NCBI RefSeq assembly: GCF_013403865.1
Contig: NZ_JABFDK010000001.1
Span: forward strand, 496,001 to 560,000
Reading direction: 5' to 3'
Length of the DNA stretch: 64,000 nucleotides
Source: Winogradskyella costae
GTDB taxonomy: Bacteria > Bacteroidota > Bacteroidia > Flavobacteriales > Flavobacteriaceae
A program made the position numbers and the translations under genes. Each line of letters begins with the position of its first letter. The stretch's first letter is position 1. Positions 1-64,000 of the stretch are shown here, one piece after another. The notes under the pieces were generated by a model. The model did not search any database. It worked only from the letters and a program-made list of their open reading frames with translations, and was not told the DNA's origin.

Positions 1-369
1 TAAAGGTTGTGGAGCGAATTTCGGGTAAATACAAGAACTTCCTAAAAACACAAATTTTGAAACTGCCGTCTTATGAGCTGTATCAATAAGATTATTCTGT
101 ATCTGTAAGTTTTCCATTAAAAATGGATACGGATTCTCGTTATTAGCGAGTATCCCACCTACTTTCGCTGCCGCATTTATAACAACGTCTGGTTGCTCTT
201 TTTCAAAAAAATTAGCTACGGCTTGTTGATTTCTTAAATCGAGTTCAGCACTAGTTTTCCCTATAAGGTTTGTATAACCTTTTGCTTCTAATGCTCGCCA
301 AACAGCAGAGCCTACCATACCACGATGTCCGGCTACGTAGATTTTTGAATCTTTAGCTATCTTACTCAA
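1..369 (-). CDS. fcl: GDP-L-fucose synthase, N-terminal part (runs off left edge)
   Basis: NADPH-dependent epimerase/reductase that turns GDP-4-keto-6-deoxy-mannose into GDP-L-fucose, the step after Gmd. About 123 residues are in the window. The N-terminal Rossmann motif [10 protein letters not shown] is clear, followed by NAAAKVGGI and the catalytic-region start LGSSCIYP, as in this SDR family. The start is taken as TTG at 369 (reads [16 protein letters not shown]): an in-frame TGA lies three codons upstream and the next ATG would cut off the nucleotide-binding loop. The start overlaps the end of gmd by 8 bases, so the two are translationally coupled. The gene continues left of the window. 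Confidence 0.93.
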
Positions 370-1477
370 AATAATTCAACGTTTTATAGCCACCATCTTC
401 AAGGTATTGCTGTTCTTTCATGAGTTTAATATCACTCTGCATCATATCCTTAACAAGATCATTTAGATCATATTGGCACTCCCATCCTAATTTATTCTTA
501 GCTTTAGAGGCATCACCAATAAGTAATTCGACTTCCGTCGGTCTAAAGTAACGTGAATCGACAGCTAATACTTCTTTACCTATTTCAATTTGATAGTTTG
601 GATTATTACATTTAGTGACAAATGCTTTTTCATTTTCACCTTCACCTTTAAATTCTAGTTCAATGCCGACTTCTGCAAAACTCATATGTACAAAATCACG
701 GATTCGTGTGGTTTTTCCTGTTGCAATGACCCAGTCTTCTGCTTCTTCAGCTTGAAGAATCATCCACATCATACGAACGTAATCTTTGGCATGTCCCCAA
801 TCCCTTTGGGCATCAAGGTTTCCTAAGTAAAATTTATCTTGTAAACCTAAAGCTATTCGCGATACTGCTCTCGTAATTTTTCGGGTTACAAACGTTTCCC
901 CTCTAATTGGTGATTCGTGATTGAACAAAATTCCATTACACGCATACATATTGTAGGCTTCGCGATAATTTACCGTTATCCAATAGGCATACATTTTTGC
1001 TACAGCATAAGGTGAACGCGGGTAAAATGGAGTCGTTTCTGATTGCGGTACTTCTTGTACTTTTCCGTATAACTCAGAAGTTGACGCTTGGTATATTCTC
1101 GTTTTATTTTCTAGGCCTAATAATCGTACGGCATCTAAAATTCGTAACGTTCCTAAACCATCTGCGTTACCCGTATATTCCGGAATTTCGAACGATACAG
1201 CGACATGACTCATAGCCGCTAAATTATAAATCTCATCGGGTTGAATTTCTTTAATCAACCGAATAAGATTGGTACTATCCGTCATATCACCATAATGCAG
1301 ATAAAAATTACGATGATCTACATGCGGATCTTGATACAAATGATCAATTCTGTCGGTGTTAAATAATGAGGAACGGCGCTTTAAACCATGAACTTCGTAA
1401 CCTTTCTTTAATAAAAATTCACTAAGATAGGCTCCATCTTGTCCGGTAACACCCGTTATAAAGGCAACTTTACTCAT
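362..1477 (-). CDS. gmd: GDP-mannose 4,6-dehydratase
   Basis: Cytoplasmic SDR enzyme that makes GDP-4-keto-6-deoxy-D-mannose from GDP-mannose, the first committed step to GDP-L-fucose and related deoxy sugars for surface glycans. The 371 residues match the family's usual length of about 370. Visible: NADP-binding GVTGQDG at residues 9-15, the STSE segment at about 132-135 carrying the catalytic Thr and Glu, YAVAK (Tyr157, Lys161) and the [10 protein letters not shown] block. It is followed directly by fcl with an 8-base overlap, and a good flavobacterial promoter precedes it. This is probably the end of an exopolysaccharide, capsule or O-antigen cluster lying to the left. Confidence 0.97.
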
Positions 1478-1520
1478 AAAAGCTATAAAATAAAATAGTT
1501 ATAAAAATTATTTCGGTCAG

Positions 1521-1553
1521 CAAAGCTAATAAAATATAAGACTTGTCAGTCAA
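1521..1553 (-). promoter_or_regulatory. Promoter of gmd-fcl
   Basis: On the minus strand there is a TAGCTTTG box (1528-1521), an exact TAnnTTTG match, and a TTGAC-like -33 element (TTG at 1553-1551) with a 22-base spacer. The box lies about 44 bases before the gmd start codon. This is a pattern match only. Confidence 0.6.
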
Positions 1554-1682
1554 TTTGAGGTGTAATATAAAATTACAACCTCAACAGTTGTGTCTATTTA
1601 AAAACTTAAGAATTCAATTTTAGTTAAAATTCATTTATTAAAACTGCATCCTCTTAAAACTTAAAGGGAAAAATAAGAATTC

Positions 1683-2774
1683 TTATTTTGCCAACACTTC
1701 TAAAATACGCTCGGTAGCATTTCCATCCCAAAATTTTGGGATTTCACCTTTCTTATAATCACTACTTTGGATCGCGTCTACATGCTGTAAAATGGTATCT
1801 ATTTCAAAATCTAATAATGTATTAGATCCCAGACTTACCGTAATCGGACGCTCTGTATTTGGCCTCAAGGTTAAACAGGGTTTTTGTTTAAACGTTGTTT
1901 CTTCTTGAATACCACCACTGTCTGTAATGACTATTTTACAATTGTGAATTAAATTTTGAAAACTAAAATAATCTAACGGCCCTATTCTGATTAAATTTTT
2001 CAAACCTTCGTAACGATCTTGTAAACCAAATTTTCTAATATTGTTTACAGTTCTTGGGTGCATTGGAAAAACAATTCTATTCGTTTTCTCTAATTGCTTT
2101 AATAAACTATACAATTGAAGTAGCCCTTTTTCATTATCTACAGTTGCCGGCCTATGCATAGTCATTAAAAGAAAATCATTCTTTGTCAAGTTATAATCTT
2201 CCATTATGTGTTGCCCTTGTATTTGATCTTCAAAAGCAACAAGGGTGTCAATCATAGTATTTCCAACAAAATAAATCTTATTTCGTTCCTTTCCTTCGCT
2301 AATTAAATTATCAACTCCACTTTGTTCTGTGACAAAATAATAATCTGTTATCTCATCTACTAGAAGTCTATTAATCTCTTCTGGCATACTTCTGTCAAAA
2401 CTACGTAAACCGCTTTCTAAATGTCCCAACGGCACACCCATTTTATTCGCAGTAATAGCTGCCGCTAGCGTTGAATTGACATCTCCAGGCACAATAATTA
2501 AACTTGGATTAAACTCGTTTACTACATTTTCGAGACGTATTATAATTTCTCCAATTTGACTATTAGGACTTTTATGCGGAATGTTTAAAGAAAAATCAGG
2601 AAACATATCTAGCTGTATGAAAAAATCATCTGCCATAGCCTTGTCAAAATGCTGACCAGTATGAACAATTTTTATATCAAACTTACCCCTAAACTTTTCA
2701 TCAGCAACTTTCTTAAATTGAGTGACTTTTATATAATTAGGGCGTGTTCCCACTACTATTAGTAATCGCTTCAT
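1683..2774 (-). CDS. wecB: UDP-N-acetylglucosamine 2-epimerase (non-hydrolysing)
   Basis: Interconverts UDP-GlcNAc and UDP-ManNAc, supplying ManNAc-type sugars for surface polysaccharides. The 363 residues fit the family's 360-380. Visible: GTRPNYIK at residues 9-16 (the canonical motif is GTRPExIK, so Asn replaces Glu here), HTGQHFD near 38, ESGLRS and the following PEEINR with the conserved acidic residues, and DSGGIQEE near 290, which binds UDP. The closest alternative is a WecB-like epimerase acting on another UDP-HexNAc. It stands about 200 bases upstream of gmd on the same strand with its own leader, so it may be a separate unit of the same polysaccharide region. Confidence 0.92.
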   Translation of the reverse strand: MKRLLIVVGTRPNYIKVTQFKKVADEKFRGKFDIKIVHTGQHFDKAMADDFFIQLDMFPDFSLNIPHKSPNSQIGEIIIRLENVVNEFNPSLIIVPGDVNSTLAAAITANKMGVPLGHLESGLRSFDRSMPEEINRLLVDEITDYYFVTEQSGVDNLISEGKERNKIYFVGNTMIDTLVAFEDQIQGQHIMEDYNLTKNDFLLMTMHRPATVDNEKGLLQLYSLLKQLEKTNRIVFPMHPRTVNNIRKFGLQDRYEGLKNLIRIGPLDYFSFQNLIHNCKIVITDSGGIQEETTFKQKPCLTLRPNTERPITVSLGSNTLLDFEIDTILQHVDAIQSSDYKKGEIPKFWDGNATERILEVLAK

Positions 2775-2956
2775 TGGTTTAATATTTTTATTTCGCCAAT
2801 TTAAAATTAATCAGACAGAATATTGCTTGAAGAGCAAATAAAAATTAAAAGTCTTTCTTATATTAATGATGATTAGAACTCAGATTGAAAGACGTAATAG
2901 CTTGGTTTAACAGAAGAATAAACATTAAATAACCACTAATAAATTCAGTATATTAA

Positions 2957-3796
2957 TTATACTCTCTTTACCAGAAACCAATTATTCAATAATTCTTTTC
3001 TATTATACAACATACGTTCTTTTGTAGCCCAGTCTATAACCTCAAAACCTGCATGTTCACAAATCGCTTGTCCTGCAGCTGTATCCCATTCCATCGTTGG
3101 AGCAAATCTGGGATAGCAATCTGCCTGACCTTCAGCAACCATACATAACTTTAAGGAACTTCCTTTAGATATTAGATTGACATCACCGTGCTTTTCTCGC
3201 ATCTCCGAAACATAAGTTTCCGTTTCTGGTGACATGTGTGAACGACTTGCCACAACCGTAAAGGTTTTATCCTCTCGCTCTAAAGGTAATTTATGTCCTT
3301 CCTCTATTAAAGTATCAACGTTATAATCTTCAAGATTTACTGAGATTTTATAAGCACCAATTTCGCTAGTTGAAAAGTAAAGATCTCCTAAAACGGGCAC
3401 ATAAATAACACCTATGGTCGTTTTTTGATTCTCTACAAGTGCTATGTTTACGGTAAATTCTCCGTTGCGCTTTATAAATTCTTTAGTACCATCTATTGGA
3501 TCTACAATCCATAATTGACTCCAACCTTTACGTTCTGAATAAGGCAAGGCTTTTCCTTCTTCTGAAAGTACAGGTATAGACGTGGAGTCTAAATACCCCA
3601 CAATAACATTGTGCGATGCGACATCCGCTTTGGTTAAGGGCGAATTATCTCCTTTTAATTCTACACCAAAGTCATCTGAATTATAGATATTAAGAATTGC
3701 TTTTCCTGCTTCTAAAGCTGCGGTGATGGCTGTACGTAAGAGATACTTTGATTCGGTAATTTGGTGATTCGTTAGATTGGAGCTTTCATTATTCAT
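2957..3796 (-). CDS. cysQ: 3'(2'),5'-bisphosphate nucleotidase CysQ
   Basis: Inositol-monophosphatase-fold enzyme that hydrolyses PAP (and PAPS) to AMP, clearing the by-product of sulfotransferases or PAPS reductase. Metal-binding motifs are intact: the Glu pair at residues 79-80 (SEEGK), the DPIDGTKEF block from about residue 99 and WDTAAGQ near 238. The 279 residues are slightly longer than E. coli CysQ because of an N-terminal extension. It lies downstream of cysNDC on the same strand, separated by a pseudogene, which ties it to PAPS metabolism. The start at 3796 is the first ATG and is not strongly supported over a later one. Confidence 0.93.
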   Translation of the reverse strand: MNNESSNLTNHQITESKYLLRTAITAALEAGKAILNIYNSDDFGVELKGDNSPLTKADVASHNVIVGYLDSTSIPVLSEEGKALPYSERKGWSQLWIVDPIDGTKEFIKRNGEFTVNIALVENQKTTIGVIYVPVLGDLYFSTSEIGAYKISVNLEDYNVDTLIEEGHKLPLEREDKTFTVVASRSHMSPETETYVSEMREKHGDVNLISKGSSLKLCMVAEGQADCYPRFAPTMEWDTAAGQAICEHAGFEVIDWATKERMLYNRKELLNNWFLVKRV

Positions 3797-3845
3797 TTTA
3801 CCTACTTAGTTTTTTGTTTAAAGCTTATTTTAAACGGTATAATAT

Positions 3846-4146
3846 TTATCTGATTGTAATAATGTGGTTTGGTAATGCCTCGCTAAACGATATATACCAG
3901 ATTCGTTCTGCTATTACTGAGTGTGTTTGTATTTCGACTAATGATTCCGACGCCATATTTAAAAATCTGATAAAGTCCTATGTAGAACCTCCACTCGAAC
4001 CCTCAACTATAATTAAGGGCAACGAAATAGCTACTCTTCTATGTTGAGAGGTCAATCCAAAATTTTCAGACGCAGGAAAATTCTTCGTAAGTTTATAAAC
4101 ATCCTCTACTAGATTTAAACTTAATTTGTAAATCCTTAAGAGACAT
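3846..4146 (-). pseudogene. Decayed four-helix-bundle protein (23S rRNA IVS-type family)
   Basis: The minus strand from an ATG at 4146 reads MSLKDLQI, like the family opening, then after a frame change reads VEDVYKLTKNFPASENFGL, TSQHRRVAISLP, an in-frame stop (TAG), and DFIRFLNMASESLVEIQTH plus SVIAERIWYIS. These segments follow, in order, the consensus of the small four-helix-bundle family first known from 23S rRNA intervening sequences (YKLTKxFPxxExFGLTSQIRRAAVSIPSNIAEG..., FIRFLNIALGSLAELETQ). At least one frameshift or deletion and one internal stop break it. It sits between cysN and cysQ, so it was probably a late insertion into an older operon. Confidence 0.82.
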
Positions 4147-4215
4147 TATTAAGATTATAAATTCCTTCTCTAAAGATTCACCGCATTACAGTCTCACCGT
4201 TTCACGGCATCTCTG

Positions 4216-5472
4216 TTATATAATCATCCCTGCACCAATAGTTTCATTGGTTTGTTCATCTATAATAATAACACTTCCTGTTTGACGATTTTTTTTGTAA
4301 GCATCATAGAATAAAGGCTTAGCAGTTCTAATAGACATGCGAGCGATATCATTCATTTCAACTTTATCAATACCTTCTATTCTGTGCAACGTATTAATAT
4401 CTATTTTATACTTTAACTCTTTAACCATACCAATAGATTCATTTGTGGTATGTTTAATAACGACTTTAGTACGCGCTTGAATTGGTTTTGTGCTCATCCA
4501 TGTTACAAGAACCTCTATATCTTGACTAATTTCGGGCACGTTGTTTTCGCGGACAATCATATCTCCACGACTATTATCTATTTCGTCCTCTAATGTCATC
4601 GTTACAGACATAGGCGCAAAAGCTTCGGCTATTTGCTCACCATTGAGTTCTATCGTTTTTATGGTCGACACAAATCCTGAAGGTAAAGATTTCACTTTAT
4701 CTCCTGGTTTAAAGACACCACCATCAATACGACCTGCAAAACCTCTGTAATCTTGATTTTCTAACGTATGCGGACGAATTACTGACTGAATAGGGAAACG
4801 ACAATCTACCAAATTATGATCGCTTGAAATATGAACTGTTTCTAAATGGTACATTAACGTACTTCCACCATACCAATCCATATGCTCTGAACGGTTAACC
4901 ACATTATCTCCATTTAAAGCTGAAATAGGAATAAACTGAATATCACTAATCCCTAACTTAGAAGAAAACGCTTTAAAATCTGAAACTATTCCGTTATAAA
5001 CATCTTCGTTATACTCTACTAAGTCCATTTTATTTACACAGACAATAGCATGAGGAATACGCAATAACGATGCTATAAACGCATGGCGATGGGTTTGCTC
5101 TAACATCCCTTTTCGTGCATCAATAAGTATAATGGCTAAGTTAGCTGTAGAAGCACCTGTTACCATATTACGTGTGTACTGTATGTGACCTGGCGTATCT
5201 GCTATAATAAATTTACGCTTTGGAGTCGCAAAGTAACGATAGGCCACATCAATTGTAATCCCTTGTTCGCGTTCTGATTTTAAACCATCTGTAAGCAAAG
5301 ACAAATCCACATAATCAAACCCTTTAGATTTACTAGACTCCTCTACGGCATCTAATTGGTCTTGAAAAATTGATTTACTATCATATAACAAACGTCCAAT
5401 TAGTGTACTTTTTCCATCATCTACACTTCCTGCTGTTGTAAAACGTAATAATTCTATATCTTGATATTCCAT
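4216..5472 (-). CDS. cysN: Sulfate adenylyltransferase subunit 1 (GTPase CysN)
   Basis: Translation-factor-like GTPase that drives ATP sulfurylase: with CysD it makes adenosine 5'-phosphosulfate (APS) from sulfate and ATP. G1 is GSVDDGKST at residues 15-23, G3 is DTPGH near 93, and G4 is NKMD near 148; beta-barrel domains 2 and 3 follow. The 418 residues resemble other stand-alone CysN proteins, and the C-terminal APS kinase domain of fused CysNC forms is absent, consistent with the separate cysC nearby. An 89-base gap separates it from cysD. Confidence 0.96.
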   Translation of the reverse strand: MEYQDIELLRFTTAGSVDDGKSTLIGRLLYDSKSIFQDQLDAVEESSKSKGFDYVDLSLLTDGLKSEREQGITIDVAYRYFATPKRKFIIADTPGHIQYTRNMVTGASTANLAIILIDARKGMLEQTHRHAFIASLLRIPHAIVCVNKMDLVEYNEDVYNGIVSDFKAFSSKLGISDIQFIPISALNGDNVVNRSEHMDWYGGSTLMYHLETVHISSDHNLVDCRFPIQSVIRPHTLENQDYRGFAGRIDGGVFKPGDKVKSLPSGFVSTIKTIELNGEQIAEAFAPMSVTMTLEDEIDNSRGDMIVRENNVPEISQDIEVLVTWMSTKPIQARTKVVIKHTTNESIGMVKELKYKIDINTLHRIEGIDKVEMNDIARMSIRTAKPLFYDAYKKNRQTGSVIIIDEQTNETIGAGMII

Positions 5473-5486
5473 GTATTAAATTTTAT

Positions 5487-5521
5487 AGCTGTTGACTTTC
5501 TGCTCTTAGCCCTTAGCTCAA
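5487..5521. repeat. Five tandem degenerate heptamers (consensus AGCTCTT)
   Basis: The cysD-cysN spacer reads AGCTGTT GACTTTC TGCTCTT AGCCCTT AGCTCAA, a run of imperfect 7-bp units. A similar heptad run with another core lies at 44522-44556. Function is unknown; it may be slippage-generated intergenic filler. Confidence 0.5.
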
Positions 5522-5561
5522 TTTTCTTTATTCTATTATCTTAATTTTAGTTTCTCACCTC

Positions 5562-6467
5562 TTAAAAGTACCCCTGTTTTTTACGATCCTCCATAGCTGT
5601 TTCTGCACGTTTATCATCTGCTCTACCACCACGCTCAGTTGTACGTGTTGTAGCAATTTCTTCAATGATTTTATCTAAAGTATCTGCTTCAGATTCTACA
5701 GCTCCAGTAATTGGCATATCACCACAAGTGCGGTAACGAATAGTCATATTTACGACCGCTTCATTTTCCTTTAATTTAATAAATTCTGAGTTTGCTAAAA
5801 TCACACCATCTCTAACCACACAGTCGCGTTGGTGTGTATAATAAAGTGACGGTAAATCTATATTTTCAAGCTTAATGTATTCCCAAACATCCATTTCTGT
5901 CCAGTTAGAAATTGGAAATACCCTAAAATGTTCACCATAATTTTTACGACCGTTAAATAGATTCCATAATTCTGGTCTTTGATTTTTAGGATCCCATTGT
6001 CCAAATTCATCTCTATGTGAAAAGAAACGTTCTTTAGCTCGAGCTTTTTCCTCATCTCTTCGAGCCCCTCCCATTGCGGCATCTACTTTGTACTCTTCAA
6101 GTGTATCTAATAAAGATACGATCTGAAGTGAATTACGTGATGCATCTGCTCCAGTTTCTTCTTTTGCACGGCCTTTATCAATAGCTTCTTGAACAGAACC
6201 TACTATAAGTTTAACTCCAAGTTTTTCTACTAATTCATCACGAAACGCAATAGTTTCAGGAAAGTTATGACCTGTATCAATATGTATTAAAGGGAAAGGT
6301 ATTTTAGCAGGAAAAAACGCTTTCTTAGCTAAATGCGTCAACAAAATAGAATCCTTTCCACCAGAAAATAATAATACTGGATTTTCAAATTGTGCTGCTA
6401 TCTCTCGAATCACAAAAATGGCTTCCGATTCTAATTCTTTTAAATGATTAATTACGTAATTACTCAT
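5562..6467 (-). CDS. cysD: Sulfate adenylyltransferase subunit 2 (CysD)
   Basis: Catalytic, PP-loop subunit of the CysDN ATP sulfurylase: it adenylates sulfate to APS while CysN hydrolyses GTP. The PP-loop SGGKDS is at residues 35-40, with GGARRDEEKARAKE, TEMDVWEYI and the C-terminal GGRADDK downstream, all typical of CysD. The 301 residues match the family's usual 300. Its start lies only 5 bases past the cysC stop, so both belong to one transcript. Confidence 0.97.
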   Translation of the reverse strand: MSNYVINHLKELESEAIFVIREIAAQFENPVLLFSGGKDSILLTHLAKKAFFPAKIPFPLIHIDTGHNFPETIAFRDELVEKLGVKLIVGSVQEAIDKGRAKEETGADASRNSLQIVSLLDTLEEYKVDAAMGGARRDEEKARAKERFFSHRDEFGQWDPKNQRPELWNLFNGRKNYGEHFRVFPISNWTEMDVWEYIKLENIDLPSLYYTHQRDCVVRDGVILANSEFIKLKENEAVVNMTIRYRTCGDMPITGAVESEADTLDKIIEEIATTRTTERGGRADDKRAETAMEDRKKQGYF

Positions 6468-6472
6468 GTTAT

Positions 6473-7063
6473 TTATTTTAATTTTCGAATAATAAAGTCT
6501 AAAATGGTTTGAACAGATGCTTCTATCGTTTTATTATCTGTTACAATCTCTAAATCTGGATTAACAGGCGCTTCGTAAGGAGCTGAAATCCCTGTCATAT
6601 TTTTAATTTCACCTGCTCGTGCTTTTTTGTACAAGCCTTTTACATCTCTACGCTCACACTCCTCTAAAGATGTATTGACATATATTTCGATAAAATTCTC
6701 TTTACCAACGATGTTTCTAATATTTTCTCGATCCTTAATGTAGGGAGACACAAATGCGGCTAAGGTTACAATACCAGCATCTACCATTAAGTTGGCGATT
6801 TCTGCAATACGTCTTATGTTTTCGGTACGATCTTCAGGAGCGAAAGTTAAATCTTTATTAATACCTTGTCTAATATTATCGCCATCTAAACTAAAGGTTG
6901 AAATGTTTTTCTTGTGCAATTCAACTTCTACTAAATTAGCAAGGGTAGATTTGCCTGACCCAGACAATCCAGTAAACCAGAATAAACAAGAGCGATGATT
7001 ATTTATGCGCTCTCGATCTGCTTTTGTTATTTTATAATTATGTCTAACCGTATTTAGACTCAT
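6473..7063 (-). CDS. cysC: Adenylylsulfate kinase (APS kinase)
   Basis: Phosphorylates APS at the 3' position to give PAPS, the donor for sulfotransferases and the substrate of PAPS reductase. Walker A GLSGSGKST spans residues 32-40; LDGDNIRQGIN, FVSPYIKDRENIR (the APS-site segment with the acceptor-loop serine) and KNMTGISAPYEAP are all present. The 196 residues fit the family's ~200. It is spaced 8 bases from the upstream membrane gene and 5 bases from cysD. No cysH, cysI or cysJ is visible in the window, so a sulfotransferase role for PAPS is as likely as sulfur assimilation. Confidence 0.97.
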   Translation of the reverse strand: MSLNTVRHNYKITKADRERINNHRSCLFWFTGLSGSGKSTLANLVEVELHKKNISTFSLDGDNIRQGINKDLTFAPEDRTENIRRIAEIANLMVDAGIVTLAAFVSPYIKDRENIRNIVGKENFIEIYVNTSLEECERRDVKGLYKKARAGEIKNMTGISAPYEAPVNPDLEIVTDNKTIEASVQTILDFIIRKLK

Positions 7064-7071
7064 AATTCAGT

Positions 7072-7500
7072 TTAATTTTTCAAATTATTTAATCGTTTTC
7101 TTTCATTCCTGCGATCCAAACCAAAATTAATTCGGTACCACAACTTTTCGTGTCCAAAGTACAATAACATTTTTGTTACCACCTCAGCACCTCCAATCTT
7201 AAGCCCTACTAATGGGTTTCCTGTAACTATCCATCCTAAAATGATAGTATCTAGTGTTCCTACTCCACGCCAAGAAAAGGTTTTAAGAATGTGTCTCTTA
7301 TTAGATGACTTTATTTTCGATTTAAACCAAACCCTTTCATGTATATAATACAAAATCATTTTGGTAATCATTTCAAAAGCACCCATTTGCATGCCTATCA
7401 CTAAATCACCAGAAATATACCATGACAACAGCAACGTATCTAGAGTTCCTATAATACGCCAAGTAATCGTTTTAGCTAAATGCCTTTTACTAAACTTCAT
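7072..7500 (-). CDS. Tandem DUF2061 membrane protein
   Basis: The 142-residue protein consists of two copies of a DUF2061-like unit, at about residues 4-60 and 66-125. Each reads KRHxxKTxxWRxxGTLDTxxLxW, then a membrane segment, then a KMxLYxxHExxWY block. Each unit should carry two membrane helices, giving about four. No function is established. It is the first gene of the cysC-cysD-cysN transcript, 8 bases before cysC, and such proteins commonly accompany these genes in Bacteroidota; a role in sulfate uptake or PAPS handling is inferred only from position. Confidence 0.85.
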   Translation of the reverse strand: MKFSKRHLAKTITWRIIGTLDTLLLSWYISGDLVIGMQMGAFEMITKMILYYIHERVWFKSKIKSSNKRHILKTFSWRGVGTLDTIILGWIVTGNPLVGLKIGGAEVVTKMLLYFGHEKLWYRINFGLDRRNERKRLNNLKN

Positions 7501-7584
7501 TAAATCCGAATTGCAATTAATTTACAGACAGCCTCTTTAAAATTATTACTCTACCATATTAATAGAGTATCTCATTATAATTTG

Positions 7585-7592
7585 CAAATCTA
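7585..7592 (-). promoter_or_regulatory. -7 box of the DUF2061-cysCDN operon
   Basis: The minus strand carries TAGATTTG (exact TAnnTTTG) about 85 bases before the DUF2061 start codon. No clear TTG -33 element lies at the usual distance, so confidence is moderate. Confidence 0.45.
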
Positions 7593-8037
7593 AAATAAAA
7601 TCTAAGACTATGTTAATCTAAATAAGAATTAAACGAAATTAAACAAAATTGCCTTTATAGCATAAAATATAATATTGAAGTTATTACACCTCTTTACAGC
7701 TCAAAAACTTACGATCTAAATTTACGTCTTTTTTGAAATCACTACTTCCGTTTTAATTTAGATTACGCTCTAAAAAAAATCAATATTAAAACAAATCCTT
7801 AAAAAGACTACTATTCACCTATAACCTTCTACTAGTAGATACTTAAACTAATATTCCAAACGTCACAACTCCATCTTGTCTAAAAAAATATGAACCAAGA
7901 CAGCATTAAGAGGGCCAATTACGTAAATGAAATACGTATTTAATTTTCAAATAACTTAAAACGTACAGCTAAAAAAAGTTACAATATGATACGATTGATA
8001 ACACATAGTATAGCCATTCATAAAACGGAGCAAATAA
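7593..8037. other. Non-coding AT-rich stretch
   Basis: This is the left half of the 965-base gap between the divergent DUF2061 gene and the secreted lamin-tail protein. Stops are dense on both strands and I see no coding signal, RNA gene or strong hairpin here. Confidence 0.5.
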
Positions 8038-8107
8038 ATAGTTCACCCATAGTAACCCTATAGATCCTCCATAGATACTTCATAGAAAATCTATAGTTAG
8101 TGTATAC
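8038..8107. repeat. ATAG array with exact 11-bp period
   Basis: ATAG occurs at 8038, 8049, 8060, 8071, 8082 and 8093, each exactly 11 bases apart, and a seventh phase position (8104) holds ATAC. The flanks are loosely conserved as YCYATAGWTAC. The spacing is about one helical turn, as expected of an array of protein-binding sites on one DNA face, or of a decayed minisatellite. It lies 360-430 bases upstream of the secreted protein and about 540 upstream of the DUF2061 gene. Confidence 0.75.
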
Positions 8108-8186
8108 CATAAGCACCCATAATATGGATAAAATAAAAGCGACCAGCTGAAAAACACAATGAACAACCAAAGTGTAATTTATATTC

Positions 8187-8203
8187 AAAAAAAAAAAAAA
8201 AAA
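8187..8203. repeat. 17-base poly-A tract
   Basis: Seventeen consecutive A bases lie in the long promoter region of the gene starting at 8466. Tracts this long slip easily, so the length may vary between cells or be a sequencing artefact; DNA bending is another possibility. Confidence 0.9.
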
Positions 8204-8311
8204 GAAAACATACAGACGTAAAATTTATGGTTTTGAAAGAAATGCCCTACTACATCGTAACCATCTAACAATAAACTACTTAAAACACTAATGTTTATAC
8301 TATTTATTATG

Positions 8312-8319
8312 TATATTTG
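8312..8319 (+). promoter_or_regulatory. Candidate -7 box for the secreted lamin-tail protein
   Basis: TATATTTG matches TAnnTTTG exactly, about 147 bases before the likely start codon at 8466. No clear -33 TTG is present at the usual spacing. Confidence 0.4.
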
Positions 8320-8465
8320 TGCTTAAAAGCGAACTTAACCCCTTAAAACATCCCCCTGTTTATATATTCAGCAACACTTTTCTATAACATTACCCCTATT
8401 CATACCTGAGAGATCATAATATGATTCCTCTTTTTTTAATTTTCACCCCCAAACAAATACCTACT

Positions 8466-11400
8466 ATGAAAAATCTTTACCTTTTATTAATTGCATTATG
8501 TCTAAGTAATATCAGTTTTGCACAAACCACTGCTGATGCTTGGATAAATGAAATACATTATGATAACGTTAGTAATGACATCAATGAAGGTGTAGAAATT
8601 GTCATAACGAATACTACTACTTATCCTTTAGAAAATTGGTCAATTGTAATTTATAATGGAAGCACAGGAACTACCAATGGTACCATAAACTATACCATCT
8701 CATCTTCTACAAATATTGATAGTGCTTCAGGCTTCACAACAGCATGGCAACCGCATAGTGGCTTACAAAATGAAGTTGAAGCTTTAGCATTGGTTTATAA
8801 TGGAACTACCTTAGTGCAATTTATTTCTTACGAAGGTATTGTTACCGCTACCGGTGGTATTGCTGACGGATCCACTTCAGTTGACATTGGTGTTTCTGAA
8901 ACAAACACTACTGCATTAGATCTATCTTTACAATTATCAGGATCAGGAACGACATATTCAAATTTCACATGGCAAGCTCCCGCAACTGCCACAACTGGTA
9001 CTATAAACAATGGTCAATCGTTTGTTCCTTGCACTACACCAATAAATGTTTCTTCGTTTACCGCAACAGGTGGTGATCTTGAAGTCGATTTAGATTGGGT
9101 TAATGGAACCTGCTTTGACGAAGTCATGATAGTAGCGAAAAATGGTTCAGCTGTTACCGCAGTACCGACAGGAGATGGCTCTTTATATAATGCAGATGCC
9201 ATATTTAGTTTTGGAACCGAAATTGAACCTGATGAATATATTGTATATAAGGGCACGGGGGTTTATGAAGAAATAACAGGGTTAATAAACTCAGACACTT
9301 ATTATTTCAAAATTTTTGCACGTAAAGGCACATCGTGGAGCACAGGAATTGAAGCAAATGCAACACCAGACCTAATTGTTTTAAGCAACAGCATAATAAT
9401 TACCGAAATTATGATAAACCCAGGATATGTTGGTGATACAAGCGGTGAGTATTTTGAAGTTTACAACACAACAGACACAGATATAGACATGGCTGGTTGG
9501 ACTATTTCAGACACACAAACTCCTACTCCGAATGATATACACGTTATAACTCCAGTTATACCCGCTACTACCGTTATAGTGCCAGCTTATGGTTTTGCCG
9601 TATTAGGCCGTAACTCAGATAGCGCAACAAATGGTGGGATAGTCATAGATTATGAGTATAGTGGTTTTAACATCGCTAATGACCATGACGAAATTGCCAT
9701 ATCGGATTTAAGTGGCACCCTAACAGATGTTGTAGAATACGATGATGATGGAATTTGGCCAAGTATAAGCACAAGTGGTCAAGCAATGATATATACAGGT
9801 AGCAATATTGAAGATAATAATGATGGGTCACTTTGGACTTTTGCTACAGTGTCTGAAGGTATTGATGTCGATCACGGATCTCCGGGTATTAATGGTACAG
9901 ACCAGATTGTATCCTATTTGATATATGTAAATGCTGCATGGAATTTAACACCTTCTGAGCTTACGGATACAAGAATAGCTTATATCAGAAAAGATGAAAG
10001 CACTACTTTCTCTACTGACGTAGATTTAAATAATCTTTTTATTGAAGAAGGTGCCAGTTTAACTATAAACACAGGAGTTACCTTAACAGCAACTACTGTA
10101 ACATTAGAGTCGGCTTCAGATCGTTTTTCAAGTTTAATTTCAGACGGTACAATTTCAGGTACCGTTAACTACGAACGTTTTGTAAACACACTTAGTACAG
10201 GTACCGGAGGAAACGATTTAATCTCACTTCCTTTAATGCCAATAGGTCTAACATTTGATACCTTTATTACAAATGGAGATAATGCTACTGAAATAACAGA
10301 TAATAGTACATTTTATGCTTTTGCACCATATAATAATACAAATGTAGCTTATGAAAACTTCCTTATGAACGCAACCGATGTTTTACTGAAAGCAAAAGGT
10401 TATAGAGCTGCTACAGATAGTGGAGATCTTTTAACATTTTCGGGTACACCTGATACCGGTACTGTAAATATTACGATAGATAAACCTAATTTAGGAAGCG
10501 AATGGAATCTTATTGGTAATCCATACACAAGTTATGTAGATGCAGATGCATTTTTAAGTGATGCAAATAGCGCCTTATTAGATCCTTTTGCAGTCGCTAT
10601 ATATGCCTACAACAGTGGAATCTATGGAGGAGAAGCACCAACAATTAGTAACTTTACTGTTATTAATAAAGCAACGATATCAACATTAACTGAAGAAAAC
10701 TTTAATATAGCACCAGGTCAAGGTTTCTTTGTGGCGTCAAACGATACTGGAGGAAGTATAGCATTTACACCTGATATGCGCACATTAAGTGGAGATGATG
10801 ATTATATTGCTGGTAGAACGTCTAATGAAAGTGAATTCTTTAAGTTAAATTTAATGGGGTCTCAAACCTATTCTACAAGTATTTTCTTTAATTCTAATGC
10901 TAGTTTAGGTTTAGATCCTGGATATGATGCGGCAGTTTATGGTGAAGATTCTGAGAATTACCCTATATTTTCTCATTTAGTTGAAGAAAACACAGGGAGA
11001 GCAATGGCTTTACAAGCTATCGATAATACAGATTTAACGTCTGTTTCTATTCCGTTAGGTGTAAATGCGAACCAAGGAGAAGCGATTACTTTTAGTATAG
11101 ACGCTTCTAACCTATCTAATACAACACTAGTATACTTAGAAGATACGGTTGCTAATACCTATACGTTACTTAATTCTGGAGATTATACATTAACACCTAG
11201 CATTAACTTAAGTGGTACAGGTCGTTTTTACTTACAGATTTCCAATAGCACACTATCTACAATAGATAATACCTTAGACCAATTAAATATTTACAATAAC
11301 AGGGCAGATAAAACCATTATTATTGCTGGTCAATTATCAGAACCGACTACAGCATCTGTTTATGATGTACAAGGACGCATAGTGTCTACAACAAAATTAC

Positions 11401-11513
11401 TAACTGCAGATAGCACACAAGCTATAAATGTGAGTCAATTAAATAATGGCATCTATGTTGTAAAGGTGCATAATGCAACTCAAAATAAAATCCAAAAAGT
11501 GATTTTGAGATAA
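8466..11513 (+). CDS. Secreted lamin-tail-domain protein with type IX secretion sorting domain
   Basis: Start chosen at 8466: the 15 extra residues upstream (from 8421) do not look like a signal peptide, while the ATG at 8466 opens one, MKNLYLLLIALCLSNISFAQ. About 1,015 residues. In order: a lamin-tail-like domain (WINEIHYDN, about 25-170), a fibronectin-III-like stretch (about 190-300, ending YYFKIFARKG), a second lamin-tail domain (ITEIMINPG, EYFEVYN, about 310-450), a long beta-rich region, and a C-terminal ~80-residue type A sorting domain (VYDVQGRIV, LNNGIYVVKV). Known for the family: such proteins cross the outer membrane by the T9SS and are attached to the surface or released. The substrate is unknown; I see no catalytic domain. 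It is a lone gene with a strong terminator. Confidence 0.88.
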   Translation: MKNLYLLLIALCLSNISFAQTTADAWINEIHYDNVSNDINEGVEIVITNTTTYPLENWSIVIYNGSTGTTNGTINYTISSSTNIDSASGFTTAWQPHSGLQNEVEALALVYNGTTLVQFISYEGIVTATGGIADGSTSVDIGVSETNTTALDLSLQLSGSGTTYSNFTWQAPATATTGTINNGQSFVPCTTPINVSSFTATGGDLEVDLDWVNGTCFDEVMIVAKNGSAVTAVPTGDGSLYNADAIFSFGTEIEPDEYIVYKGTGVYEEITGLINSDTYYFKIFARKGTSWSTGIEANATPDLIVLSNSIIITEIMINPGYVGDTSGEYFEVYNTTDTDIDMAGWTISDTQTPTPNDIHVITPVIPATTVIVPAYGFAVLGRNSDSATNGGIVIDYEYSGFNIANDHDEIAISDLSGTLTDVVEYDDDGIWPSISTSGQAMIYTGSNIEDNNDGSLWTFATVSEGIDVDHGSPGINGTDQIVSYLIYVNAAWNLTPSELTDTRIAYIRKDESTTFSTDVDLNNLFIEEGASLTINTGVTLTATTVTLESASDRFSSLISDGTISGTVNYERFVNTLSTGTGGNDLISLPLMPIGLTFDTFITNGDNATEITDNSTFYAFAPYNNTNVAYENFLMNATDVLLKAKGYRAATDSGDLLTFSGTPDTGTVNITIDKPNLGSEWNLIGNPYTSYVDADAFLSDANSALLDPFAVAIYAYNSGIYGGEAPTISNFTVINKATISTLTEENFNIAPGQGFFVASNDTGGSIAFTPDMRTLSGDDDYIAGRTSNESEFFKLNLMGSQTYSTSIFFNSNASLGLDPGYDAAVYGEDSENYPIFSHLVEENTGRAMALQAIDNTDLTSVSIPLGVNANQGEAITFSIDASNLSNTTLVYLEDTVANTYTLLNSGDYTLTPSINLSGTGRFYLQISNSTLSTIDNTLDQLNIYNNRADKTIIIAGQLSEPTTASVYDVQGRIVSTTKLLTADSTQAINVSQLNNGIYVVKVHNATQNKIQKVILR

Positions 11514-11540
11514 GTTCTCTAATTAACATCGCTTACCGTA

Positions 11541-11575
11541 AAAAATGCGCTAAACTAAGTTTAGCGCATTTTTTT
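11541..11575 (+). terminator. Rho-independent terminator after the secreted protein
   Basis: A perfect hairpin of 15 bp (11541-11555 with 11559-11573; core TGCGCTAAAC/GTTTAGCGCA) with a TAA loop ends in a T run. It starts 28 bases after the stop codon. Confidence 0.9.
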
Positions 11576-11580
11576 ATCTT

Positions 11581-12240
11581 AAGAATATATTTTAAAAGCG
11601 AACACTGCTTGTAGAGCACCTAATGTAAAACTAAGTTGTTACTCTTTTATAGATATACTATTACGGTTGTTATTAGGTAGTATATCCAAAGCGTACTTGC
11701 TATTAAGCATTTAGCACCTCAAACTTTTTTGAACTAGCCTATATGATTATACTTATATACTAGTAATCTTATTAAAAACATACCATCAAGATTTAATTAA
11801 AATTATCTTACATAGACTAAAAAACAATGATTACAATATACAGTTTCTATTTACAATTTGTAAACTCTTCTATTTTCTAAAACACATATTAATAGGGCTA
11901 CATCCATATGTAAATAGCTCTATTTTTAGACTTATGCCTATAAGTATGACGCTATGATGCAACGTGACGAAAAAAGTAATTATACGATTCGTATTTATGG
12001 ATATTTAATGATATATTACATATCTTGCGCCTGTAGTTGATTACAAGTAGGAACTATTTCACACGTTACGTTTAGAGTATTTTAAATGCAACATGAACAG
12101 AATACCACTTTAAATTAAAACCATTATATTAAAGTCTATTTTTTTAATTTTTGAAGCCTAAGATTTTAAACATCAATTATTTAAAAAAAATAGCATTTTA
12201 ACGAAAAAACTATTATTTAAGATAAACCTTTTCACATTAT
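11581..12240. other. Non-coding AT-rich stretch before the peptide cassette
   Basis: About 660 bases with frequent stops on both strands. I see no coding region, RNA or repeat here apart from scattered short AT-rich palindromes. Confidence 0.5.
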
Positions 12241-12243
12241 AGG

Positions 12244-12272
12244 TTGATAACTAAATAATTTTATTATTTTTG
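12244..12272 (+). promoter_or_regulatory. Promoter of the peptide-kinase-nucleotidyltransferase cassette
   Basis: TTG at 12244-12246 (-33 element) and TATTTTTG at 12265-12272 (exact TAnnTTTG) are separated by 18 bases. Transcription would start near 12278, leaving a leader of about 18 bases before the peptide start codon. Confidence 0.65.
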
Positions 12273-12295
12273 AACTCAAATTTAGGGCAAGAGCC

Positions 12296-12457
12296 ATGAA
12301 GAAAGAAAACAATACAGATAAAATCACTCGTAAGCAAGCCATTTCAAAAATGGGTAAATATGCAGCAATAACTGCTGTAGGAACATTTGTGATTTTAAAT
12401 CCGCTTAAGTCGCAAGCACAGTCACCACCTGATGCAGGAGGCGATCCTTTCAGTTAA
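12296..12457 (+). CDS. Small exported peptide, 53 residues, candidate modified-peptide precursor
   Basis: Opens with the charged segment MKKENNTDKITRKQ, then AISKMGKY, a hydrophobic stretch (AAITAVGTFVIL), a KSQAQS segment resembling a signal peptidase I site, and a short tail, SPPDAGGDPFS, ending in a C-terminal serine. The N-terminal part looks like a signal peptide with a Tat-like TRK rather than RR. A strong promoter lies just upstream, and the kinase-like gene begins 16 bases after the stop. Inference: this is the substrate of the two downstream enzymes, by analogy with lasso-peptide clusters in which an HPr-kinase-like enzyme phosphorylates a precursor's C-terminal serine. No homologue is recognised with certainty. 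Confidence 0.72.
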   Translation: MKKENNTDKITRKQAISKMGKYAAITAVGTFVILNPLKSQAQSPPDAGGDPFS

Positions 12458-12472
12458 TTTTTTAAGTATATT

Positions 12473-13609
12473 TTGAATAGTGATTTAGCACCAACATACA
12501 AGAGGATGTTTGGTGATTATTGGATATTATGGTATTCAATTTCTAATAGTTACAGTGTTATAAATTCAGATTTCGAGTTACTTTTAGATACTTACCTTAC
12601 CTCCAAAACGCAGACCGAATTTTCAAATTCCATTTCTAATTATATTTCTGTTTCCGATAGCTTAAACCTTTCTGAAACGATTCATAATTACCTCAAGGAT
12701 TGCAACAATCCTTACAGTCTACCCAATATAAGCTCAGAGACTTTAGACACGTCTCACCGAAATATTTCTAAATATTATTTATTTGGAACTAAGAGAATTC
12801 TAATTCACTACAGCTCTGAATTAGTACTAAAAACAGTTCATCCTGCTATTGCTCATTATTGCAAAAAGCACACAGAAGCGCCAGATGTAATATTCGATAT
12901 TTTTTTAAAGCATAACAATTTACACCTCTTTAAGAATGGGAAATTATTATCTTGTGTTCCGAAAAGAGAGTATCATCATATGCAGGGTAAATTTATTATG
13001 CATTTACTCTGTTCTTTACATCACAAAACAGAACAAGATTGGATTGGAACACTTCATGGTTCAGCCATAACAGATGGTAATACATCTATTCTTTTTGTAG
13101 GAAAATCTGGAAAAGGAAAAAGCACCTTATCAGCATTGTTGGCAACCAATGGTTTCGAACTATTAGCTGATGATGTATCTCCATTACTTTCCGAAAACGA
13201 ACATATATATTATAACCCCTCCTCTATTTCCATAAAAAAAGGTGCTTTTGAGCTACTACAACCGCTAGTTAACAATTTTGACAACTTACCCATAGTGGAG
13301 TTCAATGCCACTAAAGGCCAATTAAAATATATGCCCTGCGCAAAACCGAAATACAATCATTACCCTTGTGGTGCGATTATGTTAGTGAATTACCAACCAC
13401 AATCAGAAACCATAATAGAGCCTATTTCTATAAAACACGTTTTAGAAACTATTATAGAAGACTCTTGGTTATCACCAAACCCTAAACATGCTCAACAGTT
13501 TTTGGACTGGTTACAAAAAGTTAAATTATACCAAGTAACTTATAGTAATACGGATTGTGTATCTTCTGAAATTTCAACTTTATTCAAACAATTAAATCAC
13601 GAAAATTAA
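12473..13609 (+). CDS. HPr-kinase-like protein with PqqD-like N-terminus
   Basis: The 378-residue protein has Walker A GKSGKGKST at residues 210-218, followed by FELLADDVSPL at 228-238, which matches the LVADD segment of the HPr kinase / PEPCK-like fold. It is not the PTS regulator HprK itself: it lacks that protein's N-terminal domain and is not near a PTS gene. Residues about 16-55 (WYSISNSYSVI, LLLDTYL, TEF) loosely resemble PqqD-type small helical domains that bind RiPP leader peptides. The start is TTG at 12473, 16 bases after the peptide; a later ATG at 12506 is possible. Likely role, inferred: phosphorylation of the peptide just upstream. Confidence 0.75.
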   Translation: MNSDLAPTYKRMFGDYWILWYSISNSYSVINSDFELLLDTYLTSKTQTEFSNSISNYISVSDSLNLSETIHNYLKDCNNPYSLPNISSETLDTSHRNISKYYLFGTKRILIHYSSELVLKTVHPAIAHYCKKHTEAPDVIFDIFLKHNNLHLFKNGKLLSCVPKREYHHMQGKFIMHLLCSLHHKTEQDWIGTLHGSAITDGNTSILFVGKSGKGKSTLSALLATNGFELLADDVSPLLSENEHIYYNPSSISIKKGAFELLQPLVNNFDNLPIVEFNATKGQLKYMPCAKPKYNHYPCGAIMLVNYQPQSETIIEPISIKHVLETIIEDSWLSPNPKHAQQFLDWLQKVKLYQVTYSNTDCVSSEISTLFKQLNHEN

Positions 13610-13640
13610 TAGCTTATATTAGTCTCCTGTATTAAAATCT

Positions 13641-14693
13641 ATGGACAGCTTAGCTACTACATATCAAAATATCGCAGATATCCTGAGTTTTGAAACTCCA
13701 AATTCTAAACTAGAAAAAACGATTAGTCACCCTTCTTTTGATTGGGACATTATAGTTATTGAAGGCAGCAAGAACTTAATGTTACCCGCGCTATATTGCA
13801 GATTAAAAGCAAAAAAACTTCTTCATTTATTACCAGAAGAATTGACTAATTACCTCAAAGAAATTACCAGTATAAACAGATCGAGAAACCTAAGAATACT
13901 TAATCAAGTACAGACCATATCACAAATACTAACCCAACATAATATAGACCATGTGTTTCTAAAAGGCACAGCCCTATTAGCTTCAGGATGCTATAATGAC
14001 CAAGGAGAGCGTATGGTCGGAGATATTGATATATTAGTTGAAAAATCGAAAGTGTATAATGCATTTGATATACTAAAGAATTCAGGTTATGACAAAACCT
14101 TCGGTTATGCTTATAATAAAAAAGACTTTAGACATCTTGATCGCTTAATGTCAAAAGACGAGCTAGCAGCAATAGAACTTCATACAGAACTTTTAAATAA
14201 AAGACATTGGCCCTTAATGAATATACCATCAATTCTCAATTCTAAAAAAATTAAGAACTTGATTCCTGTTCCAAATACATACGACTTAAGCAAACACCTC
14301 ATATTGAGTTGGCAGCTAAATGATAAAGGTCATTACTACAATGCAATAAGTTTAAAATCGGTTTATGACCTTATTTCTATAGAAACAAACAAAAATAAAA
14401 AGTGCATAGACATTTTGTTAAATTTAAAATATGGACAATCCTATTTGGAGTTGGCAAAATACTATTTTCCTGAGTTCGCTGATATTACTTCTAATAGTTA
14501 TATGAAATACAGAGTTTTTTGCTATAAAATGAAACTGTCCTTTAGACCTCTACGAATAACTATTAATAGCGTCAAAAGAACTATTCAATTTATAAAAAGT
14601 CGCTTTTACTTAATTTGCACTAATAAAAGTTATACAGAACACATCATAAAAGAGAAATTTCTTAATAAAAGAAAACGTTTTGATAATTCTTAA
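13641..14693 (+). CDS. Nucleotidyltransferase-family protein (NTP_transf_5-like)
   Basis: The 350-residue protein carries the pol-beta-type signature of this family: FLKGTALL at residues 106-113, YNDQGER, then GDIDILVE from 127, with the two metal-binding aspartates of the DxD pair. Helix-rich flanks follow. The C-terminal ~60 residues are very basic (RPLRITINSVKRT, KEKFLNKRKR). It starts 31 bases after the kinase-like gene and shares its transcript. In lasso-peptide and similar clusters this family occurs with HPr-kinase-like enzymes, so modification of the same peptide is the best inference. The donor nucleotide and acceptor are unknown. Confidence 0.78.
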   Translation: MDSLATTYQNIADILSFETPNSKLEKTISHPSFDWDIIVIEGSKNLMLPALYCRLKAKKLLHLLPEELTNYLKEITSINRSRNLRILNQVQTISQILTQHNIDHVFLKGTALLASGCYNDQGERMVGDIDILVEKSKVYNAFDILKNSGYDKTFGYAYNKKDFRHLDRLMSKDELAAIELHTELLNKRHWPLMNIPSILNSKKIKNLIPVPNTYDLSKHLILSWQLNDKGHYYNAISLKSVYDLISIETNKNKKCIDILLNLKYGQSYLELAKYYFPEFADITSNSYMKYRVFCYKMKLSFRPLRITINSVKRTIQFIKSRFYLICTNKSYTEHIIKEKFLNKRKRFDNS

Positions 14694-14781
14694 TTTCTAC
14701 CCTCTCATTATCGCATAATTTATCAAAGTCTTCATTCTTCGAAATCCTGATATTTCAACCTAAAATCAAACCATCATTTTT

Positions 14782-14811
14782 CGTTATTAAATAAAATAAC
14801 GGCGCTTTTAT
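14782..14811 (+). terminator. Weak terminator after the peptide cassette
   Basis: CGTTATT (14782-14788) pairs with AATAACG (14795-14801), followed by a broken T-rich stretch. The stem is short and AT-rich. Confidence 0.4.
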
Positions 14812-14907
14812 TCCTGATAATCAAATAAAAACATTTAATAATTTAATTTTCTATTTTTTTTAAATCCCATTAGCTTTTTTTGATTATTATTACAATAAGT
14901 TTACCCC

Positions 14908-14915
14908 TATATTTG
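14908..14915 (+). promoter_or_regulatory. -7 box of the outer-membrane barrel gene
   Basis: TATATTTG is an exact TAnnTTTG match, 45 bases before the start codon at 14960. The nearest TTG upstream (14880-14882) is 25 bases away, slightly too far. Confidence 0.45.
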
Positions 14916-14959
14916 TTTTATAATCTATAAAGTTTACCTTTGGACAAAATTATTTTAGT

Positions 14960-15529
14960 ATGAAAAAAATACTTTTACTAGCATTAATAACATTTTGCAC
15001 ATTCTCTTTTGCCCAAAGACGAAACGACGATTGGTCTCTTAGTGTTGGTGTTAATGCTATCAATAGTTTAGGGAGTCGATCACCATTTAAGAGTCCAGGT
15101 GACTGGAGCTTTCAGACCCCATTTTCTGCTGCAGCTGAATATCGTTTTGCTTACCAATTTGCAATAGAGCAATCCATTACGTTCAATGGGTTTAATGATG
15201 ATGAAAGTATTGATTTCATCCCAACAAATGAAGACTATAATTATTTATCTTTAGATACCCATGTTAAATATTATTTTGGCGAACTTATTTTTGGTCGTGG
15301 TAGAAATGATTGGTTTGACATATATGCCAATGCAGGTTTAGGTTTCTTTAATATAGATGAGACTAACATATCTGTAAACTTAGGTGGTGGTGTATTATTT
15401 TGGTTAAACGAAAATAGAACTTTTGGCTTAAGAGCTCAAACAATAGCTAAATTTGCTTATGACTCCTCTAATAATGGTTACGATAATAATCATTATCAAT
15501 ACCATTTGCAGGCTGTATTTAAGCTTTAA
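14960..15529 (+). CDS. Outer-membrane beta-barrel protein
   Basis: 189 residues with a signal peptide (MKKILLLALITFCTFSFAQ, cleavage after the AQ) and then alternating beta-strand patterns (DWSLSVGVNAIN, PFSAAAEYRFA, YLSLDTHVKYYFG, DIYANAGLGFF, VNLGGGVLFW, YQYHLQAVFKL) ending in an aromatic/hydrophobic strand, as expected of a small 8-stranded porin-like barrel. The cargo or partner is unknown. It is monocistronic, with its own -7 box and a strong terminator, so it is probably separate from the peptide cassette upstream. Confidence 0.8.
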   Translation: MKKILLLALITFCTFSFAQRRNDDWSLSVGVNAINSLGSRSPFKSPGDWSFQTPFSAAAEYRFAYQFAIEQSITFNGFNDDESIDFIPTNEDYNYLSLDTHVKYYFGELIFGRGRNDWFDIYANAGLGFFNIDETNISVNLGGGVLFWLNENRTFGLRAQTIAKFAYDSSNNGYDNNHYQYHLQAVFKL

Positions 15530-15550
15530 TATTGTAATATAAGATTAAAA

Positions 15551-15579
15551 AAAAGACTCACAATAGTGAGTTTTTTTTT
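15551..15579. terminator. Bidirectional terminator between barrel protein and MtfA-like gene
   Basis: ACTCAC/GTGAGT stem (15556-15561 with 15666-equivalent arm at 15566-15571) with an AATA loop, flanked by A-rich and T9 tracts, so it can work on both strands. It lies 27 bases after the barrel gene. Confidence 0.8.
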
Positions 15580-15651
15580 GTACCTATTTTAAAATAGCAT
15601 TCTCTGTAAATTAATAAAAAGACAGGTTCATTTTTATTCTTAGAATAACAT

Positions 15652-16509
15652 CTAATAGCCTTTAAATTTAAAATTAAGCATTTGCTTCATACACTGGTAT
15701 AATTCCGGAAATTGAGATTTAAATTCTGAAGGGGTTTCTATAAAGTTTTCGAGTAACACAGCAAAAAATTCATACTGGTTGGTAAACGCGTATGCTCTAA
15801 AATATTTTGAAGTAATTAAGTTTAGTCTAACAGACTCATGCCTTTGTAAATAGGTCGTTAATCTTTTAAAGCCTTGATTAAATATTAAACTACTTATATC
15901 ATTGTTTTTAGACGCATTTAAGTGTATCGCATGACCAAACTCATGAATACCAAGATTAAGATTATCATCACCGATATCATACCCTTGTTGAAAATCTTCC
16001 CACGAAAATACAATAGTCTTTAGATGAGGATTTACTTCTCCTTTATGAAACGATTTATTAATTTGAGAGAAATATGCCTTAGGATATATAATAACCGTAT
16101 CGAGAAGATCCAATTGATATTTTTTGAACCCAAAACTTAACATGGTTGCGGTAGCAGCAATTGCGACTTTCATGTCATCTGTGATGATCAAATTTTGTTT
16201 GCCTATAAATGTATTTGTTTGAATAAATTTAGAAACTCTATGCTCAAATTGACGCTGATGTCTTAATGACAATTTCCTAAAGAATGAATTCTCATTTTTT
16301 AAAATCTCAAACTGTACTTGTGATAACTTATTTAGTTTTAAATAACGCTTTATAAAGATGGGCTTTCTATATACTGATGCATAATAAAATTGAAAAATCT
16401 TTAACAATCTATAAATTATAAAAAGAGCTATTAAAACAACACCGAGTGGTACTATATAATTAGAGATTAACTCCGATTCAAAAATTTGTTGCTCAGTCTT
16501 AGATACCAT
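15652..16509 (-). CDS. MtfA-like zinc-dependent peptidase (M90 family)
   Basis: 285 residues: an N-terminal membrane helix (about 19-36), then a soluble domain with HEFGH at residues 189-193, the zinc-binding HExxH of the MtfA/peptidase M90 family, and a downstream YEFFAVLLENF segment expected to give the third zinc ligand. Upstream family features (QFEHRVSKFI, YPKAYF, IVFSWEDFQQG) also fit. E. coli MtfA modulates the Mlc repressor and is soluble; the membrane anchor here points to a different target. A sugar symporter is divergently placed next to it, which may be coincidental. Confidence 0.85.
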   Translation of the reverse strand: MVSKTEQQIFESELISNYIVPLGVVLIALFIIYRLLKIFQFYYASVYRKPIFIKRYLKLNKLSQVQFEILKNENSFFRKLSLRHQRQFEHRVSKFIQTNTFIGKQNLIITDDMKVAIAATATMLSFGFKKYQLDLLDTVIIYPKAYFSQINKSFHKGEVNPHLKTIVFSWEDFQQGYDIGDDNLNLGIHEFGHAIHLNASKNNDISSLIFNQGFKRLTTYLQRHESVRLNLITSKYFRAYAFTNQYEFFAVLLENFIETPSEFKSQFPELYQCMKQMLNFKFKGY

Positions 16510-16737
16510 TAATATACTAATTATGAATTCTAATTTTCACTTAAAAACATAAGTCTATGTTCATAACATGTAATTCATCCTTAAATATAAAAATTTAATG
16601 ATACATACCAATTTTTTAAATATGAGTGTTCATTTATTATTCATACAATTTAATATGCGAGGGTAACAAAATTATAAACAAAACTATTATCTTAACACCT
16701 AATTTTATCGCAACAACTAAATACAACTTAAGTTCTT

Positions 16738-18057
16738 ATGAGCACCAACTTAAAATCAGAAAATAACCTCATTCCAATTATAATTATCGCAGGACTCTTC
16801 TTTATTTTTGGCTTTGTAACCTGGATTAATGGGGCGCTCATACCTTTTATGAAAACCATTAACGAACTTACGGATGCTCAGTCTTATTTAGTGGCATCAG
16901 CGTCCTACATATCGTTTGTTGTTATGGCACTTCCTGCATCATATATTCTAAATAAAATAGGTTATCGAAAAGGCATGTCACTAGGTTTATTTATTATGGC
17001 CATTGGTGCTTTAATATTTATTCCGGCTGCAGAAGCAAGAACCTATTGGGTGTTTCTAACCGGAATTTTCATTCAAGGTATTGGTATGACTATTCTACAA
17101 ACCGCTTCTAATCCATACATCACCATTTTAGGACCTATTGAAAGCGGAGCAAAACGTATTGCTATTATGGGTATCGCAAATAAAGTCGCTGGCGCATTAG
17201 GATCTTTAATTTTTGGTGCACTCCTGCTTTCAGGAATTGATGCCGTGAAGGAACAACTAGCAACCGCCTCTGACTCTGAAAAAACTATACTTCTAGATAC
17301 TATGGCAGATAGTGTCTTTGTACCCTATGCTATTATGGCGATTGTTTTAATTGTTTTAGGTGTGTTGATTAGAAAAGCACCCTTACCACATGTTGAGGCC
17401 ATAGAAAATGAAGCAACGATACGAGAAGGCTCTTCTAATAGAACGATTTTTCAGTTCCCGCATTTATGGCTGGGGGTTTTAGCTTTATTTGTATATGTAG
17501 GAGCTGAAGTTATTGCTGGCGATACCATCATCGCCTATGGTATTTCCTTAGGTTTTACAGGTGAAGAAGCCAAATATTTCACAACCTATACTTTAATGGC
17601 AATGGTGGCCACATATGCCTTGGGTGTCTTTTTAATTCCAAAATATATTAAGCAGAAAACGGCGTTGATTATTAGTGCTATTTTAGGAATTATCTTTAGC
17701 ATTATAATTTTATCAACTTCAGGATTAACTTCTGTTTTATTTGTAGCTGCTTTAGGAATTGCAAATGCATTAGTATGGCCTGCTATTTGGCCATTAACTT
17801 TAGATGGTTTAGGTAGACACACAAAGACAGCCTCTGCATTACTAATTATGGCTATTTCTGGTGGGGCAATAATCCCACCTTTATATGGAAAAATAGTTGA
17901 TAGTAAAAAGTTAGACCTCATCAGTTCAGGAGTTAATGAATCGGAGGCTTTGGCAAATGCTTCAACAAATAGCTATTGGATACTTATTCCTTGTTATGCT
18001 ATGATTTTATTCTTTGCAATATGGGGTCATAAAATAAAAGGTCGTTCTAAAAAATAA
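16738..18057 (+). CDS. Sugar/H+ symporter, MFS family (FucP/GluP type)
   Basis: 439 residues with about 12 membrane helices. The N-terminus (FGFVTWINGALIPFMK) and QTASNPYITILGP are typical of the FHS group containing L-fucose permease FucP and glucose/galactose permease GluP. It imports a hexose or fucose with protons across the inner membrane; the exact sugar cannot be read from the sequence. Nearby gmd/fcl make GDP-fucose but are too far away to imply fucose use. It is monocistronic and ends at a shared terminator. Confidence 0.88.
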   Translation: MSTNLKSENNLIPIIIIAGLFFIFGFVTWINGALIPFMKTINELTDAQSYLVASASYISFVVMALPASYILNKIGYRKGMSLGLFIMAIGALIFIPAAEARTYWVFLTGIFIQGIGMTILQTASNPYITILGPIESGAKRIAIMGIANKVAGALGSLIFGALLLSGIDAVKEQLATASDSEKTILLDTMADSVFVPYAIMAIVLIVLGVLIRKAPLPHVEAIENEATIREGSSNRTIFQFPHLWLGVLALFVYVGAEVIAGDTIIAYGISLGFTGEEAKYFTTYTLMAMVATYALGVFLIPKYIKQKTALIISAILGIIFSIIILSTSGLTSVLFVAALGIANALVWPAIWPLTLDGLGRHTKTASALLIMAISGGAIIPPLYGKIVDSKKLDLISSGVNESEALANASTNSYWILIPCYAMILFFAIWGHKIKGRSKK

Positions 18058-18158
18058 CCTGTGAACTGCACTCGTCATCGGGACGAATCAGTATCAATTA
18101 GACTTCACATTTGTTCTTTTTTAATCGTCAATAACTAAGACTATTATACACCATAAAT

Positions 18159-18198
18159 AAAAAGCAAGTATCCTTATGTGAGAATACTTGCTTTTTTT
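18159..18198. terminator. Bidirectional terminator between symporter and gdhA
   Basis: AAAGCAAGTAT (18161-18171) pairs perfectly with ATACTTGCTTT (18184-18194) across a 12-base loop, with A and T tracts on the two sides. It serves the convergent symporter and glutamate dehydrogenase genes. Confidence 0.85.
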
Positions 18199-18222
18199 AT
18201 ATTAAACTAAAAAATCTAAAGT

Positions 18223-19527
18223 CTATGGGAAAATACCTCTTTGTACATAGGCTTTTTCAATACGCTCTATTGCAATACAAAATGCTGCGGTTCTCATATC
18301 TACACCTTCACTTTCTGAATAATTATAAACCTTATTAAATGATCCATTTAGCTTCTTAGTTAACTTCTCCATAACTTCTTCTAGATGCCAAATCTCTCCA
18401 CTTCTGTTTTGTAACCATTCAAAATAACTACCAATAACTCCTCCCGAATTACATAAAATATCTGGTATGATAAAAATGCCTCTATCCTTTAGTATTTTTT
18501 CACCCTCAACGTTTGTCGGGCCATTAGCACCTTCAGCAATTAATTTTGCTTTTATCTTTGGAGCGTTTACCTTTGTTATTTGATTTCCTAATGCTGCAGG
18601 AATACAGATATCACAATCTATTGAAAAGAATTCACCTTTTTCAACTGGTTTAGAGCCAGGGTAATTTACAATAGTTCCTTTGTTGGCTAAATTATATTTA
18701 AAAAGTTCTTCAACATTTAAACCACCTTGATTTTCAACACTTCCTTGCGCATCTTGAACTCCTACTAATTTAGCACCATCTTTTTCTAAAAAGTGAGATG
18801 CCCAATAGCCAACGTTACCAAAACCTTGAACAATAAACCTTTTACCTTTTAAGTCCATATTGTTTTTTTCAGCCCAAAACTTAATGGTTAAATACACACC
18901 AAATCCTGTAGCTCTATCCCTACCTTCTAATCCTCCGCTACCATCAGGCTTACCAGTAACAACATGTTGATTTGCGGAACGCTGTGCAGGTGGTCTCGTA
19001 CTCATATAGGTATCTGCAATCCATGCCATTGTTTGGCTATTGGTATTTACATCTGGAGCAGGTATGTCGTGCTCTGGACCAATATTATCAGCTAAAGCAT
19101 ATGTAAAACGTCTTGTAATACGTTCTAATTCGTTTTCTGAATATAATGCTGGATCAATTTTTATACCTCCTTTTGCACCACCATACGGTAATCCAGCTAA
19201 AGACGTCTTCCATGTCATCCACATCGCTAATGCTCTTGCCGCATCCAAATCTACCGTAGCATGGTAACGTAAACCTCCCTTATAAGGTCCTAAAGCTCCA
19301 TTATGCTGAACACGATACCCCGTAAAAACCTCAACTTCTCCGTTATCCATTTTTACTGGAAAATTCACTAAAATTTCATTATTAGTGATGCTTAATATTT
19401 TCCTAATATTAGGGTGTAAGTTAATGTGATCTGCAGCACTATTAAACTGCTCCATTACATTATCCATCATTCCTTTCAAAGGCACTTTTTTAATTTTTGG
19501 CTTAGTGTTATTTTTTGAATTTCCCAT
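18223..19527 (-). CDS. gdhA: Glutamate dehydrogenase (Glu/Leu/Phe/Val dehydrogenase family)
   Basis: Oxidatively deaminates glutamate to 2-oxoglutarate and ammonium, or runs in reverse. The 434 residues match the small hexameric GDH class. Visible: glycine-rich substrate site GPYKGGLRYH, the catalytic-lysine segment PYGGAKGGIKIDP near residue 115, DIPAPDVNTN, and the Rossmann motif VQGFGNVG near 235. The N-terminus (GNSKNNTKPKIKK) is an unconserved basic extension. It is followed by a shared terminator and preceded by a likely -7 box. The cofactor (NAD or NADP) is not decided here. Confidence 0.94.
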   Translation of the reverse strand: MGNSKNNTKPKIKKVPLKGMMDNVMEQFNSAADHINLHPNIRKILSITNNEILVNFPVKMDNGEVEVFTGYRVQHNGALGPYKGGLRYHATVDLDAARALAMWMTWKTSLAGLPYGGAKGGIKIDPALYSENELERITRRFTYALADNIGPEHDIPAPDVNTNSQTMAWIADTYMSTRPPAQRSANQHVVTGKPDGSGGLEGRDRATGFGVYLTIKFWAEKNNMDLKGKRFIVQGFGNVGYWASHFLEKDGAKLVGVQDAQGSVENQGGLNVEELFKYNLANKGTIVNYPGSKPVEKGEFFSIDCDICIPAALGNQITKVNAPKIKAKLIAEGANGPTNVEGEKILKDRGIFIIPDILCNSGGVIGSYFEWLQNRSGEIWHLEEVMEKLTKKLNGSFNKVYNYSESEGVDMRTAAFCIAIERIEKAYVQRGIFP

Positions 19528-19567
19528 TTATGTGGTCTTATTTTTGGAATTATATATTTTTATACCG

Positions 19568-19575
19568 CAAAAATA
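19568..19575 (-). promoter_or_regulatory. -7 box of gdhA
   Basis: The minus strand carries TATTTTTG, an exact TAnnTTTG match, about 40 bases before the gdhA start codon. No clear -33 TTG is seen. Confidence 0.4.
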
Positions 19576-19821
19576 ATACTTTCAATAATATAAAGCGGTT
19601 ATATTATTAAATAACTAAATTAGATTTTACGAAATAATTACTATTATTTCAAAAAACAATGATTAGCTACTAAATAATTGGTTTAAAGTAAATAACTCTA
19701 CAATATTTCAATTTTTGAAACATGTTACACCTAATAAAAATCGTTCATATTTACGATATTAAAACGGATAAAATATGAGTTCTAACTTGTATAAACAATT
19801 GAAGAATAATTGAAATAAATA

Positions 19822-19862
19822 ATGCCTTTATAATAAATTAGACTCATTTAATATAAAGGCAT
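19822..19862 (-). terminator. Terminator-like hairpin downstream of nhaA
   Basis: A perfect 11-bp stem (ATGCCTTTATA/TATAAAGGCAT, 19822-19832 with 19852-19862) with a 19-base loop lies 54 bases past the nhaA stop. The sequence after the stem on the minus strand is T-rich but not a clean T run. Confidence 0.5.
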
Positions 19863-19915
19863 CAATCAAAAAATTCGTTTCGTTCTATAGGTTTGCAACG
19901 AACCAATCAGCATCA

Positions 19916-21226
19916 CTAATCCTTAAGTTTAATTTTCTTTGAGGTAGAACTCAAAATTATATAACCAATTATTGCAGAAATTAATGAACCTATTAGAATA
20001 CCAACTTTAGCCGAATCAATAAATTCGGGCGTCGATGCAAATGCTAAACTTGCAATAAAAATGGCCATAGTAAAACCAATACCAGCAATAAACGAGACCC
20101 CTAGGATATGTTTAAAACTAATTTCACTTGGCACTTCTATCAGTCTAATTTTTTTCGCTAAAAGCACAATTAAACTAATACCAATTCCTTTACCTAAAAC
20201 TAAACAAATAATAATATTCGTCACTAATGCTATTTCTAGGTTTTCTGTACCGCTAATTAAAACTCCTGCATTTGCAAGTGCAAAAATCGGAATGATAAAA
20301 TACGCTACCCAACCATGTAAATTATGTTCTAAATGTTGCAACGGTGATTGAAATTTAGAAGACCAATCTTCTAAGTCATCTATATGCTGAATTTGTTCTG
20401 TAGAGAGAATTGGTTTTTTTAAGATACTGGCGCTCTTAATATCATTATAAACGTTTTCTAATTGCACTAAAAACGTCGATGTATCTATTTTCTGTCTTAT
20501 AGGGACAGAGAACACTAATAAAATACCTGCTACGGTAGGATGAATTCCTGCTTTTAAAAATAAAAACCAGATAATCACACCTAAGAAAAACACTAAAAAT
20601 CGAGAATAATATCCTTTAAAGGATAAAAAATATAAAACAGCAAGCATAGCTAAGGCTATTAATAATAAAGTAATATTAATACTTCCACTATAGAACAAAG
20701 CAATAACTAAGACTGCACCTATATCATCTACAATTGCAAAAGCAGTTAAAAACACCTTTAGACTCAGAGGCACCCGATTTCCTAAAACATTTAAAATAGC
20801 GAGTGAGAATGCAATATCTGTTGCCATTGGTATCCCCCAACCTTTAGTTGTTTCTGGATTTTGATTAAGTACAAGAAAGAAAATTACAGGCACTAGCATA
20901 CCTCCTAAAGCACCGACTAACGGAAATGCAATTTTCTTAGGAGTGTTGAGTTCACCAATTAAAAGTTCACGCTTTATTTCTAATCCAATTAGAAAAAAGA
21001 ATACCGCCATTAATCCATCATTAATCCATAGAATTAATGGTTTTTTAAATTCAAATGTTTCGGTTACAATTCCTATATCATATTGCCATATTTCTCTATA
21101 AATATCACCGTAAGGCGAATTAGCCCATGCGAGAGCTACTAAAGTAGCAAACAGTAATAATATACCACTGAAGCTTTCAATTTTTACGAATTTTTGAAAT
21201 GGTGTGAGAAATACTTTTTTAATCAT
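19916..21226 (-). CDS. nhaA: Na+/H+ antiporter NhaA
   Basis: Electrogenic inner-membrane antiporter that expels Na+ in exchange for H+ and supports pH and salt tolerance. Family landmarks: FSGILLLFATLVALAWANSP, ATDIAFSLAILNVLG with the ion-site region, and VDDIGAVLVIALF with the paired aspartates. About 11-12 membrane helices; 436 residues. The start at 21226 (MIKKVFLTPF) puts the conserved N-terminus at the right distance; an ATG at 21262 would add MELNFSEKKSNY, which is less likely. It is a single gene, divergent from the glutamate-synthase-like gene. Confidence 0.93.
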   Translation of the reverse strand: MIKKVFLTPFQKFVKIESFSGILLLFATLVALAWANSPYGDIYREIWQYDIGIVTETFEFKKPLILWINDGLMAVFFFLIGLEIKRELLIGELNTPKKIAFPLVGALGGMLVPVIFFLVLNQNPETTKGWGIPMATDIAFSLAILNVLGNRVPLSLKVFLTAFAIVDDIGAVLVIALFYSGSINITLLLIALAMLAVLYFLSFKGYYSRFLVFFLGVIIWFLFLKAGIHPTVAGILLVFSVPIRQKIDTSTFLVQLENVYNDIKSASILKKPILSTEQIQHIDDLEDWSSKFQSPLQHLEHNLHGWVAYFIIPIFALANAGVLISGTENLEIALVTNIIICLVLGKGIGISLIVLLAKKIRLIEVPSEISFKHILGVSFIAGIGFTMAIFIASLAFASTPEFIDSAKVGILIGSLISAIIGYIILSSTSKKIKLKD

Positions 21227-21483
21227 ATAGTTGGATTTTTTTTCGGAAAAGTTTAACTCCAAATATAAGATTTACAGATTTAAAACTTTAAAAACAAATG
21301 TTACATTTTTGTGAAAACTCATCATAAATTCTACAAAACAAACTTTAAAGGCCTTTCTGTTTATTGACGCCCATATTTTACGAGATTTTTAAAAAAATCT
21401 GAGTATAATTATCAATTTAAAATAATAATCATCAAAAAAAGACAAACCATTCAATTTTAATTTATTATTTGACTGGGTAATCC

Positions 21484-21491
21484 TATCTTTG
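21484..21491 (+). promoter_or_regulatory. -7 box of the FMN glutamate-synthase-like gene
   Basis: TATCTTTG is an exact TAnnTTTG match, 23 bases before the start codon at 21515, giving a short leader as is common in this phylum. No -33 TTG lies at the usual distance. Confidence 0.45.
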
Positions 21492-21514
21492 CCAATTAAT
21501 TTAAAATTATCACT

Positions 21515-23104
21515 ATGAAAGTCCGTGAATACTTTATTATAGTTTCTATCATTCTTACTTTGGCTATTATCGGAATAGCTTTTGTTTGGCAACCTATTTT
21601 ATGGGTATTCCTGTTAATAGGGCCACTCATTATTATGGGTGTTTTTGATATTTTACAGACTTCTCATACCATACGACGTAACTTCCCCTTGATAGGACGG
21701 TTTAGATATATGCTGGAATCTATTCGTCCAGAAATTATGCAATATTTCGTCGAAACAGATACAGAAGGAAGACCGCTTAATCGTATTTTAAGATCTTTAA
21801 TTTACCGAAGAGCAAAAGGTGAAAATGACACGGAGCCTTTTGGTACACAGATGGACATTTATCATTCTGGATACGAATGGCTAGAACATTCTATGTATGC
21901 CAAAACAAATCCTAAAAACATAGGTGAATTTCAACGTTTATTAATTGGAGGAAAAGATTGTAAGCAACCTTATTCTTCAAGTTTATTAAATATCTCAGCG
22001 ATGAGTTTTGGGTCCTTAAGTAAAAATGCTGTAATGGCATTAAACAAAGGTGCCAAAATGGGGAATTTTGCCCATAATACAGGTGAAGGTGCTATTAGTG
22101 ATTACCATTTAAAACATGGAGGAGATTTAATTTGGCAAATTGGTACAGGATATTTTGGTTGCCGACATGATGATGGCACATTTAACGAAATAACCTTTAG
22201 AGAAAATGCGCTAAGAGAAGAGGTTAAGATGATTGAGATTAAATTGTCTCAAGGTGCTAAGCCTGGTCATGGTGGAATTTTACCAGCTTCCAAAAACACC
22301 GAAGAAATTGCAAAAATAAGACACGTAAAACCTGGTATTGCGGTACACTCGCCTCCATCGCACTCAGCATTTTCGGATCCTATTCAATTTATGTATTTCA
22401 TAAAAAAACTTAGAGATCTTTCTGATGGAAAACCTGTTGGTTTTAAATTATGTTTAGGTAGAAAGCAAGAATTTATGGACTTCTGCGAAGCTATGATTTT
22501 CACAGGGATTCTTCCAGATTTTATTACTGTAGATGGTGGAGAAGGTGGTACAGGTGCTGCACCTGTTGAATTTTCTAATTCTATGGGTATGCCTTTGCGT
22601 GAAGGCTTAATTTTTGTGCATGATACTTTAGTTGGTTTCAACTTAAGAAAAGATATCAAAGTAATTGTTGCCGGAAAAATAATCACAGGTTTTCACATGG
22701 CAAGAGCTCTTGCTTTAGGTGCCGACGGATGCAATAGTGCACGCGCCATGATGCTGTCTATTGGATGTATACAAGCCTTGCAATGTAATACGAATACCTG
22801 CCCTGTTGGTGTTGCGACACAGAATCCTTCTTTAGTAAAAGGATTAGTTGTTGAAGACAAGGCACCACGAGCAAAACGTTATCACGAAGCTACAATTCAC
22901 AGCTTCTTAGAACTTGTAGCTGCTGCCGGACTTAATAGTCCTGCGGAATTAACACGAGATCATATTAGCAAAAGAGTTGGTCTCTACGTGGTAAAAACTT
23001 ACCATGATATCTACCCACCTATTGAAGAAGGTTCTTTATTAAACATTGACACCATACCTCAGGAATATAAAAAGTTTTTCCAATTGACGCGTATCATGAA
23101 ATAA
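21515..23104 (+). CDS. Stand-alone FMN-binding glutamate-synthase-like protein
   Basis: 529 residues: two N-terminal membrane helices (about 7-24 and 27-45), then a GltB-type FMN/Fe-S TIM barrel. Visible: ISAMSFGSLSKNAVMALNKGA, GYFGCRHDDGTF, GAKPGHGGILP, VDGGEGGTGAAPVEF, and the cysteine cluster CNTNTCPVGVATQNP. It lacks the glutaminase domain of full glutamate synthase. The reaction of these membrane-anchored GltB-like proteins is not well established; a redox role with an unknown electron donor is possible. It is monocistronic with a strong terminator. Confidence 0.9.
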   Translation: MKVREYFIIVSIILTLAIIGIAFVWQPILWVFLLIGPLIIMGVFDILQTSHTIRRNFPLIGRFRYMLESIRPEIMQYFVETDTEGRPLNRILRSLIYRRAKGENDTEPFGTQMDIYHSGYEWLEHSMYAKTNPKNIGEFQRLLIGGKDCKQPYSSSLLNISAMSFGSLSKNAVMALNKGAKMGNFAHNTGEGAISDYHLKHGGDLIWQIGTGYFGCRHDDGTFNEITFRENALREEVKMIEIKLSQGAKPGHGGILPASKNTEEIAKIRHVKPGIAVHSPPSHSAFSDPIQFMYFIKKLRDLSDGKPVGFKLCLGRKQEFMDFCEAMIFTGILPDFITVDGGEGGTGAAPVEFSNSMGMPLREGLIFVHDTLVGFNLRKDIKVIVAGKIITGFHMARALALGADGCNSARAMMLSIGCIQALQCNTNTCPVGVATQNPSLVKGLVVEDKAPRAKRYHEATIHSFLELVAAAGLNSPAELTRDHISKRVGLYVVKTYHDIYPPIEEGSLLNIDTIPQEYKKFFQLTRIMK

Positions 23105-23125
23105 ATTGGATACTCATTATATATT

Positions 23126-23169
23126 AAGAGCTGTTAACTTTTCTAAACATAAGTTAACAGCTTTTTTTT
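23126..23169 (+). terminator. Rho-independent terminator after the glutamate-synthase-like gene
   Basis: AGCTGTTAACTT (23129-23140) pairs perfectly with AAGTTAACAGCT (23151-23162), followed by T8. It starts 25 bases after the stop codon. Confidence 0.9.
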
Positions 23170-23224
23170 ACATCGCTGTTTTATGACTTCAGATAATTAA
23201 CGACAATGATCTCTATTCAAATCG

Positions 23225-23232
23225 TATCTTTA
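23225..23232 (+). promoter_or_regulatory. Possible -7 box of the FUSC-family gene
   Basis: TATCTTTA differs from TAnnTTTG in its last base. It lies about 26 bases before the ATT at 23259 and supports translation starting near there. Confidence 0.35.
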
Positions 23233-23258
23233 CACAGAACCATTAAATCATTAATCCA

Positions 23259-25475
23259 ATTTTAGCTTCCATCTCAAAACCCGCTAAAGAGTTAATAGAA
23301 TTCTTTAAAAGCACTAGCTTTTCAAAAGCCGTTTTAATTGGTATTGCTGTTACTATACCCATTGTTTTAGGGATTGTAACTGATCATTTTGAAATCGGCT
23401 TAGCTCTTTGTTTTGGTGCGTTTTGGTGCTCACCGAGTGATATTAGTGGCCGCTTAAAACACAAACAGGTTGGGATTCTTTTTTCTGCTGTTTTAGTCGT
23501 CGTTATTAGTTTTATTGGTGGCTATCTCAATATTTCAAACTTTTTACTCTTCCCTATTTTAGGTCTATTAACATTTAGTATAGCCTTTCTATCTATCTAT
23601 GGTTTTAGGGCATCTCTAATTAGCTTTTCTGGATTATTGGCATTGGTTCTAAGTTTTGCGCACACTTCAAAGAACTTAGAAGTTTATGAATATGCTTTAT
23701 TCATTGGGCTTGGCGGTTTGTGGTATTTATTACTATCTACACTATGGTTTCTGCTCAATCCAAAAGCTCAAACTGAACAAACCTTAAATGAAACTTTTCT
23801 GCTCACCGCAGATTTTTTAGATACTAGAAGACAACTCATTGGTGACCAACCAGATCGAGAAAGCCTGCAAACACAACTAATGACCTTGCAAAGTGCCTTA
23901 ACTGAACACCACGAAACTTTGCGAGAAATATTAATTTTATCTCGAAAAAGCTCAGGAAAATCGAATTATCAAAGTAGACGTTTGTTAGTTTTTATCCAAC
24001 TTGTAGAAATATTGGAAACAGCTATTGCAAATCCAGTAAATTACGAAAAAATGGATGTGCTTTTTAGAAAATATCCAGAGTTAAAAGCCGACTTCCAAAA
24101 ATTGATTTTAGAATTATCATATCAACTTCGATCTATTGCAGAGCACAGCAACAAATCCAAACGATTTCCATCTAACAAAGTGCTATCTGATGCATTAAAA
24201 ACATTGGAAAATGACATTTTAAAATTTAAAAATGAAAATCAAATTGAAGATTACGACCGTTATTTAATGCTTCAAAACCTGCTGGATTACCAAAAAAAAC
24301 AATTTGAAAAATTAAAGAAAATTAAATGGCTATTAGGTAATCCCGAACTCTCATCAGATGACTATATTAAAAACGATAAACTAAAGCGTTTTGTAGCTTC
24401 GCAAGATTACGATCCTAAATTAATTCTTAGGAATTTAAGCTTTAGATCAACGATTTTTAGACATTCTCTCAGATTAGCAGTTGCTGTAATGCTTGGTTAC
24501 GGGATTGGTTTATTCTTTGATTTTCAAAACCCATACTGGATTATACTTACCGTAATAGTTATTATGCGTCCTAGTTACGGACTAACAAAAACACGTTCTA
24601 AAGACCGAATGATAGGCACACTAATTGGTGCAGCTCTAGCAAGTGGATTAGTGTTTTTAGTAAGTGACCCATACATTTATGGAGCATTAGGGATTTTATC
24701 TTTAGTTGTTGCGTTTTCTATGGTACAAAAAAACTACAAAGCGTCCGCAACCTTTATTACGTTAAGTGTTATATTTATTTATGCTATCCTTCAACCTGAT
24801 ATCTTAAAAGTTATCCAATTTAGAGTCATTGATACCTTGATTGGCGCTACGCTTTCTTATTTAGTAATGCGTTGGCTTTGGCCGGCTTGGTCGTTTATGG
24901 AAATCGGTGATACTATTAAGAATAGTTTAAAAGCGAATACAGACTTTTTTAAATCCATTACTACCTTTTACATAAAAAAAGGAGCTGTACCAACAAGCTT
25001 AAAAGTTAACCGCAAAGAAGCCTTTTTACAAACGTCTAATTTAAGTTCTGCATTTCAGCGAATGGCGCAAGAACCTGAGTCTAAACAAAATCATATAGAG
25101 GACATTTACGAATTAGTGGTGATAAATCATAGTTTCCTGTCGTCTTTAGCTTCTTTAAGTTCCTATATACAGAATCACAGCACAACGGAGGCTTCAGAAG
25201 ATTTCATCGTAATTTCAGAAAAGATTACGGAAAATCTAGACAAGATCTGTACGCAATTAATGGATATAAATTTTGAAGATCCAATTGAAACAGCTTCTAT
25301 TTATGAACCTATACCTTTTAACTTTCCCTTTAATCGTATTACAAATGATACAATTTCACAAACCAACAGCGAACAAACGCATAAGGAAGCACATTTAATT
25401 TGGGAACAATTCTATTGGCTATTTTCATTAAGTGAAAAAATGCTAAAACTTACCTATAAGTTTAAAGTACATTAA
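23259..25475 (+). CDS. FUSC-family inner-membrane protein (YccS/YhfK-like), probable non-AUG start
   Basis: About 738 residues: an N-terminal membrane domain (AVLIGIAVTIPIVLGIV, LALCFGAFWCSPSDISG, then several helices), a long cytoplasmic helical region (about 180-390), a second membrane domain with the FUSC signature (LRLAVAVMLGYGIGL, FDFQNPYWIILTVIVIMRPSY, TRSKDRMIGTLIGAAL), and a cytoplasmic tail. FUSC proteins are thought to be efflux or transport proteins, with substrates often unknown. No ATG, GTG or TTG exists in frame between the stop at 23244 and TTG 23637, though that stretch encodes clearly conserved protein. I place the start at ATT 23259; ATC 23247 and ATT 23250 are alternatives. 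An upstream frameshift in this genome would look the same. Confidence 0.82.
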   Translation: MLASISKPAKELIEFFKSTSFSKAVLIGIAVTIPIVLGIVTDHFEIGLALCFGAFWCSPSDISGRLKHKQVGILFSAVLVVVISFIGGYLNISNFLLFPILGLLTFSIAFLSIYGFRASLISFSGLLALVLSFAHTSKNLEVYEYALFIGLGGLWYLLLSTLWFLLNPKAQTEQTLNETFLLTADFLDTRRQLIGDQPDRESLQTQLMTLQSALTEHHETLREILILSRKSSGKSNYQSRRLLVFIQLVEILETAIANPVNYEKMDVLFRKYPELKADFQKLILELSYQLRSIAEHSNKSKRFPSNKVLSDALKTLENDILKFKNENQIEDYDRYLMLQNLLDYQKKQFEKLKKIKWLLGNPELSSDDYIKNDKLKRFVASQDYDPKLILRNLSFRSTIFRHSLRLAVAVMLGYGIGLFFDFQNPYWIILTVIVIMRPSYGLTKTRSKDRMIGTLIGAALASGLVFLVSDPYIYGALGILSLVVAFSMVQKNYKASATFITLSVIFIYAILQPDILKVIQFRVIDTLIGATLSYLVMRWLWPAWSFMEIGDTIKNSLKANTDFFKSITTFYIKKGAVPTSLKVNRKEAFLQTSNLSSAFQRMAQEPESKQNHIEDIYELVVINHSFLSSLASLSSYIQNHSTTEASEDFIVISEKITENLDKICTQLMDINFEDPIETASIYEPIPFNFPFNRITNDTISQTNSEQTHKEAHLIWEQFYWLFSLSEKMLKLTYKFKVH

Positions 25476-25512
25476 CCCCTGTCAGAACATTTTTCACTTG
25501 AAGCATAGTGAT

Positions 25513-25557
25513 AAAAAAAACTTCTTTCTAAATTGATTTTGAAAGAAGTTTTTTTTT
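25513..25557. terminator. Bidirectional terminator after the FUSC gene
   Basis: AAACTTCTTTC/GAAAGAAGTTT stem (arms 25513-25528 and 25541-25556) with a 12-base loop, flanked by A and T tracts, between two convergent genes. Confidence 0.85.
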
Positions 25558-25579
25558 AAAAAGATATAATAGGTTACGA

Positions 25580-26104
25580 TTAAGCCACAGCTAATGCCTT
25601 ATCCCCTTCTTGTGATGCAGCCTTAATTGCTATAAAATTGTTTACATAATCTTGCCATTTTTGTGCTATGGTAATTTCATTATTTAAAACCATTTCATCA
25701 TCATTGTTGTATAACATAAAATCCGTAACATCCTTTAAATTGTGATGAACAAATGACAGTTGCAATTTATCAATAACATCATAGTCTTTTGTTTTGTCCT
25801 TTACACGCTTGTTTTCTCTTAGAGTTTTACAAGTCACTATCGATTTTAAGTCTACAACTTCCGCAAACGAGAACTCACTTGTTTCTTTATAAAAAAATAA
25901 TTTTTGTTCTTCCTCATCAATTCCTATTGCAAAATTACTATCGATTTCAATCTTAGTTAATTTACAATTGCTTTGTGTTGCTTCTAACTGAAGTGCTTTT
26001 CGTAATTTTCGTTTTCTTTTTTTACTTCCGTTTATAAATAAAACAAACGGTAAAATAACGATAGCGATTATAATCGCATCGATAACAAATAATCCTGTTC
26101 CCAT
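25580..26104 (-). CDS. Conserved-looking membrane-anchored protein, unknown function
   Basis: 174 residues. A single N-terminal membrane helix (about 5-24) is followed by a basic patch (GSKKRKRKLRK) and a soluble beta-rich domain with alternating strands (SNFAIGIDEEEQKLFFYKE, FAEVVDLKSIVTCKTL, KLQLSFVHH) that reads like a PH-like fold facing the cytoplasm. No catalytic motif is seen and I do not recognise the family. It ends at the shared terminator; the gene behind it (26209-26589) is 100 bases away on the same strand. Confidence 0.65.
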   Translation of the reverse strand: MGTGLFVIDAIIIAIVILPFVLFINGSKKRKRKLRKALQLEATQSNCKLTKIEIDSNFAIGIDEEEQKLFFYKETSEFSFAEVVDLKSIVTCKTLRENKRVKDKTKDYDVIDKLQLSFVHHNLKDVTDFMLYNNDDEMVLNNEITIAQKWQDYVNNFIAIKAASQEGDKALAVA

Positions 26105-26208
26105 GATTTTTTAATTTTTTTTGATATTAATTTTAAATCTATAATAAACGCGATGACAGTATTATGTCATATACAGACATCATCTTACATGATGTTATTA
26201 CATTTAAT

Positions 26209-26589
26209 TTACCAAAAAGAATGAAATGGAAAAAGAATCTCCCGTAAGTAGAGAGTATTAAAATTCTGTAGGGCTGCATTACTAAATTGAGAGCTTAATA
26301 CAGCAGAAAGTTGTTGGCTTCGATTGATAATTCCATTAGAATTTTCTAAAACTCTGTCTATCCGAGAAGGCTCAGTATCACTGAAGAAAACAACATTATA
26401 ATTTTCTGATTGAATATCGAAAAACGAATGATGTGTGGTAGAATACTTCACAACTTCATTAGAACTATCAATAATACTTACCGACAATTCTAAATCACTA
26501 TTTAGCAATTGCATATCGCAAGCATGAGCAAAAGTACCCAAACTAGCAAGAAACAATAATATACTAAAAAGTGTTTTAATCATTTTCAA
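26209..26589 (-). CDS. Small secreted protein, unknown function
   Basis: 126 residues with a signal peptide (MKMIKTLFSILLFLASLGTFAHA) and a mature part of about 100 residues with no motif I recognise; it includes the short segment NFNTLYLREILFPFHSFW at the end. One cysteine lies just past the cleavage site (HACDM) and may instead be a lipobox-like position, but the -3/-1 residues do not fit well. Weak confidence that it is translated as drawn. Confidence 0.55.
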   Translation of the reverse strand: MKMIKTLFSILLFLASLGTFAHACDMQLLNSDLELSVSIIDSSNEVVKYSTTHHSFFDIQSENYNVVFFSDTEPSRIDRVLENSNGIINRSQQLSAVLSSQFSNAALQNFNTLYLREILFPFHSFW

Positions 26590-26795
26590 CCTGAATTATA
26601 GTACAAAGTAAATCTATAATTTGGGAATCACTTACTAAATGACTGTTAAATTATTGCCGCTCTTAATATTTAGATTTTTATTTACTAAATACCACAGATA
26701 CTTAATATCACATAAGTCTTGTTATTTGACAGCATTTTGAAAATCGTTTTTTCTATAAGACTAAATAAAGGTTAGAGTTGTACCATTACCCCTTA
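26590..26795. other. Non-coding stretch before the repeat element
   Basis: About 200 bases without a coding signal, RNA or strong hairpin; a CAAAGTAA box near 26609 (one mismatch to the inverted TAnnTTTG) could be the promoter of the small secreted protein. Confidence 0.4.
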
Positions 26796-26859
26796 GAGCT
26801 ACGTTTTAGAAATAGTTACACCAGAAAAAACGCTCAAGCGAGCTTACACTCTCTTTATG
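26796..26859. repeat. Degenerate copy of a palindromic repeat (copy A)
   Basis: Aligns over its whole length with copy B at 26904-26968: shared cores are AAATAGTT, GAAAAAACGCTCAAGC and AGCTT. Its second hairpin arm is decayed, so it no longer folds well. Confidence 0.65.
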
Positions 26860-26866
26860 TCCATAA

Positions 26867-26916
26867 CAAAACGAAGCTTTAAAGGATTGCTACGCATCCT
26901 TTAAAGCTCCGCTTTG
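26867..26916. repeat. 50-bp palindrome
   Basis: The 50 bases form a near-perfect palindrome around AGCTTTAAAGGAT/ATCCTTTAAAGCT with a few internal mismatches. It lies directly before copy B of the flanking repeat and may be part of the same element. Confidence 0.7.
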
Positions 26917-26977
26917 AAAATAGTTTCAACGAAAAAACGCTCAAGCAAGCTTGGCGTTTTTTCTTATGAAACTATTT
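26904..26977. repeat. Extended hairpin repeat (copy B), terminator-like
   Basis: Nested inverted repeats: AAATAGTTTC (26918-26927) with GAAACTATTT (26968-26977), then GAAAAAACGC with GCGTTTTTTC, then CAAGC with GCTTG. The inner part (26931-26963) has the shape of a terminator in both directions and lies just downstream of the tRNA-Arg gene. Copy A is a decayed relative. The pattern is typical of REP-like extragenic palindromes. Confidence 0.7.
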
Positions 26978-26982
26978 ATTCG

Positions 26983-27056
26983 TGACCGCGAAGGGATTCG
27001 AACCCCCAACCCTCAGAGCCGAAATCTGATATTCTATCCAGTTGAACTACGCAGCC
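26983..27056 (-). tRNA. tRNA-Arg (anticodon TCG)
   Basis: 74-base cloverleaf on the minus strand: acceptor GGCTGCG pairs with CGCGGTC including two wobble pairs, the D loop contains AACTGGATA, anticodon stem TCAGA/TCTGA encloses loop TTTCGGC (anticodon TCG, reading CGA and possibly other CGN codons), and the T loop is GGTTCGAATCC. No CCA is encoded. The repeat element lies directly downstream. Confidence 0.95.
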
Positions 27057-27095
27057 ATTAATTCCTTAAAAAACAGGAATATCTTTTTTATTGTC

Positions 27096-27545
27096 TTATG
27101 ATAATTTCGCTTTTACAATACTCGAAATAGTTTTTCCATCAGCCTTACCAGCTAATTCCTGACTCACCATTCCCATAACCTTACCCATATCCTTCATACC
27201 TTCTGCACCTGTTGCTGCGATAGTTTTCATCACTACAATGGTAATTTCTTCTTCCGAAAGTTGTGTTGGTAGAAACTGACTAATTACTTCAGCTTGCGCT
27301 ATTTCTGGCTCAGCTAAATCATTACGGTTTTGTTCTAAGAATATGGCGGCACTATCCTTACGCTGTTTTACCATTTTAGATAAAATCTTTATTTCTTCTT
27401 CTTCAGAAATATCTTCTTTAGAACCTGTTGCCGTTTGTGCTAATAGTATTTCTGATTTTACCGCTCGCAATGCAGCTAAGGCTGTTTGGTCTTTCCCTTT
27501 CATTGCTGCTTTCATAGCAGTCATAATATCTACTTGTAAACTCAT
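27096..27545 (-). CDS. GatB/YqeY domain protein
   Basis: 149 residues of the YqeY family, related to the C-terminal tRNA-binding domain of amidotransferase subunit GatB. Visible: MKAAMKGKDQTALAALRAVKSEI, EQNRNDLAEPEIAQAEVISQFLP and GKVMGMVSQELAGKADGK. Probable role in tRNA-linked functions, but not firmly known. It commonly follows ftsZ in this phylum, as here, though a terminator lies between them. A TATCTTCG box (one mismatch, 27578-27571) lies in front of it. Confidence 0.9.
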   Translation of the reverse strand: MSLQVDIMTAMKAAMKGKDQTALAALRAVKSEILLAQTATGSKEDISEEEEIKILSKMVKQRKDSAAIFLEQNRNDLAEPEIAQAEVISQFLPTQLSEEEITIVVMKTIAATGAEGMKDMGKVMGMVSQELAGKADGKTISSIVKAKLS

Positions 27546-27642
27546 AATCCTGTTCCTTTAAATAAGACTGCGAAGATACTAAAAAGTTCGTCTTAGCTTA
27601 CAGAAGAATAACAGATACCTATTAAATTTTATTCAAAAAAAA

Positions 27643-27673
27643 AGTCCAAAAAGCTAAAGGAGCTTTTTGGACT
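27643..27673 (-). terminator. Terminator of the dcw operon after ftsZ
   Basis: AGTCCAAAAAGCT/AGCTTTTTGGACT is a perfect 13-bp stem with a 5-base loop, followed on the minus strand by a long T run. It ends the ftsZ transcript 39 bases after the stop. Confidence 0.9.
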
Positions 27674-27711
27674 AGTTTTTAGTGCTTTAACACCATAAAT
27701 TAAATTTGCTA

Positions 27712-29646
27712 TTAATCTACATTATCGTGTAAAAATGAATTATTACTTCTTAATTGAATATCGTCATTTTCATCGGTGCCAACGGACATTCTTGAAGCTT
27801 TTGTTTCAGAAGAATGCTGAGCATCTTCTAAATTAACACCCTGTCTTTTGTAAGCAGGTACTTTCTCGATTTCGTTTATTTTAGCATCATTAAACTTATA
27901 ATTGAAATCTTTCATTTTTCTTCTGCGCTCATCTGCACGTGCAATAAGCAACTCTGAGATAGGACTGTTCATTGGATCAATCTCTTCTTCTCTAACTTCA
28001 GGTGTATCAACCGCAGGAACTGTTTTCTTTTCAAAAACAATTTCTTCCTTTACTTCAGTTTTTTCTTTTTTAGTGTTTATAGACGATTGAAACGTTTCAA
28101 AATCATCTAAAGCATAGCGCTTTTCACCTTGTTCATTAACTTCTGTTACTGCAATGATTTCAACTGGCTCATTAACATCAATAGACTTAACCTCTTCATC
28201 TAAACTAAAAAACATCTTTTCTTCTTCAGCTTTTGGCTGCTCTACTTTTTCTGGTTCTTTATTTGTTAAAGGTAAATCGAATGAAAATGTTATCTGCTCT
28301 TCTTTTACTTCTTCTATTTTTTCTGCCTTATTTACAATTGGTGTAATAACAAATTCTTCAGGTTCTATTGTAGCTTGTGGTTTTGTGTCTAAAACTTCAT
28401 CGTATACTACATTCATATTTCTTAAGAAATCTGTAGTTGCAATTAAGTTTGTTCCATCATTATCTTCTGCTTTTGGCACATCTTTAACCTCTTCTTCTTC
28501 TTCAAGTAATGTATGACGAACAATTGGTGCTTCTTTTTCTTTTTCTAAAACAATATCTGGAGTGATAATCGCAGGCTCTTTTTCTTGAGTACTCGTCTCT
28601 GTAGTTTCTCCTAAAGCATGAATTACTTTCTTAGTCTCTGTATTAGAAATTTCATTCTGTTGATCTAAATCAAATCCTGTAGCAATGATAGTTACAGAAA
28701 TAGACTCTTGCAATTCAGCATCTTCACCAACACCCATAATTATATTGGCTCCATGACCAGCTTCATTTTGGATATGATCGTTAATTTCCCCGATTTCATC
28801 AATAGTAATTTCCTGTGAACCAGAAACGATTAGCAACAATACGTTTTTAGCTCCTGTAATTTTATTATCGTTAAGTAAAGGTGAATCGAGGGCACTCATA
28901 ATAGCTTCTTGAGCTCTGGTTTGTCCAGACGCAGTAGCAGATCCCATAATCGCTGTACCACTATTACTCAATACGGTTTTAGCATCACGTAAATCAATAT
29001 TCTGAGTGTAGTGATGTGTTATAACTTCCGCAATACCACGAGAGGCTGTGGATAACACTTCGTCAGCTTTAGAGAAACCTGCTTTAAACCCAAGGTTTCC
29101 ATAAACTTCACGAAGTTTATTATTGTTAATCACAACTAGCGAATCGACATGAGAACGTAGTTTTTCGATACCACGTTGCGCTTGTGCGTTACGCATTTTT
29201 CCTTCAAATTGGAATGGCATAGTTACAATCCCAACCGTTAGAATATCGAGTTCCTTAGCCATTTTAGCAATGACTGGGGCAGCACCTGTACCTGTACCAC
29301 CTCCCATTCCTGCAGTTATAAATACCATTTTTGTATTGGTATCTAACATTCTGCGAATGTCTTCTAAACTTTCTATTGCTGCTTCTTCACCAACATCGGG
29401 ATTTGCACCTGCTCCTAAACCTTCTGTTAAGGCAACACCTAATTGTATTTTGTTTGGAACGCCACTATTCTGAAGTGCTTGCGAATCTGTATTACAGATT
29501 ACAAAATCAACTCCTTTAATACCTTGTTGAAACATGTGATTGATGGCATTACTTCCACCTCCACCGACACCAATTACTTTGATGACGTTTGATTGATGCT
29601 TTGGCAAATCAAATGAAATATTTCCAAATTCGTTGCTACTACTCAT
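27712..29646 (-). CDS. ftsZ: Cell division protein FtsZ
   Basis: Tubulin-like GTPase that forms the Z ring. The GTPase core is at about residues 15-325: VGGGGSNAINHM for the nucleotide, signature GGGTGTGAAP near 115, NNNKLREVYG and ATGFD. The total of 644 residues is far above the ~380 of E. coli because the C-terminal linker is very long, acidic and rich in Glu, Val and Lys (EEEEVKDVPKAE and similar). The C-terminal tail ends in DDIQLRSNNSFLHDNVD. It is the last gene of the dcw cluster, 123 bases after ftsA. Confidence 0.98.
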   Translation of the reverse strand: MSSSNEFGNISFDLPKHQSNVIKVIGVGGGGSNAINHMFQQGIKGVDFVICNTDSQALQNSGVPNKIQLGVALTEGLGAGANPDVGEEAAIESLEDIRRMLDTNTKMVFITAGMGGGTGTGAAPVIAKMAKELDILTVGIVTMPFQFEGKMRNAQAQRGIEKLRSHVDSLVVINNNKLREVYGNLGFKAGFSKADEVLSTASRGIAEVITHHYTQNIDLRDAKTVLSNSGTAIMGSATASGQTRAQEAIMSALDSPLLNDNKITGAKNVLLLIVSGSQEITIDEIGEINDHIQNEAGHGANIIMGVGEDAELQESISVTIIATGFDLDQQNEISNTETKKVIHALGETTETSTQEKEPAIITPDIVLEKEKEAPIVRHTLLEEEEEVKDVPKAEDNDGTNLIATTDFLRNMNVVYDEVLDTKPQATIEPEEFVITPIVNKAEKIEEVKEEQITFSFDLPLTNKEPEKVEQPKAEEEKMFFSLDEEVKSIDVNEPVEIIAVTEVNEQGEKRYALDDFETFQSSINTKKEKTEVKEEIVFEKKTVPAVDTPEVREEEIDPMNSPISELLIARADERRRKMKDFNYKFNDAKINEIEKVPAYKRQGVNLEDAQHSSETKASRMSVGTDENDDIQLRSNNSFLHDNVD

Positions 29647-29769
29647 TTTATTATGGATTTACTATTATTCTATTCTTTGTAAGTAAAAACAACTTACGAG
29701 TTGTCCTTACAGTTTTATTTATTTTATTCTTTCTAATTTGAATTTAAGCGAAATTAAAATGCTTTGCAC

Positions 29770-31101
29770 TTATTCCGCATTATCCAAAAAATCTTTTACA
29801 CGCTCTGTTAATTTATCTAAAAACGAACGACGTTCCTTTATTGGCACTTCTTCTCTAACTTCAATTTCTGGCTCTGGGACATGCTCTTCTTCAACTGCTT
29901 CTATCACCTCTTCTTCGATAGCTTCAACTTTTTTGCGTTCTTGTCGCTTTAAGCCATCCATCACTAAACCAACAGCTGTCGCAAATAAGGGACTCGCTAT
30001 ATCTTCATCGCTATCACCAGCTAAATGCTCGTTTGGATAACCTATCCTCGTATCCATCCCTGTGATATATTCAACCAATTGTTTTAGATGTTTTAGTTGT
30101 GCACCGCCACCTGTTAAAACTATACCTCCAATCAATTTTTTCTTCTGTTCTTCGTGACCGTAATTTTTTATTTCAACATACACTTGCTCTACAATTTCCA
30201 CAACTCTCGCATGGATAATTTTAGACAAGTTTTTTAATGTGATCTCTTTTGGCTCTCTTCCTCTTAATCCTGGAATAGATACAATTTCATTGTCTTTATT
30301 TTCTCCTGGCCATGCAGAACCGAACTTCACTTTTAAAAGCTCTGCTTGCTTTTCTATAATTGAACAGCCTTCTTTTATATCTTCTGTAATAACATTTCCA
30401 CCGAAAGGAATTACAGCAGTATGGCGAATTATGCCATCTTTAAAAACAGCTAAATCTGTTGTACCACCCCCTATATCAATTAACGCAACACCAGCTTCCT
30501 TTTCTTCTCTGCTCAATACCGCATTTGCAGATGCTAAGGGTTCTAATGTAATCCCTTCAAGATTTAAACCTGCACTTTTTATACAGCGACCAACATTTCT
30601 AATTGAGGACACCTGACCGACTACAACATGAAAATTAGCTTCTAGTCTCCCTCCATACATACCGATTGGCTCTGTAATTTCGGCTTGACCATCAATCTTA
30701 AATTCTTGTGGTAATACATGTATTATTTCCTCACCCGGAAGCATCACTAATTTATGTACTTGATTGATTAAACGATCTATATCATCTTCATCAATGACTA
30801 AATCAGAATTTGGGCGTGTGATATAGTCACTATGTTGTAAACTACGGATATGCTGACCAGCAATACCTACAGTAACATCAACAATCTTCTCCCCTGCTGC
30901 TGCTTCCGCTTCTTGCACCGCTTGCTGAATAGACTGAATCGTTTGGGTGATATTATTTACCACACCACGATGCACACCCATACTTTTAGCTTTTCCTAAA
31001 CCTAAAATTTCAACTTTATCATACTCGTTTTTGCGACCAATCATGGCCACAATTTTTGTGGTTCCTATATCAAGACCAACTGAAATATTTTGTTTGTCCA
31101 T
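29770..31101 (-). CDS. ftsA: Cell division protein FtsA
   Basis: Actin-like ATPase that tethers FtsZ to the membrane and recruits later division proteins. The 443 residues start with VGLDIGTTKIVAMIG (ATP phosphate-1 motif); DIGGGTTDLAVF (phosphate-2) and GGIVLTGGGAQL follow. The acidic stretch near the end (about 385-425, with EEEVIEAVEEE) precedes the C-terminal amphipathic segment FLDKLTERVKDFLDN, the likely membrane anchor. The start lies 3 bases after ftsQ. Confidence 0.97.
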   Translation of the reverse strand: MDKQNISVGLDIGTTKIVAMIGRKNEYDKVEILGLGKAKSMGVHRGVVNNITQTIQSIQQAVQEAEAAAGEKIVDVTVGIAGQHIRSLQHSDYITRPNSDLVIDEDDIDRLINQVHKLVMLPGEEIIHVLPQEFKIDGQAEITEPIGMYGGRLEANFHVVVGQVSSIRNVGRCIKSAGLNLEGITLEPLASANAVLSREEKEAGVALIDIGGGTTDLAVFKDGIIRHTAVIPFGGNVITEDIKEGCSIIEKQAELLKVKFGSAWPGENKDNEIVSIPGLRGREPKEITLKNLSKIIHARVVEIVEQVYVEIKNYGHEEQKKKLIGGIVLTGGGAQLKHLKQLVEYITGMDTRIGYPNEHLAGDSDEDIASPLFATAVGLVMDGLKRQERKKVEAIEEEVIEAVEEEHVPEPEIEVREEVPIKERRSFLDKLTERVKDFLDNAE

Positions 31102-31104
31102 AGC

Positions 31105-31827
31105 TTACTTTTTGGTGCAAATAACTTGTTTGTCAAATTTTAGATTTACCACACTGTAGCTATCTAAAATTTGGTCCTTTATAGCCTTTTGGTAAAACGC
31201 CTTAAAGTTGTTTATTTTTTTTTCGAGTTGTTTTAAAGTCCCTAAATGAACTATAAAATCACTTTTTCTAATTTTAAAATCAATTGTATTATCTCCGTTC
31301 TGACGAATCTCAATAACATGTTTCTTCAAAAAATCATCCTCGTCTGCAAATTTCGCAAATTTGAAGACAGTTTCAAGCTTATTTTTCTTAATATTTCCGG
31401 TAACGAGTGGAACTCTTGCAGCATAATTATGAGACAACGGCATAAAACCACCTTCATCGTCTATATAATATGATGCATTTGTGTTGACTCTTGCTATAGG
31501 TCTCTTTTGTTCGATTTCAGCCGAAAGCCTTCCGTTTACTGACATAAACACCTCGGCTTGCTTAATCATTGGATTAGAATTCAGGGCAATTTCTAATTCG
31601 TTCAAATCTATAATATCTTTAGGTTGCTCCGAAACAGGTTGTTGATTTAGTATTAACAATTTACTAACATTCGCTTCTGTAATAAACAAATTATTTTCAC
31701 CTAAAAATTTTATATCAGGCTCACTTACTTTTCGAACCTTATTTCTATGACTAGAAAAGGCAAACAAAAAGCCCACTAAAACAATCAATCCTATGACTTT
31801 AATATAGTTATAATTAATTTTCGACAT
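31105..31827 (-). CDS. ftsQ: Cell division protein FtsQ/DivIB
   Basis: Bitopic divisome protein: one N-terminal membrane helix (about 10-25, YIKVIGLIVLVGFLFAFSS) and a periplasmic beta domain, here with the POTRA-like part (about 40-110, NSNPMIKQAEVFM) and the rest typical of FtsQ. Its 240 residues are in the normal range. The start overlaps the end of murC by 14 bases. Function is inferred from position and topology, because FtsQ sequence conservation is low. Confidence 0.9.
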   Translation of the reverse strand: MSKINYNYIKVIGLIVLVGFLFAFSSHRNKVRKVSEPDIKFLGENNLFITEANVSKLLILNQQPVSEQPKDIIDLNELEIALNSNPMIKQAEVFMSVNGRLSAEIEQKRPIARVNTNASYYIDDEGGFMPLSHNYAARVPLVTGNIKKNKLETVFKFAKFADEDDFLKKHVIEIRQNGDNTIDFKIRKSDFIVHLGTLKQLEKKINNFKAFYQKAIKDQILDSYSVVNLKFDKQVICTKK

Positions 31828-33166
31828 AAAACGCTTCTTTTATATGTTTTACCTCTTCCCCAATATCTCCTGCTCCAATAGTTAATATAATTTTGGCATC
31901 AGATGCTTTTATTTCTTTAATTAAATTCGATTTTTGAACTAGTTTTTTATTTGAATTTTCAACCTTATTTAAAAGCCACTCCGAAGTCACTCCTTCGATA
32001 GGAACCTCTCTTGCTGGATAGATATCTAACAGCAATAATTCATCAAATTTTGAAAGACTTTCCGCAAAACCATCTATAAAATCTCTTGTTCTACTGAAGA
32101 GATGTGGTTGAAATATCGCCAACACTTTTTTGTCGGGATACATCTCTCTAACCGCCTGATGTACTGCGTTAATTTCTTCAGGATGATGTGCGTAATCATC
32201 GATAAAAACAAAATTATCCGTTTTAATTTGATATGTAAATCGTCGTTTCACACCTTTATAAGTCTCCAAAGCTTGAGATAGATCTTTATAAGAACAGCCA
32301 TACTCAGCAGCCATTGCTATTGCAATAATAGCATTAGAAAGATTATGCCTACCTGGCAAACTAAATTTGAAATCCTTATACGTGCCGGTTGGTGTTTTTA
32401 CATCGAACACGTAACAACCATTTTCTATAGAAATATTTTGTGCACTATAGTCAGAATCATCCGCTATACCATAAGTGATACCTTTTAGCGGCAAACCATT
32501 TTTTACAAATAACTTTCCGTTAGGCTTAATACACTCTGAAAAATCCTTAAAAGTTTTCACCAACTCTTCAGCATTGCCATAGATATCTAAATGATCGGCA
32601 TCCATAGACGTAATACACGCTAAATCTGGAGATAAGGTTAAAAACGATCGATCAAACTCATCAGCCTCTACCACTGTGACTTCCGTTCCGTTGAGAATTA
32701 AGTTAGAATTATAGTTTTCACTAATACCACCTAAAAATGCCGTAACAGGAATATTACAGGCATTTAACAAATGACCTAAAATACTAGTCGTTGTTGTTTT
32801 ACCGTGTGTACCAGCAACCGCGAGACACACTGTTTGCCTTGTAATTTCCCCTAAAACTGCTGAACGCTTTAAAAGATAAAAACCATTATCTTTAAAATAG
32901 TTAAATTCAGAATGTCCCTTTGGAATTGCGGGTGTATAAACGACCAAGGTTGATTTTGAATCCAAATACGTCGCATCGATTTCTGAAACACTATCATTAA
33001 AATGAATAGCAACACCCAAATCTTGAAGCGATCTTGTAATATCTGTTGCTGTTTTATCGTAACCAGTAACTTGCTTACCATTGGCTACAAAATAACGCGC
33101 AAGAGCACTCATACCGATTCCTCCGATACCAATAAAATAGACGTTATTTACAGTTTCTAAATTCAT
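31814..33166 (-). CDS. murC: UDP-N-acetylmuramate--L-alanine ligase (MurC)
   Basis: Adds the first amino acid, L-Ala, to UDP-MurNAc in the peptidoglycan precursor pathway. Rossmann motif [11 protein letters not shown] near residue 13, Mur ligase P-loop [10 protein letters not shown] near 119, then [10 protein letters not shown] and the [10 protein letters not shown] block typical of MurC. 450 residues. It overlaps murG by 4 bases at its start and ftsQ by 14 bases at its end. Confidence 0.97.
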
Positions 33167-34260
33167 TTATTTCTCAATAGTTTTTCAACTTCATCAACAA
33201 TAGCATTCGTAGCATTCACTAAAGCTAAGGCTTCAATATTTTTACTTAATTCTTTTTGTTTTTCGTCATTAGACATTAATTCTGAAAATTCGGTTTGAAA
33301 ATCAGTATCTAAGTCATTTTCTCTTATTAAAATAGCCGCATTTTTATCTGCAACCGATTTCGCATTTTTAGTTTGATGATCTTCTGCCACATTTGGTGAC
33401 GGAATAAAAATCACAGGTTTACCCACAATACATAATTCTGAGACCGAAATGGCTCCTGCTCTAGAAATAATAACATCTGCCGCAGCATATGCCAAATCCA
33501 TTTGGTTTAAAAATGCATGAACTTGCACATTTTGCAAATCATTATACTGCTTGTATTGATCGTAATACAATTTTCCACATTGCCAAACCACTTGTATGTC
33601 CTGAGCTTCAAAGAATGCAATATTCGCCTCTATTAATTGATTGATACGCCTTGCACCTAAACTCCCTCCTAACACTAAAAGTGTTTGTTTGTTATGTTTT
33701 AAATCAAAAGCATCTTTACCTTCAATATGTTTATCCTTTACCTGCAGCAAATCCTTACGAATTGGATTTCCTGTTAATCTAATTTTAGCTTTTGGAAAGA
33801 ATTTTTCTAAACCTTCATAAGCTACACAAATTGTATTGACCTTTTTAGCCAATAACTTATTCGTAATTCCCGGAAATGAATTCTGTTCCTGTATTAAACT
33901 TGGAATTCCTTTTGAAGACGCCACCTGTAATAATGGCCCACTCGCAAAACCACCTGTACCAATAACAGCGTCAGGCTTAAAGGTGTTTACTATTGCCCTA
34001 GAACGCCATAAACTACTTATTAATTTAAAGGGAAAGGCTAAATTCTTCAACGTCAATTGGCGTTGAATTCCTGAAATCCATAAACCTTCAATGGTATAAC
34101 CTGCTTGCGGCACTTTATCCATTTCCATTCGGTCTGAAGCTCCAACGAATAAGAATTCCGCATCAGGATAGCGCGACTTTAATTCGTCTGCAATTGCAAC
34201 TGCAGGATAAATATGTCCTCCTGTTCCTCCTCCTGATAATATGAATTTGTATTTACTCAT
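33163..34260 (-). CDS. murG: Undecaprenyldiphospho-muramoylpentapeptide GlcNAc transferase (MurG)
   Basis: GT28-family enzyme that transfers GlcNAc from UDP-GlcNAc to lipid I, giving lipid II at the inner face of the membrane. 365 residues: the N-terminal [18 protein letters not shown] loop, [24 protein letters not shown], and C-terminal [12 protein letters not shown] and the EDHQTKNA motif. Start and stop share a base with ftsW and 4 bases with murC respectively. Confidence 0.97.
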
Positions 34261-35450
34261 TAAATTGCTTCACTTAAAATAGCCAATGGATTATCATCCA
34301 AATCTTCCTGTTCTTTTAATTCTTCGCGCTTTGCGCTTACACTTAATATAATCCCTATTGCTAAACAGGTCATCCAAATAGAAGTCCCACCACTACTAAT
34401 TAATGGTAATGTTTGACCAGTAACCGGAAACAACTCAACGGCTACAGCCATATTTATTAAAGCCTGAAATACAATGGGCAGACCAACAGCCAAAACCAAC
34501 AATTTTCCAAAAATCGTATCTGACTTATGACTTACAATTACAATTCTAAATAACAACCATAAATATAAAACCAATAGAAACACACCTCCATATAAGCCGT
34601 ACTCTTCAATAATAATAGCAAAAATAAAATCCGATGAGGATTGCGGTAAAAAGTTTTTTTGAATACTTTTTCCAGGCCCCAAAGGTGTTATCCCCGTAGC
34701 GATTGCTATTTTTGCTTTTTCAATTTGATAATCGGCTTCTGTATCTTCACCATTTGAAAAATTTTCAACACGACTTATCCAAGTATCAACACGGTTGGGC
34801 ATCGCATCAGGAAACGCTTTTGCAACAAGAATAAAAATCGTTAAACCAACCAATCCTGACACTATCATTAATGCCAAATACTTTAAAGGATAGCCTCCTA
34901 TAAAAGCCAACATCATAATCATGGTAAACACAATTGCTGTTGTAGAAAAATTAGCAGGAAGTATTAAGATTAAAATTAAGAACACAGGTGACCACAAAGG
35001 TAAAATCGTTTCTTTAAACTTAACTTCTTTATCCTTAATTTTTGATAAATAACGTGCTACATAAACCATTAAAACCACTGCAGCTAAGGTTGACGTCTGA
35101 AAAGACATCCCAACAATAGGGATTTGTATCCAACGACTTGCGTTGGCACCATCTATAGTTGTCCCTTGCAACATCGTCACTACCAATAGCACAAGCACAA
35201 TTGGAATCATAACCATAGACAAACCACGAAAATATTTATAAGGCACTTTATGAATACCAAACATAATTGCAAAGCCCAAAAACAAATGCATAAAGTGTTT
35301 TATAAAGAAAGAAAACGTACTACTATTCCCTCCATGATATGCTAAATTACTTGCAGCGCTATACACAGGCAAAAATGAAAATATAGCCAACAGCGTGACT
35401 ATAGCCCAAATGGCTCTATCCCCTTTTATCTGTTTGAATAAATTTTGCAT
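34260..35450 (-). CDS. ftsW: Lipid-II glycosyltransferase FtsW (SEDS family)
   Basis: Polytopic SEDS glycan polymerase of the divisome, working with the class B transpeptidase FtsI. 396 residues with about ten membrane helices; the conserved [14 protein letters not shown] segment near the end and [28 protein letters not shown] are diagnostic. Its stop overlaps the murG start by one base. The C-terminal tail is acidic ([14 protein letters not shown]). Confidence 0.96.
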
Positions 35451-35538
35451 TTTACTTTTTCTTACTTCTGCTCGTACAGAATTTAATTATGTATTCATTA
35501 TGTTTTAGAATTCAGGCTTTCACAAGAATTCCACCGCG

Positions 35539-36870
35539 CTATAAATTACGAACCGCATTTTTAAATTGTCTTCCTCTATCTTCGTAGTTTTCAAACAAAT
35601 CGAAACTAGCGCAAGCAGGAGATAACAACACATTATCACCAGCATTAGCCAGTTTGTATGCAATCTTCACCGCCTCACTCATATATTGTGTTTCAACAAT
35701 AACATCTACCATATTCTCAAAAGACTCCATGAGTTTTGCGTTATCTACACCTAAGCAGATGATAGCTTTTACTTTTTCGTTTACAAATTTGAATAATTCC
35801 CTATATTCATTTCCTTTGTCTACTCCTCCTACAATCCAAACTGTTGGCGCATCCATACTTTCTAACGCGAAATATGTTGCATTAACATTGGTTGCTTTTG
35901 AGTCGTTAATATACTGCACCTTATTAATCTTTAAAACGTGCTCTAAACGGTGCTCAACACCTTGAAAATTCTCAAGACTTTCGCGTATCGTTTGTTTTCT
36001 GATTTTTAGTAAATGTGCCACAGTAGAAGCTGCCATTGCATTCTTCACGTTGTGTTTCCCTTCTAATGCTAAATTATCTGTTGGCATAATGATTCTATTA
36101 TTATCTATTGTTATTATTATATTGTTATTGTCTAAATATGCTCCTTGCTCAATAACTTTTGTTAATGAAAAAGGTAATTTTTTCGATTGAATTTGATGCG
36201 ATTTCATATACTCTAAAATGACCACATCATCCGCATCGTATATAAAATAATCATCTTCGGTTTGATTCTCTATCACTCTAAATTTTGAAGCGATATAGTT
36301 TTCAAATTTATAATCATAGCGTTCTAAATGATCTGGTGTAATATTCGTTAACATTGCAATTTTTGGTTTAAAATCGATAATATCATCTAATTGAAAACTG
36401 CTAATCTCCATTACATAATTATCATGATTCTTCTCCAAAATTTGCTTTGCGAAACTATCACCGATATTACCCGCTAATCCAACATCTAATTCTTGCTTTA
36501 AAATATGATGTGTTAAGGTCGCTGTTGTCGTCTTACCGTTACTACCTGTAATAGCAACTAAAGTTGCATCCGTAAACTTCGAAGCAAATTCTATTTCAGA
36601 AACGATTGTTATTCCGGTGTCACGAATTTGTTTTACCAAAGCCACTTTATCTGGAATCCCAGGACTTTTCATGATGATGTCTGCATTCAGAATTTTTGAT
36701 TCTGTATGCTGTTCATCTTCAAATTCAATCTCATTATTTAAAAGAACGTTTTTATATTTTTCTTTAATCTTTCCCTTATCTGATACAAATACCTCGTATC
36801 CTTTTGCTTTTCCTAAAAGCGCGGTTCCCACTCCACTTTCGCCACCACCAAGAATTACAAGTCTTTTCAT
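35539..36870 (-). CDS. murD: UDP-N-acetylmuramoyl-L-alanine--D-glutamate ligase (MurD)
   Basis: Adds D-Glu to UDP-MurNAc-L-Ala. 443 residues: N-terminal GGGESGVGTALL, Mur P-loop GSNGKTTTAT near 110, NITPDHLERY, and the C-terminal SPACASFDLFENYEDRG typical of MurD. The start at 36870 (MKRLVILGG) is preferred over 36891 because the longer form would begin inside the inverted repeat at 36885 and add an unconserved MTKRINK. It is separated from ftsW by 88 bases with no feature. Confidence 0.96.
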   Translation of the reverse strand: MKRLVILGGGESGVGTALLGKAKGYEVFVSDKGKIKEKYKNVLLNNEIEFEDEQHTESKILNADIIMKSPGIPDKVALVKQIRDTGITIVSEIEFASKFTDATLVAITGSNGKTTTATLTHHILKQELDVGLAGNIGDSFAKQILEKNHDNYVMEISSFQLDDIIDFKPKIAMLTNITPDHLERYDYKFENYIASKFRVIENQTEDDYFIYDADDVVILEYMKSHQIQSKKLPFSLTKVIEQGAYLDNNNIIITIDNNRIIMPTDNLALEGKHNVKNAMAASTVAHLLKIRKQTIRESLENFQGVEHRLEHVLKINKVQYINDSKATNVNATYFALESMDAPTVWIVGGVDKGNEYRELFKFVNEKVKAIICLGVDNAKLMESFENMVDVIVETQYMSEAVKIAYKLANAGDNVLLSPACASFDLFENYEDRGRQFKNAVRNL

Positions 36871-36884
36871 TTTATTAATCCTTT

Positions 36885-36960
36885 TTGTCATTCCTGCGCA
36901 GGCAGGAATCTACTATATTACTACTCTTATTGTGGATTCCTGCCTGCGCAGAAATGACAA
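36885..36960. repeat. 26-bp inverted repeat, MITE-like
   Basis: Left arm 36885-36910 and right arm 36935-36960 match at 25 of 26 positions, with core ATTCCTGCGCAGGCAGGAAT (itself palindromic) and a 24-base AT-rich centre. It fills the mraY-murD gap. The GC-rich arms contrast with the AT-rich surroundings, as for repeats of the widespread TCATTCCTGCG type. Confidence 0.85.
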
Positions 36961-36966
36961 ATTGTT

Positions 36967-38208
36967 TTATCTAATTTTCAACGTAACAATAGTTATTATC
37001 GCAAGAAGAATTCCAATAATCCAAAAACGAGTGACAATTTTACTCTCGTGATAACCTGATTTTTGATAGTGGTGATGCAACGGCGACATTTTAAAAATGC
37101 GTCGGCCTTCACCAAACTTTTTTCTGGTATATTTAAAATAGCTGACTTGTAAAATAACCGATAAATTTTCTGCTAGGAATATGCCACATAGTATCGGAAT
37201 CAACCACTCTTTTCTAACTGCAATAGCAATTACAGCTATTATTCCACCAATGGTTAAACTCCCTGTATCTCCCATAAACACCTGAGCCGGATAGGTATTG
37301 TACCACAAAAATCCAATTAATGCTCCCACGAATGCCGCGATGTAGATTGTAATTTCTTCTGCCCTTGGGATATACATAATATCTAAATATCCTGAAAAAA
37401 CGATATTACTAGAAACCCATGCAAAAATCCCAAGTGTCAATACAATTATGGCTGATGTTCCTGCAGCCAACCCATCGATACCATCTGTAAGATTTGCACC
37501 ATTTGATACTGCTGTAATTATAATAATACTAACAAGAATGAATACGAGCCATGTATACTTCTCTAAACCTGGACTAATCCATGTAATTAAATCCGAATAA
37601 TCAAATTCATTATCTTTTAAGAATGGAATGGTCGTTTTTGTCGATTTTTCTTCATCTTTAAATAATTTTGCCGCTTGCACATCTGGGTTTTCAGCGCGTA
37701 ATTCGAGTTGCTGCGCAATTGGCAATTTCTCTTTAAGCGTAACATCTTGATGAAAGAATAATGTTGCACCAACAATAATCCCTAAACCAACCTGTCCAAG
37801 CACCTTAAATTTCCCTTTTAGCCCATCTTTATCATTTTTGAATTTCTTGATATAATCATCTATAAATCCAATGGTTCCCATCCAAAGTGTGGTCACAATT
37901 AGTAAGATGATGTAGATATTTTCAAGCTTCGCTAATAACAACACAGGAATAAGGGTCGCTAGAATAATAATAATCCCACCCATTGTTGGCGTACCTGCTT
38001 TTTCAACTTGACCTTCTAATCCTAAATCACGAATCGTCTCTCCGACTTGTTGCTTTTGCAAAAATCGAATGATGCGTTTACCAAAAATTGTAGAAATCAA
38101 CAATGACAATATAATTGCCACAGCAGCTCTAAAGGTTATAAACCCAAAAAGTGATGCTCCAGGAAATTGGAACTGTTGTTCTAAATATTCAAATAAGTAA
38201 TACAGCAT
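36967..38208 (-). CDS. mraY: Phospho-MurNAc-pentapeptide transferase (MraY)
   Basis: Integral membrane enzyme that links the MurNAc-pentapeptide to undecaprenyl phosphate to form lipid I. Visible: [12 protein letters not shown], the [15 protein letters not shown] block with catalytic aspartates, and [19 protein letters not shown] near the end. 413 residues against about 360 in E. coli: the excess lies around 135-200 (after [10 protein letters not shown]), a soluble insertion between membrane helices. The mraY stop is only 6 bases from the right arm of the repeat, and its start is 13 bases after murE. Confidence 0.96.
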
Positions 38209-38221
38209 TCTTAATTATTAT

Positions 38222-39685
38222 TTATTTCTTTAATCGTTTTAAATAGTCTTGAACGATTTTATAATCATCAAAATCAAAGCGCTCACCTTTAATCTCTTGG
38301 TATGTTTCATGCCCCTTTCCTGCAATAAGAATAATATCATTTGGTCCAGCCATCTGACAAGCTGTTTTAATTGCCTGATTCCTATCTGTTATAGATAAGG
38401 TTTTTTTAAAATTTTGAGGCTCCACTCCTTTTTCCATTTCTTCAATTATGGTTTCCGGAACTTCATTCCTTGGATTATCACTTGTTAAAATCACTTTAGT
38501 ACTTAAAGCAGAAGCGATATGCGCCATTTTTGGTCGCTTTGTTTTATCTCTATTTCCACCACAACCTACAACCGTAATCAGATTTTCGTTTTTAGTTCTG
38601 ATGTCGTTTATTGTTTCCAAAACATTCTTTAAGGCATCTGGTGTATGTGCGTAATCGACGATCGCCGTAATTTTTCCTTCAGACATAAAATATTGAAAAC
38701 GTCCTGCTACATTTTCGACCTCACTTATTAAGCGTAATATCTCAACTTTATCTAACCCTAATAATTCAGCGGCTCCATAAATCGCCAGGATATTGTAAGC
38801 ATTAAAACTCCCTATTAAGCGCGACCATAATTCACTTTCATTCAGCTTTAATAACAGACCACCAAATTCATTTTCTAAAATTTGCGCTCTATAATCCGCA
38901 TAATTTTTTAAAGCGTACGTATGCTTTTTGGCTGCCGTATTTTGAAACATCACCAAACCATTTTTATCATCAATATTGGTTAGCGCAAAAGCATCTTTCG
39001 GCAATTGATCGAAAAATCGTTTCTTTACATCTCTATATTCCGCAAACGTATTGTGATAATCCAAATGATCATGCGACAGATTTGTAAAAATGCCACCTTC
39101 AAATTTTAGACCCTCAGTTCTACTTTGATGAATACCATGAGAACTCACTTCCATAAAACAAAACTCAACACCTTCGTCGTTCATTAACTGCAAATAACTA
39201 TTAATAGTTAAAGAGTCTGGTGTGGTATGAGTCGCCTTATATTCTGTATTATCTACCATAATTTTAACGGTGGATAACAACCCTACTTTATAACCTGCTT
39301 TTTTAAACAACTGATACAATAAACTTGATACTGTTGTTTTTCCATTTGTTCCTGTTACACCAACTAATTTGAGGTTCTCAGATGGGTGACCATAAAAATT
39401 AGCCGCCATATAAGCCATAGCTTGGTTAGAGTTAGCGACTTTAATATAAGTGACACCATCTTCCAAATCCTCAGGAAGCGCCTCACAAATTATTGCCGTA
39501 GCTCCATCCTTTATCGCTTTTTCAATAAAATTATGACCATCTGTAATCGTACCTGATATAGCTACAAAAATGTCATTGACTTCTATTTGACGTGAATCAA
39601 ATTCGATTTTACCCACGGTAATACTTGTGCTGCCAACAACTGCGTTAATAGTAACCTTATATAATATGTCTTTTAATACCATCAT
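38222..39685 (-). CDS. murE: UDP-MurNAc-tripeptide synthetase MurE
   Basis: Adds the third residue of the stem peptide. 487 residues: N-terminal FDSRQIEVNDIFVAISG, P-loop GTNGKTTVSSLL near 110, HTTPDS, LSHDHLDYH, and the specificity motif DNPR in LTSDNPRNEVPE, which marks the meso-diaminopimelate-adding type. The GKGHE segment near the end is also typical. It overlaps ftsI by 4 bases (ATGA-type). The start is the first of two Met codons and could equally be the second. Confidence 0.97.
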   Translation of the reverse strand: MMVLKDILYKVTINAVVGSTSITVGKIEFDSRQIEVNDIFVAISGTITDGHNFIEKAIKDGATAIICEALPEDLEDGVTYIKVANSNQAMAYMAANFYGHPSENLKLVGVTGTNGKTTVSSLLYQLFKKAGYKVGLLSTVKIMVDNTEYKATHTTPDSLTINSYLQLMNDEGVEFCFMEVSSHGIHQSRTEGLKFEGGIFTNLSHDHLDYHNTFAEYRDVKKRFFDQLPKDAFALTNIDDKNGLVMFQNTAAKKHTYALKNYADYRAQILENEFGGLLLKLNESELWSRLIGSFNAYNILAIYGAAELLGLDKVEILRLISEVENVAGRFQYFMSEGKITAIVDYAHTPDALKNVLETINDIRTKNENLITVVGCGGNRDKTKRPKMAHIASALSTKVILTSDNPRNEVPETIIEEMEKGVEPQNFKKTLSITDRNQAIKTACQMAGPNDIILIAGKGHETYQEIKGERFDFDDYKIVQDYLKRLKK

Positions 39686-41694
39686 GACGCCTCTAAAACA
39701 ATGGTTTGATTCGTTTGTAATTTTTGATGTTTTTCTACAGACTGTTTTTTAATCACTCCATTTCCATTTAGCTTCACTCTAACATCCACCTGCAAATTCT
39801 CTAACAATGCCAACGCATCCATTGCGGACATCCCAACGACACTTGGCATTAATTCTTTATACTTGCGAGCATTTTCATAATAACTCTCAAAATCTTTATT
39901 AACTACACTACTCTTGAAGTTTTGCATCTCAACCTCATAGATAATTGGCGTATCTGTATAGATCTTTTGAGCAATTCTTTTAAATACTGGACCAGCCACA
40001 TCAGAGCCGTAAATACCTACTTTTGTGCTAGGCTTATGAATAACTACAATGCAGGAATATTTAGGATTGTCAGCAGGAAAATAACCTGCAAACGAAGAAA
40101 TATATTTCCTATTCTTATTCCACTCTTCAGTATTTGCATAATCCGTTCTCGCTGTACCGGTTTTTCCCGCCATCGAAAACGTCTGAGAATACATACGCTC
40201 ACCTGTACCACGAATGACAACATTCTTTAAAATATCTCGCATTTCATTCAAGGTCTTGTTAGAACAGATATTTTCAACAAGCACTTCTTTTTTAAACACT
40301 TCAATATTTTTATCAAAAGATTTTACTGATTTCAGAAACCTTGGCTTTATCAATTCCCCATCATTAGCAATCGCATTATAGAACGCTAAGGTTTGTAACG
40401 GTGTCATCTCAAGATTATAACCATAAGCTATAGATGGTAATGCATTTCTGCTCCAGTTCGGTGCTCCCGGCTTTGGGATGTCTGGCTTACCTTCACCTAT
40501 AATAGCAACCCCTAAAGGTTTATCCAACCCCCAAGAACTTAACCTATTTAAAAACTTCTCAGGTTGTTTTGAATAATGCTCATCTATAATGGTCGCCAAA
40601 CCAATATTTGAAGACACTTCTAGCGCACGTGCTGCAGAAATCTCCCCATAGCCGTTACCCGAATCCGTAATAACACGACCATAAAAAGACTTTCTTCCTT
40701 TTTTGGTATCAACAACAGTTGAGGTATCAATAACTTTATCCTCTAATGCCGCCATCAATGCCATCACTTTAAATGTAGAACCCGGCTCATGACTTTCTCC
40801 AACCGCATAATTTAAGCGCTCGTAGTAGTTTCCGTTTTTACTTCTTCCTAGATTAGAAATTGCTTTAATCTCTCCTGTTTTCACGTCCATCACCACGACA
40901 CAACCATGGTCTGCTTGGTAGATTTCTAACTGCTTCAACAATGAATGATGCGCTATATCTTGAATATTAACATCTATAGTCGTATAAACATCGTACCCAT
41001 CTTGTGGCTCTATTTGATCGAAATCAGCGATAGGCTTCCATTGCCCATTACCAATCTTTTGTTTTAAACGTTTTCCATTTTTACCCTGTAAATATTTTAC
41101 CCCAAACGCTCCATCAATACCTGGCCTTGTAAAATTACCATCTTCATCTTGTCTCTCATATCCTATAGTACGCTCCGCAATACCACCCATCGGATGCTCA
41201 CGTCTTGTCGTTTGCTCCACAATTAATCCTCCTTTAATTGCTCCTAGATTTAGTAAAGGAAAATTGCGCATTCTGATATAATCGGAATAGCTAATATTTC
41301 GAGCCAACAGGAAATATCTGTTTTTATTTTTTCGTGCTTTACGAATTACATTTTTATAATATGAAACTGGCTTTCCCTTGTACGCATGAAGCGAATCTGC
41401 CAAAGCTCCTATGTATTTTTCGAATGTGACGTCCTTAGCCTGAATGGCATCAATTCTAATATCATATTTTGGAATCGAAGTCGCTAGTAAGCTCCCATCA
41501 GCAGAATACACATTACCGCGATTTGCAGGAATTGGAAAATCTCTAGTTGTGCTCTTTTCTGCAAGTGCCCTATATTCATCACCCTGAATAAACTGAATAC
41601 TCACCAACTTGAACACCACAGCCAAGGCGAATACAAACATGCAGCCTGCTACGAAGTACAATCTGTTTAATATGTTTTTTTCTGTTATTGCCAA
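39682..41694 (-). CDS. ftsI: Division transpeptidase FtsI (class B PBP)
   Basis: Septal D,D-transpeptidase that cross-links peptidoglycan with FtsW. 670 residues: one N-terminal membrane helix (about 12-30), a PBP dimer domain (GNVYSADGSLLATSIP), transpeptidase motifs SxxK in PGSTFKVMALM near residue 305, SxN in SSNIGLA near 360 and KTG in AGKTGTARTD near 500, and a C-terminal PASTA-like domain (about 608-670, VVGMSAMDALALLENL). The FtsL-like gene precedes it, with a 93-base gap. Confidence 0.96.
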   Translation of the reverse strand: MAITEKNILNRLYFVAGCMFVFALAVVFKLVSIQFIQGDEYRALAEKSTTRDFPIPANRGNVYSADGSLLATSIPKYDIRIDAIQAKDVTFEKYIGALADSLHAYKGKPVSYYKNVIRKARKNKNRYFLLARNISYSDYIRMRNFPLLNLGAIKGGLIVEQTTRREHPMGGIAERTIGYERQDEDGNFTRPGIDGAFGVKYLQGKNGKRLKQKIGNGQWKPIADFDQIEPQDGYDVYTTIDVNIQDIAHHSLLKQLEIYQADHGCVVVMDVKTGEIKAISNLGRSKNGNYYERLNYAVGESHEPGSTFKVMALMAALEDKVIDTSTVVDTKKGRKSFYGRVITDSGNGYGEISAARALEVSSNIGLATIIDEHYSKQPEKFLNRLSSWGLDKPLGVAIIGEGKPDIPKPGAPNWSRNALPSIAYGYNLEMTPLQTLAFYNAIANDGELIKPRFLKSVKSFDKNIEVFKKEVLVENICSNKTLNEMRDILKNVVIRGTGERMYSQTFSMAGKTGTARTDYANTEEWNKNRKYISSFAGYFPADNPKYSCIVVIHKPSTKVGIYGSDVAGPVFKRIAQKIYTDTPIIYEVEMQNFKSSVVNKDFESYYENARKYKELMPSVVGMSAMDALALLENLQVDVRVKLNGNGVIKKQSVEKHQKLQTNQTIVLEAS

Positions 41695-41787
41695 AGCTTC
41701 TTATTATTACTATTGTGATTTTACTCGATAACCGAGATTTAATTATATTTAAGCCTATTTTAACCCTGCCTAAAATCACCAACCTCT

Positions 41788-42114
41788 TTAATCAATTGAT
41801 CTAGATGATTTAACTATTATTTTTGTTGGTGGATTTAAAGAAATACCAATACCTTTTTCGTTCATTTCCGCCTCTACAAAAGATTCTTTTTTGAGCTGCA
41901 TCAATTTTCCTTTTTTATCTACGAACGCCGAGCGTAATTCCTTAACCTCATTCGTTAAATTTGCAATCTCATATACTTTTTGATCTGCACTATGCGAGCT
42001 TGCAATCATTATGATAGCTAGAAACGAAATAAAAATGATGATACGCCAATTTTTGAACGAATCATCACTGACTAGAAACTTACCTCTTAATATTCTATAT
42101 ATGTTTTTTTTCAT
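41788..42114 (-). CDS. ftsL: FtsL-like division protein
   Basis: 108 residues: short cytoplasmic start, one membrane helix (about 25-41, IIIFISFLAIIMIASS) and a coiled-coil-like periplasmic segment (YEIANLTNEVKELRSAFVDKKGKLMQL). This is the expected size, topology and location for FtsL between rsmH and ftsI, where it forms a complex with FtsQ and DivIC. Sequence conservation in FtsL is too low for a motif call, so the name rests on context. Its start overlaps rsmH by 4 bases. Confidence 0.82.
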   Translation of the reverse strand: MKKNIYRILRGKFLVSDDSFKNWRIIIFISFLAIIMIASSHSADQKVYEIANLTNEVKELRSAFVDKKGKLMQLKKESFVEAEMNEKGIGISLNPPTKIIVKSSRSID

Positions 42115-43007
42115 ATTTTTTTGGCAATCCTCAGTTTTGCACTACGCGCTCTATTGTTTTGTTTTATTTCTTCTTTAGAAGGCACAATTAAACCTCCAAC
42201 TTTTTTCAACGGCACTTCAAAGTTCCCAAACACATCTCGTTCTGGCTCACCTTCAAATAATCCATTTCGAATAAAACGCTTTACTAAACGATCCTCTAAA
42301 GAATGGTATGAGATAAAACTTAAGCGACCATCTTTCTTTAAAACCTCAGGAGTCTGAAGTAGTAACTCTTTCAAAACTTCGATTTCCTGATTTACCTCAA
42401 TTCGAATAGCCTGATAGATTTGTGCTAAGACTTTATTTTCTTTTTGATGATTTAAAAATTGTTTTAAAGCTGCTTTTAATTGCTCACTCGTTTTAATTTC
42501 AGCATTCTTTCGCTCCTCAACAATTACCCTTGCCATTGCTGGCGCATTTCTTAATTCACCATATTGAAATAAAACAGCTCTTATTTGCTCTTCATCATAA
42601 TTATTAATAACCTCAAAAGCAGACAATTTGCTATCTTGATTCATTCGCATATCTAAATCTGCCTCAAATCGTGTTGAAAATCCGCGCTCAGCAACGTCAA
42701 ACTGATGAGACGATACACCGAAGTCTGCTAAAACACCATCAACTTCTTTAGCACCATAAAATCTTAAAAATCGTTTTACAAACCTAAAATTCTCATTAAT
42801 CAACACAAAACGATCATCATCAATTGCATTTGCTAAAGCATCCTTATCTTGATCAAAAGCATATAATTTTCCGTTTGGACCTAATCGCGATAAAATTTCC
42901 CTACTATGACCCCCACCTCCAAAGGTGACATCCACATACACTCCATCTGGCTTAATTGCTAAACCATCAACAGTTTCTTTAAGTAATACTGCGTTATGAT
43001 AATCCAT
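42111..43007 (-). CDS. rsmH: 16S rRNA m4C1402 methyltransferase RsmH
   Basis: SAM-dependent N4-methylation of C1402 in the 16S rRNA. The SAM motif DVTFGGGGHSREIL, DFGVSSHQFD, RGFSTRFEADLDMRM and the C-terminal ISYHSLEDRLVKRF block are all present. The start at 43007 (MDYHNAVLLKET) is where family members begin; an ATG at 43019 would add MTTR. The start lies inside the 3' end of mraZ, so the genes are coupled. 298 residues. Confidence 0.96.
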   Translation of the reverse strand: MDYHNAVLLKETVDGLAIKPDGVYVDVTFGGGGHSREILSRLGPNGKLYAFDQDKDALANAIDDDRFVLINENFRFVKRFLRFYGAKEVDGVLADFGVSSHQFDVAERGFSTRFEADLDMRMNQDSKLSAFEVINNYDEEQIRAVLFQYGELRNAPAMARVIVEERKNAEIKTSEQLKAALKQFLNHQKENKVLAQIYQAIRIEVNQEIEVLKELLLQTPEVLKKDGRLSFISYHSLEDRLVKRFIRNGLFEGEPERDVFGNFEVPLKKVGGLIVPSKEEIKQNNRARSAKLRIAKKI

Positions 43008-43464
43008 TCTCGTCGTCATCTTGTCCCATTACTTCCTCGGCCAAATCAGCAAAATCTTCGGCCGCATCATCAATAGCTTGTTCGTATTTATCTTTATCCC
43101 AAATCTCAAGAATATTCACTGCAGATGCTAAAACCACTTCTTTAGTAATACCAGAAAAACCGATTAAGTCCTTCGGTATCAATAAACGACCAGCACTATC
43201 TACTTCTACAATTTTAACACCAGCTGTAAAACGTCTGATAAAATCATTATTCTTTTTCTTAAAGCGGTTAAGCTTGTTTATTTTCTCCATCATTTTGTTC
43301 CACTCGGACATAGGATACAGTTCCAAACACGACTGAAACACAGCACGCTTTAAAACAAAACCATCTTGCAAAGCCGCTGACAACTGCTTTTTAAGCACAG
43401 CAGGTATCATTAGCCTTCCTTTGGCATCAGCTTTACATTCGTATGTTCCTATAAATGAATTCAA
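42994..43464 (-). CDS. mraZ: Transcriptional regulator MraZ
   Basis: First gene of the dcw cluster; MraZ is a DNA-binding AbrB-like repressor of its own operon. 156 residues with two repeats: FIGTYECKADAKGRLMIP near the start and AGRLLIPKDLIGFSG near 105. The start is taken as TTG at 43464, directly before NSFIGTYE; the frame is open further upstream to 43521, but those residues (VIFSISLNLNRYSGK) are unlike the family and would overlap the presumed regulatory DNA. Confidence 0.92.
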   Translation of the reverse strand: MNSFIGTYECKADAKGRLMIPAVLKKQLSAALQDGFVLKRAVFQSCLELYPMSEWNKMMEKINKLNRFKKKNNDFIRRFTAGVKIVEVDSAGRLLIPKDLIGFSGITKEVVLASAVNILEIWDKDKYEQAIDDAAEDFADLAEEVMGQDDDENGLS

Positions 43465-43516
43465 AAGGTTTTGTTTACCACTATAACGGTTAAGATTCAA
43501 AGATATTGAAAAAATC

Positions 43517-43541
43517 ACCACTTTTTACCACATTCTACCAC
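43517..43541 (-). promoter_or_regulatory. Likely MraZ operator: three GTGGT repeats
   Basis: On the minus strand GTGGT occurs three times (43541-43537, 43531-43527, 43521-43517), spaced exactly 10 bases. MraZ is known to bind short G-rich direct repeats at about one-helical-turn spacing in front of the dcw operon in other bacteria. The array lies 50-80 bases before the TTG start. Autoregulation is inferred. Confidence 0.65.
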
Positions 43542-43713
43542 ATTTGTTAATAAGTTTTAGTTTAAAATTGCCCCAATTTATTTTCACGTCAATGAATATC
43601 ACTTTTAAGCAATTATTTTTAAGTGGGAATTATTAACAACTCCCCACATAACATCCATCTCATAAAAAAAGTTGATATTTATTCCATATTATTTATATTC
43701 TAAAGGATTTAGT

Positions 43714-43721
43714 TATATTTG
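43714..43721 (+). promoter_or_regulatory. -7 box of the alpha/beta hydrolase gene
   Basis: TATATTTG is an exact TAnnTTTG match, 22 bases before the start codon at 43744. No -33 TTG lies at the usual spacing. Confidence 0.45.
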
Positions 43722-43743
43722 TTTCTAACACATAAGCACGAAC

Positions 43744-44514
43744 ATGCACATGGCACACCTTTTAAAGAAAGAAAAGGATTTTAGATATATTGAAGTAGGC
43801 GAAGGCACACCAATTATTGTGTTGCATGGCTTAATGGGTGGGCTCAGTAATTTTGACGGAGTCACTAAATACTTTAGCTCTAGAGGCTATAAAGTCATTA
43901 TTCCAGAACTCCCTATTTATAGCATGTCGTTATTAAAAACGAACGTCAAAAGTTTTGCTAATTATCTAAAAGATTTTATTGAGTATAAGGGCTTAGAGAA
44001 TGTTATTTTGCTAGGAAATTCTCTTGGTGGACACATAGGACTTTACCACACAAAATTATATCCTAAAAAAGTAAAAGCCTTAATTATCACCGGAAGTTCA
44101 GGACTTTACGAAAGCGCTATGGGTGGTGGCTACACCAAACGGAGCGACTACGAGGTTATGAAAAAGAAAGCACAAGAAGTCTTTTACGACCCAGCAGTAG
44201 CAACCAAAGAAATTGTAGATGAAGTCTATGAAACTGTAAATGATCGTAATAAATTGATTAAAACCTTGGCAATCGCCAAAAGTGCCATTAGACACAACAT
44301 GGCTAAAGATTTACCAAACATGACAACTCCAATATGTATTATTTGGGGGAAAAATGATAGCGTCACTCCGCCTGAAGTTGCTGAAGAGTTTCACGAATTA
44401 TTACCAGATTCTGAATTATATTGGATAGATAAGTGTGGACATGCAGCCATGATGGAACACCCAGAAGAATTTAATACAATTTTGATGAGCTGGCTTGATA
44501 AGCGCGAATTTTAG
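43744..44514 (+). CDS. Alpha/beta hydrolase
   Basis: 256 residues of the alpha/beta-hydrolase fold: oxyanion region VLHGLMGGLSNF near 28, nucleophile elbow GNSLGGH (Ser near 96), then an acid site in WGKNDSVTPP near 200, and the catalytic His in CGHAAMMEHPEEF near 236. The substrate is not readable from the sequence; esterase or C-C hydrolase type are both possible. It is divergent from mraZ and separated from engB by 139 bases with a heptamer repeat. An ATG at 43750 is an alternative start. Confidence 0.9.
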   Translation: MHMAHLLKKEKDFRYIEVGEGTPIIVLHGLMGGLSNFDGVTKYFSSRGYKVIIPELPIYSMSLLKTNVKSFANYLKDFIEYKGLENVILLGNSLGGHIGLYHTKLYPKKVKALIITGSSGLYESAMGGGYTKRSDYEVMKKKAQEVFYDPAVATKEIVDEVYETVNDRNKLIKTLAIAKSAIRHNMAKDLPNMTTPICIIWGKNDSVTPPEVAEEFHELLPDSELYWIDKCGHAAMMEHPEEFNTILMSWLDKREF

Positions 44515-44521
44515 AGTAAGC

Positions 44522-44556
44522 AAAAAGCTCGAAGACTGAAGTTGAGAGCACGAAGT
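44522..44556. repeat. Five degenerate heptamers (consensus CGAAGT-like)
   Basis: AAAAAGC TCGAAGA CTGAAGT TGAGAGC ACGAAGT follow the hydrolase stop in a 7-bp rhythm. Compare the AGCTCTT-type array at 5487-5521. Function is unknown. Confidence 0.45.
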
Positions 44557-44653
44557 AAAAAACATCACTAGCCTATTTCCATTATACCCCTATTTTACTT
44601 CACAAAAAAATAAGTTTAATTAAATAAGATTCCTGTTTTCACAGGAACTAAAG

Positions 44654-45271
44654 ATGAAAATAAAATCAGCTGAATTTATCGTTAGTAATTCTGAAGTGGC
44701 AAAATGCCCGAAGAACAACCTACCCGAATATGCCTTTATAGGGCGAAGTAATGTTGGAAAGTCATCATTAATCAACATGCTAACTGATAGAAAAAGTTTA
44801 GCGAAAACGTCTGGACGACCTGGAAAAACACAATTAATTAATCACTTTCTTATTAATGAGAATTGGCACTTAGTAGATTTACCAGGTTATGGTTATGCGC
44901 GCGTTTCAAAATCCTCTAAAAAGAAGTTTCAAAAATTCATTACCGATTATTTTGAAAAACGCCAACAATTGGTTTCTGCTTTCGTACTCGTAGATATTAG
45001 ACATAAACCGCAACCCATAGATTTAGAATTCATGAAATACATGGGCGAAAGCGAAATTCCTTTTGGTATTATATTTACCAAAGCCGACAAGTTAAAACCA
45101 AAAGCTATTGAACGTCACGTAGATGAATACTGCCAAGAGCTACTTAAATTCTGGGAAGAATTACCACCTTATTTTGTGACGTCTGCTTCTAACTACATAG
45201 GCAAGGATGATGTACTAAACTTTATTGAAGACACTAACGAAGAAATTGAACAACTAAGATCTCAAAATTAA
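44654..45271 (+). CDS. engB: Ribosome-biogenesis GTPase EngB (YihA/YsxC)
   Basis: Small GTPase needed for late assembly of the large ribosomal subunit. 205 residues: G1 GRSNVGKSS near 31, G2-like GRPGKTQLINHF, G3 DLPGYGYARVSK, G4 TKAD near 145 and G5 TSASNYIGKDD. The length fits the family's ~200. It is single, convergent with the ABC permease gene; the two stop codons are separated by one base, so the genes share a tiny intergenic space with no terminator I can see. Confidence 0.96.
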   Translation: MKIKSAEFIVSNSEVAKCPKNNLPEYAFIGRSNVGKSSLINMLTDRKSLAKTSGRPGKTQLINHFLINENWHLVDLPGYGYARVSKSSKKKFQKFITDYFEKRQQLVSAFVLVDIRHKPQPIDLEFMKYMGESEIPFGIIFTKADKLKPKAIERHVDEYCQELLKFWEELPPYFVTSASNYIGKDDVLNFIEDTNEEIEQLRSQN

Positions 45272-45272
45272 A

Positions 45273-46367
45273 TTAGGATTTCACATCCAAAGCATCACGC
45301 AAAGCATTACCCACTAACATAAAAGCCATAACCAATAGCATAATACACACTCCAGGAATGAGTGCTAAATAAGGTTTACCCAAAATAATATAATTGTAAT
45401 GATCTTTAATCATGGCTCCCCAGCTTGCCATTGGCGGTTGTGCTCCAATACCTAAGAAACTAAGGCCACTTTCTATTAAGATAGCTGCTGCAAAATTTGC
45501 TGCAGAAATAACGATTAATGGTCCAAAAATATTGGGTAAGATGTGTTTTGTGATGATTCTATAATCTTTATAACCTAAAGCTTTAGCAGCTGTTACGTAT
45601 TGCATTTCCTTAGCACTGATGATTTGCCCTCTTACCACTCTTGCTACTTCTACCCACATAGTTAAACCTACGGCTATAAACACCTGCCAAAAGCCTTTTC
45701 CTAAAGCCAAAGTAATGGCTATAACCAATAATAAGGTTGGAATTGACCACGTTACATTAATAACCCACATAATAACAGTATCCACCTTCCCGCCATAATA
45801 GCCCGCTAAACTCCCCATTAAAACCCCTACAATTAGTGAAATAAAGACAGCTACAAAACCAATAAAAAACGAGATACGAGAACCAATTAATACACGACTC
45901 AAATAATCTCTCCCATACTTATCTGTACCAAAAACAAAACTTTTAGTTTCTATATGAGATTTATAATTTGAATTCGGAAAACGCGACACCACTATTTGTT
46001 TTTTTTCACCTTGTAAGCCATCTGAAGCATATTCTACATAGTGTAAAATATCATTTTGAAGATTATACGACTGAATAGGAATCTCTGTATCTGTATTATT
46101 ATAACCAAAGAATAATTTAGAAAAAAAGTTTTGTTCCGATTCAATACCAGATGGAATCGTTAATATCTCCACTTCAAAACCAGGCGATTTTGAATGAATA
46201 GCTAAATGCATTTGATTGGCGTTTTTTGAAGCATCTGGCGCGAATACATAAGCAAACACAGAAACCAAACCAATACAAGTAATAGTACTCAAACTAAAAA
46301 CGCCCCAAAAGTTTTTCTTAAACTTTTGAAGCGCTAAGCTTGTTAATGAATTATTTTGATTAGACAT
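45273..46367 (-). CDS. Oligopeptide/dipeptide-type ABC transporter permease (DppC/OppC-like)
   Basis: Inner-membrane permease with an N-terminal membrane helix (about 22-42), an extra periplasmic domain (about 45-145) and the BPD_transp_1 region with five helices, including the cytoplasmic EAA loop AAKALGYKDYRIITKHILPN near 250. 364 residues, longer than DppC (~300) because of the periplasmic insert. No matching permease, ATPase or binding-protein gene lies in the window, so its partner subunits must be elsewhere. The solute is unknown; peptides are usual for the family. Confidence 0.9.
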   Translation of the reverse strand: MSNQNNSLTSLALQKFKKNFWGVFSLSTITCIGLVSVFAYVFAPDASKNANQMHLAIHSKSPGFEVEILTIPSGIESEQNFFSKLFFGYNNTDTEIPIQSYNLQNDILHYVEYASDGLQGEKKQIVVSRFPNSNYKSHIETKSFVFGTDKYGRDYLSRVLIGSRISFFIGFVAVFISLIVGVLMGSLAGYYGGKVDTVIMWVINVTWSIPTLLLVIAITLALGKGFWQVFIAVGLTMWVEVARVVRGQIISAKEMQYVTAAKALGYKDYRIITKHILPNIFGPLIVISAANFAAAILIESGLSFLGIGAQPPMASWGAMIKDHYNYIILGKPYLALIPGVCIMLLVMAFMLVGNALRDALDVKS

Positions 46368-46448
46368 TCATCTTTATTAATTAGCAGGCATCTTGTTTCA
46401 AACATTTAGATTTCACTAAGTAGCAAAAAACAAGGCTCTTTTATTACT

Positions 46449-48635
46449 TTAATTCTTTACAGAATTAGCAACTTTATTTTTTATCTCGTAAGTCATTTTT
46501 AAATCATGAAGCACATTAATTGCTTCCTCTACATAAACATCCTTTGCTAAAGCTTTATGCCAACGATCACGTTTTTCTAATAACACAGAATCTTCGTTCA
46601 TTAGTTTCACTTCGTAAGGTAGCGAGGTAAATGTTAAATTCGTTTGATATTCTGAAAGTTCTGTAAAACGTTTCGCCTCCTCTTCGTTAACCTCCATTTC
46701 CTTTTTATAGATATTATAATTTAGCGAGTAAGACTCACGATCTCTTATTTTCTTTACCCATTGTGCATTGGCATCGATAAGCTTTAACTGCTCATTAGCA
46801 GCCATTCTTTCTTTACTTTTACTGATTGTAGTATCGTAATCAAAATAGTTATCCCAAATTTCATAATCAGCGGCATCAATTTTATCCCATGCTAATGGGT
46901 TGTCCTGATCTTTCTCTCCAATATTAATATAACTGTAACGGTCTGGTACAACAACGTCACTTTTTACACCTTCTAACTGTGTTGAACCACCATTAATTCT
47001 ATAAAATTTCTGAGTAGTAAATTTTAAAGCACCCATATCACCTTTGGTATTATTTTTTACCATTCGGTTTAAATCCATCACAGTTTGCACTGTTCCTTTA
47101 CCATAAGTTTGCTTGCTACCTATAACAATTCCTCTTTTATAATCTTGCATTGCTGCTGCTAAAATCTCAGAAGCAGATGCCGATAATTCATTTACCAATA
47201 TCACCAATGGACCATCCCAAACTATAGAGGCATCCTTATCACTAAGTACCTCCTTGGCTTCTCCCGTTGTTTTTACTTGTACAACTGGACCTTCTTCAAT
47301 AAATAAACCAGCAATATCTACAACCGTTTGCAAAGAACCACCACCGTTATTTCTCAAATCCATTACTAAACCTTCTACTCCTTCTTCTTTTAATCTTAAG
47401 ATTTCTTGTTTAATATCTGAAGCAGCATTTCTTTCATTATAGTCATCAAAACTGATGTAAAATTTAGGAAGATTAATAACTCCGAAGGTTTTTCCATCTT
47501 TTTCAACGATTGAAGATTTTGCATATGTTTCTTCGAGTTCCACGATATCTCTTTTTATAGAAACATCCTGAATCGTTCCATCTACCTTTTTTAAGGTTAG
47601 TGTCACCACAGTTCCTTTTGGCCCTTTTATAAATTTAATAGCATCATCTAATCGCATACCAACAACGTTGATAGCCTCTTTTTCATCTTCTTGTTTAACC
47701 TTAAGAATTTGGTCACCCACTTCTAACTCATTAGCTCTCCATGCTGGTCCACCGCTGATAATTTCATTAACCATAATACCGTCTACTTTCTTTTGTAAAC
47801 GCGCACCAATACCTTCAAATTTACCTGAAATATCTCTATCAAAGCGCTCCTTATCTTCTGGTGCGAAATAAAATGTATGCGGGTCATACCCTTCTACAAT
47901 AGCATTTATGTACATCGCAAACCAATCGTTACGTGTTCTATCATCAATATAATCGTAAAGCTCATCGAGTGATTTTTTTGTCAACAAACGTGCGTCTACT
48001 TCTAATTCTTTATCTGATTTTTTAGCTTCAGATTTTTTAGCCTTTGGTTTTTCATTAGCTTCTGAAAAATCAAGATCTGCAGCTGTTTCCGAATCCCCAT
48101 CAATATCTTGTTGCGAAACCACATCATCAAAATTAACGATGGTAGAAAATTTCAATTGTTGTCTCCAACGCTCTTTCATTTCGCGCTTATTAGCCACATA
48201 AGTAAGATTTTCATAATTCGCATTATAGTCTTCGTCTTTAGAAAAATTAAAAGGTTTATCTAACAAATCTTTATACAATTCTTTAGACTCAGCGATACGT
48301 TCAAGTAAGCGTTGGTGCGTTAGGTTAAAAAACGACACATCGTAAGCTTTAATTTGATCATCAATTTTATTCTTGTAAGCTTCGAACTCTTTAATATCCG
48401 ACTCATAGAAGTAACGCTTAAATGGATCTAAATTATTTAAGTAACTATCGTATACATGTGATGAAAAATCATCATTAATGTCTTTTGGTTCAAAATGGCC
48501 TTGATCAAGTAGATAAGAAATAAGTTGAATTAACAATTTATCTTTATCTGGATCTTCGAATTTTTTACTCGTAAAACTGCATGAGGCAAATGCTATCAAT
48601 AAAGCGAGTAGCAAAAATTTATAATTCCCTTTCAT
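46449..48635 (-). CDS. prc: Tail-specific (carboxy-terminal processing) protease, S41 family
   Basis: Periplasmic serine protease of the Prc/Tsp type that degrades or processes proteins from their C-termini. 728 residues: a lipoprotein-like signal (FLLLALLIAFASCSFTSK, Cys at the lipobox), an N-terminal domain, a PDZ domain (about 260-345, GIGARLQKKVDGIMV), the S41 catalytic part with nucleophile in NELSASASEIL near residue 485 and Lys in SKQTYGKGTVQ near 511, and a C-terminal domain (about 560-715). It is transcribed alone; the ABC permease gene starts 81 bases after its stop. Confidence 0.93.
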   Translation of the reverse strand: MKGNYKFLLLALLIAFASCSFTSKKFEDPDKDKLLIQLISYLLDQGHFEPKDINDDFSSHVYDSYLNNLDPFKRYFYESDIKEFEAYKNKIDDQIKAYDVSFFNLTHQRLLERIAESKELYKDLLDKPFNFSKDEDYNANYENLTYVANKREMKERWRQQLKFSTIVNFDDVVSQQDIDGDSETAADLDFSEANEKPKAKKSEAKKSDKELEVDARLLTKKSLDELYDYIDDRTRNDWFAMYINAIVEGYDPHTFYFAPEDKERFDRDISGKFEGIGARLQKKVDGIMVNEIISGGPAWRANELEVGDQILKVKQEDEKEAINVVGMRLDDAIKFIKGPKGTVVTLTLKKVDGTIQDVSIKRDIVELEETYAKSSIVEKDGKTFGVINLPKFYISFDDYNERNAASDIKQEILRLKEEGVEGLVMDLRNNGGGSLQTVVDIAGLFIEEGPVVQVKTTGEAKEVLSDKDASIVWDGPLVILVNELSASASEILAAAMQDYKRGIVIGSKQTYGKGTVQTVMDLNRMVKNNTKGDMGALKFTTQKFYRINGGSTQLEGVKSDVVVPDRYSYINIGEKDQDNPLAWDKIDAADYEIWDNYFDYDTTISKSKERMAANEQLKLIDANAQWVKKIRDRESYSLNYNIYKKEMEVNEEEAKRFTELSEYQTNLTFTSLPYEVKLMNEDSVLLEKRDRWHKALAKDVYVEEAINVLHDLKMTYEIKNKVANSVKN

Positions 48636-48893
48636 CTTTCTTTTTTGTTTTTTTTTTAATACCGAAAAATGCTATCACCAATAATCTTCATTCTTTTACT
48701 TAGAAGATAATGCTATGGTTTGGTCCATCTCTCTTTTTACTTATTATTAAGTAGGTTCTCAATTTTTCACTAAAATAGAAGAAAAAACCGTGCCATAAAA
48801 AATAGGTACCCTATTTTTTTGTTAAAGGTGAGTTTACTTATAAATCGATACCTTTTTTAGTATTTTTACAATTCATTAAATTTTTTAAACATA

Positions 48894-49670
48894 ATGTCTA
48901 CACGTCCTTTAATTTTAGTTACGAATGATGATGGAATAACCGCACCAGGAATTAGAATGCTAATTTCGGTAATGAACAAAATTGGAGATGTTGTAGTTGT
49001 GGCTCCAGATAGCCCACAAAGCGCCATGGGACATGCCATTACCATAAATTCAACTTTACATATGGAGAAAATCACTGTTGATGGTAAACAACCAGAGTAT
49101 AGTTGCTCTGGAACGCCTGCTGACTGTGTAAAACTCGCTGTAAATGAAATTTTAGAAAAGCGACCAGACATCTGTGTTTCAGGGATTAATCATGGCTCTA
49201 ACTCATCTATCAATGTCATTTATTCTGGCACTATGAGTGCTGCTTTAGAAGCTGGTATTGAAAGTATTCCTGCCATTGGGTTTTCACTACTGGATTATAA
49301 TTGGAATGCCAATTTTGAACATTGTACATCGTTCGTAGAAACGATTACTAGACAAGTATTAGAAAATGGATTACCTGATGGAGTGGTGCTAAATGTTAAT
49401 TTACCAAACCTAGAAAAAGACGCTATAAAAGGCATTAAAATTTGCAGGCAGGCTCGTGCCAATTGGAAAGAGGAATTTGACAAGCGAACAAACCCGATGG
49501 GTAGAGACTATTATTGGCTTAGCGGTAAATTTGTAAATATGGACAACGGTGAAGATACGGATGAGTGGGCCTTAGAACACGGCTATGTTTCCGTAGTGCC
49601 TGTTCATTTTGATTTAACCGCACACCATGCCATACAGAATCTAAATACATGGAACTTAAATAATAAATAG
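48894..49670 (+). CDS. surE: 5'/3'-nucleotidase SurE
   Basis: Metal-dependent phosphatase of nucleoside 5'- and 3'-monophosphates, linked to stationary-phase survival and damage repair. 258 residues: LVTNDDGITAPGI with the DD metal pair at about residues 11-12, GHAITI, SGTPADCV, ISGINHGSNSS-type GINHG segment and YSGTMSAALEA. It heads a series of genes with small gaps (surE, small membrane protein, lpxB). A TATTTTTA box lies about 25 bases before the start, one mismatch from TAnnTTTG. Confidence 0.95.
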   Translation: MSTRPLILVTNDDGITAPGIRMLISVMNKIGDVVVVAPDSPQSAMGHAITINSTLHMEKITVDGKQPEYSCSGTPADCVKLAVNEILEKRPDICVSGINHGSNSSINVIYSGTMSAALEAGIESIPAIGFSLLDYNWNANFEHCTSFVETITRQVLENGLPDGVVLNVNLPNLEKDAIKGIKICRQARANWKEEFDKRTNPMGRDYYWLSGKFVNMDNGEDTDEWALEHGYVSVVPVHFDLTAHHAIQNLNTWNLNNK

Positions 49671-49696
49671 CGATTATTAAACGTAGAGATGCTTTT

Positions 49697-49981
49697 ATGA
49701 AAAAAGAAATTTTAATAGGTTTTATTGTTGGTATTATAGCTAGCATTTTCGGGTTTATTTTTGCTATTCAGATTTTTGGACACTCAGACGACTGGGGTGA
49801 TGTGATCGAAAAATCTATTTCAGGAGGTTTTTTAGCAAAATTAATAAGCCTTGGCGCACTATTAAATTTGGGAACATTTTTTCTCTTCTTGAAAAAAAAT
49901 AAAGATGATAGAGCTAAAGGAGTTTTAATATCTATAGTTGTCGTACTAATTGCAACAATGATAATTAAATTAGTAGATTAA
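49697..49981 (+). CDS. Small membrane protein between surE and lpxB
   Basis: 94 residues with three predicted membrane helices (about 5-27, 47-65 and 75-92) separated by short charged loops (GHSDDWGDVIEK, KKNKDDRAKG). No function is known to me. The start lies 26 bases after surE and the stop is 1 base before lpxB, so it is translated with them; a link to lipid A or envelope biogenesis is inferred only from that position. Confidence 0.8.
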   Translation: MKKEILIGFIVGIIASIFGFIFAIQIFGHSDDWGDVIEKSISGGFLAKLISLGALLNLGTFFLFLKKNKDDRAKGVLISIVVVLIATMIIKLVD

Positions 49982-49982
49982 A

Positions 49983-51101
49983 ATGAAGTATTATATCATT
50001 GCTGGTGAAGCCTCAGGCGATTTACACGGCTCAAATCTTATGAAAGCTTTGTTTATAGAGGATGAACAGGCTGATATTAGATTTTGGGGTGGAGACCTTA
50101 TGCAAAATGTTGGAGGAAACTTAGTAATGCACTATAAAGAACGCCAATTTATGGGTTTTGCTGAAGTGATTCTAAATCTCAGAAAAGTTTTAGGACAAAT
50201 AAAATTTTGCAAATCTGATATTGAAAAATTTCAGCCAGATGTGATTATTTTTATTGACAACTCCGGCTTCAACCTTAGAATTGCCAAATGGGCAAAAGCA
50301 CTAAATTATAAAACGCATTATTATATATCACCGCAAGTTTGGGCCTCTAGAGCTCATAGAGTAGAAAAAATAAAACACGATGTTGATGCGATGTATTGCA
50401 TTCTTCCTTTCGAAAAAGCATTTTACAAAACATACAATTACGACGTGAATTTTGTAGGTCACCCATTAATAGATGCCATTGCAGATCGGCCACAAATTGA
50501 AGACAGTGTTTTCAGAAAAGAACATCAACTTAGCGACCAACCTATCATTGCGTTGCTGCCTGGAAGTCGAAAGCAAGAAATAACTAAAATGCTTGGCATA
50601 ATGCTTAGTTTGGTTGATGACTTTAAGGACTATCAATTTGTTATAGCAGGAGCGCCTAGTCAAGATTACGAATTCTACCAAAGCTTTATAAAAAAGAAGA
50701 ATATTAAATTTATCTCTAACAAAACATACGATTTACTAAGTATTTCTACTGCTGCCTTAGTTACTTCTGGCACTGCTACATTAGAAACAGCTTTATTTAA
50801 AGTACCACAAGTAGTATGCTATAAAGCGAACGCAATTTCATATCAAATTGCAAAACGTATTATAACCTTGAAATATATTTCATTAGTAAATTTAATAATG
50901 GATCGCGAAGTGGTTACAGAACTTATTCAAGGTGATTTAAATAAAAAGCGACTAAAAAAAGAATTAACGGCTATTTTAGATTCCAAAAAAAGAGAACAAC
51001 TCTATTTAGATTATTACGAATTAGAAAAACTATTAGGAGGACGTGGAGCTAGTGAAAATACGGCAAAGTTAATTTACAACTCTATTAAAAATTCTAAATG
51101 A
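49983..51101 (+). CDS. lpxB: Lipid-A-disaccharide synthase
   Basis: GT19 enzyme that joins UDP-2,3-diacylglucosamine and lipid X to form the lipid A disaccharide at the inner membrane face. 372 residues: GEASGDLHGSNLMKAL near the start, FIDNSGFNLRIAKWAK, YISPQVWASR, FVGHPLID, LLPGSRKQEI and SGTATLETAL, all diagnostic. It shows that the organism makes a lipid-A outer membrane. Confidence 0.97.
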   Translation: MKYYIIAGEASGDLHGSNLMKALFIEDEQADIRFWGGDLMQNVGGNLVMHYKERQFMGFAEVILNLRKVLGQIKFCKSDIEKFQPDVIIFIDNSGFNLRIAKWAKALNYKTHYYISPQVWASRAHRVEKIKHDVDAMYCILPFEKAFYKTYNYDVNFVGHPLIDAIADRPQIEDSVFRKEHQLSDQPIIALLPGSRKQEITKMLGIMLSLVDDFKDYQFVIAGAPSQDYEFYQSFIKKKNIKFISNKTYDLLSISTAALVTSGTATLETALFKVPQVVCYKANAISYQIAKRIITLKYISLVNLIMDREVVTELIQGDLNKKRLKKELTAILDSKKREQLYLDYYELEKLLGGRGASENTAKLIYNSIKNSK

Positions 51102-51155
51102 GGACGACCTAATTTTAATTATATATAACAAACAGCCACCAAATCTAAATAAAAA

Positions 51156-51665
51156 ATGAAACGACTATTGCCCTTTATTTTATTACTCTTTATTGCTAGC
51201 AGCTGCAAATCGAAAAAATCAAATTCTAGCAAAAAAAACCAAACACATTCTGTAAAGGTTAATACAACCGTAAAGCCTACTGCTGAAGCTGAGCGAATCG
51301 TAAAATATGCTAAAACTTTTGATGGTACACGTTACAAGTACGGCGGCACCACTAAAAGCGGTATGGATTGTTCTGGCTTAATTTACACGAGTTACAAAAA
51401 ACATGATGTTAGTTTGCCGCGAACAACCTCTGGACTAAAAGGAACAGGAGAGTGGGTTGATTTAAAAGAAGTTAACGTAGGGGATTTAGTGTTTTTTGCT
51501 ACTAACAAAAATAGCAGAAACGTAAATCATGTTGGTATTGTAACCAATGTACGAACTGGTAATGTTGAGTTTATCCATGCCTCAACAAGCAGAGGTGTTA
51601 TGATTTCTTCTATTGCAGAAAAATATTGGTACTTCTCTTTTGTACAAGCAAGACGCGTATTGTAA
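51156..51665 (+). CDS. NlpC/P60 (C40) cell-wall peptidase lipoprotein
   Basis: 169 residues with a lipoprotein signal (FILLLFIASSCKSKK, lipobox Cys near 17), a short Ser/Lys/Asn linker, and an NlpC/P60 domain from about 48 with catalytic Cys in GMDCSGLIY near 72, His in VNHVGIVTNV near 125 and the third polar residue in FIHASTS near 143. Expected to cut D-Glu-DAP bonds in peptidoglycan at the outer membrane's inner face. Same strand as lpxB with a 54-base gap. Confidence 0.93.
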   Translation: MKRLLPFILLLFIASSCKSKKSNSSKKNQTHSVKVNTTVKPTAEAERIVKYAKTFDGTRYKYGGTTKSGMDCSGLIYTSYKKHDVSLPRTTSGLKGTGEWVDLKEVNVGDLVFFATNKNSRNVNHVGIVTNVRTGNVEFIHASTSRGVMISSIAEKYWYFSFVQARRVL

Positions 51666-51697
51666 ATACATTTTAATTATCTTAGTAACTCAAAATC

Positions 51698-53728
51698 ATG
51701 AAGTTACTAAATTTTACCATTATAAAATTTACCATTTGTTTGGTTGTCGGTATTCTTTTGGCTCATTACCTTAAGCTAAATTTCTACGTCATTTTATATA
51801 CAACTATTGGTTTCGTTATTTCCTTAGGCTTGTCCTGGTTGGTTATAAAATCTAAAATTAATCGTTCAGTATTTTATGGAATGTTTGCTTACCTCAGTAT
51901 GGTTGGTGTTGGAATGACTTCTTACAATCTTCAAGATGACACCTTAAGGCCTGAGCATTATACAAATCAAAATTCAACTGACGATTATGATGCTATCATT
52001 TTTAAAATTGAAAAACGACTAAAACCAGATACTTATAATGATAAATATATTGCCTCTATATTAACTTTTAATGATAAAGAAGCAGTTGGACAGGTATTGA
52101 TTAATATTAGACGAGATAGTGTGCCTATTCAATTTAATGTTGATGATGTATTTTATACTAAAACGGAATTAAAAACGATTCAAAAACCTTTAAATCCATA
52201 TCAGTTTGACTACAGCAAGTATTTAGAATTAGAACAGATATATCATCAGGTGTACTTAAACGCTGAGAATATCCTTCAACTTTCAGATTCTAAATCTACT
52301 ATTTATGGATATGCGGATGCCTTAAGAAAAGAAATTAACACCAAACTTAGAGCGGCAGGATTCGAAAATGACGCACTCAGTATTATGAACGCGCTTTTGC
52401 TTGGCCAACGACAAACTATTGATAAAGCTATTTATAATAATTATGTTGACTCTGGTACTATCCATATCTTGGCAGTGTCTGGGCTCCATGTTGGTATTAT
52501 CTTATTGATTCTCAATTTTCTTTTTAGACCACTACTCTATCTTAAAAATGGCCATTTTATTAGACCTTTTATTCTCGTCTGTATATTATGGAGTTTTGCC
52601 GTAATTGCAGGTTTGTCTCCTTCTGTTACACGAGCAGTAACTATGTTTAGCGTTATAAGTATTGCTATGCACCTTAAACGACGTACTAATATTTATAATA
52701 CTCTCGTCATTTCTGCTTTTGTAATCCTATTATTTAAACCTACATTTCTATTTGCTGTAGGATTTCAGATGAGTTATTTAGCGGTTTTAGGCATTGTGAG
52801 TGTTCAACCTATTATTTATAAACTTTGGAAACCCAAATATTGGATTATAGATAAACCTTGGCAAATATTTACAGTCACTTTAGCCGCACAAATCGGAGTT
52901 GTTCCGATAAGCTTATTTTATTTTCATCAGTTTCCGGGCTTGTTTTTTATCTCGAATCTAGTCGTAATTCCATTTTTAGGATTAATTCTAGGTTTTGGAA
53001 TGCTCGTTATTGTTTTAGCTTTATTGAACGCATTACCAAATTTCTTAGTAATCGTTTATAGTTTTATTATTGATAGCTTGAATGATTTTATCGCTTGGGT
53101 TGCTCAGTTTGAAAATTTTCTATTTAGGGACATTCCGTTTACGCTACTTCAGGCTATTGTGTGTTATATAATTATTGTGGCTTTGATTCAGGTTTACAAA
53201 TTCCGAAATTTTAAATGGATAGCAATTAGTTTAATCGCTATTATCGGACTTCAAGGTGTATACTTTTATAATAGGTATCAAACACAACATAATACTTTAG
53301 TGGTATTTAATAAAAGTCGCTACTCAATGATTGGATTAAAGACAAACAATAAATTAACCCTCTATCACAACCTCGATTCGGTAAAACTAAAATCGGATTA
53401 CGCCGTAAAGAATTATAAAGTAGGTGAATCTTTGGACATTATTGTTTCGGACAGTTTACAATCTGTTTACCAATATAAGGACAATATTATTTTAGCCATA
53501 GACAGTTTCGCAATATATAAAGGACTGACGTTTAGACCCAATTATATTTTGTTACGAAATTCCCCAAGACTGAATCTCAATAGAGTTATTGATAGCCTAA
53601 AACCACAACTGATTATTGCAGATGCGAGTAATTATAAATCGTATTTAAAACGTTGGAAGGAGACTTGTGAGCATAAAAAAATCCCTTTCCATCAAACGAA
53701 TGAAAAGGGAGCTTTTATTATAAAATAA
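51698..53728 (+). CDS. comEC: ComEC/Rec2-family DNA-uptake channel
   Basis: 676 residues: a DUF4131-like N-terminus with two to three membrane helices, an OB-like periplasmic part (about 85-190), and the Competence domain with the signature AVSGLHVGIILLILNFL near residue 260 and about eight further helices. Transports single-stranded DNA across the inner membrane in competent cells. The C-terminal metallo-beta-lactamase domain of long ComEC proteins is missing: after the last helix (~520) only about 155 residues remain, without HxHxDH. Such short forms are common in Bacteroidota. Confidence 0.9.
   Translation: MKLLNFTIIKFTICLVVGILLAHYLKLNFYVILYTTIGFVISLGLSWLVIKSKINRSVFYGMFAYLSMVGVGMTSYNLQDDTLRPEHYTNQNSTDDYDAIIFKIEKRLKPDTYNDKYIASILTFNDKEAVGQVLINIRRDSVPIQFNVDDVFYTKTELKTIQKPLNPYQFDYSKYLELEQIYHQVYLNAENILQLSDSKSTIYGYADALRKEINTKLRAAGFENDALSIMNALLLGQRQTIDKAIYNNYVDSGTIHILAVSGLHVGIILLILNFLFRPLLYLKNGHFIRPFILVCILWSFAVIAGLSPSVTRAVTMFSVISIAMHLKRRTNIYNTLVISAFVILLFKPTFLFAVGFQMSYLAVLGIVSVQPIIYKLWKPKYWIIDKPWQIFTVTLAAQIGVVPISLFYFHQFPGLFFISNLVVIPFLGLILGFGMLVIVLALLNALPNFLVIVYSFIIDSLNDFIAWVAQFENFLFRDIPFTLLQAIVCYIIIVALIQVYKFRNFKWIAISLIAIIGLQGVYFYNRYQTQHNTLVVFNKSRYSMIGLKTNNKLTLYHNLDSVKLKSDYAVKNYKVGESLDIIVSDSLQSVYQYKDNIILAIDSFAIYKGLTFRPNYILLRNSPRLNLNRVIDSLKPQLIIADASNYKSYLKRWKETCEHKKIPFHQTNEKGAFIIK
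53682..53710. terminator. Bidirectional terminator overlapping the comEC 3' end
   Basis: TCCCTTT (53682-53688) pairs with AAAGGGA (53704-53710) across a 15-base loop. A seven-base A run flanks the left side, giving T7 on the minus strand, so it would end the thioredoxin-like transcript. It lies inside the last codons of comEC. Confidence 0.55.
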
Positions 53729-53737
53729 TGTGATTTA

Positions 53738-54289
53738 TTACTCTTTAAATGTTGGAGTAAACGACTTAAAATATTCATTAAACTGTTCTTGTGATGTCAT
53801 TTCCTTATGTTTATCACTTTCAAAAAGCTTTAAATACAACTCTAATTGCTGTGGTTTTAAATATCCAGTGATCGGAGAAATAAATCCTCCTTCTTCATCA
53901 AAAAAGACCATAGTTGGATAGGCTTGTACCTGCAAGAAGCGTGAAAATTCGTGAGAACTATTACGTCTATTTGCTTTTGTAGCATCGTAATTAGGATTCT
54001 TAAATGTTTGATCCTTGTAAGTCACTTCATCATTACCTTCTGCATTGAATTTTACCGCATAATAATTCTCATTAACATAAGCAGCTACATCTGGATTTTG
54101 AAATGTATTCTTATCTAACATTTTACAAGGTCCACACCAATTGGTGTAAACATCCATAAATATCTTTTTTGGTTCCTTTTTCTGAAGTTCTAAAGCCTCA
54201 TCTAAAGTTACCCAATTAATCTCTTGTGCTACTGCTGTTAATGAAAAAGCAAAAACAGCGATTAATCCTAAGGTCATTTTTTTCATCAT
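53738..54289 (-). CDS. Secreted thioredoxin-family protein
   Basis: 183 residues with a signal peptide (MTLGLIAVFAFSLTAVAQ) and a thioredoxin fold with active site WCGPCK near 51, then cis-Pro segment VQAYPTMVFFDEEGG near 125. It is expected to act on disulfides in periplasmic proteins; the specific partner is unknown. Its stop is close to comEC's, on the opposite strand. The POT transporter gene behind it ends at its own terminator, so it is probably expressed alone. Confidence 0.9.
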   Translation of the reverse strand: MMKKMTLGLIAVFAFSLTAVAQEINWVTLDEALELQKKEPKKIFMDVYTNWCGPCKMLDKNTFQNPDVAAYVNENYYAVKFNAEGNDEVTYKDQTFKNPNYDATKANRRNSSHEFSRFLQVQAYPTMVFFDEEGGFISPITGYLKPQQLELYLKLFESDKHKEMTSQEQFNEYFKSFTPTFKE

Positions 54290-54325
54290 ATTCGATTTGT
54301 TGCAAATAATAAGCCGAACTTACAA

Positions 54326-54351
54326 AAAATGCTCCTAAACAGGAGCATTTT
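54326..54351 (-). terminator. Terminator of the POT transporter gene
   Basis: AAAATGCTCCT (54326-54336) pairs perfectly with AGGAGCATTTT (54341-54351) across an AAAC loop, followed by T on the minus strand. It lies 22 bases after the stop codon. Confidence 0.9.
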
Positions 54352-54372
54352 AGATATTTTTAACGGTTTTTG

Positions 54373-56493
54373 TTAACGTACTCCGTGCATTAATTTTTTC
54401 AATACTGGGTTTAACACAAATATAAAAAGTCCTGCAATAACCGGTACAATTGTAAATATTAAGAAGAAGGTAGATAAGCTATATTCCTTTGTAATATTTT
54501 CGATTTGTCCACCAACTACTGCTGCCAACTTATTACCAATGGCAATGGCTAAATACCACATACCAAACATCAGTGCAATCATCCTACCTGGCACCAATTT
54601 ACTTACATAAGATAAACCTACAGGTGATAAACAGAGTTCACCGAGTGTATGAAATAGATATGCTAAAATTAGCCAAACCATACTTACTTTTACACCATCG
54701 ACAAGACCAAAAGCACCAAAGGCTAATAAGCCAAATCCAATTCCCATAGTACACAAACCTAAGGCATATTTTGTTGCTGCACTTGGGTTGTATTTACTTT
54801 CCCACCATTTAGAAAAGAATGATGCGAATACGATAATAAAGAATGAGTTTAGAATACTAAACCACGACACTGTTATTTCAACCTCGTTATCTCTAACCTT
54901 TGTAACTGTTGCATCCACAAAGCCAGTATCTCTTCCTAAGGTCTTTGCATTAGCAACTAACTCAGCTTGTTTCTCAACGGTAGACACAAATGAGAACTCT
55001 GTTAATTCTTTATTCTTATTAATAAGCACCTTACTATCACCTACTTTATAATCGGCGTAAGGCTCCCCTACAGTGATTGTTTTTGTTACAATTTTTTGTG
55101 ATGAATTAGTAACTGTACTTTGAGTAACAGGTATATATTTAAATTGCAATACTCCTTTATCATTTTTAACCTGCTCACCTTTATCATCGAGTTCTGGCTG
55201 CTCAATAGCACTATAACTTACATCATAAGCTGTAGTATTAAAATCTCTATTTAACATCCAACCTACAATGGTCCACATTAATAAGAAACAAATAACTAAG
55301 ACGATATTAGAACCTGGTATTTTCTTAAATGTTTTCTTCCATAGAATATAAAGCACATAAGAAATAATAATCAATGGTATAACCGTAAGTAAGGTATTTA
55401 CAATATTGAATATCGTCGCAGAATTCCCACTTAATAAGCGATCAACATTATCTCTAGCAAAAATCACTAATGAAGATGCCCCTTGCTCAAAAGACATCCA
55501 AAAGAATACTGTAAAGAACGCAAATATTATAAAAGCAATCATTCTATCTCTTACGACAGCTGTATATCTTAAAATACGACCTATTACTAATACTAAAAAT
55601 AGTGCTAAAGCAAATAAAACTGCCGTGTATTGCCCTTCGAAATCACCTATTTGTAAAAAAGCGAACATATCAATACCAGCAATTTTAGACATTGGATCGT
55701 TAACGGCATAACCTAAACCTATGACTGATGCTATAACGATTAATACTTTGTCTAAAGTGGTAAAAGGATTAGGACGCTCTTCTATTTCTTCTTCTGAAAT
55801 TTCTACACTTTCTTCATTGATGTTTTGCGGTAATTCGACCTCATGAACTTTCGATGGCTTAGCACCGATTTTTCCGAATAATGGACCTGCCAACCAAAAC
55901 TGAATGGTTCCTAACAGCATAAAAATCCCTGCTAATCCAAATCCATAAGCCCAACCTACTTTTTCAGCTAAGTAACCACATAGCATCATTCCGAAAAATG
56001 CACCTGCATTAACACCCATGTAATATATGGTATAAGCACCATCTTTCTTTTCTGGGTTCTTTTTATACATATCTGAAATAATAGACGTCATTGTTGGCTT
56101 AAAGAAACCTGTACCCACTACTAAAAGAAACAAACCAAAATATAATGAGAATTCAGTTTCTAAAGCCATGGAGGCATGACCCGCTGTCATTATTAAAGAT
56201 CCAATAATCACTGCCCAACGATACCCTGTATATTTATCTGCTAGCCAACCACCTATAATTGGTGTGATATAAAGTAACATCGCATAAGTTCCGAAAAGGG
56301 CACCTGCATTCTCTACTGTCCATTCCCAGCCTGGATTATAGCCAATAGCAGCCATAGTAAGGAAATTAACAAGTAATACACGCATTCCGTAGAACGAAAA
56401 GCGCTCCCACATTTCAGTAAAGAACAATACAAAAAGTCCAGCAGGATGACCAAGAACTTTGTCTTTAAATAGATTTTCGATGTCAGTATTCAT
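54373..56493 (-). CDS. Peptide/H+ symporter, POT (PTR2) family, first copy
   Basis: Inner-membrane proton-coupled di- and tripeptide importer. 706 residues, about 14 membrane helices. The E-x-x-E-R motif is intact in TEMWERFSFYGMR near residue 27, and GTGFFKPTMTSIISDMY plus YTIYYMGVNAGAFFG are POT signatures. A large soluble insert (about 430-545, including VTQSTVTNSSQKIVTKT) between helices is not usual for POTs. The neighbouring POT gene (56554-58383) and DPP IV complete a peptide-use group. Confidence 0.94.
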   Translation of the reverse strand: MNTDIENLFKDKVLGHPAGLFVLFFTEMWERFSFYGMRVLLVNFLTMAAIGYNPGWEWTVENAGALFGTYAMLLYITPIIGGWLADKYTGYRWAVIIGSLIMTAGHASMALETEFSLYFGLFLLVVGTGFFKPTMTSIISDMYKKNPEKKDGAYTIYYMGVNAGAFFGMMLCGYLAEKVGWAYGFGLAGIFMLLGTIQFWLAGPLFGKIGAKPSKVHEVELPQNINEESVEISEEEIEERPNPFTTLDKVLIVIASVIGLGYAVNDPMSKIAGIDMFAFLQIGDFEGQYTAVLFALALFLVLVIGRILRYTAVVRDRMIAFIIFAFFTVFFWMSFEQGASSLVIFARDNVDRLLSGNSATIFNIVNTLLTVIPLIIISYVLYILWKKTFKKIPGSNIVLVICFLLMWTIVGWMLNRDFNTTAYDVSYSAIEQPELDDKGEQVKNDKGVLQFKYIPVTQSTVTNSSQKIVTKTITVGEPYADYKVGDSKVLINKNKELTEFSFVSTVEKQAELVANAKTLGRDTGFVDATVTKVRDNEVEITVSWFSILNSFFIIVFASFFSKWWESKYNPSAATKYALGLCTMGIGFGLLAFGAFGLVDGVKVSMVWLILAYLFHTLGELCLSPVGLSYVSKLVPGRMIALMFGMWYLAIAIGNKLAAVVGGQIENITKEYSLSTFFLIFTIVPVIAGLFIFVLNPVLKKLMHGVR

Positions 56494-56553
56494 AAAAAAT
56501 AATTTAGTTAGAGTGAATTCTTAAGGGAGAATTCTTTTTTTTAGGAGTTTAGA

Positions 56554-58383
56554 TTATTTGTTAAGTTCTGGATTTGCTAACTCGAACTCTTCTGCTTCTA
56601 AAATTTCATGTTCGTTATCTTCTGCTCCATGTGTTAATTTCTTCAATTTCTTTAAGAATAAAAGCAGTAATAATCCAAATGCAACAGTAAATATAGTTAA
56701 CCACATAAAGGTTGCATACTCTTGCTCACTTTGCTCTTCTTCTAACACAAAAGACACTCCATAATCTTTTCCGTCTCCTTTATTTTCTGTAATTTGAGCT
56801 TTGTCTTTATCTTTTTCAAATACTAATTTTGCATGATATGGATTTGAAGCCGAAACATTATTCTCAGTTAAATCTTCCAATAACTGTTTCGTATTTGAAT
56901 CCTCACCTTGAGACATTTTGAATAAAGAATTTAAGTCTTTACCTGTTTCAAAATCCTTGAATACCACTTCTCCATTTTCAGGATATACCGTAGATCTTAT
57001 ACTAAAGTTTTTATCTTCATTAATTGGATATTCTGTTATTTCAACTACTTTTTTATTTTCATTTTTAATTTTAAATGTTTCTTTTGAAATAAAAGGCAAC
57101 ATCTCTTGTTTGCTAACAATCATTTCGCCTGTGAACGATTCAAGCTGAGAAGACTCTCCAATTGTACCAGCTAACTTATTCCCAAAACCTGTGGCAGCAA
57201 AATAAACCCCCATCATAATGGACGCATATTTTAATGGAGCCAACTTAGTAATAAATGATAGTGATACAGGAGATGTACATAACTCACCAATTGTATGGAA
57301 TAAGTACGCTAAGAAAATCCACATCATAGCTGCTTTTCCAAACGTTTCTGCACTAGCTTCTTGAGATGCAAACATCATAAAGACATAACCTAGACCCATA
57401 ATGATAGTTCCGATTGCCATTTTGAATAATGAAGAAGATTCTCTTCCACTTTTCTTCCACCAAATCCAGAAACCACCTATGATAGTTCCGAATATAATAA
57501 TATAACCTGCATTTAAAGATTGGAAAACAGCTGCAGGAATTTCCTCCATCCAACTCCATCCTGTAGTTCTATCGACCTTAGCATCCGTATATAAGTTCAT
57601 TAATCCTCCGGCTTGCTCAAAAGCTCCCCAAAACACAACAACGATTAAGAATGAAATCAATAAAACAACAACTCTATCTTTTTCAATTTTACTCAACGGA
57701 CGTTTTGAAGCTAAGCGTTCTGCTTCTGTAGCCTGACTACCACCAGTAAATTCACCAACTCCTTTTAAGAATTTTTGTCCCCAGATAAATACAACTTGCC
57801 CAAGTAACATACCAATACCTGCTAAACCAAAACCATAATGCCATCCGTAATAATAAGCGACTAAACCAACAGTAATACTTGCTAAGAACGCACCAACATT
57901 GATGCCAATATAAAAAATTGTAAATCCACTATCTCGTCTAATATCTCCTTCTTTATACAGACCACCAACCATTGTAGATATGTTTGGTTTAAGACCACCA
58001 ACACCTAAAATAATCAAGCCTAAACCTGTAAAGAAAGCCCAACTCTGAGGTATCGCTAGAATACCATGACCAAAACATAACAAAAGTCCACCGAGCATAA
58101 CAGTTTTCTTTTGACCTAAAAACTTATCGGCTATCCACCCCCCAGGTATAGAAGCGACATAAACTAGCATAGTATACCAACCATATAACCAAATCGCATC
58201 TTTATTAGACCAACCTAGACCTGGATCAATTGCAGTTGCAGAAGTTGCCATGTAAAGCACTAAAATACCTCGCATTCCATAATAAGAAAAACGTTCCCAC
58301 ATTTCTGTAAAAAACAAAATGAATAGACCTACTGGATGCCCAAAAAGTTCCTTCTGATGTGCATGTTTAATTGTTGTTGACAT
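56554..58383 (-). CDS. Peptide/H+ symporter, POT (PTR2) family, second copy
   Basis: 609 residues; ExxER motif in TEMWERFSYYGMRG near residue 28, GVGGLKPNISTMVGGLY and FTIFYIGINVGAFLA. Like its neighbour it has an extra soluble stretch (about 430-560, with SKQEMLPFISKETFKI), placed before the last membrane helix. The C-terminal tail is acidic. It starts 60 bases upstream of the other POT gene and 64 bases after the DPP IV gene, suggesting one transcript from DPP IV onward. Confidence 0.94.
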   Translation of the reverse strand: MSTTIKHAHQKELFGHPVGLFILFFTEMWERFSYYGMRGILVLYMATSATAIDPGLGWSNKDAIWLYGWYTMLVYVASIPGGWIADKFLGQKKTVMLGGLLLCFGHGILAIPQSWAFFTGLGLIILGVGGLKPNISTMVGGLYKEGDIRRDSGFTIFYIGINVGAFLASITVGLVAYYYGWHYGFGLAGIGMLLGQVVFIWGQKFLKGVGEFTGGSQATEAERLASKRPLSKIEKDRVVVLLISFLIVVVFWGAFEQAGGLMNLYTDAKVDRTTGWSWMEEIPAAVFQSLNAGYIIIFGTIIGGFWIWWKKSGRESSSLFKMAIGTIIMGLGYVFMMFASQEASAETFGKAAMMWIFLAYLFHTIGELCTSPVSLSFITKLAPLKYASIMMGVYFAATGFGNKLAGTIGESSQLESFTGEMIVSKQEMLPFISKETFKIKNENKKVVEITEYPINEDKNFSIRSTVYPENGEVVFKDFETGKDLNSLFKMSQGEDSNTKQLLEDLTENNVSASNPYHAKLVFEKDKDKAQITENKGDGKDYGVSFVLEEEQSEQEYATFMWLTIFTVAFGLLLLLFLKKLKKLTHGAEDNEHEILEAEEFELANPELNK

Positions 58384-58447
58384 AATATTATTAGTTAGTG
58401 TTAGTTAGTTTTGACTTCATTTATCTCAGCATTTAATCTTCTAATGA

Positions 58448-60634
58448 TTACAATTTATCACCCAATGTTCTATGGATGAAATCTGTCATCTTTTTATATA
58501 AATGCAATCTCGTGTTTCCACCGTAGATGCCGTGATTTTTATCTGGATAAATCATCCATTCAAATTGTTTATCGGCTTGGATTAAAGCTTCGACCATTCT
58601 CATGGTATTTTGTACATGGACATTATCATCACCTGTACCATGAATTAAAAGGAAATCTCCTTTAAGTTTATCTACATGATTTATTGGTGAGTTCTCATCA
58701 TAACCCGTTGGATTTTCTTGAGGTGTGGTCATATAACGTTCAGTATAAATAGAATCATAAAACCTCCAGCTCGTCACTGGCGCGACCGCAATTGCCATTT
58801 TAAAGACATCATTTCCTTTAAAAAGTGCATTACTACTCATAAAACCGCCATAGCTCCAGCCCCAAATCCCAATTCTTTCAGCGTCTATATAATCTAACGT
58901 CCCCAATTGTTTTGCAGCTTCTATTTGATCTTCAACTTCAAATTTCCCTAATTCATTTTGAGTAACTTTCTTAAAATCGGCTCCTTTAAAACCCGTTCCT
59001 CTTCCATCAATACAAACTACAATATAACCCTGTTGTGCTAACATTTGATACCAATAATCATTTGCACTATTCCAACGGTTAGCAACTTGCTGAGAGCCTG
59101 GACCAGAATATTGATACATAAATAATGGATATGTTTTATTCGGATCAAAATTAGAAGGCTTAATTGTCCACATGTTCAAATCATTCCCATTTACAGAAAT
59201 AGTACTAAATTCTTTTTCAGACATCACATAGCCCTCGAGTTTCTTGGCTAATTGATCATTATCTTTAATTTGTTTAACAACTTTACCAGATTTAGAACTG
59301 TATAACGTATATTCTTGAGGTGTTACTGCACTTGAGAACGTATTAATAAAATAGGTGAAGTCAGCACTAAAAGAAGCACTGTTTGTTCCGACTTTTTCCG
59401 TCAGACGCTTTTTGTTTTTTCCGTTTAACTGTATAGAATATACATCTCTATTTATTGAACCATTTTCTGTAGATTGGTAATAAATAGTATTTGCTTTTTC
59501 ATTAAAACCATAGTAGTCGGTAACTTCCCAATTGCCTTTAGTAACTTGATTCATAAGTTTACCGTCTTTTGAATAATGATAGACATGATTAAAACCATCT
59601 AACTCACTCGTCCAAATAAAACTATTATCTTTTAGAAAGGTTAAGTTGAAAGTGACATCGATATAGGCGTTATCTTTTTCTGCTAAAACTACTTTTGAAG
59701 AGTTCGCTTTGGTATCAATCATCCAAAGATCTAATTCATTTTGATGACGATTCATAAACTGAACACTCAATACATTAGCATCGTTCGTCCATTCTAATCT
59801 TGGAATATAGAAATCTACATAGTCTTTCGTAACACTTAACTCAGTAAGTTTTTTGGAATCTAAATCAAATAAATGTAAAGATACTTTAGAGTTCGCTTCG
59901 CCTGCCTTTGGGTACTTAAACACATGTTGTGTCTGGTATAAATCTGAACCATAGACGTCCATAGAAAATTCTGGAACATCAGTTTCATCAAATCTAATAA
60001 AAGCAATTTGGTTACTATCTGCATTCCAATCAAAAGCCCTAACAAAGCTAAATTCCTCTTCGTAAACCCAATCCGTAATACCGTTAATAATCTTATTCTT
60101 TTCGCCATCTGTAGTTAACTGCTCTACATTTCCAGATTTTAAATCCTTTACGAATAAATTATTTTCAAATCCGTAAGCCACTTTAGTGCCGTCTGGAGAT
60201 AACGTTGGTTCTTGCACTAAATCATCTGACACTTTAGTTACTTCTTTCGAAGCTATATCATATATGTAATATTCACCCAATGTAGAACGTCTAAAAACAG
60301 GTTGTGATTTTGTTGTTAAAATTATTTTAGATTCATCGGTATTAAACGAATAATCAAAAAAACCTTGAATCTCAGCGATATCAGCTGATGACACTAAGGT
60401 TTTTACTTTTTTTAATGTTTTATAGTCATAAATATCTATGGTAGATGTTCTGCTTTGCCTATCAAAATTCAAAACTGAATACTGATTTCCATTCTCCATC
60501 GAATGCAAAGCTTGCATTCCTTCAGTTCTAAAAGTTCCACCCCAAATGTCCTGAAGCGTAATTTGTTTGTCCTGACAAAAAACTAAAGAGGTCATTAAAA
60601 AGCAAAAAACAGCTACAAGAGGTCTCAAAGTCAT
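58448..60634 (-). CDS. Dipeptidyl peptidase IV-type S9 peptidase
   Basis: Periplasmic exopeptidase that removes Xaa-Pro-type dipeptides from peptide N-termini. 728 residues with a signal peptide (LVAVFCFLMTSLVFCQ), an N-terminal beta-propeller (about 35-465) containing the DPP IV N-domain segment DWVYEEEF, and the alpha/beta-hydrolase domain with nucleophile GWSYGG near 600, Asp in GTGDDNVHVQN near 675 and His in KNHGIYGG near 707. The two POT genes downstream would import the di- and tripeptides it releases. Confidence 0.95.
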   Translation of the reverse strand: MTLRPLVAVFCFLMTSLVFCQDKQITLQDIWGGTFRTEGMQALHSMENGNQYSVLNFDRQSRTSTIDIYDYKTLKKVKTLVSSADIAEIQGFFDYSFNTDESKIILTTKSQPVFRRSTLGEYYIYDIASKEVTKVSDDLVQEPTLSPDGTKVAYGFENNLFVKDLKSGNVEQLTTDGEKNKIINGITDWVYEEEFSFVRAFDWNADSNQIAFIRFDETDVPEFSMDVYGSDLYQTQHVFKYPKAGEANSKVSLHLFDLDSKKLTELSVTKDYVDFYIPRLEWTNDANVLSVQFMNRHQNELDLWMIDTKANSSKVVLAEKDNAYIDVTFNLTFLKDNSFIWTSELDGFNHVYHYSKDGKLMNQVTKGNWEVTDYYGFNEKANTIYYQSTENGSINRDVYSIQLNGKNKKRLTEKVGTNSASFSADFTYFINTFSSAVTPQEYTLYSSKSGKVVKQIKDNDQLAKKLEGYVMSEKEFSTISVNGNDLNMWTIKPSNFDPNKTYPLFMYQYSGPGSQQVANRWNSANDYWYQMLAQQGYIVVCIDGRGTGFKGADFKKVTQNELGKFEVEDQIEAAKQLGTLDYIDAERIGIWGWSYGGFMSSNALFKGNDVFKMAIAVAPVTSWRFYDSIYTERYMTTPQENPTGYDENSPINHVDKLKGDFLLIHGTGDDNVHVQNTMRMVEALIQADKQFEWMIYPDKNHGIYGGNTRLHLYKKMTDFIHRTLGDKL

Positions 60635-60817
60635 GTGTTTATATTTATTATTTATATAAGGCTAGATCCTGCTCGCTATGGATCACATTTACTATCCACA
60701 CCATTTTTTACAGGCGATTTTCTTAAATTTTACGTTTTAATAAAGCAATGCCAAGTTTACTAAAAATTATGCAAAAAATCGCTATTATTAACAGTAAATC
60801 GGCATTTAAAATCGATT

Positions 60818-60851
60818 TTGCAGACATTTTACGCCAATCCTAGTATCTTTG
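60818..60851 (+). promoter_or_regulatory. Promoter of the HMG-CoA reductase gene
   Basis: TTG at 60818-60820 and TATCTTTG at 60844-60851 (exact TAnnTTTG) are 23 bases apart, 24 bases before the chosen ATG at 60875. This also argues against a start at 60818. Confidence 0.6.
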
Positions 60852-60874
60852 TTTTTACAAAAATAAGAACCAAC

Positions 60875-62191
60875 ATGCCTAATACTATTTCTGGCTTTTC
60901 TAAGCTTTCTAAAACTCAAAAGATTGAATGGCTTTTAAACACGTATTTCACAGATAAAGATAGCGCGAGAGCAATTGTTAAACAGTATTGGAACTCAGAT
61001 GATAAACTTCAGAATTTACATGATGAGTTTATAGAAAATACTATTACTAATTACTATTTACCATTAGGTGTTGCACCAAATTTTTTAATTAACGAGACCA
61101 TTTATACGGTCCCGATGGCCATAGAAGAAAGCTCAGTTGTTGCTGCAGCAAGTAAAGCTGCTAAATTTTGGCTGGATCGGGGAGGCTTTAAAGCTGAAGT
61201 ATTATCTACCGAAAAAATAGGTCAAGTTCATTTTATATATAACGGTGAATTTGATAAACTTGAAGCATTCTTTAAAGCTGTAAAGTCAAAATTGATTAGT
61301 GATACAACTTCCATAACTAAAAATATGGAACGCAGAGGTGGTGGTATTTTAGATATTCAATTACGTAACAAATCTGAAGATTTACCTAATTATTACCAGC
61401 TACATGCCACGTTTGAGACTTTGGATGCGATGGGAGCCAATTTTATTAACTCTTGTTTAGAACAATTTGCAACAACTTTTAAAAGTGAAGCCTTAGTGTT
61501 TAAACGCTTTACCGAAGACGAAAAGCACATTTCTATTATAATGAGTATTCTTTCCAACTACGTACCACAATGTTTGGTGCGTGCGGAAGTCTCTTGTGAG
61601 ATTGAAGATTTAAAAAGTAAGGACATTCCTAATCCCGAAGAGTTTGCAGTTAAATTTAAGCAGGCAGTTAGCATTGCAGAGATTGAACCGTATAGAGCTG
61701 TCACACACAATAAAGGGATTATGAATGGCATTGATGCTGTTGTTTTAGCTACTGGAAATGATTTTAGAGCCGTTGAAGCTGGCGTGCATGCTTATGCTGC
61801 AAAAGACGGCAAATATTCTAGTTTAACACACTGTACCATTACTGATGGTATCTTTAAATTCTGGATTGAAATCCCGTTAGCATTAGGAACCGTTGGTGGC
61901 TTAACAAACTTACATCCTTTAGTAAAATTTTCTATGGAAATGCTTCAGAAACCAACAGCAAAAGACTTAATGAATATTGTTGCAGTTGCTGGATTAGCTC
62001 AAAATTTTGGCGCTATAAAATCTTTAACCACTACCGGAATTCAAGAAGGACATATGAAAATGCATCTCATGAATATTTTGAATCAGTTTGAAGCAACAGA
62101 GAATGAGAAAGTGATGCTTGTTGAACATTTTAAGACTAATGTGGTAACTCATAGTGCGGTAGTTGAGGCAATAAAAAATATAAGGCCATAA
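60875..62191 (+). CDS. mvaA: Hydroxymethylglutaryl-CoA reductase, class II-like
   Basis: Makes mevalonate from HMG-CoA in the mevalonate route to isoprenoids, or works in reverse. 438 residues counted from ATG 60875; an open frame from TTG 60818 adds residues with no family match and covers the promoter. Visible: ENTITNYYLPLGVAPNF, TVPMAIEESSVVAAASKAA, NKGIMNGIDAVVLATGNDFRAVEAG and GTVGGLTNLHP, all typical of the class II (degradative-type) enzyme. The GHMP kinase gene follows 22 bases later, supporting a biosynthetic mevalonate role here. Confidence 0.95.
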   Translation: MPNTISGFSKLSKTQKIEWLLNTYFTDKDSARAIVKQYWNSDDKLQNLHDEFIENTITNYYLPLGVAPNFLINETIYTVPMAIEESSVVAAASKAAKFWLDRGGFKAEVLSTEKIGQVHFIYNGEFDKLEAFFKAVKSKLISDTTSITKNMERRGGGILDIQLRNKSEDLPNYYQLHATFETLDAMGANFINSCLEQFATTFKSEALVFKRFTEDEKHISIIMSILSNYVPQCLVRAEVSCEIEDLKSKDIPNPEEFAVKFKQAVSIAEIEPYRAVTHNKGIMNGIDAVVLATGNDFRAVEAGVHAYAAKDGKYSSLTHCTITDGIFKFWIEIPLALGTVGGLTNLHPLVKFSMEMLQKPTAKDLMNIVAVAGLAQNFGAIKSLTTTGIQEGHMKMHLMNILNQFEATENEKVMLVEHFKTNVVTHSAVVEAIKNIRP

Positions 62192-62213
62192 AGTAATCCC
62201 AAAATAAAAATTT

Positions 62214-63146
62214 TTGAATTCAAAGCCTAAAACATATAGAAGTAACGGAAAACTCCTACTAACAGCTGAATATGCTGTTTTAGATGAAGCAAAAGCTTTG
62301 GCGATACCAACTAAATACGGACAGAGTTTACTTGTTAAAGCAAATGATTCTAACATTATAAATTGGAAGAGTTATAATGAACTGGGAGCAATTTGGTTTG
62401 AATGCCATATATCATTTAATGAGATTGCTACGACAGACTTAAATAGTCCAGCTCTCAATGACGTTAAAGAACGTTTGTTACAAATTTTAAAAGCAACTCA
62501 AAGCTTGAATTCTGAGTTTTTAGTTTCAAATCAAGGTTATGATATCACAACGCATCAAGATTTTAATAGACTTTGGGGTTTGGGTACATCGTCTACCTTA
62601 ATTAATAATATTGCAAATTGGGCAAATGTTGATGCTTACCAATTACTTAAAAAAACATTTGGTGGTTCTGGTTATGATATTGCCTGTGCTCAAAATGATA
62701 CTTCAATTACATTTCAATTACAAGCAGATCAAAATCCACTGGTAACCTCAGTCAATTTTCAACCCTTATTTAAAGACCATCTCTATTTTGTATATCTCAA
62801 TCAAAAACAAAATAGTAGAGAAGGGATTTTAGCATATAAATCATTAGGTAAAATTGATTCTAAAATCACGTCTAAAATCGATGCTATAACTGAAGAAATG
62901 ATTACGTGTACTTCACTTTCAGAATTTGAAAACTTAATTGAAGCTCATGAAAAAATCGTTTCTAATCTCATAGAACAAGACCCTATTAAAACGAGACTTT
63001 TCTCTGATTTTAAAGGCGCGGTAAAAAGTCTTGGAGCTTGGGGAGGCGATTTCGTTTTGGTAGCTTCTAATACTAATCCTACCGCTTATTTTAACGCAAA
63101 AGGGTTTGATACCGTTATTCGTTATGTGGATATGGTTTTAGTTTAA
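62214..63146 (+). CDS. GYDIA-family GHMP kinase (mevalonate-pathway type)
   Basis: 310 residues of the GHMP sugar/mevalonate kinase fold: GKLLLTAEYAVLDEAKALAIP near the start (GHMP motif 1), LWGLGTSSTLINNIA in place of the ATP loop PxGxGLGSSA, and GGSGYDIACA with the GYDIA signature, then KSLGAWGGDFVLVAS near the end (motif 3). The start is TTG at 62214, the first codon after the mvaA gap. By family and location it phosphorylates mevalonate or phosphomevalonate; which of the two cannot be told. Confidence 0.9.
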   Translation: MNSKPKTYRSNGKLLLTAEYAVLDEAKALAIPTKYGQSLLVKANDSNIINWKSYNELGAIWFECHISFNEIATTDLNSPALNDVKERLLQILKATQSLNSEFLVSNQGYDITTHQDFNRLWGLGTSSTLINNIANWANVDAYQLLKKTFGGSGYDIACAQNDTSITFQLQADQNPLVTSVNFQPLFKDHLYFVYLNQKQNSREGILAYKSLGKIDSKITSKIDAITEEMITCTSLSEFENLIEAHEKIVSNLIEQDPIKTRLFSDFKGAVKSLGAWGGDFVLVASNTNPTAYFNAKGFDTVIRYVDMVLV

Positions 63147-63216
63147 ATAATACTTACACGGTTTCAAAAACATTGCAAGAAAATAAAATTATTACCAATC
63201 TTATTTAATTCTATAG

Positions 63217-63237
63217 ATGCTGAAACAAGTTCAGCAT
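63217..63237. other. Short perfect hairpin
   Basis: ATGCTGAA (63217-63224) pairs with TTCAGCAT (63230-63237) around ACAAG. It lies just before the A-rich side of the next terminator. The side downstream on the plus strand is A-rich, not T-rich, so a plus-strand terminator is doubtful. Confidence 0.5.
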
Positions 63238-63272
63238 AAAAAAATGGCTTCACATTTCTGCAAAGCCATTTA
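63236..63272 (-). terminator. Terminator of the PpiD-type gene
   Basis: AAATGGCTT (63242-63250) pairs with AAGCCATTT (63263-63271) across a 12-base loop; on the minus strand T7 follows. It lies 30 bases past the stop codon at 63301. Confidence 0.8.
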
Positions 63273-63300
63273 TAATTATATTTTAAACGCTATTGTAAGG

Positions 63301-64000
63301 TTAGTAAACCGTTCTAGCTCTGTTATCTTCAATTTCTGCAGCTTCTTCTAACGCCGTAAACACCTTAGTTTGAACCGTATTTCTACGCTCTGCATTTAAT
63401 CTATTTACAATAGCTCCGTAGTTGTCTAACTTAGTAGCTTCGTTAATTTTATCTAGTTTCACAACATACACCCCTTTTTCACCATCAATTGGTTTAGACG
63501 TTGCGCCTTCAGCCAATCCGAATGCTGCACCTACAACTTTAGGCTCAACACCAGCGCCTGATAACGTTGTATTTTTAATCGTAACTGCTGCAGCTGTTCT
63601 CACAGTCTGACTTTGATTTTTAGCGATATCAGCTAATGTAGTCGCTGTAATTTTCTCACGAATCATTTTCGCTTTTTTCTCTTTTCTTATTTCTGGCAAA
63701 GCAGTAATAGAAGCATCTTCAGTGCTCATTAACCCCTCTTCTTTCTTCTCTACAACCTTAGCCACTATAAAACCAAAATTAGAAATTGGGAAGTTCTTAA
63801 AATCACCTGCATCAGTATCTTCATTAAAAGCCCAACGCACTACTTCTCTTTGACTTCCTAAACCTGGAATATTTTCATCTAAAGCTTCAAATGAAATAGG
63901 CTTTACTGTTAAGTCACGTTCTTTAGCTAAGGCATTAAAATCACCATCTTTAGCCGCAATTTCAAATTTAGACATTACGTTAAACACATCTTGAAGTGTT
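63301..64000 (-). CDS. PpiD/SurA-like periplasmic peptidyl-prolyl isomerase, C-terminal part (runs off right edge)
   Basis: About 232 residues are in the window, continuing upstream without a start (the frame is open to base 64000). The content, with FNALAKERDLTVKPISF, EVVRWAFNEDTDAGDFKNF, GEKGVYVVKLDKIN and the final RLNAERRNTVQTKVFTAL, matches the C-terminal half of PpiD-type folding factors, which are anchored in the inner membrane and help outer-membrane protein folding. The parvulin domain itself is partly outside. The name is by general similarity, not a diagnostic motif. Confidence 0.75.
   Translation of the reverse strand, partial: TLQDVFNVMSKFEIAAKDGDFNALAKERDLTVKPISFEALDENIPGLGSQREVVRWAFNEDTDAGDFKNFPISNFGFIVAKVVEKKEEGLMSTEDASITALPEIRKEKKAKMIREKITATTLADIAKNQSQTVRTAAAVTIKNTTLSGAGVEPKVVGAAFGLAEGATSKPIDGEKGVYVVKLDKINEATKLDNYGAIVNRLNAERRNTVQTKVFTALEEAAEIEDNRARTVY

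Follow-up and report, generated by a model that had tools for sequence, protein, structure and literature searches.

A conserved companion peptide gene linked to type IX secretion cargo genes, and its putative modifying enzymes, in Flavobacteriaceae

Which product is made by a locus that encodes a short peptide with a signal-like segment, an HprK-like kinase and a nucleotidyltransferase-like protein? These genes lie in a 64,000-nucleotide stretch of the Winogradskyella costae genome, here called the window, and an earlier note on this DNA had read them as a minimal tailoring cassette for an exported peptide that works without lasso machinery. On balance, we think that these genes specify a ribosomally made peptide that accompanies one class of type IX secretion system (T9SS) cargo, together with the enzymes that modify it.

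Locus organization and neighborhood

The peptide, kinase and nucleotidyltransferase genes are located where the earlier note had placed them, and the motifs GKSGKGKST, LLADDVSPL, KGTALL and GDIDILV are all present in their translations (Table 1). The gene order peptide-kinase-nucleotidyltransferase is conserved. Kinase and nucleotidyltransferase genes are separated by 31 bases, in agreement with the earlier reading, and peptide and kinase genes by 15 bases instead of 16. The promoter proposed in front of the peptide gene held up in part: the element TATTTTTG, labeled –7-like after the promoter consensus, is kept in close relatives, whereas the TTG suggested as a –33 box (position 12244) is not.

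Table 1. Features of the peptide locus and its neighborhood, in window positions
Feature	Position	Strand	Remarks
T9SS cargo gene	8421..11513	+	1030 aa; Pfam LTD 3e-14, Por_Secre_tail 7e-11; module 483 bits
–7-like promoter element	12265..12272	+	kept in 7/8 Winogradskyella-type loci
Companion peptide gene	12296..12457	+	53 aa
Codon of Ser43, candidate modification site	12422..12424	+	invariant, 32/32 in alignment A3
Kinase gene	12473..13609	+	378 aa; TTG start
Kinase N-terminal domain, predicted RRE/PqqD-like, residues 9-77	12497..12703	+	secondary structure of the model
P-loop GKSGKGKST, residues 210-218	13100..13126	+	G210, S212, G213, G215 and K216 invariant in 32
Asp233-Asp234 of the His-Lys-Asp-Asp kinase motif	13169..13174	+	invariant, as are H195 and K216
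Nucleotidyltransferase gene	13641..14693	+	350 aa; NTP_transf_5 fold
Lys108-Gly109 of the nucleotidyltransferase	13962..13967	+	invariant, 31/31
Asp128-Ile-Asp130, putative metal-binding pair	14022..14030	+	both Asp 31/31
OMP_b-brl outer-membrane beta-barrel gene	14960..15529	+	PF13505 3e-9; family in 19/35 loci

The three genes do form a cassette, but the borders drawn around them were too tight, and the T9SS cargo gene 782 bases upstream of the peptide gene had been overlooked. This gene and, less constantly, the beta-barrel gene are also part of the conserved neighborhood; in neighbor family counts over 35 loci, only T9SS genes are constant besides the core. A family of 285-residue proteins, assigned by eye as HExxH-type peptidases, is found close to the cassette in 14 of these loci. 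No Rfam match to an RNA element was obtained within positions 11400-15600.

Linkage of the peptide gene to an upstream T9SS cargo gene

The cargo protein is composed of lamin-tail domains and a C-terminal module of about 400 residues, which ends in a Por_Secre_tail sorting domain at the very C-terminus (42.7 bits versus a cut-off of 27). It is one of 79 proteins matching TIGR04183 in this genome, 77 of them above the cut-off.

We collected 42 peptides as ORFs from loci L031-L077, which include the six from named Winogradskyella. Of these peptides, 38 are preceded by a T9SS-tail gene on the same strand within 3 kb, and the distance is at most 200 bp for 26. Among the 38, the upstream gene is no more than a short remnant at L066 and L075, and at L054 a further ORF is located between the T9SS-tail gene and the peptide. 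The four peptides lacking such a neighbor comprise three at contig edges (L069-L071) and one genuine exception (L073). The peptide search of 299 Flavobacteriaceae genomes gave 39 places; two weaker ones (G197:C15, G295:C24) have neither a peptide ORF nor a recognized module gene upstream and are outside the 42. In genomes G383 and G597, each of the 12 peptides follows a module gene, immediately in 11 cases and in one case as the second member of a tandem. Each of the two genomes encodes six peptides and one kinase that we could find, with the nucleotidyltransferase adjoining the kinase and the peptides elsewhere. Both share their genus with G131, which is in the alignments, so that this test adds new genomes but no new genus. 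The pairing is one-sided: 18 regions at other module genes, three of them in the genome of the window, show no peptide, although for one (L135) the downstream side is lost to the contig end. The peptide gene is thus linked to an upstream T9SS cargo gene, which suggests a so far undescribed helper of cell-surface protein display.

The components also co-occur across the 299 genomes. Peptide homologues are present in 32, the kinase in 29 and the nucleotidyltransferase in 27. Kinase and peptide are found together in 28 genomes, the kinase alone in one and the peptide alone in four; the corresponding numbers are 27, two and zero nucleotidyltransferase-only genomes for the two enzymes, and 28, one and four module-only genomes for kinase and module. 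Fisher p values are ≤5.5e-34 for each pair, uncorrected for relatedness. A module was counted from 200 bits, a line of our own choice around which all eight matches of 171-250 bits are partial, and since no more than six candidates were scored in each genome, the module numbers per genome in this run are to be read as "at least". The single kinase-positive genome without a peptide is G048, where the contig begins within the kinase gene. In two within-genus contrasts (G255 versus G028 and G261 versus G038) all parts differ together, and in G055 and G149 the parts are spread over several contigs, yet present. Two genera include a genome in which the enzymes are absent while peptide and module are kept (G283 beside G069, G275 beside G055). 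A module match of at least 200 bits without kinase or peptide was found in G066 and G121, where it is partial.

The earlier note had made its reading dependent on conserved peptide homologues, which exist, and on a peptide preceding every enzyme pair. The latter does not hold for three loci (L039, L138, L139), but the respective genomes carry peptides elsewhere, behind T9SS genes or a T9SS remnant (L066), and the link between enzymes and peptide therefore survives.

Properties of the peptide and the two enzymes

With a mean pN/pS of 0.23 (28 pairs from eight close relatives), the peptide gene is, judged by its sequences, a conserved coding gene. Its products share a Tat-like TRKxxIxKMG start, a hydrophobic segment and a Ser43-Pro-x-x-x-Gly-Gly tail. 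In the twin-arginine motif, by which Tat signals are recognized, the first Arg is found in 32/32 peptides, and the second position is Lys in 29/32; TatC is encoded in the genome of the window. Ser43 directly follows the signal-like segment in every aligned peptide, close to where signal cleavage is to be expected. T26 is likewise invariant, and T30 is present in 31/32.

The kinase matches Pfam Hpr_kinase_C below the cut-off (E 3e-4), and its best named family is NCBIfam HprK_rel_A (TIGR04352; E 2e-14), at 53.3 bits against a curated cut-off of 200. All 32 aligned kinases match this family at E ≤0.01. The structure model shows three strands and three helices at the N-terminus, followed by an HprK/PEPCK fold, and this fold, the P-loop, the His and the Asp-Asp pair together assign the protein to the HprK-like serine kinases. 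From its topology in the model, the N-terminal domain may be RRE/PqqD-like. In both alphaproteobacterial kinases scanned with Pfam (L108, L109), PF05402 (PqqD) was found at the same place, and the profiles are colinear. Among the 25 of 47 families listed, PF05402 matched the kinase N-terminus in none of 33 members, a further alphaproteobacterial kinase (L115) gave no match to a PqqD model in NCBIfam, and hhalign of the domain alone was weak (P 0.0056). The fold comparison of the whole model spanned residues 84-378 and is therefore silent for or against an N-terminal RRE.

The nucleotidyltransferase clearly belongs to Pfam NTP_transf_5 (PF14907; E 2e-29, 103.4 bits, gathering score 31.2), while a sequence search against solved structures gave no match at E 0.1. 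In addition to the residues listed in Table 1, E179 and H181 are invariant in 31 sequences.

Similar enzymes are known from lasso peptides. PadeK, ThcoK and BsfK are HprK-like kinases with the same His-Lys-Asp-Asp motif that target a serine of the precursor, and in the case of BsfK the RRE protein B1 accelerates the reaction (PMC9266682, PMC10368454). Here, the RRE-like domain would instead be fused into the kinase, the peptide differs by a signal-like segment and by the internal position of its invariant serine, and the lasso leader peptidase is unmatched. For pseudomycoidin, an HprK-like kinase (PsmK) is likewise combined with a nucleotidyltransferase-like protein (PsmN), and one serine receives a phosphate and then one or two hexoses (PMC9266682, PMC8498205); it differs in being a Bacillus lasso product with no link to secreted cargo. 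In the HPr-rel-A system, an HprK relative likewise goes together with a peptide chaperone of the PqqD type (TIGR04352 HprK_rel_A, TIGR04353 PqqD_rel_X), but the window kinase stays far below its cut-off, and the NCBIfam match output names no substrate peptide. In searchable literature, which mostly excludes subscription papers, we found no paper joining "type IX secretion" and "HPr kinase" and no mention of TIGR04352, TIGR04353, HPr-rel-A or HprK-related; a text search of the RRE-Finder paper and of a 2025 paper on RRE definition found HPr, kinase and nucleotidyltransferase unmentioned.

Proposed function, alternatives and relatives outside the family

Starting from the peptide gene behind its T9SS cargo gene, often only a few bases away, we propose the following sequence of events. 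In the cytoplasm, the RRE-like domain of the kinase would hold the peptide by its conserved N-terminal half, and the kinase would phosphorylate Ser43. The NTP_transf_5 protein may then place a nucleotidyl or sugar group on the Ser43 phosphate, comparable to PsmN acting after PsmK. The peptide would be exported via its Tat-like signal and cleaved near A-x-A, so that a short peptide begins at or beside the modified serine. Beyond the inner membrane, linkage and co-occurrence are consistent with it acting together with the module-bearing cargo, as a ligand, tether or maturation cofactor.

A bolder version of this proposal, which we rate as rather unlikely, is that the modified peptide (phosphate plus a glycosyl or nucleotidyl group) serves as an attachment or docking group for this cargo class. 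Its exported free end or decorated serine could be bound by the C-terminal module of the cargo or joined to the cargo by the T9SS sortase. According to PMC13086638, the sortase PorU of P. gingivalis joins T9SS cargo to a seryl group on a sugar of the A-LPS linker (SAGA). A parallel between this linker and the companion peptide is a conjecture: the P. gingivalis linker is made by sugar-pathway enzymes, with no gene-encoded peptide, and a RiPP pathway would here take its place. Alphaproteobacterial Tat-peptide cassettes might do likewise for adhesins of another secretion route.

Could the enzymes instead act on another target, for example on the cargo protein of the T9SS, on a glycan linker or on LPS, with the peptide serving as an unmodified adaptor or export chaperone? 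We regard this as unlikely. Neither enzyme shows a signal peptide by eye, so that a cytoplasmic site of action is expected for both, and the N-terminal domain predicted for the kinase is of the peptide-binding type. Moreover, the invariance of Ser43 argues for the peptide as substrate; in L076, from a genome without a kinase match, this position is Tyr.

Even less probable in our opinion is a free secreted natural product, for example a bacteriocin or pheromone, that is phosphorylated, decorated and released next to a T9SS gene as a mere neighbor. An RRE-like domain with tailoring enzymes follows RiPP logic, the comparable lasso systems yield small peptides, and the HExxH-type family near the cassette would fit such a pathway. 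However, the peptide tail is conserved and not diversified (SPPDPGG, and SPExPGxGF in G383 and G597), the T9SS gene stands upstream of 38/42 peptides plus the 12 further ones, and besides T9SS and beta-barrel genes (the latter in 19/35 loci) the family counts show no constant neighbor.

A remnant or variant of a lasso cluster is disfavored and very improbable, despite the retained His-Gly-Gly-Gly-Lys-Ser-Asp-Asp motif of the aligned kinases and the presence of HprK-like kinases and nucleotidyltransferases in lasso clusters. Transglut_core3 (PF13471), the lasso leader peptidase, has no match in the genome of the window (99.71% complete), and the peptide carries a signal-like hydrophobic segment. 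Phosphorylation of a C-terminal serine, as suggested before by analogy to paeninodin, is not supported by the peptide alignment, in which serine is the last residue in only 4/32 sequences. What stands of the earlier reading is a peptide-tailoring cassette without lasso machinery, in line with the missing peptidase, the conserved gene order and the RRE-like domain predicted by the model. A toxin-antitoxin or defense pair, proposed because the nucleotidyltransferase fold resembles MenT-type toxins, is the least credible explanation, given a fold common to many transferases, a single nucleotidyltransferase in each of 27 genomes with the kinase always present, and no recognized antitoxin-like partner.

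If the companion-peptide reading is correct, RiPP-type tailoring, known mainly for secreted small molecules, would here be tied to one T9SS cargo class across one family. A peptide that helps to display or fix this cargo would partly answer how such proteins are retained at the surface of Flavobacteriaceae. It would also provide a substrate and role for HprK-like/NTP_transf_5 pairs of unknown function, including those on alphaproteobacterial plasmids.

A mobile or phage origin was rejected: a scan of viral contigs with a short P-loop pattern, an insensitive search, gave no kinase relative, and the two plasmid records matching the window kinase are both alphaproteobacterial. In a sample of 12 out of 28 distinct alphaproteobacterial plasmid records, 11 of the 12 loci opened combine the kinase with an NTP_transf_5-type gene and a Tat-like peptide, which shows RR and a serine after A-x. 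The profile of these peptides was seeded with seven sequences and extended by four (L110, L111, L117, L118). A large secreted-type protein is encoded nearby in just five of the 11 loci. In a 395-genome sample of the phylum, kinase relatives beyond Flavobacteriaceae match only from profile residue 180 or later. No peptide was seen in 25 short loci (L083-L107, 3.1-3.5 kb) of kinase relatives outside the family, three of which (L087, L088, L101) have an NTP_transf_5-like neighbor.

Conservation of the three-gene cassette

The cassette lies on contig C11 of the Winogradskyella costae genome (G000). An earlier note had described three genes by their motifs and spacing; genes and motifs proved correct, and the spacing was off by one base.

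Coordinates of the cassette and its flanking genes in the window
Feature	Position	Strand
T9SS cargo gene	8421-11513	shared with the cassette genes
53-residue peptide gene	12296-12457	as T9SS cargo gene
HprK-like kinase gene	12473-13609	as T9SS cargo gene
NTP_transf_5 protein gene	13641-14693	as T9SS cargo gene
Outer-membrane beta-barrel gene	14960-15529	as T9SS cargo gene

At E 1e-10, 29 of the 299 Flavobacteriaceae genomes sampled contain the kinase, as do six named Winogradskyella genomes, which carry the closest named kinases found (58-83% identity to the window kinase). The order peptide-kinase-nucleotidyltransferase was observed in 25 of 35 loci examined, and in three more with two peptides. 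One locus shows the order peptide-nucleotidyltransferase-kinase, two have kinase followed by nucleotidyltransferase but no peptide (L039 and L050, the latter on a contig beginning within the kinase), and four have only the kinase: L058 and L064, whose contigs measure 4-5 kb, L063, which sits at the end of its contig, and L061. Comparison of eight close relatives gave mean pN/pS values of 0.23 (peptide), 0.31 (kinase) and 0.42 (nucleotidyltransferase).

An alignment of 32 peptides revealed a conserved first half (ITRKEAIKKMGKYAALTA) and invariant residues including Arg12, Thr26 and Ser43; the C-terminal residue is variable, being serine in only four. Nine of ten further peptides from scattered loci keep the serine at the Ser43 position. 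The exception, L076, carries a tyrosine in its place and comes from a genome with no kinase match. Past Ser43 the tail reads SPPDPGG, or SPExPGxGF in G383 and G597, two genomes present only in a phylum-wide sample of 395, and is conserved rather than diversified. Tat export is likely but not firm, because TatC was found in the window's genome but R-K replaces R-R in most peptides.

A short inverted repeat (GGC-loop-GCC, 12286-12295) immediately precedes the peptide start codon and recurs in seven of eight Winogradskyella-type loci; in L034 its arms are GGG and CCC, and by eye it is not apparent in other genera. In 19 of 35 loci a member of the beta-barrel family comes immediately after the nucleotidyltransferase; among these, L054 has it on the opposite strand. 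Convergent to the cassette, 15652-16509 encodes a 285-residue protein with an HExxH-like motif, by eye a putative peptidase, whose family was found close by in 14 of the 35 loci. In L038, L039, L040, L045, L046, L051 and L053, some upstream genes (families f4 and f8) look by eye like polysaccharide or nucleotide-sugar genes.

Association of the peptide with a T9SS cargo module

Clustering of neighbours in the 35 loci showed that the outer neighbours vary from genus to genus and that the T9SS-sorted proteins form one family found in 30 loci. A same-strand T9SS-tail gene lies within 3 kb upstream of 38 of 42 peptides, and within 200 bp of 26. Such a neighbour should rarely occur by chance, since the window's genome (4.1 Mb) holds 79 sorting-domain matches, 77 of them over the cut-off. 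Three of the four peptides without an upstream gene lie at contig edges (L069-L071), and L073 is a genuine miss. Of the 38 genes, those at L066 and L075 are short remnants that retain a sorting tail, and an extra ORF separates gene and peptide in L054. Two weaker peptide places, G197:C15 and G295:C24, were left out of the 42; there we found neither a peptide ORF nor an upstream module gene. At L066 (4080-6003), a 119-residue ORF with a YIIYSP motif, GIY-YIG-like by eye, occurs in five tandem near-identical copies with a repeat of ~391 bases.

The partners can be aligned over their last ~400 residues, that is, beyond the sorting tail. Module matches of at least 200 bits occur in 32 of 299 genomes, 28 of them kinase-positive; other T9SS proteins among the matches listed stay below 171 bits, partial matches excepted. 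No peptide was found in 18 regions around other module genes (L135 is truncated downstream), three of which surround full-module genes of the window's own genome (L120, L121, L122). The pairing is thus one-sided, as modules occur without an adjacent peptide.

In G383 and G597, no peptide was found near the kinase and nucleotidyltransferase in the 18 kb covered. A peptide that belongs to the cargo would be expected behind the cargo genes of these genomes. Each holds six peptides, alongside seven modules in one case and six in the other. Of the 12 peptides, 11 begin 11 to 160 bases behind a module gene, the remaining one comes second in a tandem, and all 12 keep the serine. One module in each genome lacks a peptide.

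Among the 299 genomes, the peptide was found in 32 and the nucleotidyltransferase in 27. Kinase and nucleotidyltransferase occur together in 27, the kinase without it in two (G067 and G151, both incomplete) and the nucleotidyltransferase never alone. Kinase and peptide share 28 genomes (one kinase only, four peptide only), and the kinase and module counts are the same. Each kinase pairing gives a Fisher p ≤5.5e-34, with kinship ignored. The four genomes with a peptide but no kinase have completeness values of 82-92%. Two same-genus pairs (G255/G028 and G261/G038) show all parts versus none at the thresholds used, and G283 (beside G069) and G275 (beside G055) keep peptide and module, with the enzymes not found. 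In G055 and G149, the parts are scattered over different contigs. Two G055 contigs open inside peptide genes (L069 1-135, L070 1-129); this assembly may have broken on repeated peptide sequence, and G055 may hold further copies.

Proposed mode of action

We consider the following scheme most likely: the RRE-like domain of the kinase would grip the conserved leader, the kinase would phosphorylate Ser43 and the nucleotidyltransferase would elaborate this phosphate; the peptide would then be exported, trimmed adjacent to the modified serine, and serve the module-bearing cargo as ligand, cofactor or tether. The tether is a tempting but unproved idea by analogy to P. gingivalis, where T9SS cargo is attached through a seryl linker (PMC13086638). 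The cassette enzymes belong to known kinds, and our search of the open-access literature found no modified peptide dedicated to T9SS cargo. We class the system as a new form of putatively RRE-guided peptide tailoring; there is a genuine chance that it represents a new kind of secretion accessory.

Alphaproteobacterial relatives

Twelve alphaproteobacterial plasmid loci were examined out of 28 distinct records. Eleven combine the kinase with an NTP_transf_5-type gene and a small peptide, which has an RR start followed by a hydrophobic stretch and A-x-S; L119 has neither nucleotidyltransferase nor peptide. The peptides of L109, L114 and L116 are missing from the incomplete gene tables; that of L109 (5118-5402) is an unannotated Tat-like peptide of 94 residues directly upstream of a PqqD-HprK fusion on Methylobacterium tardum plasmid pMt-1. 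Common descent with the flavobacterial peptides is likely, though unproven, because the flavobacterial profile matches five of the 11 (E 3e-4 to 0.03, small database). A large secreted-type protein is encoded nearby in five of the 11 loci: those of L108, L115 and L116 have cadherin- or Ig-like domains, that of L114 is a beta-helix protein, and that of L110 was assigned from size and place only.
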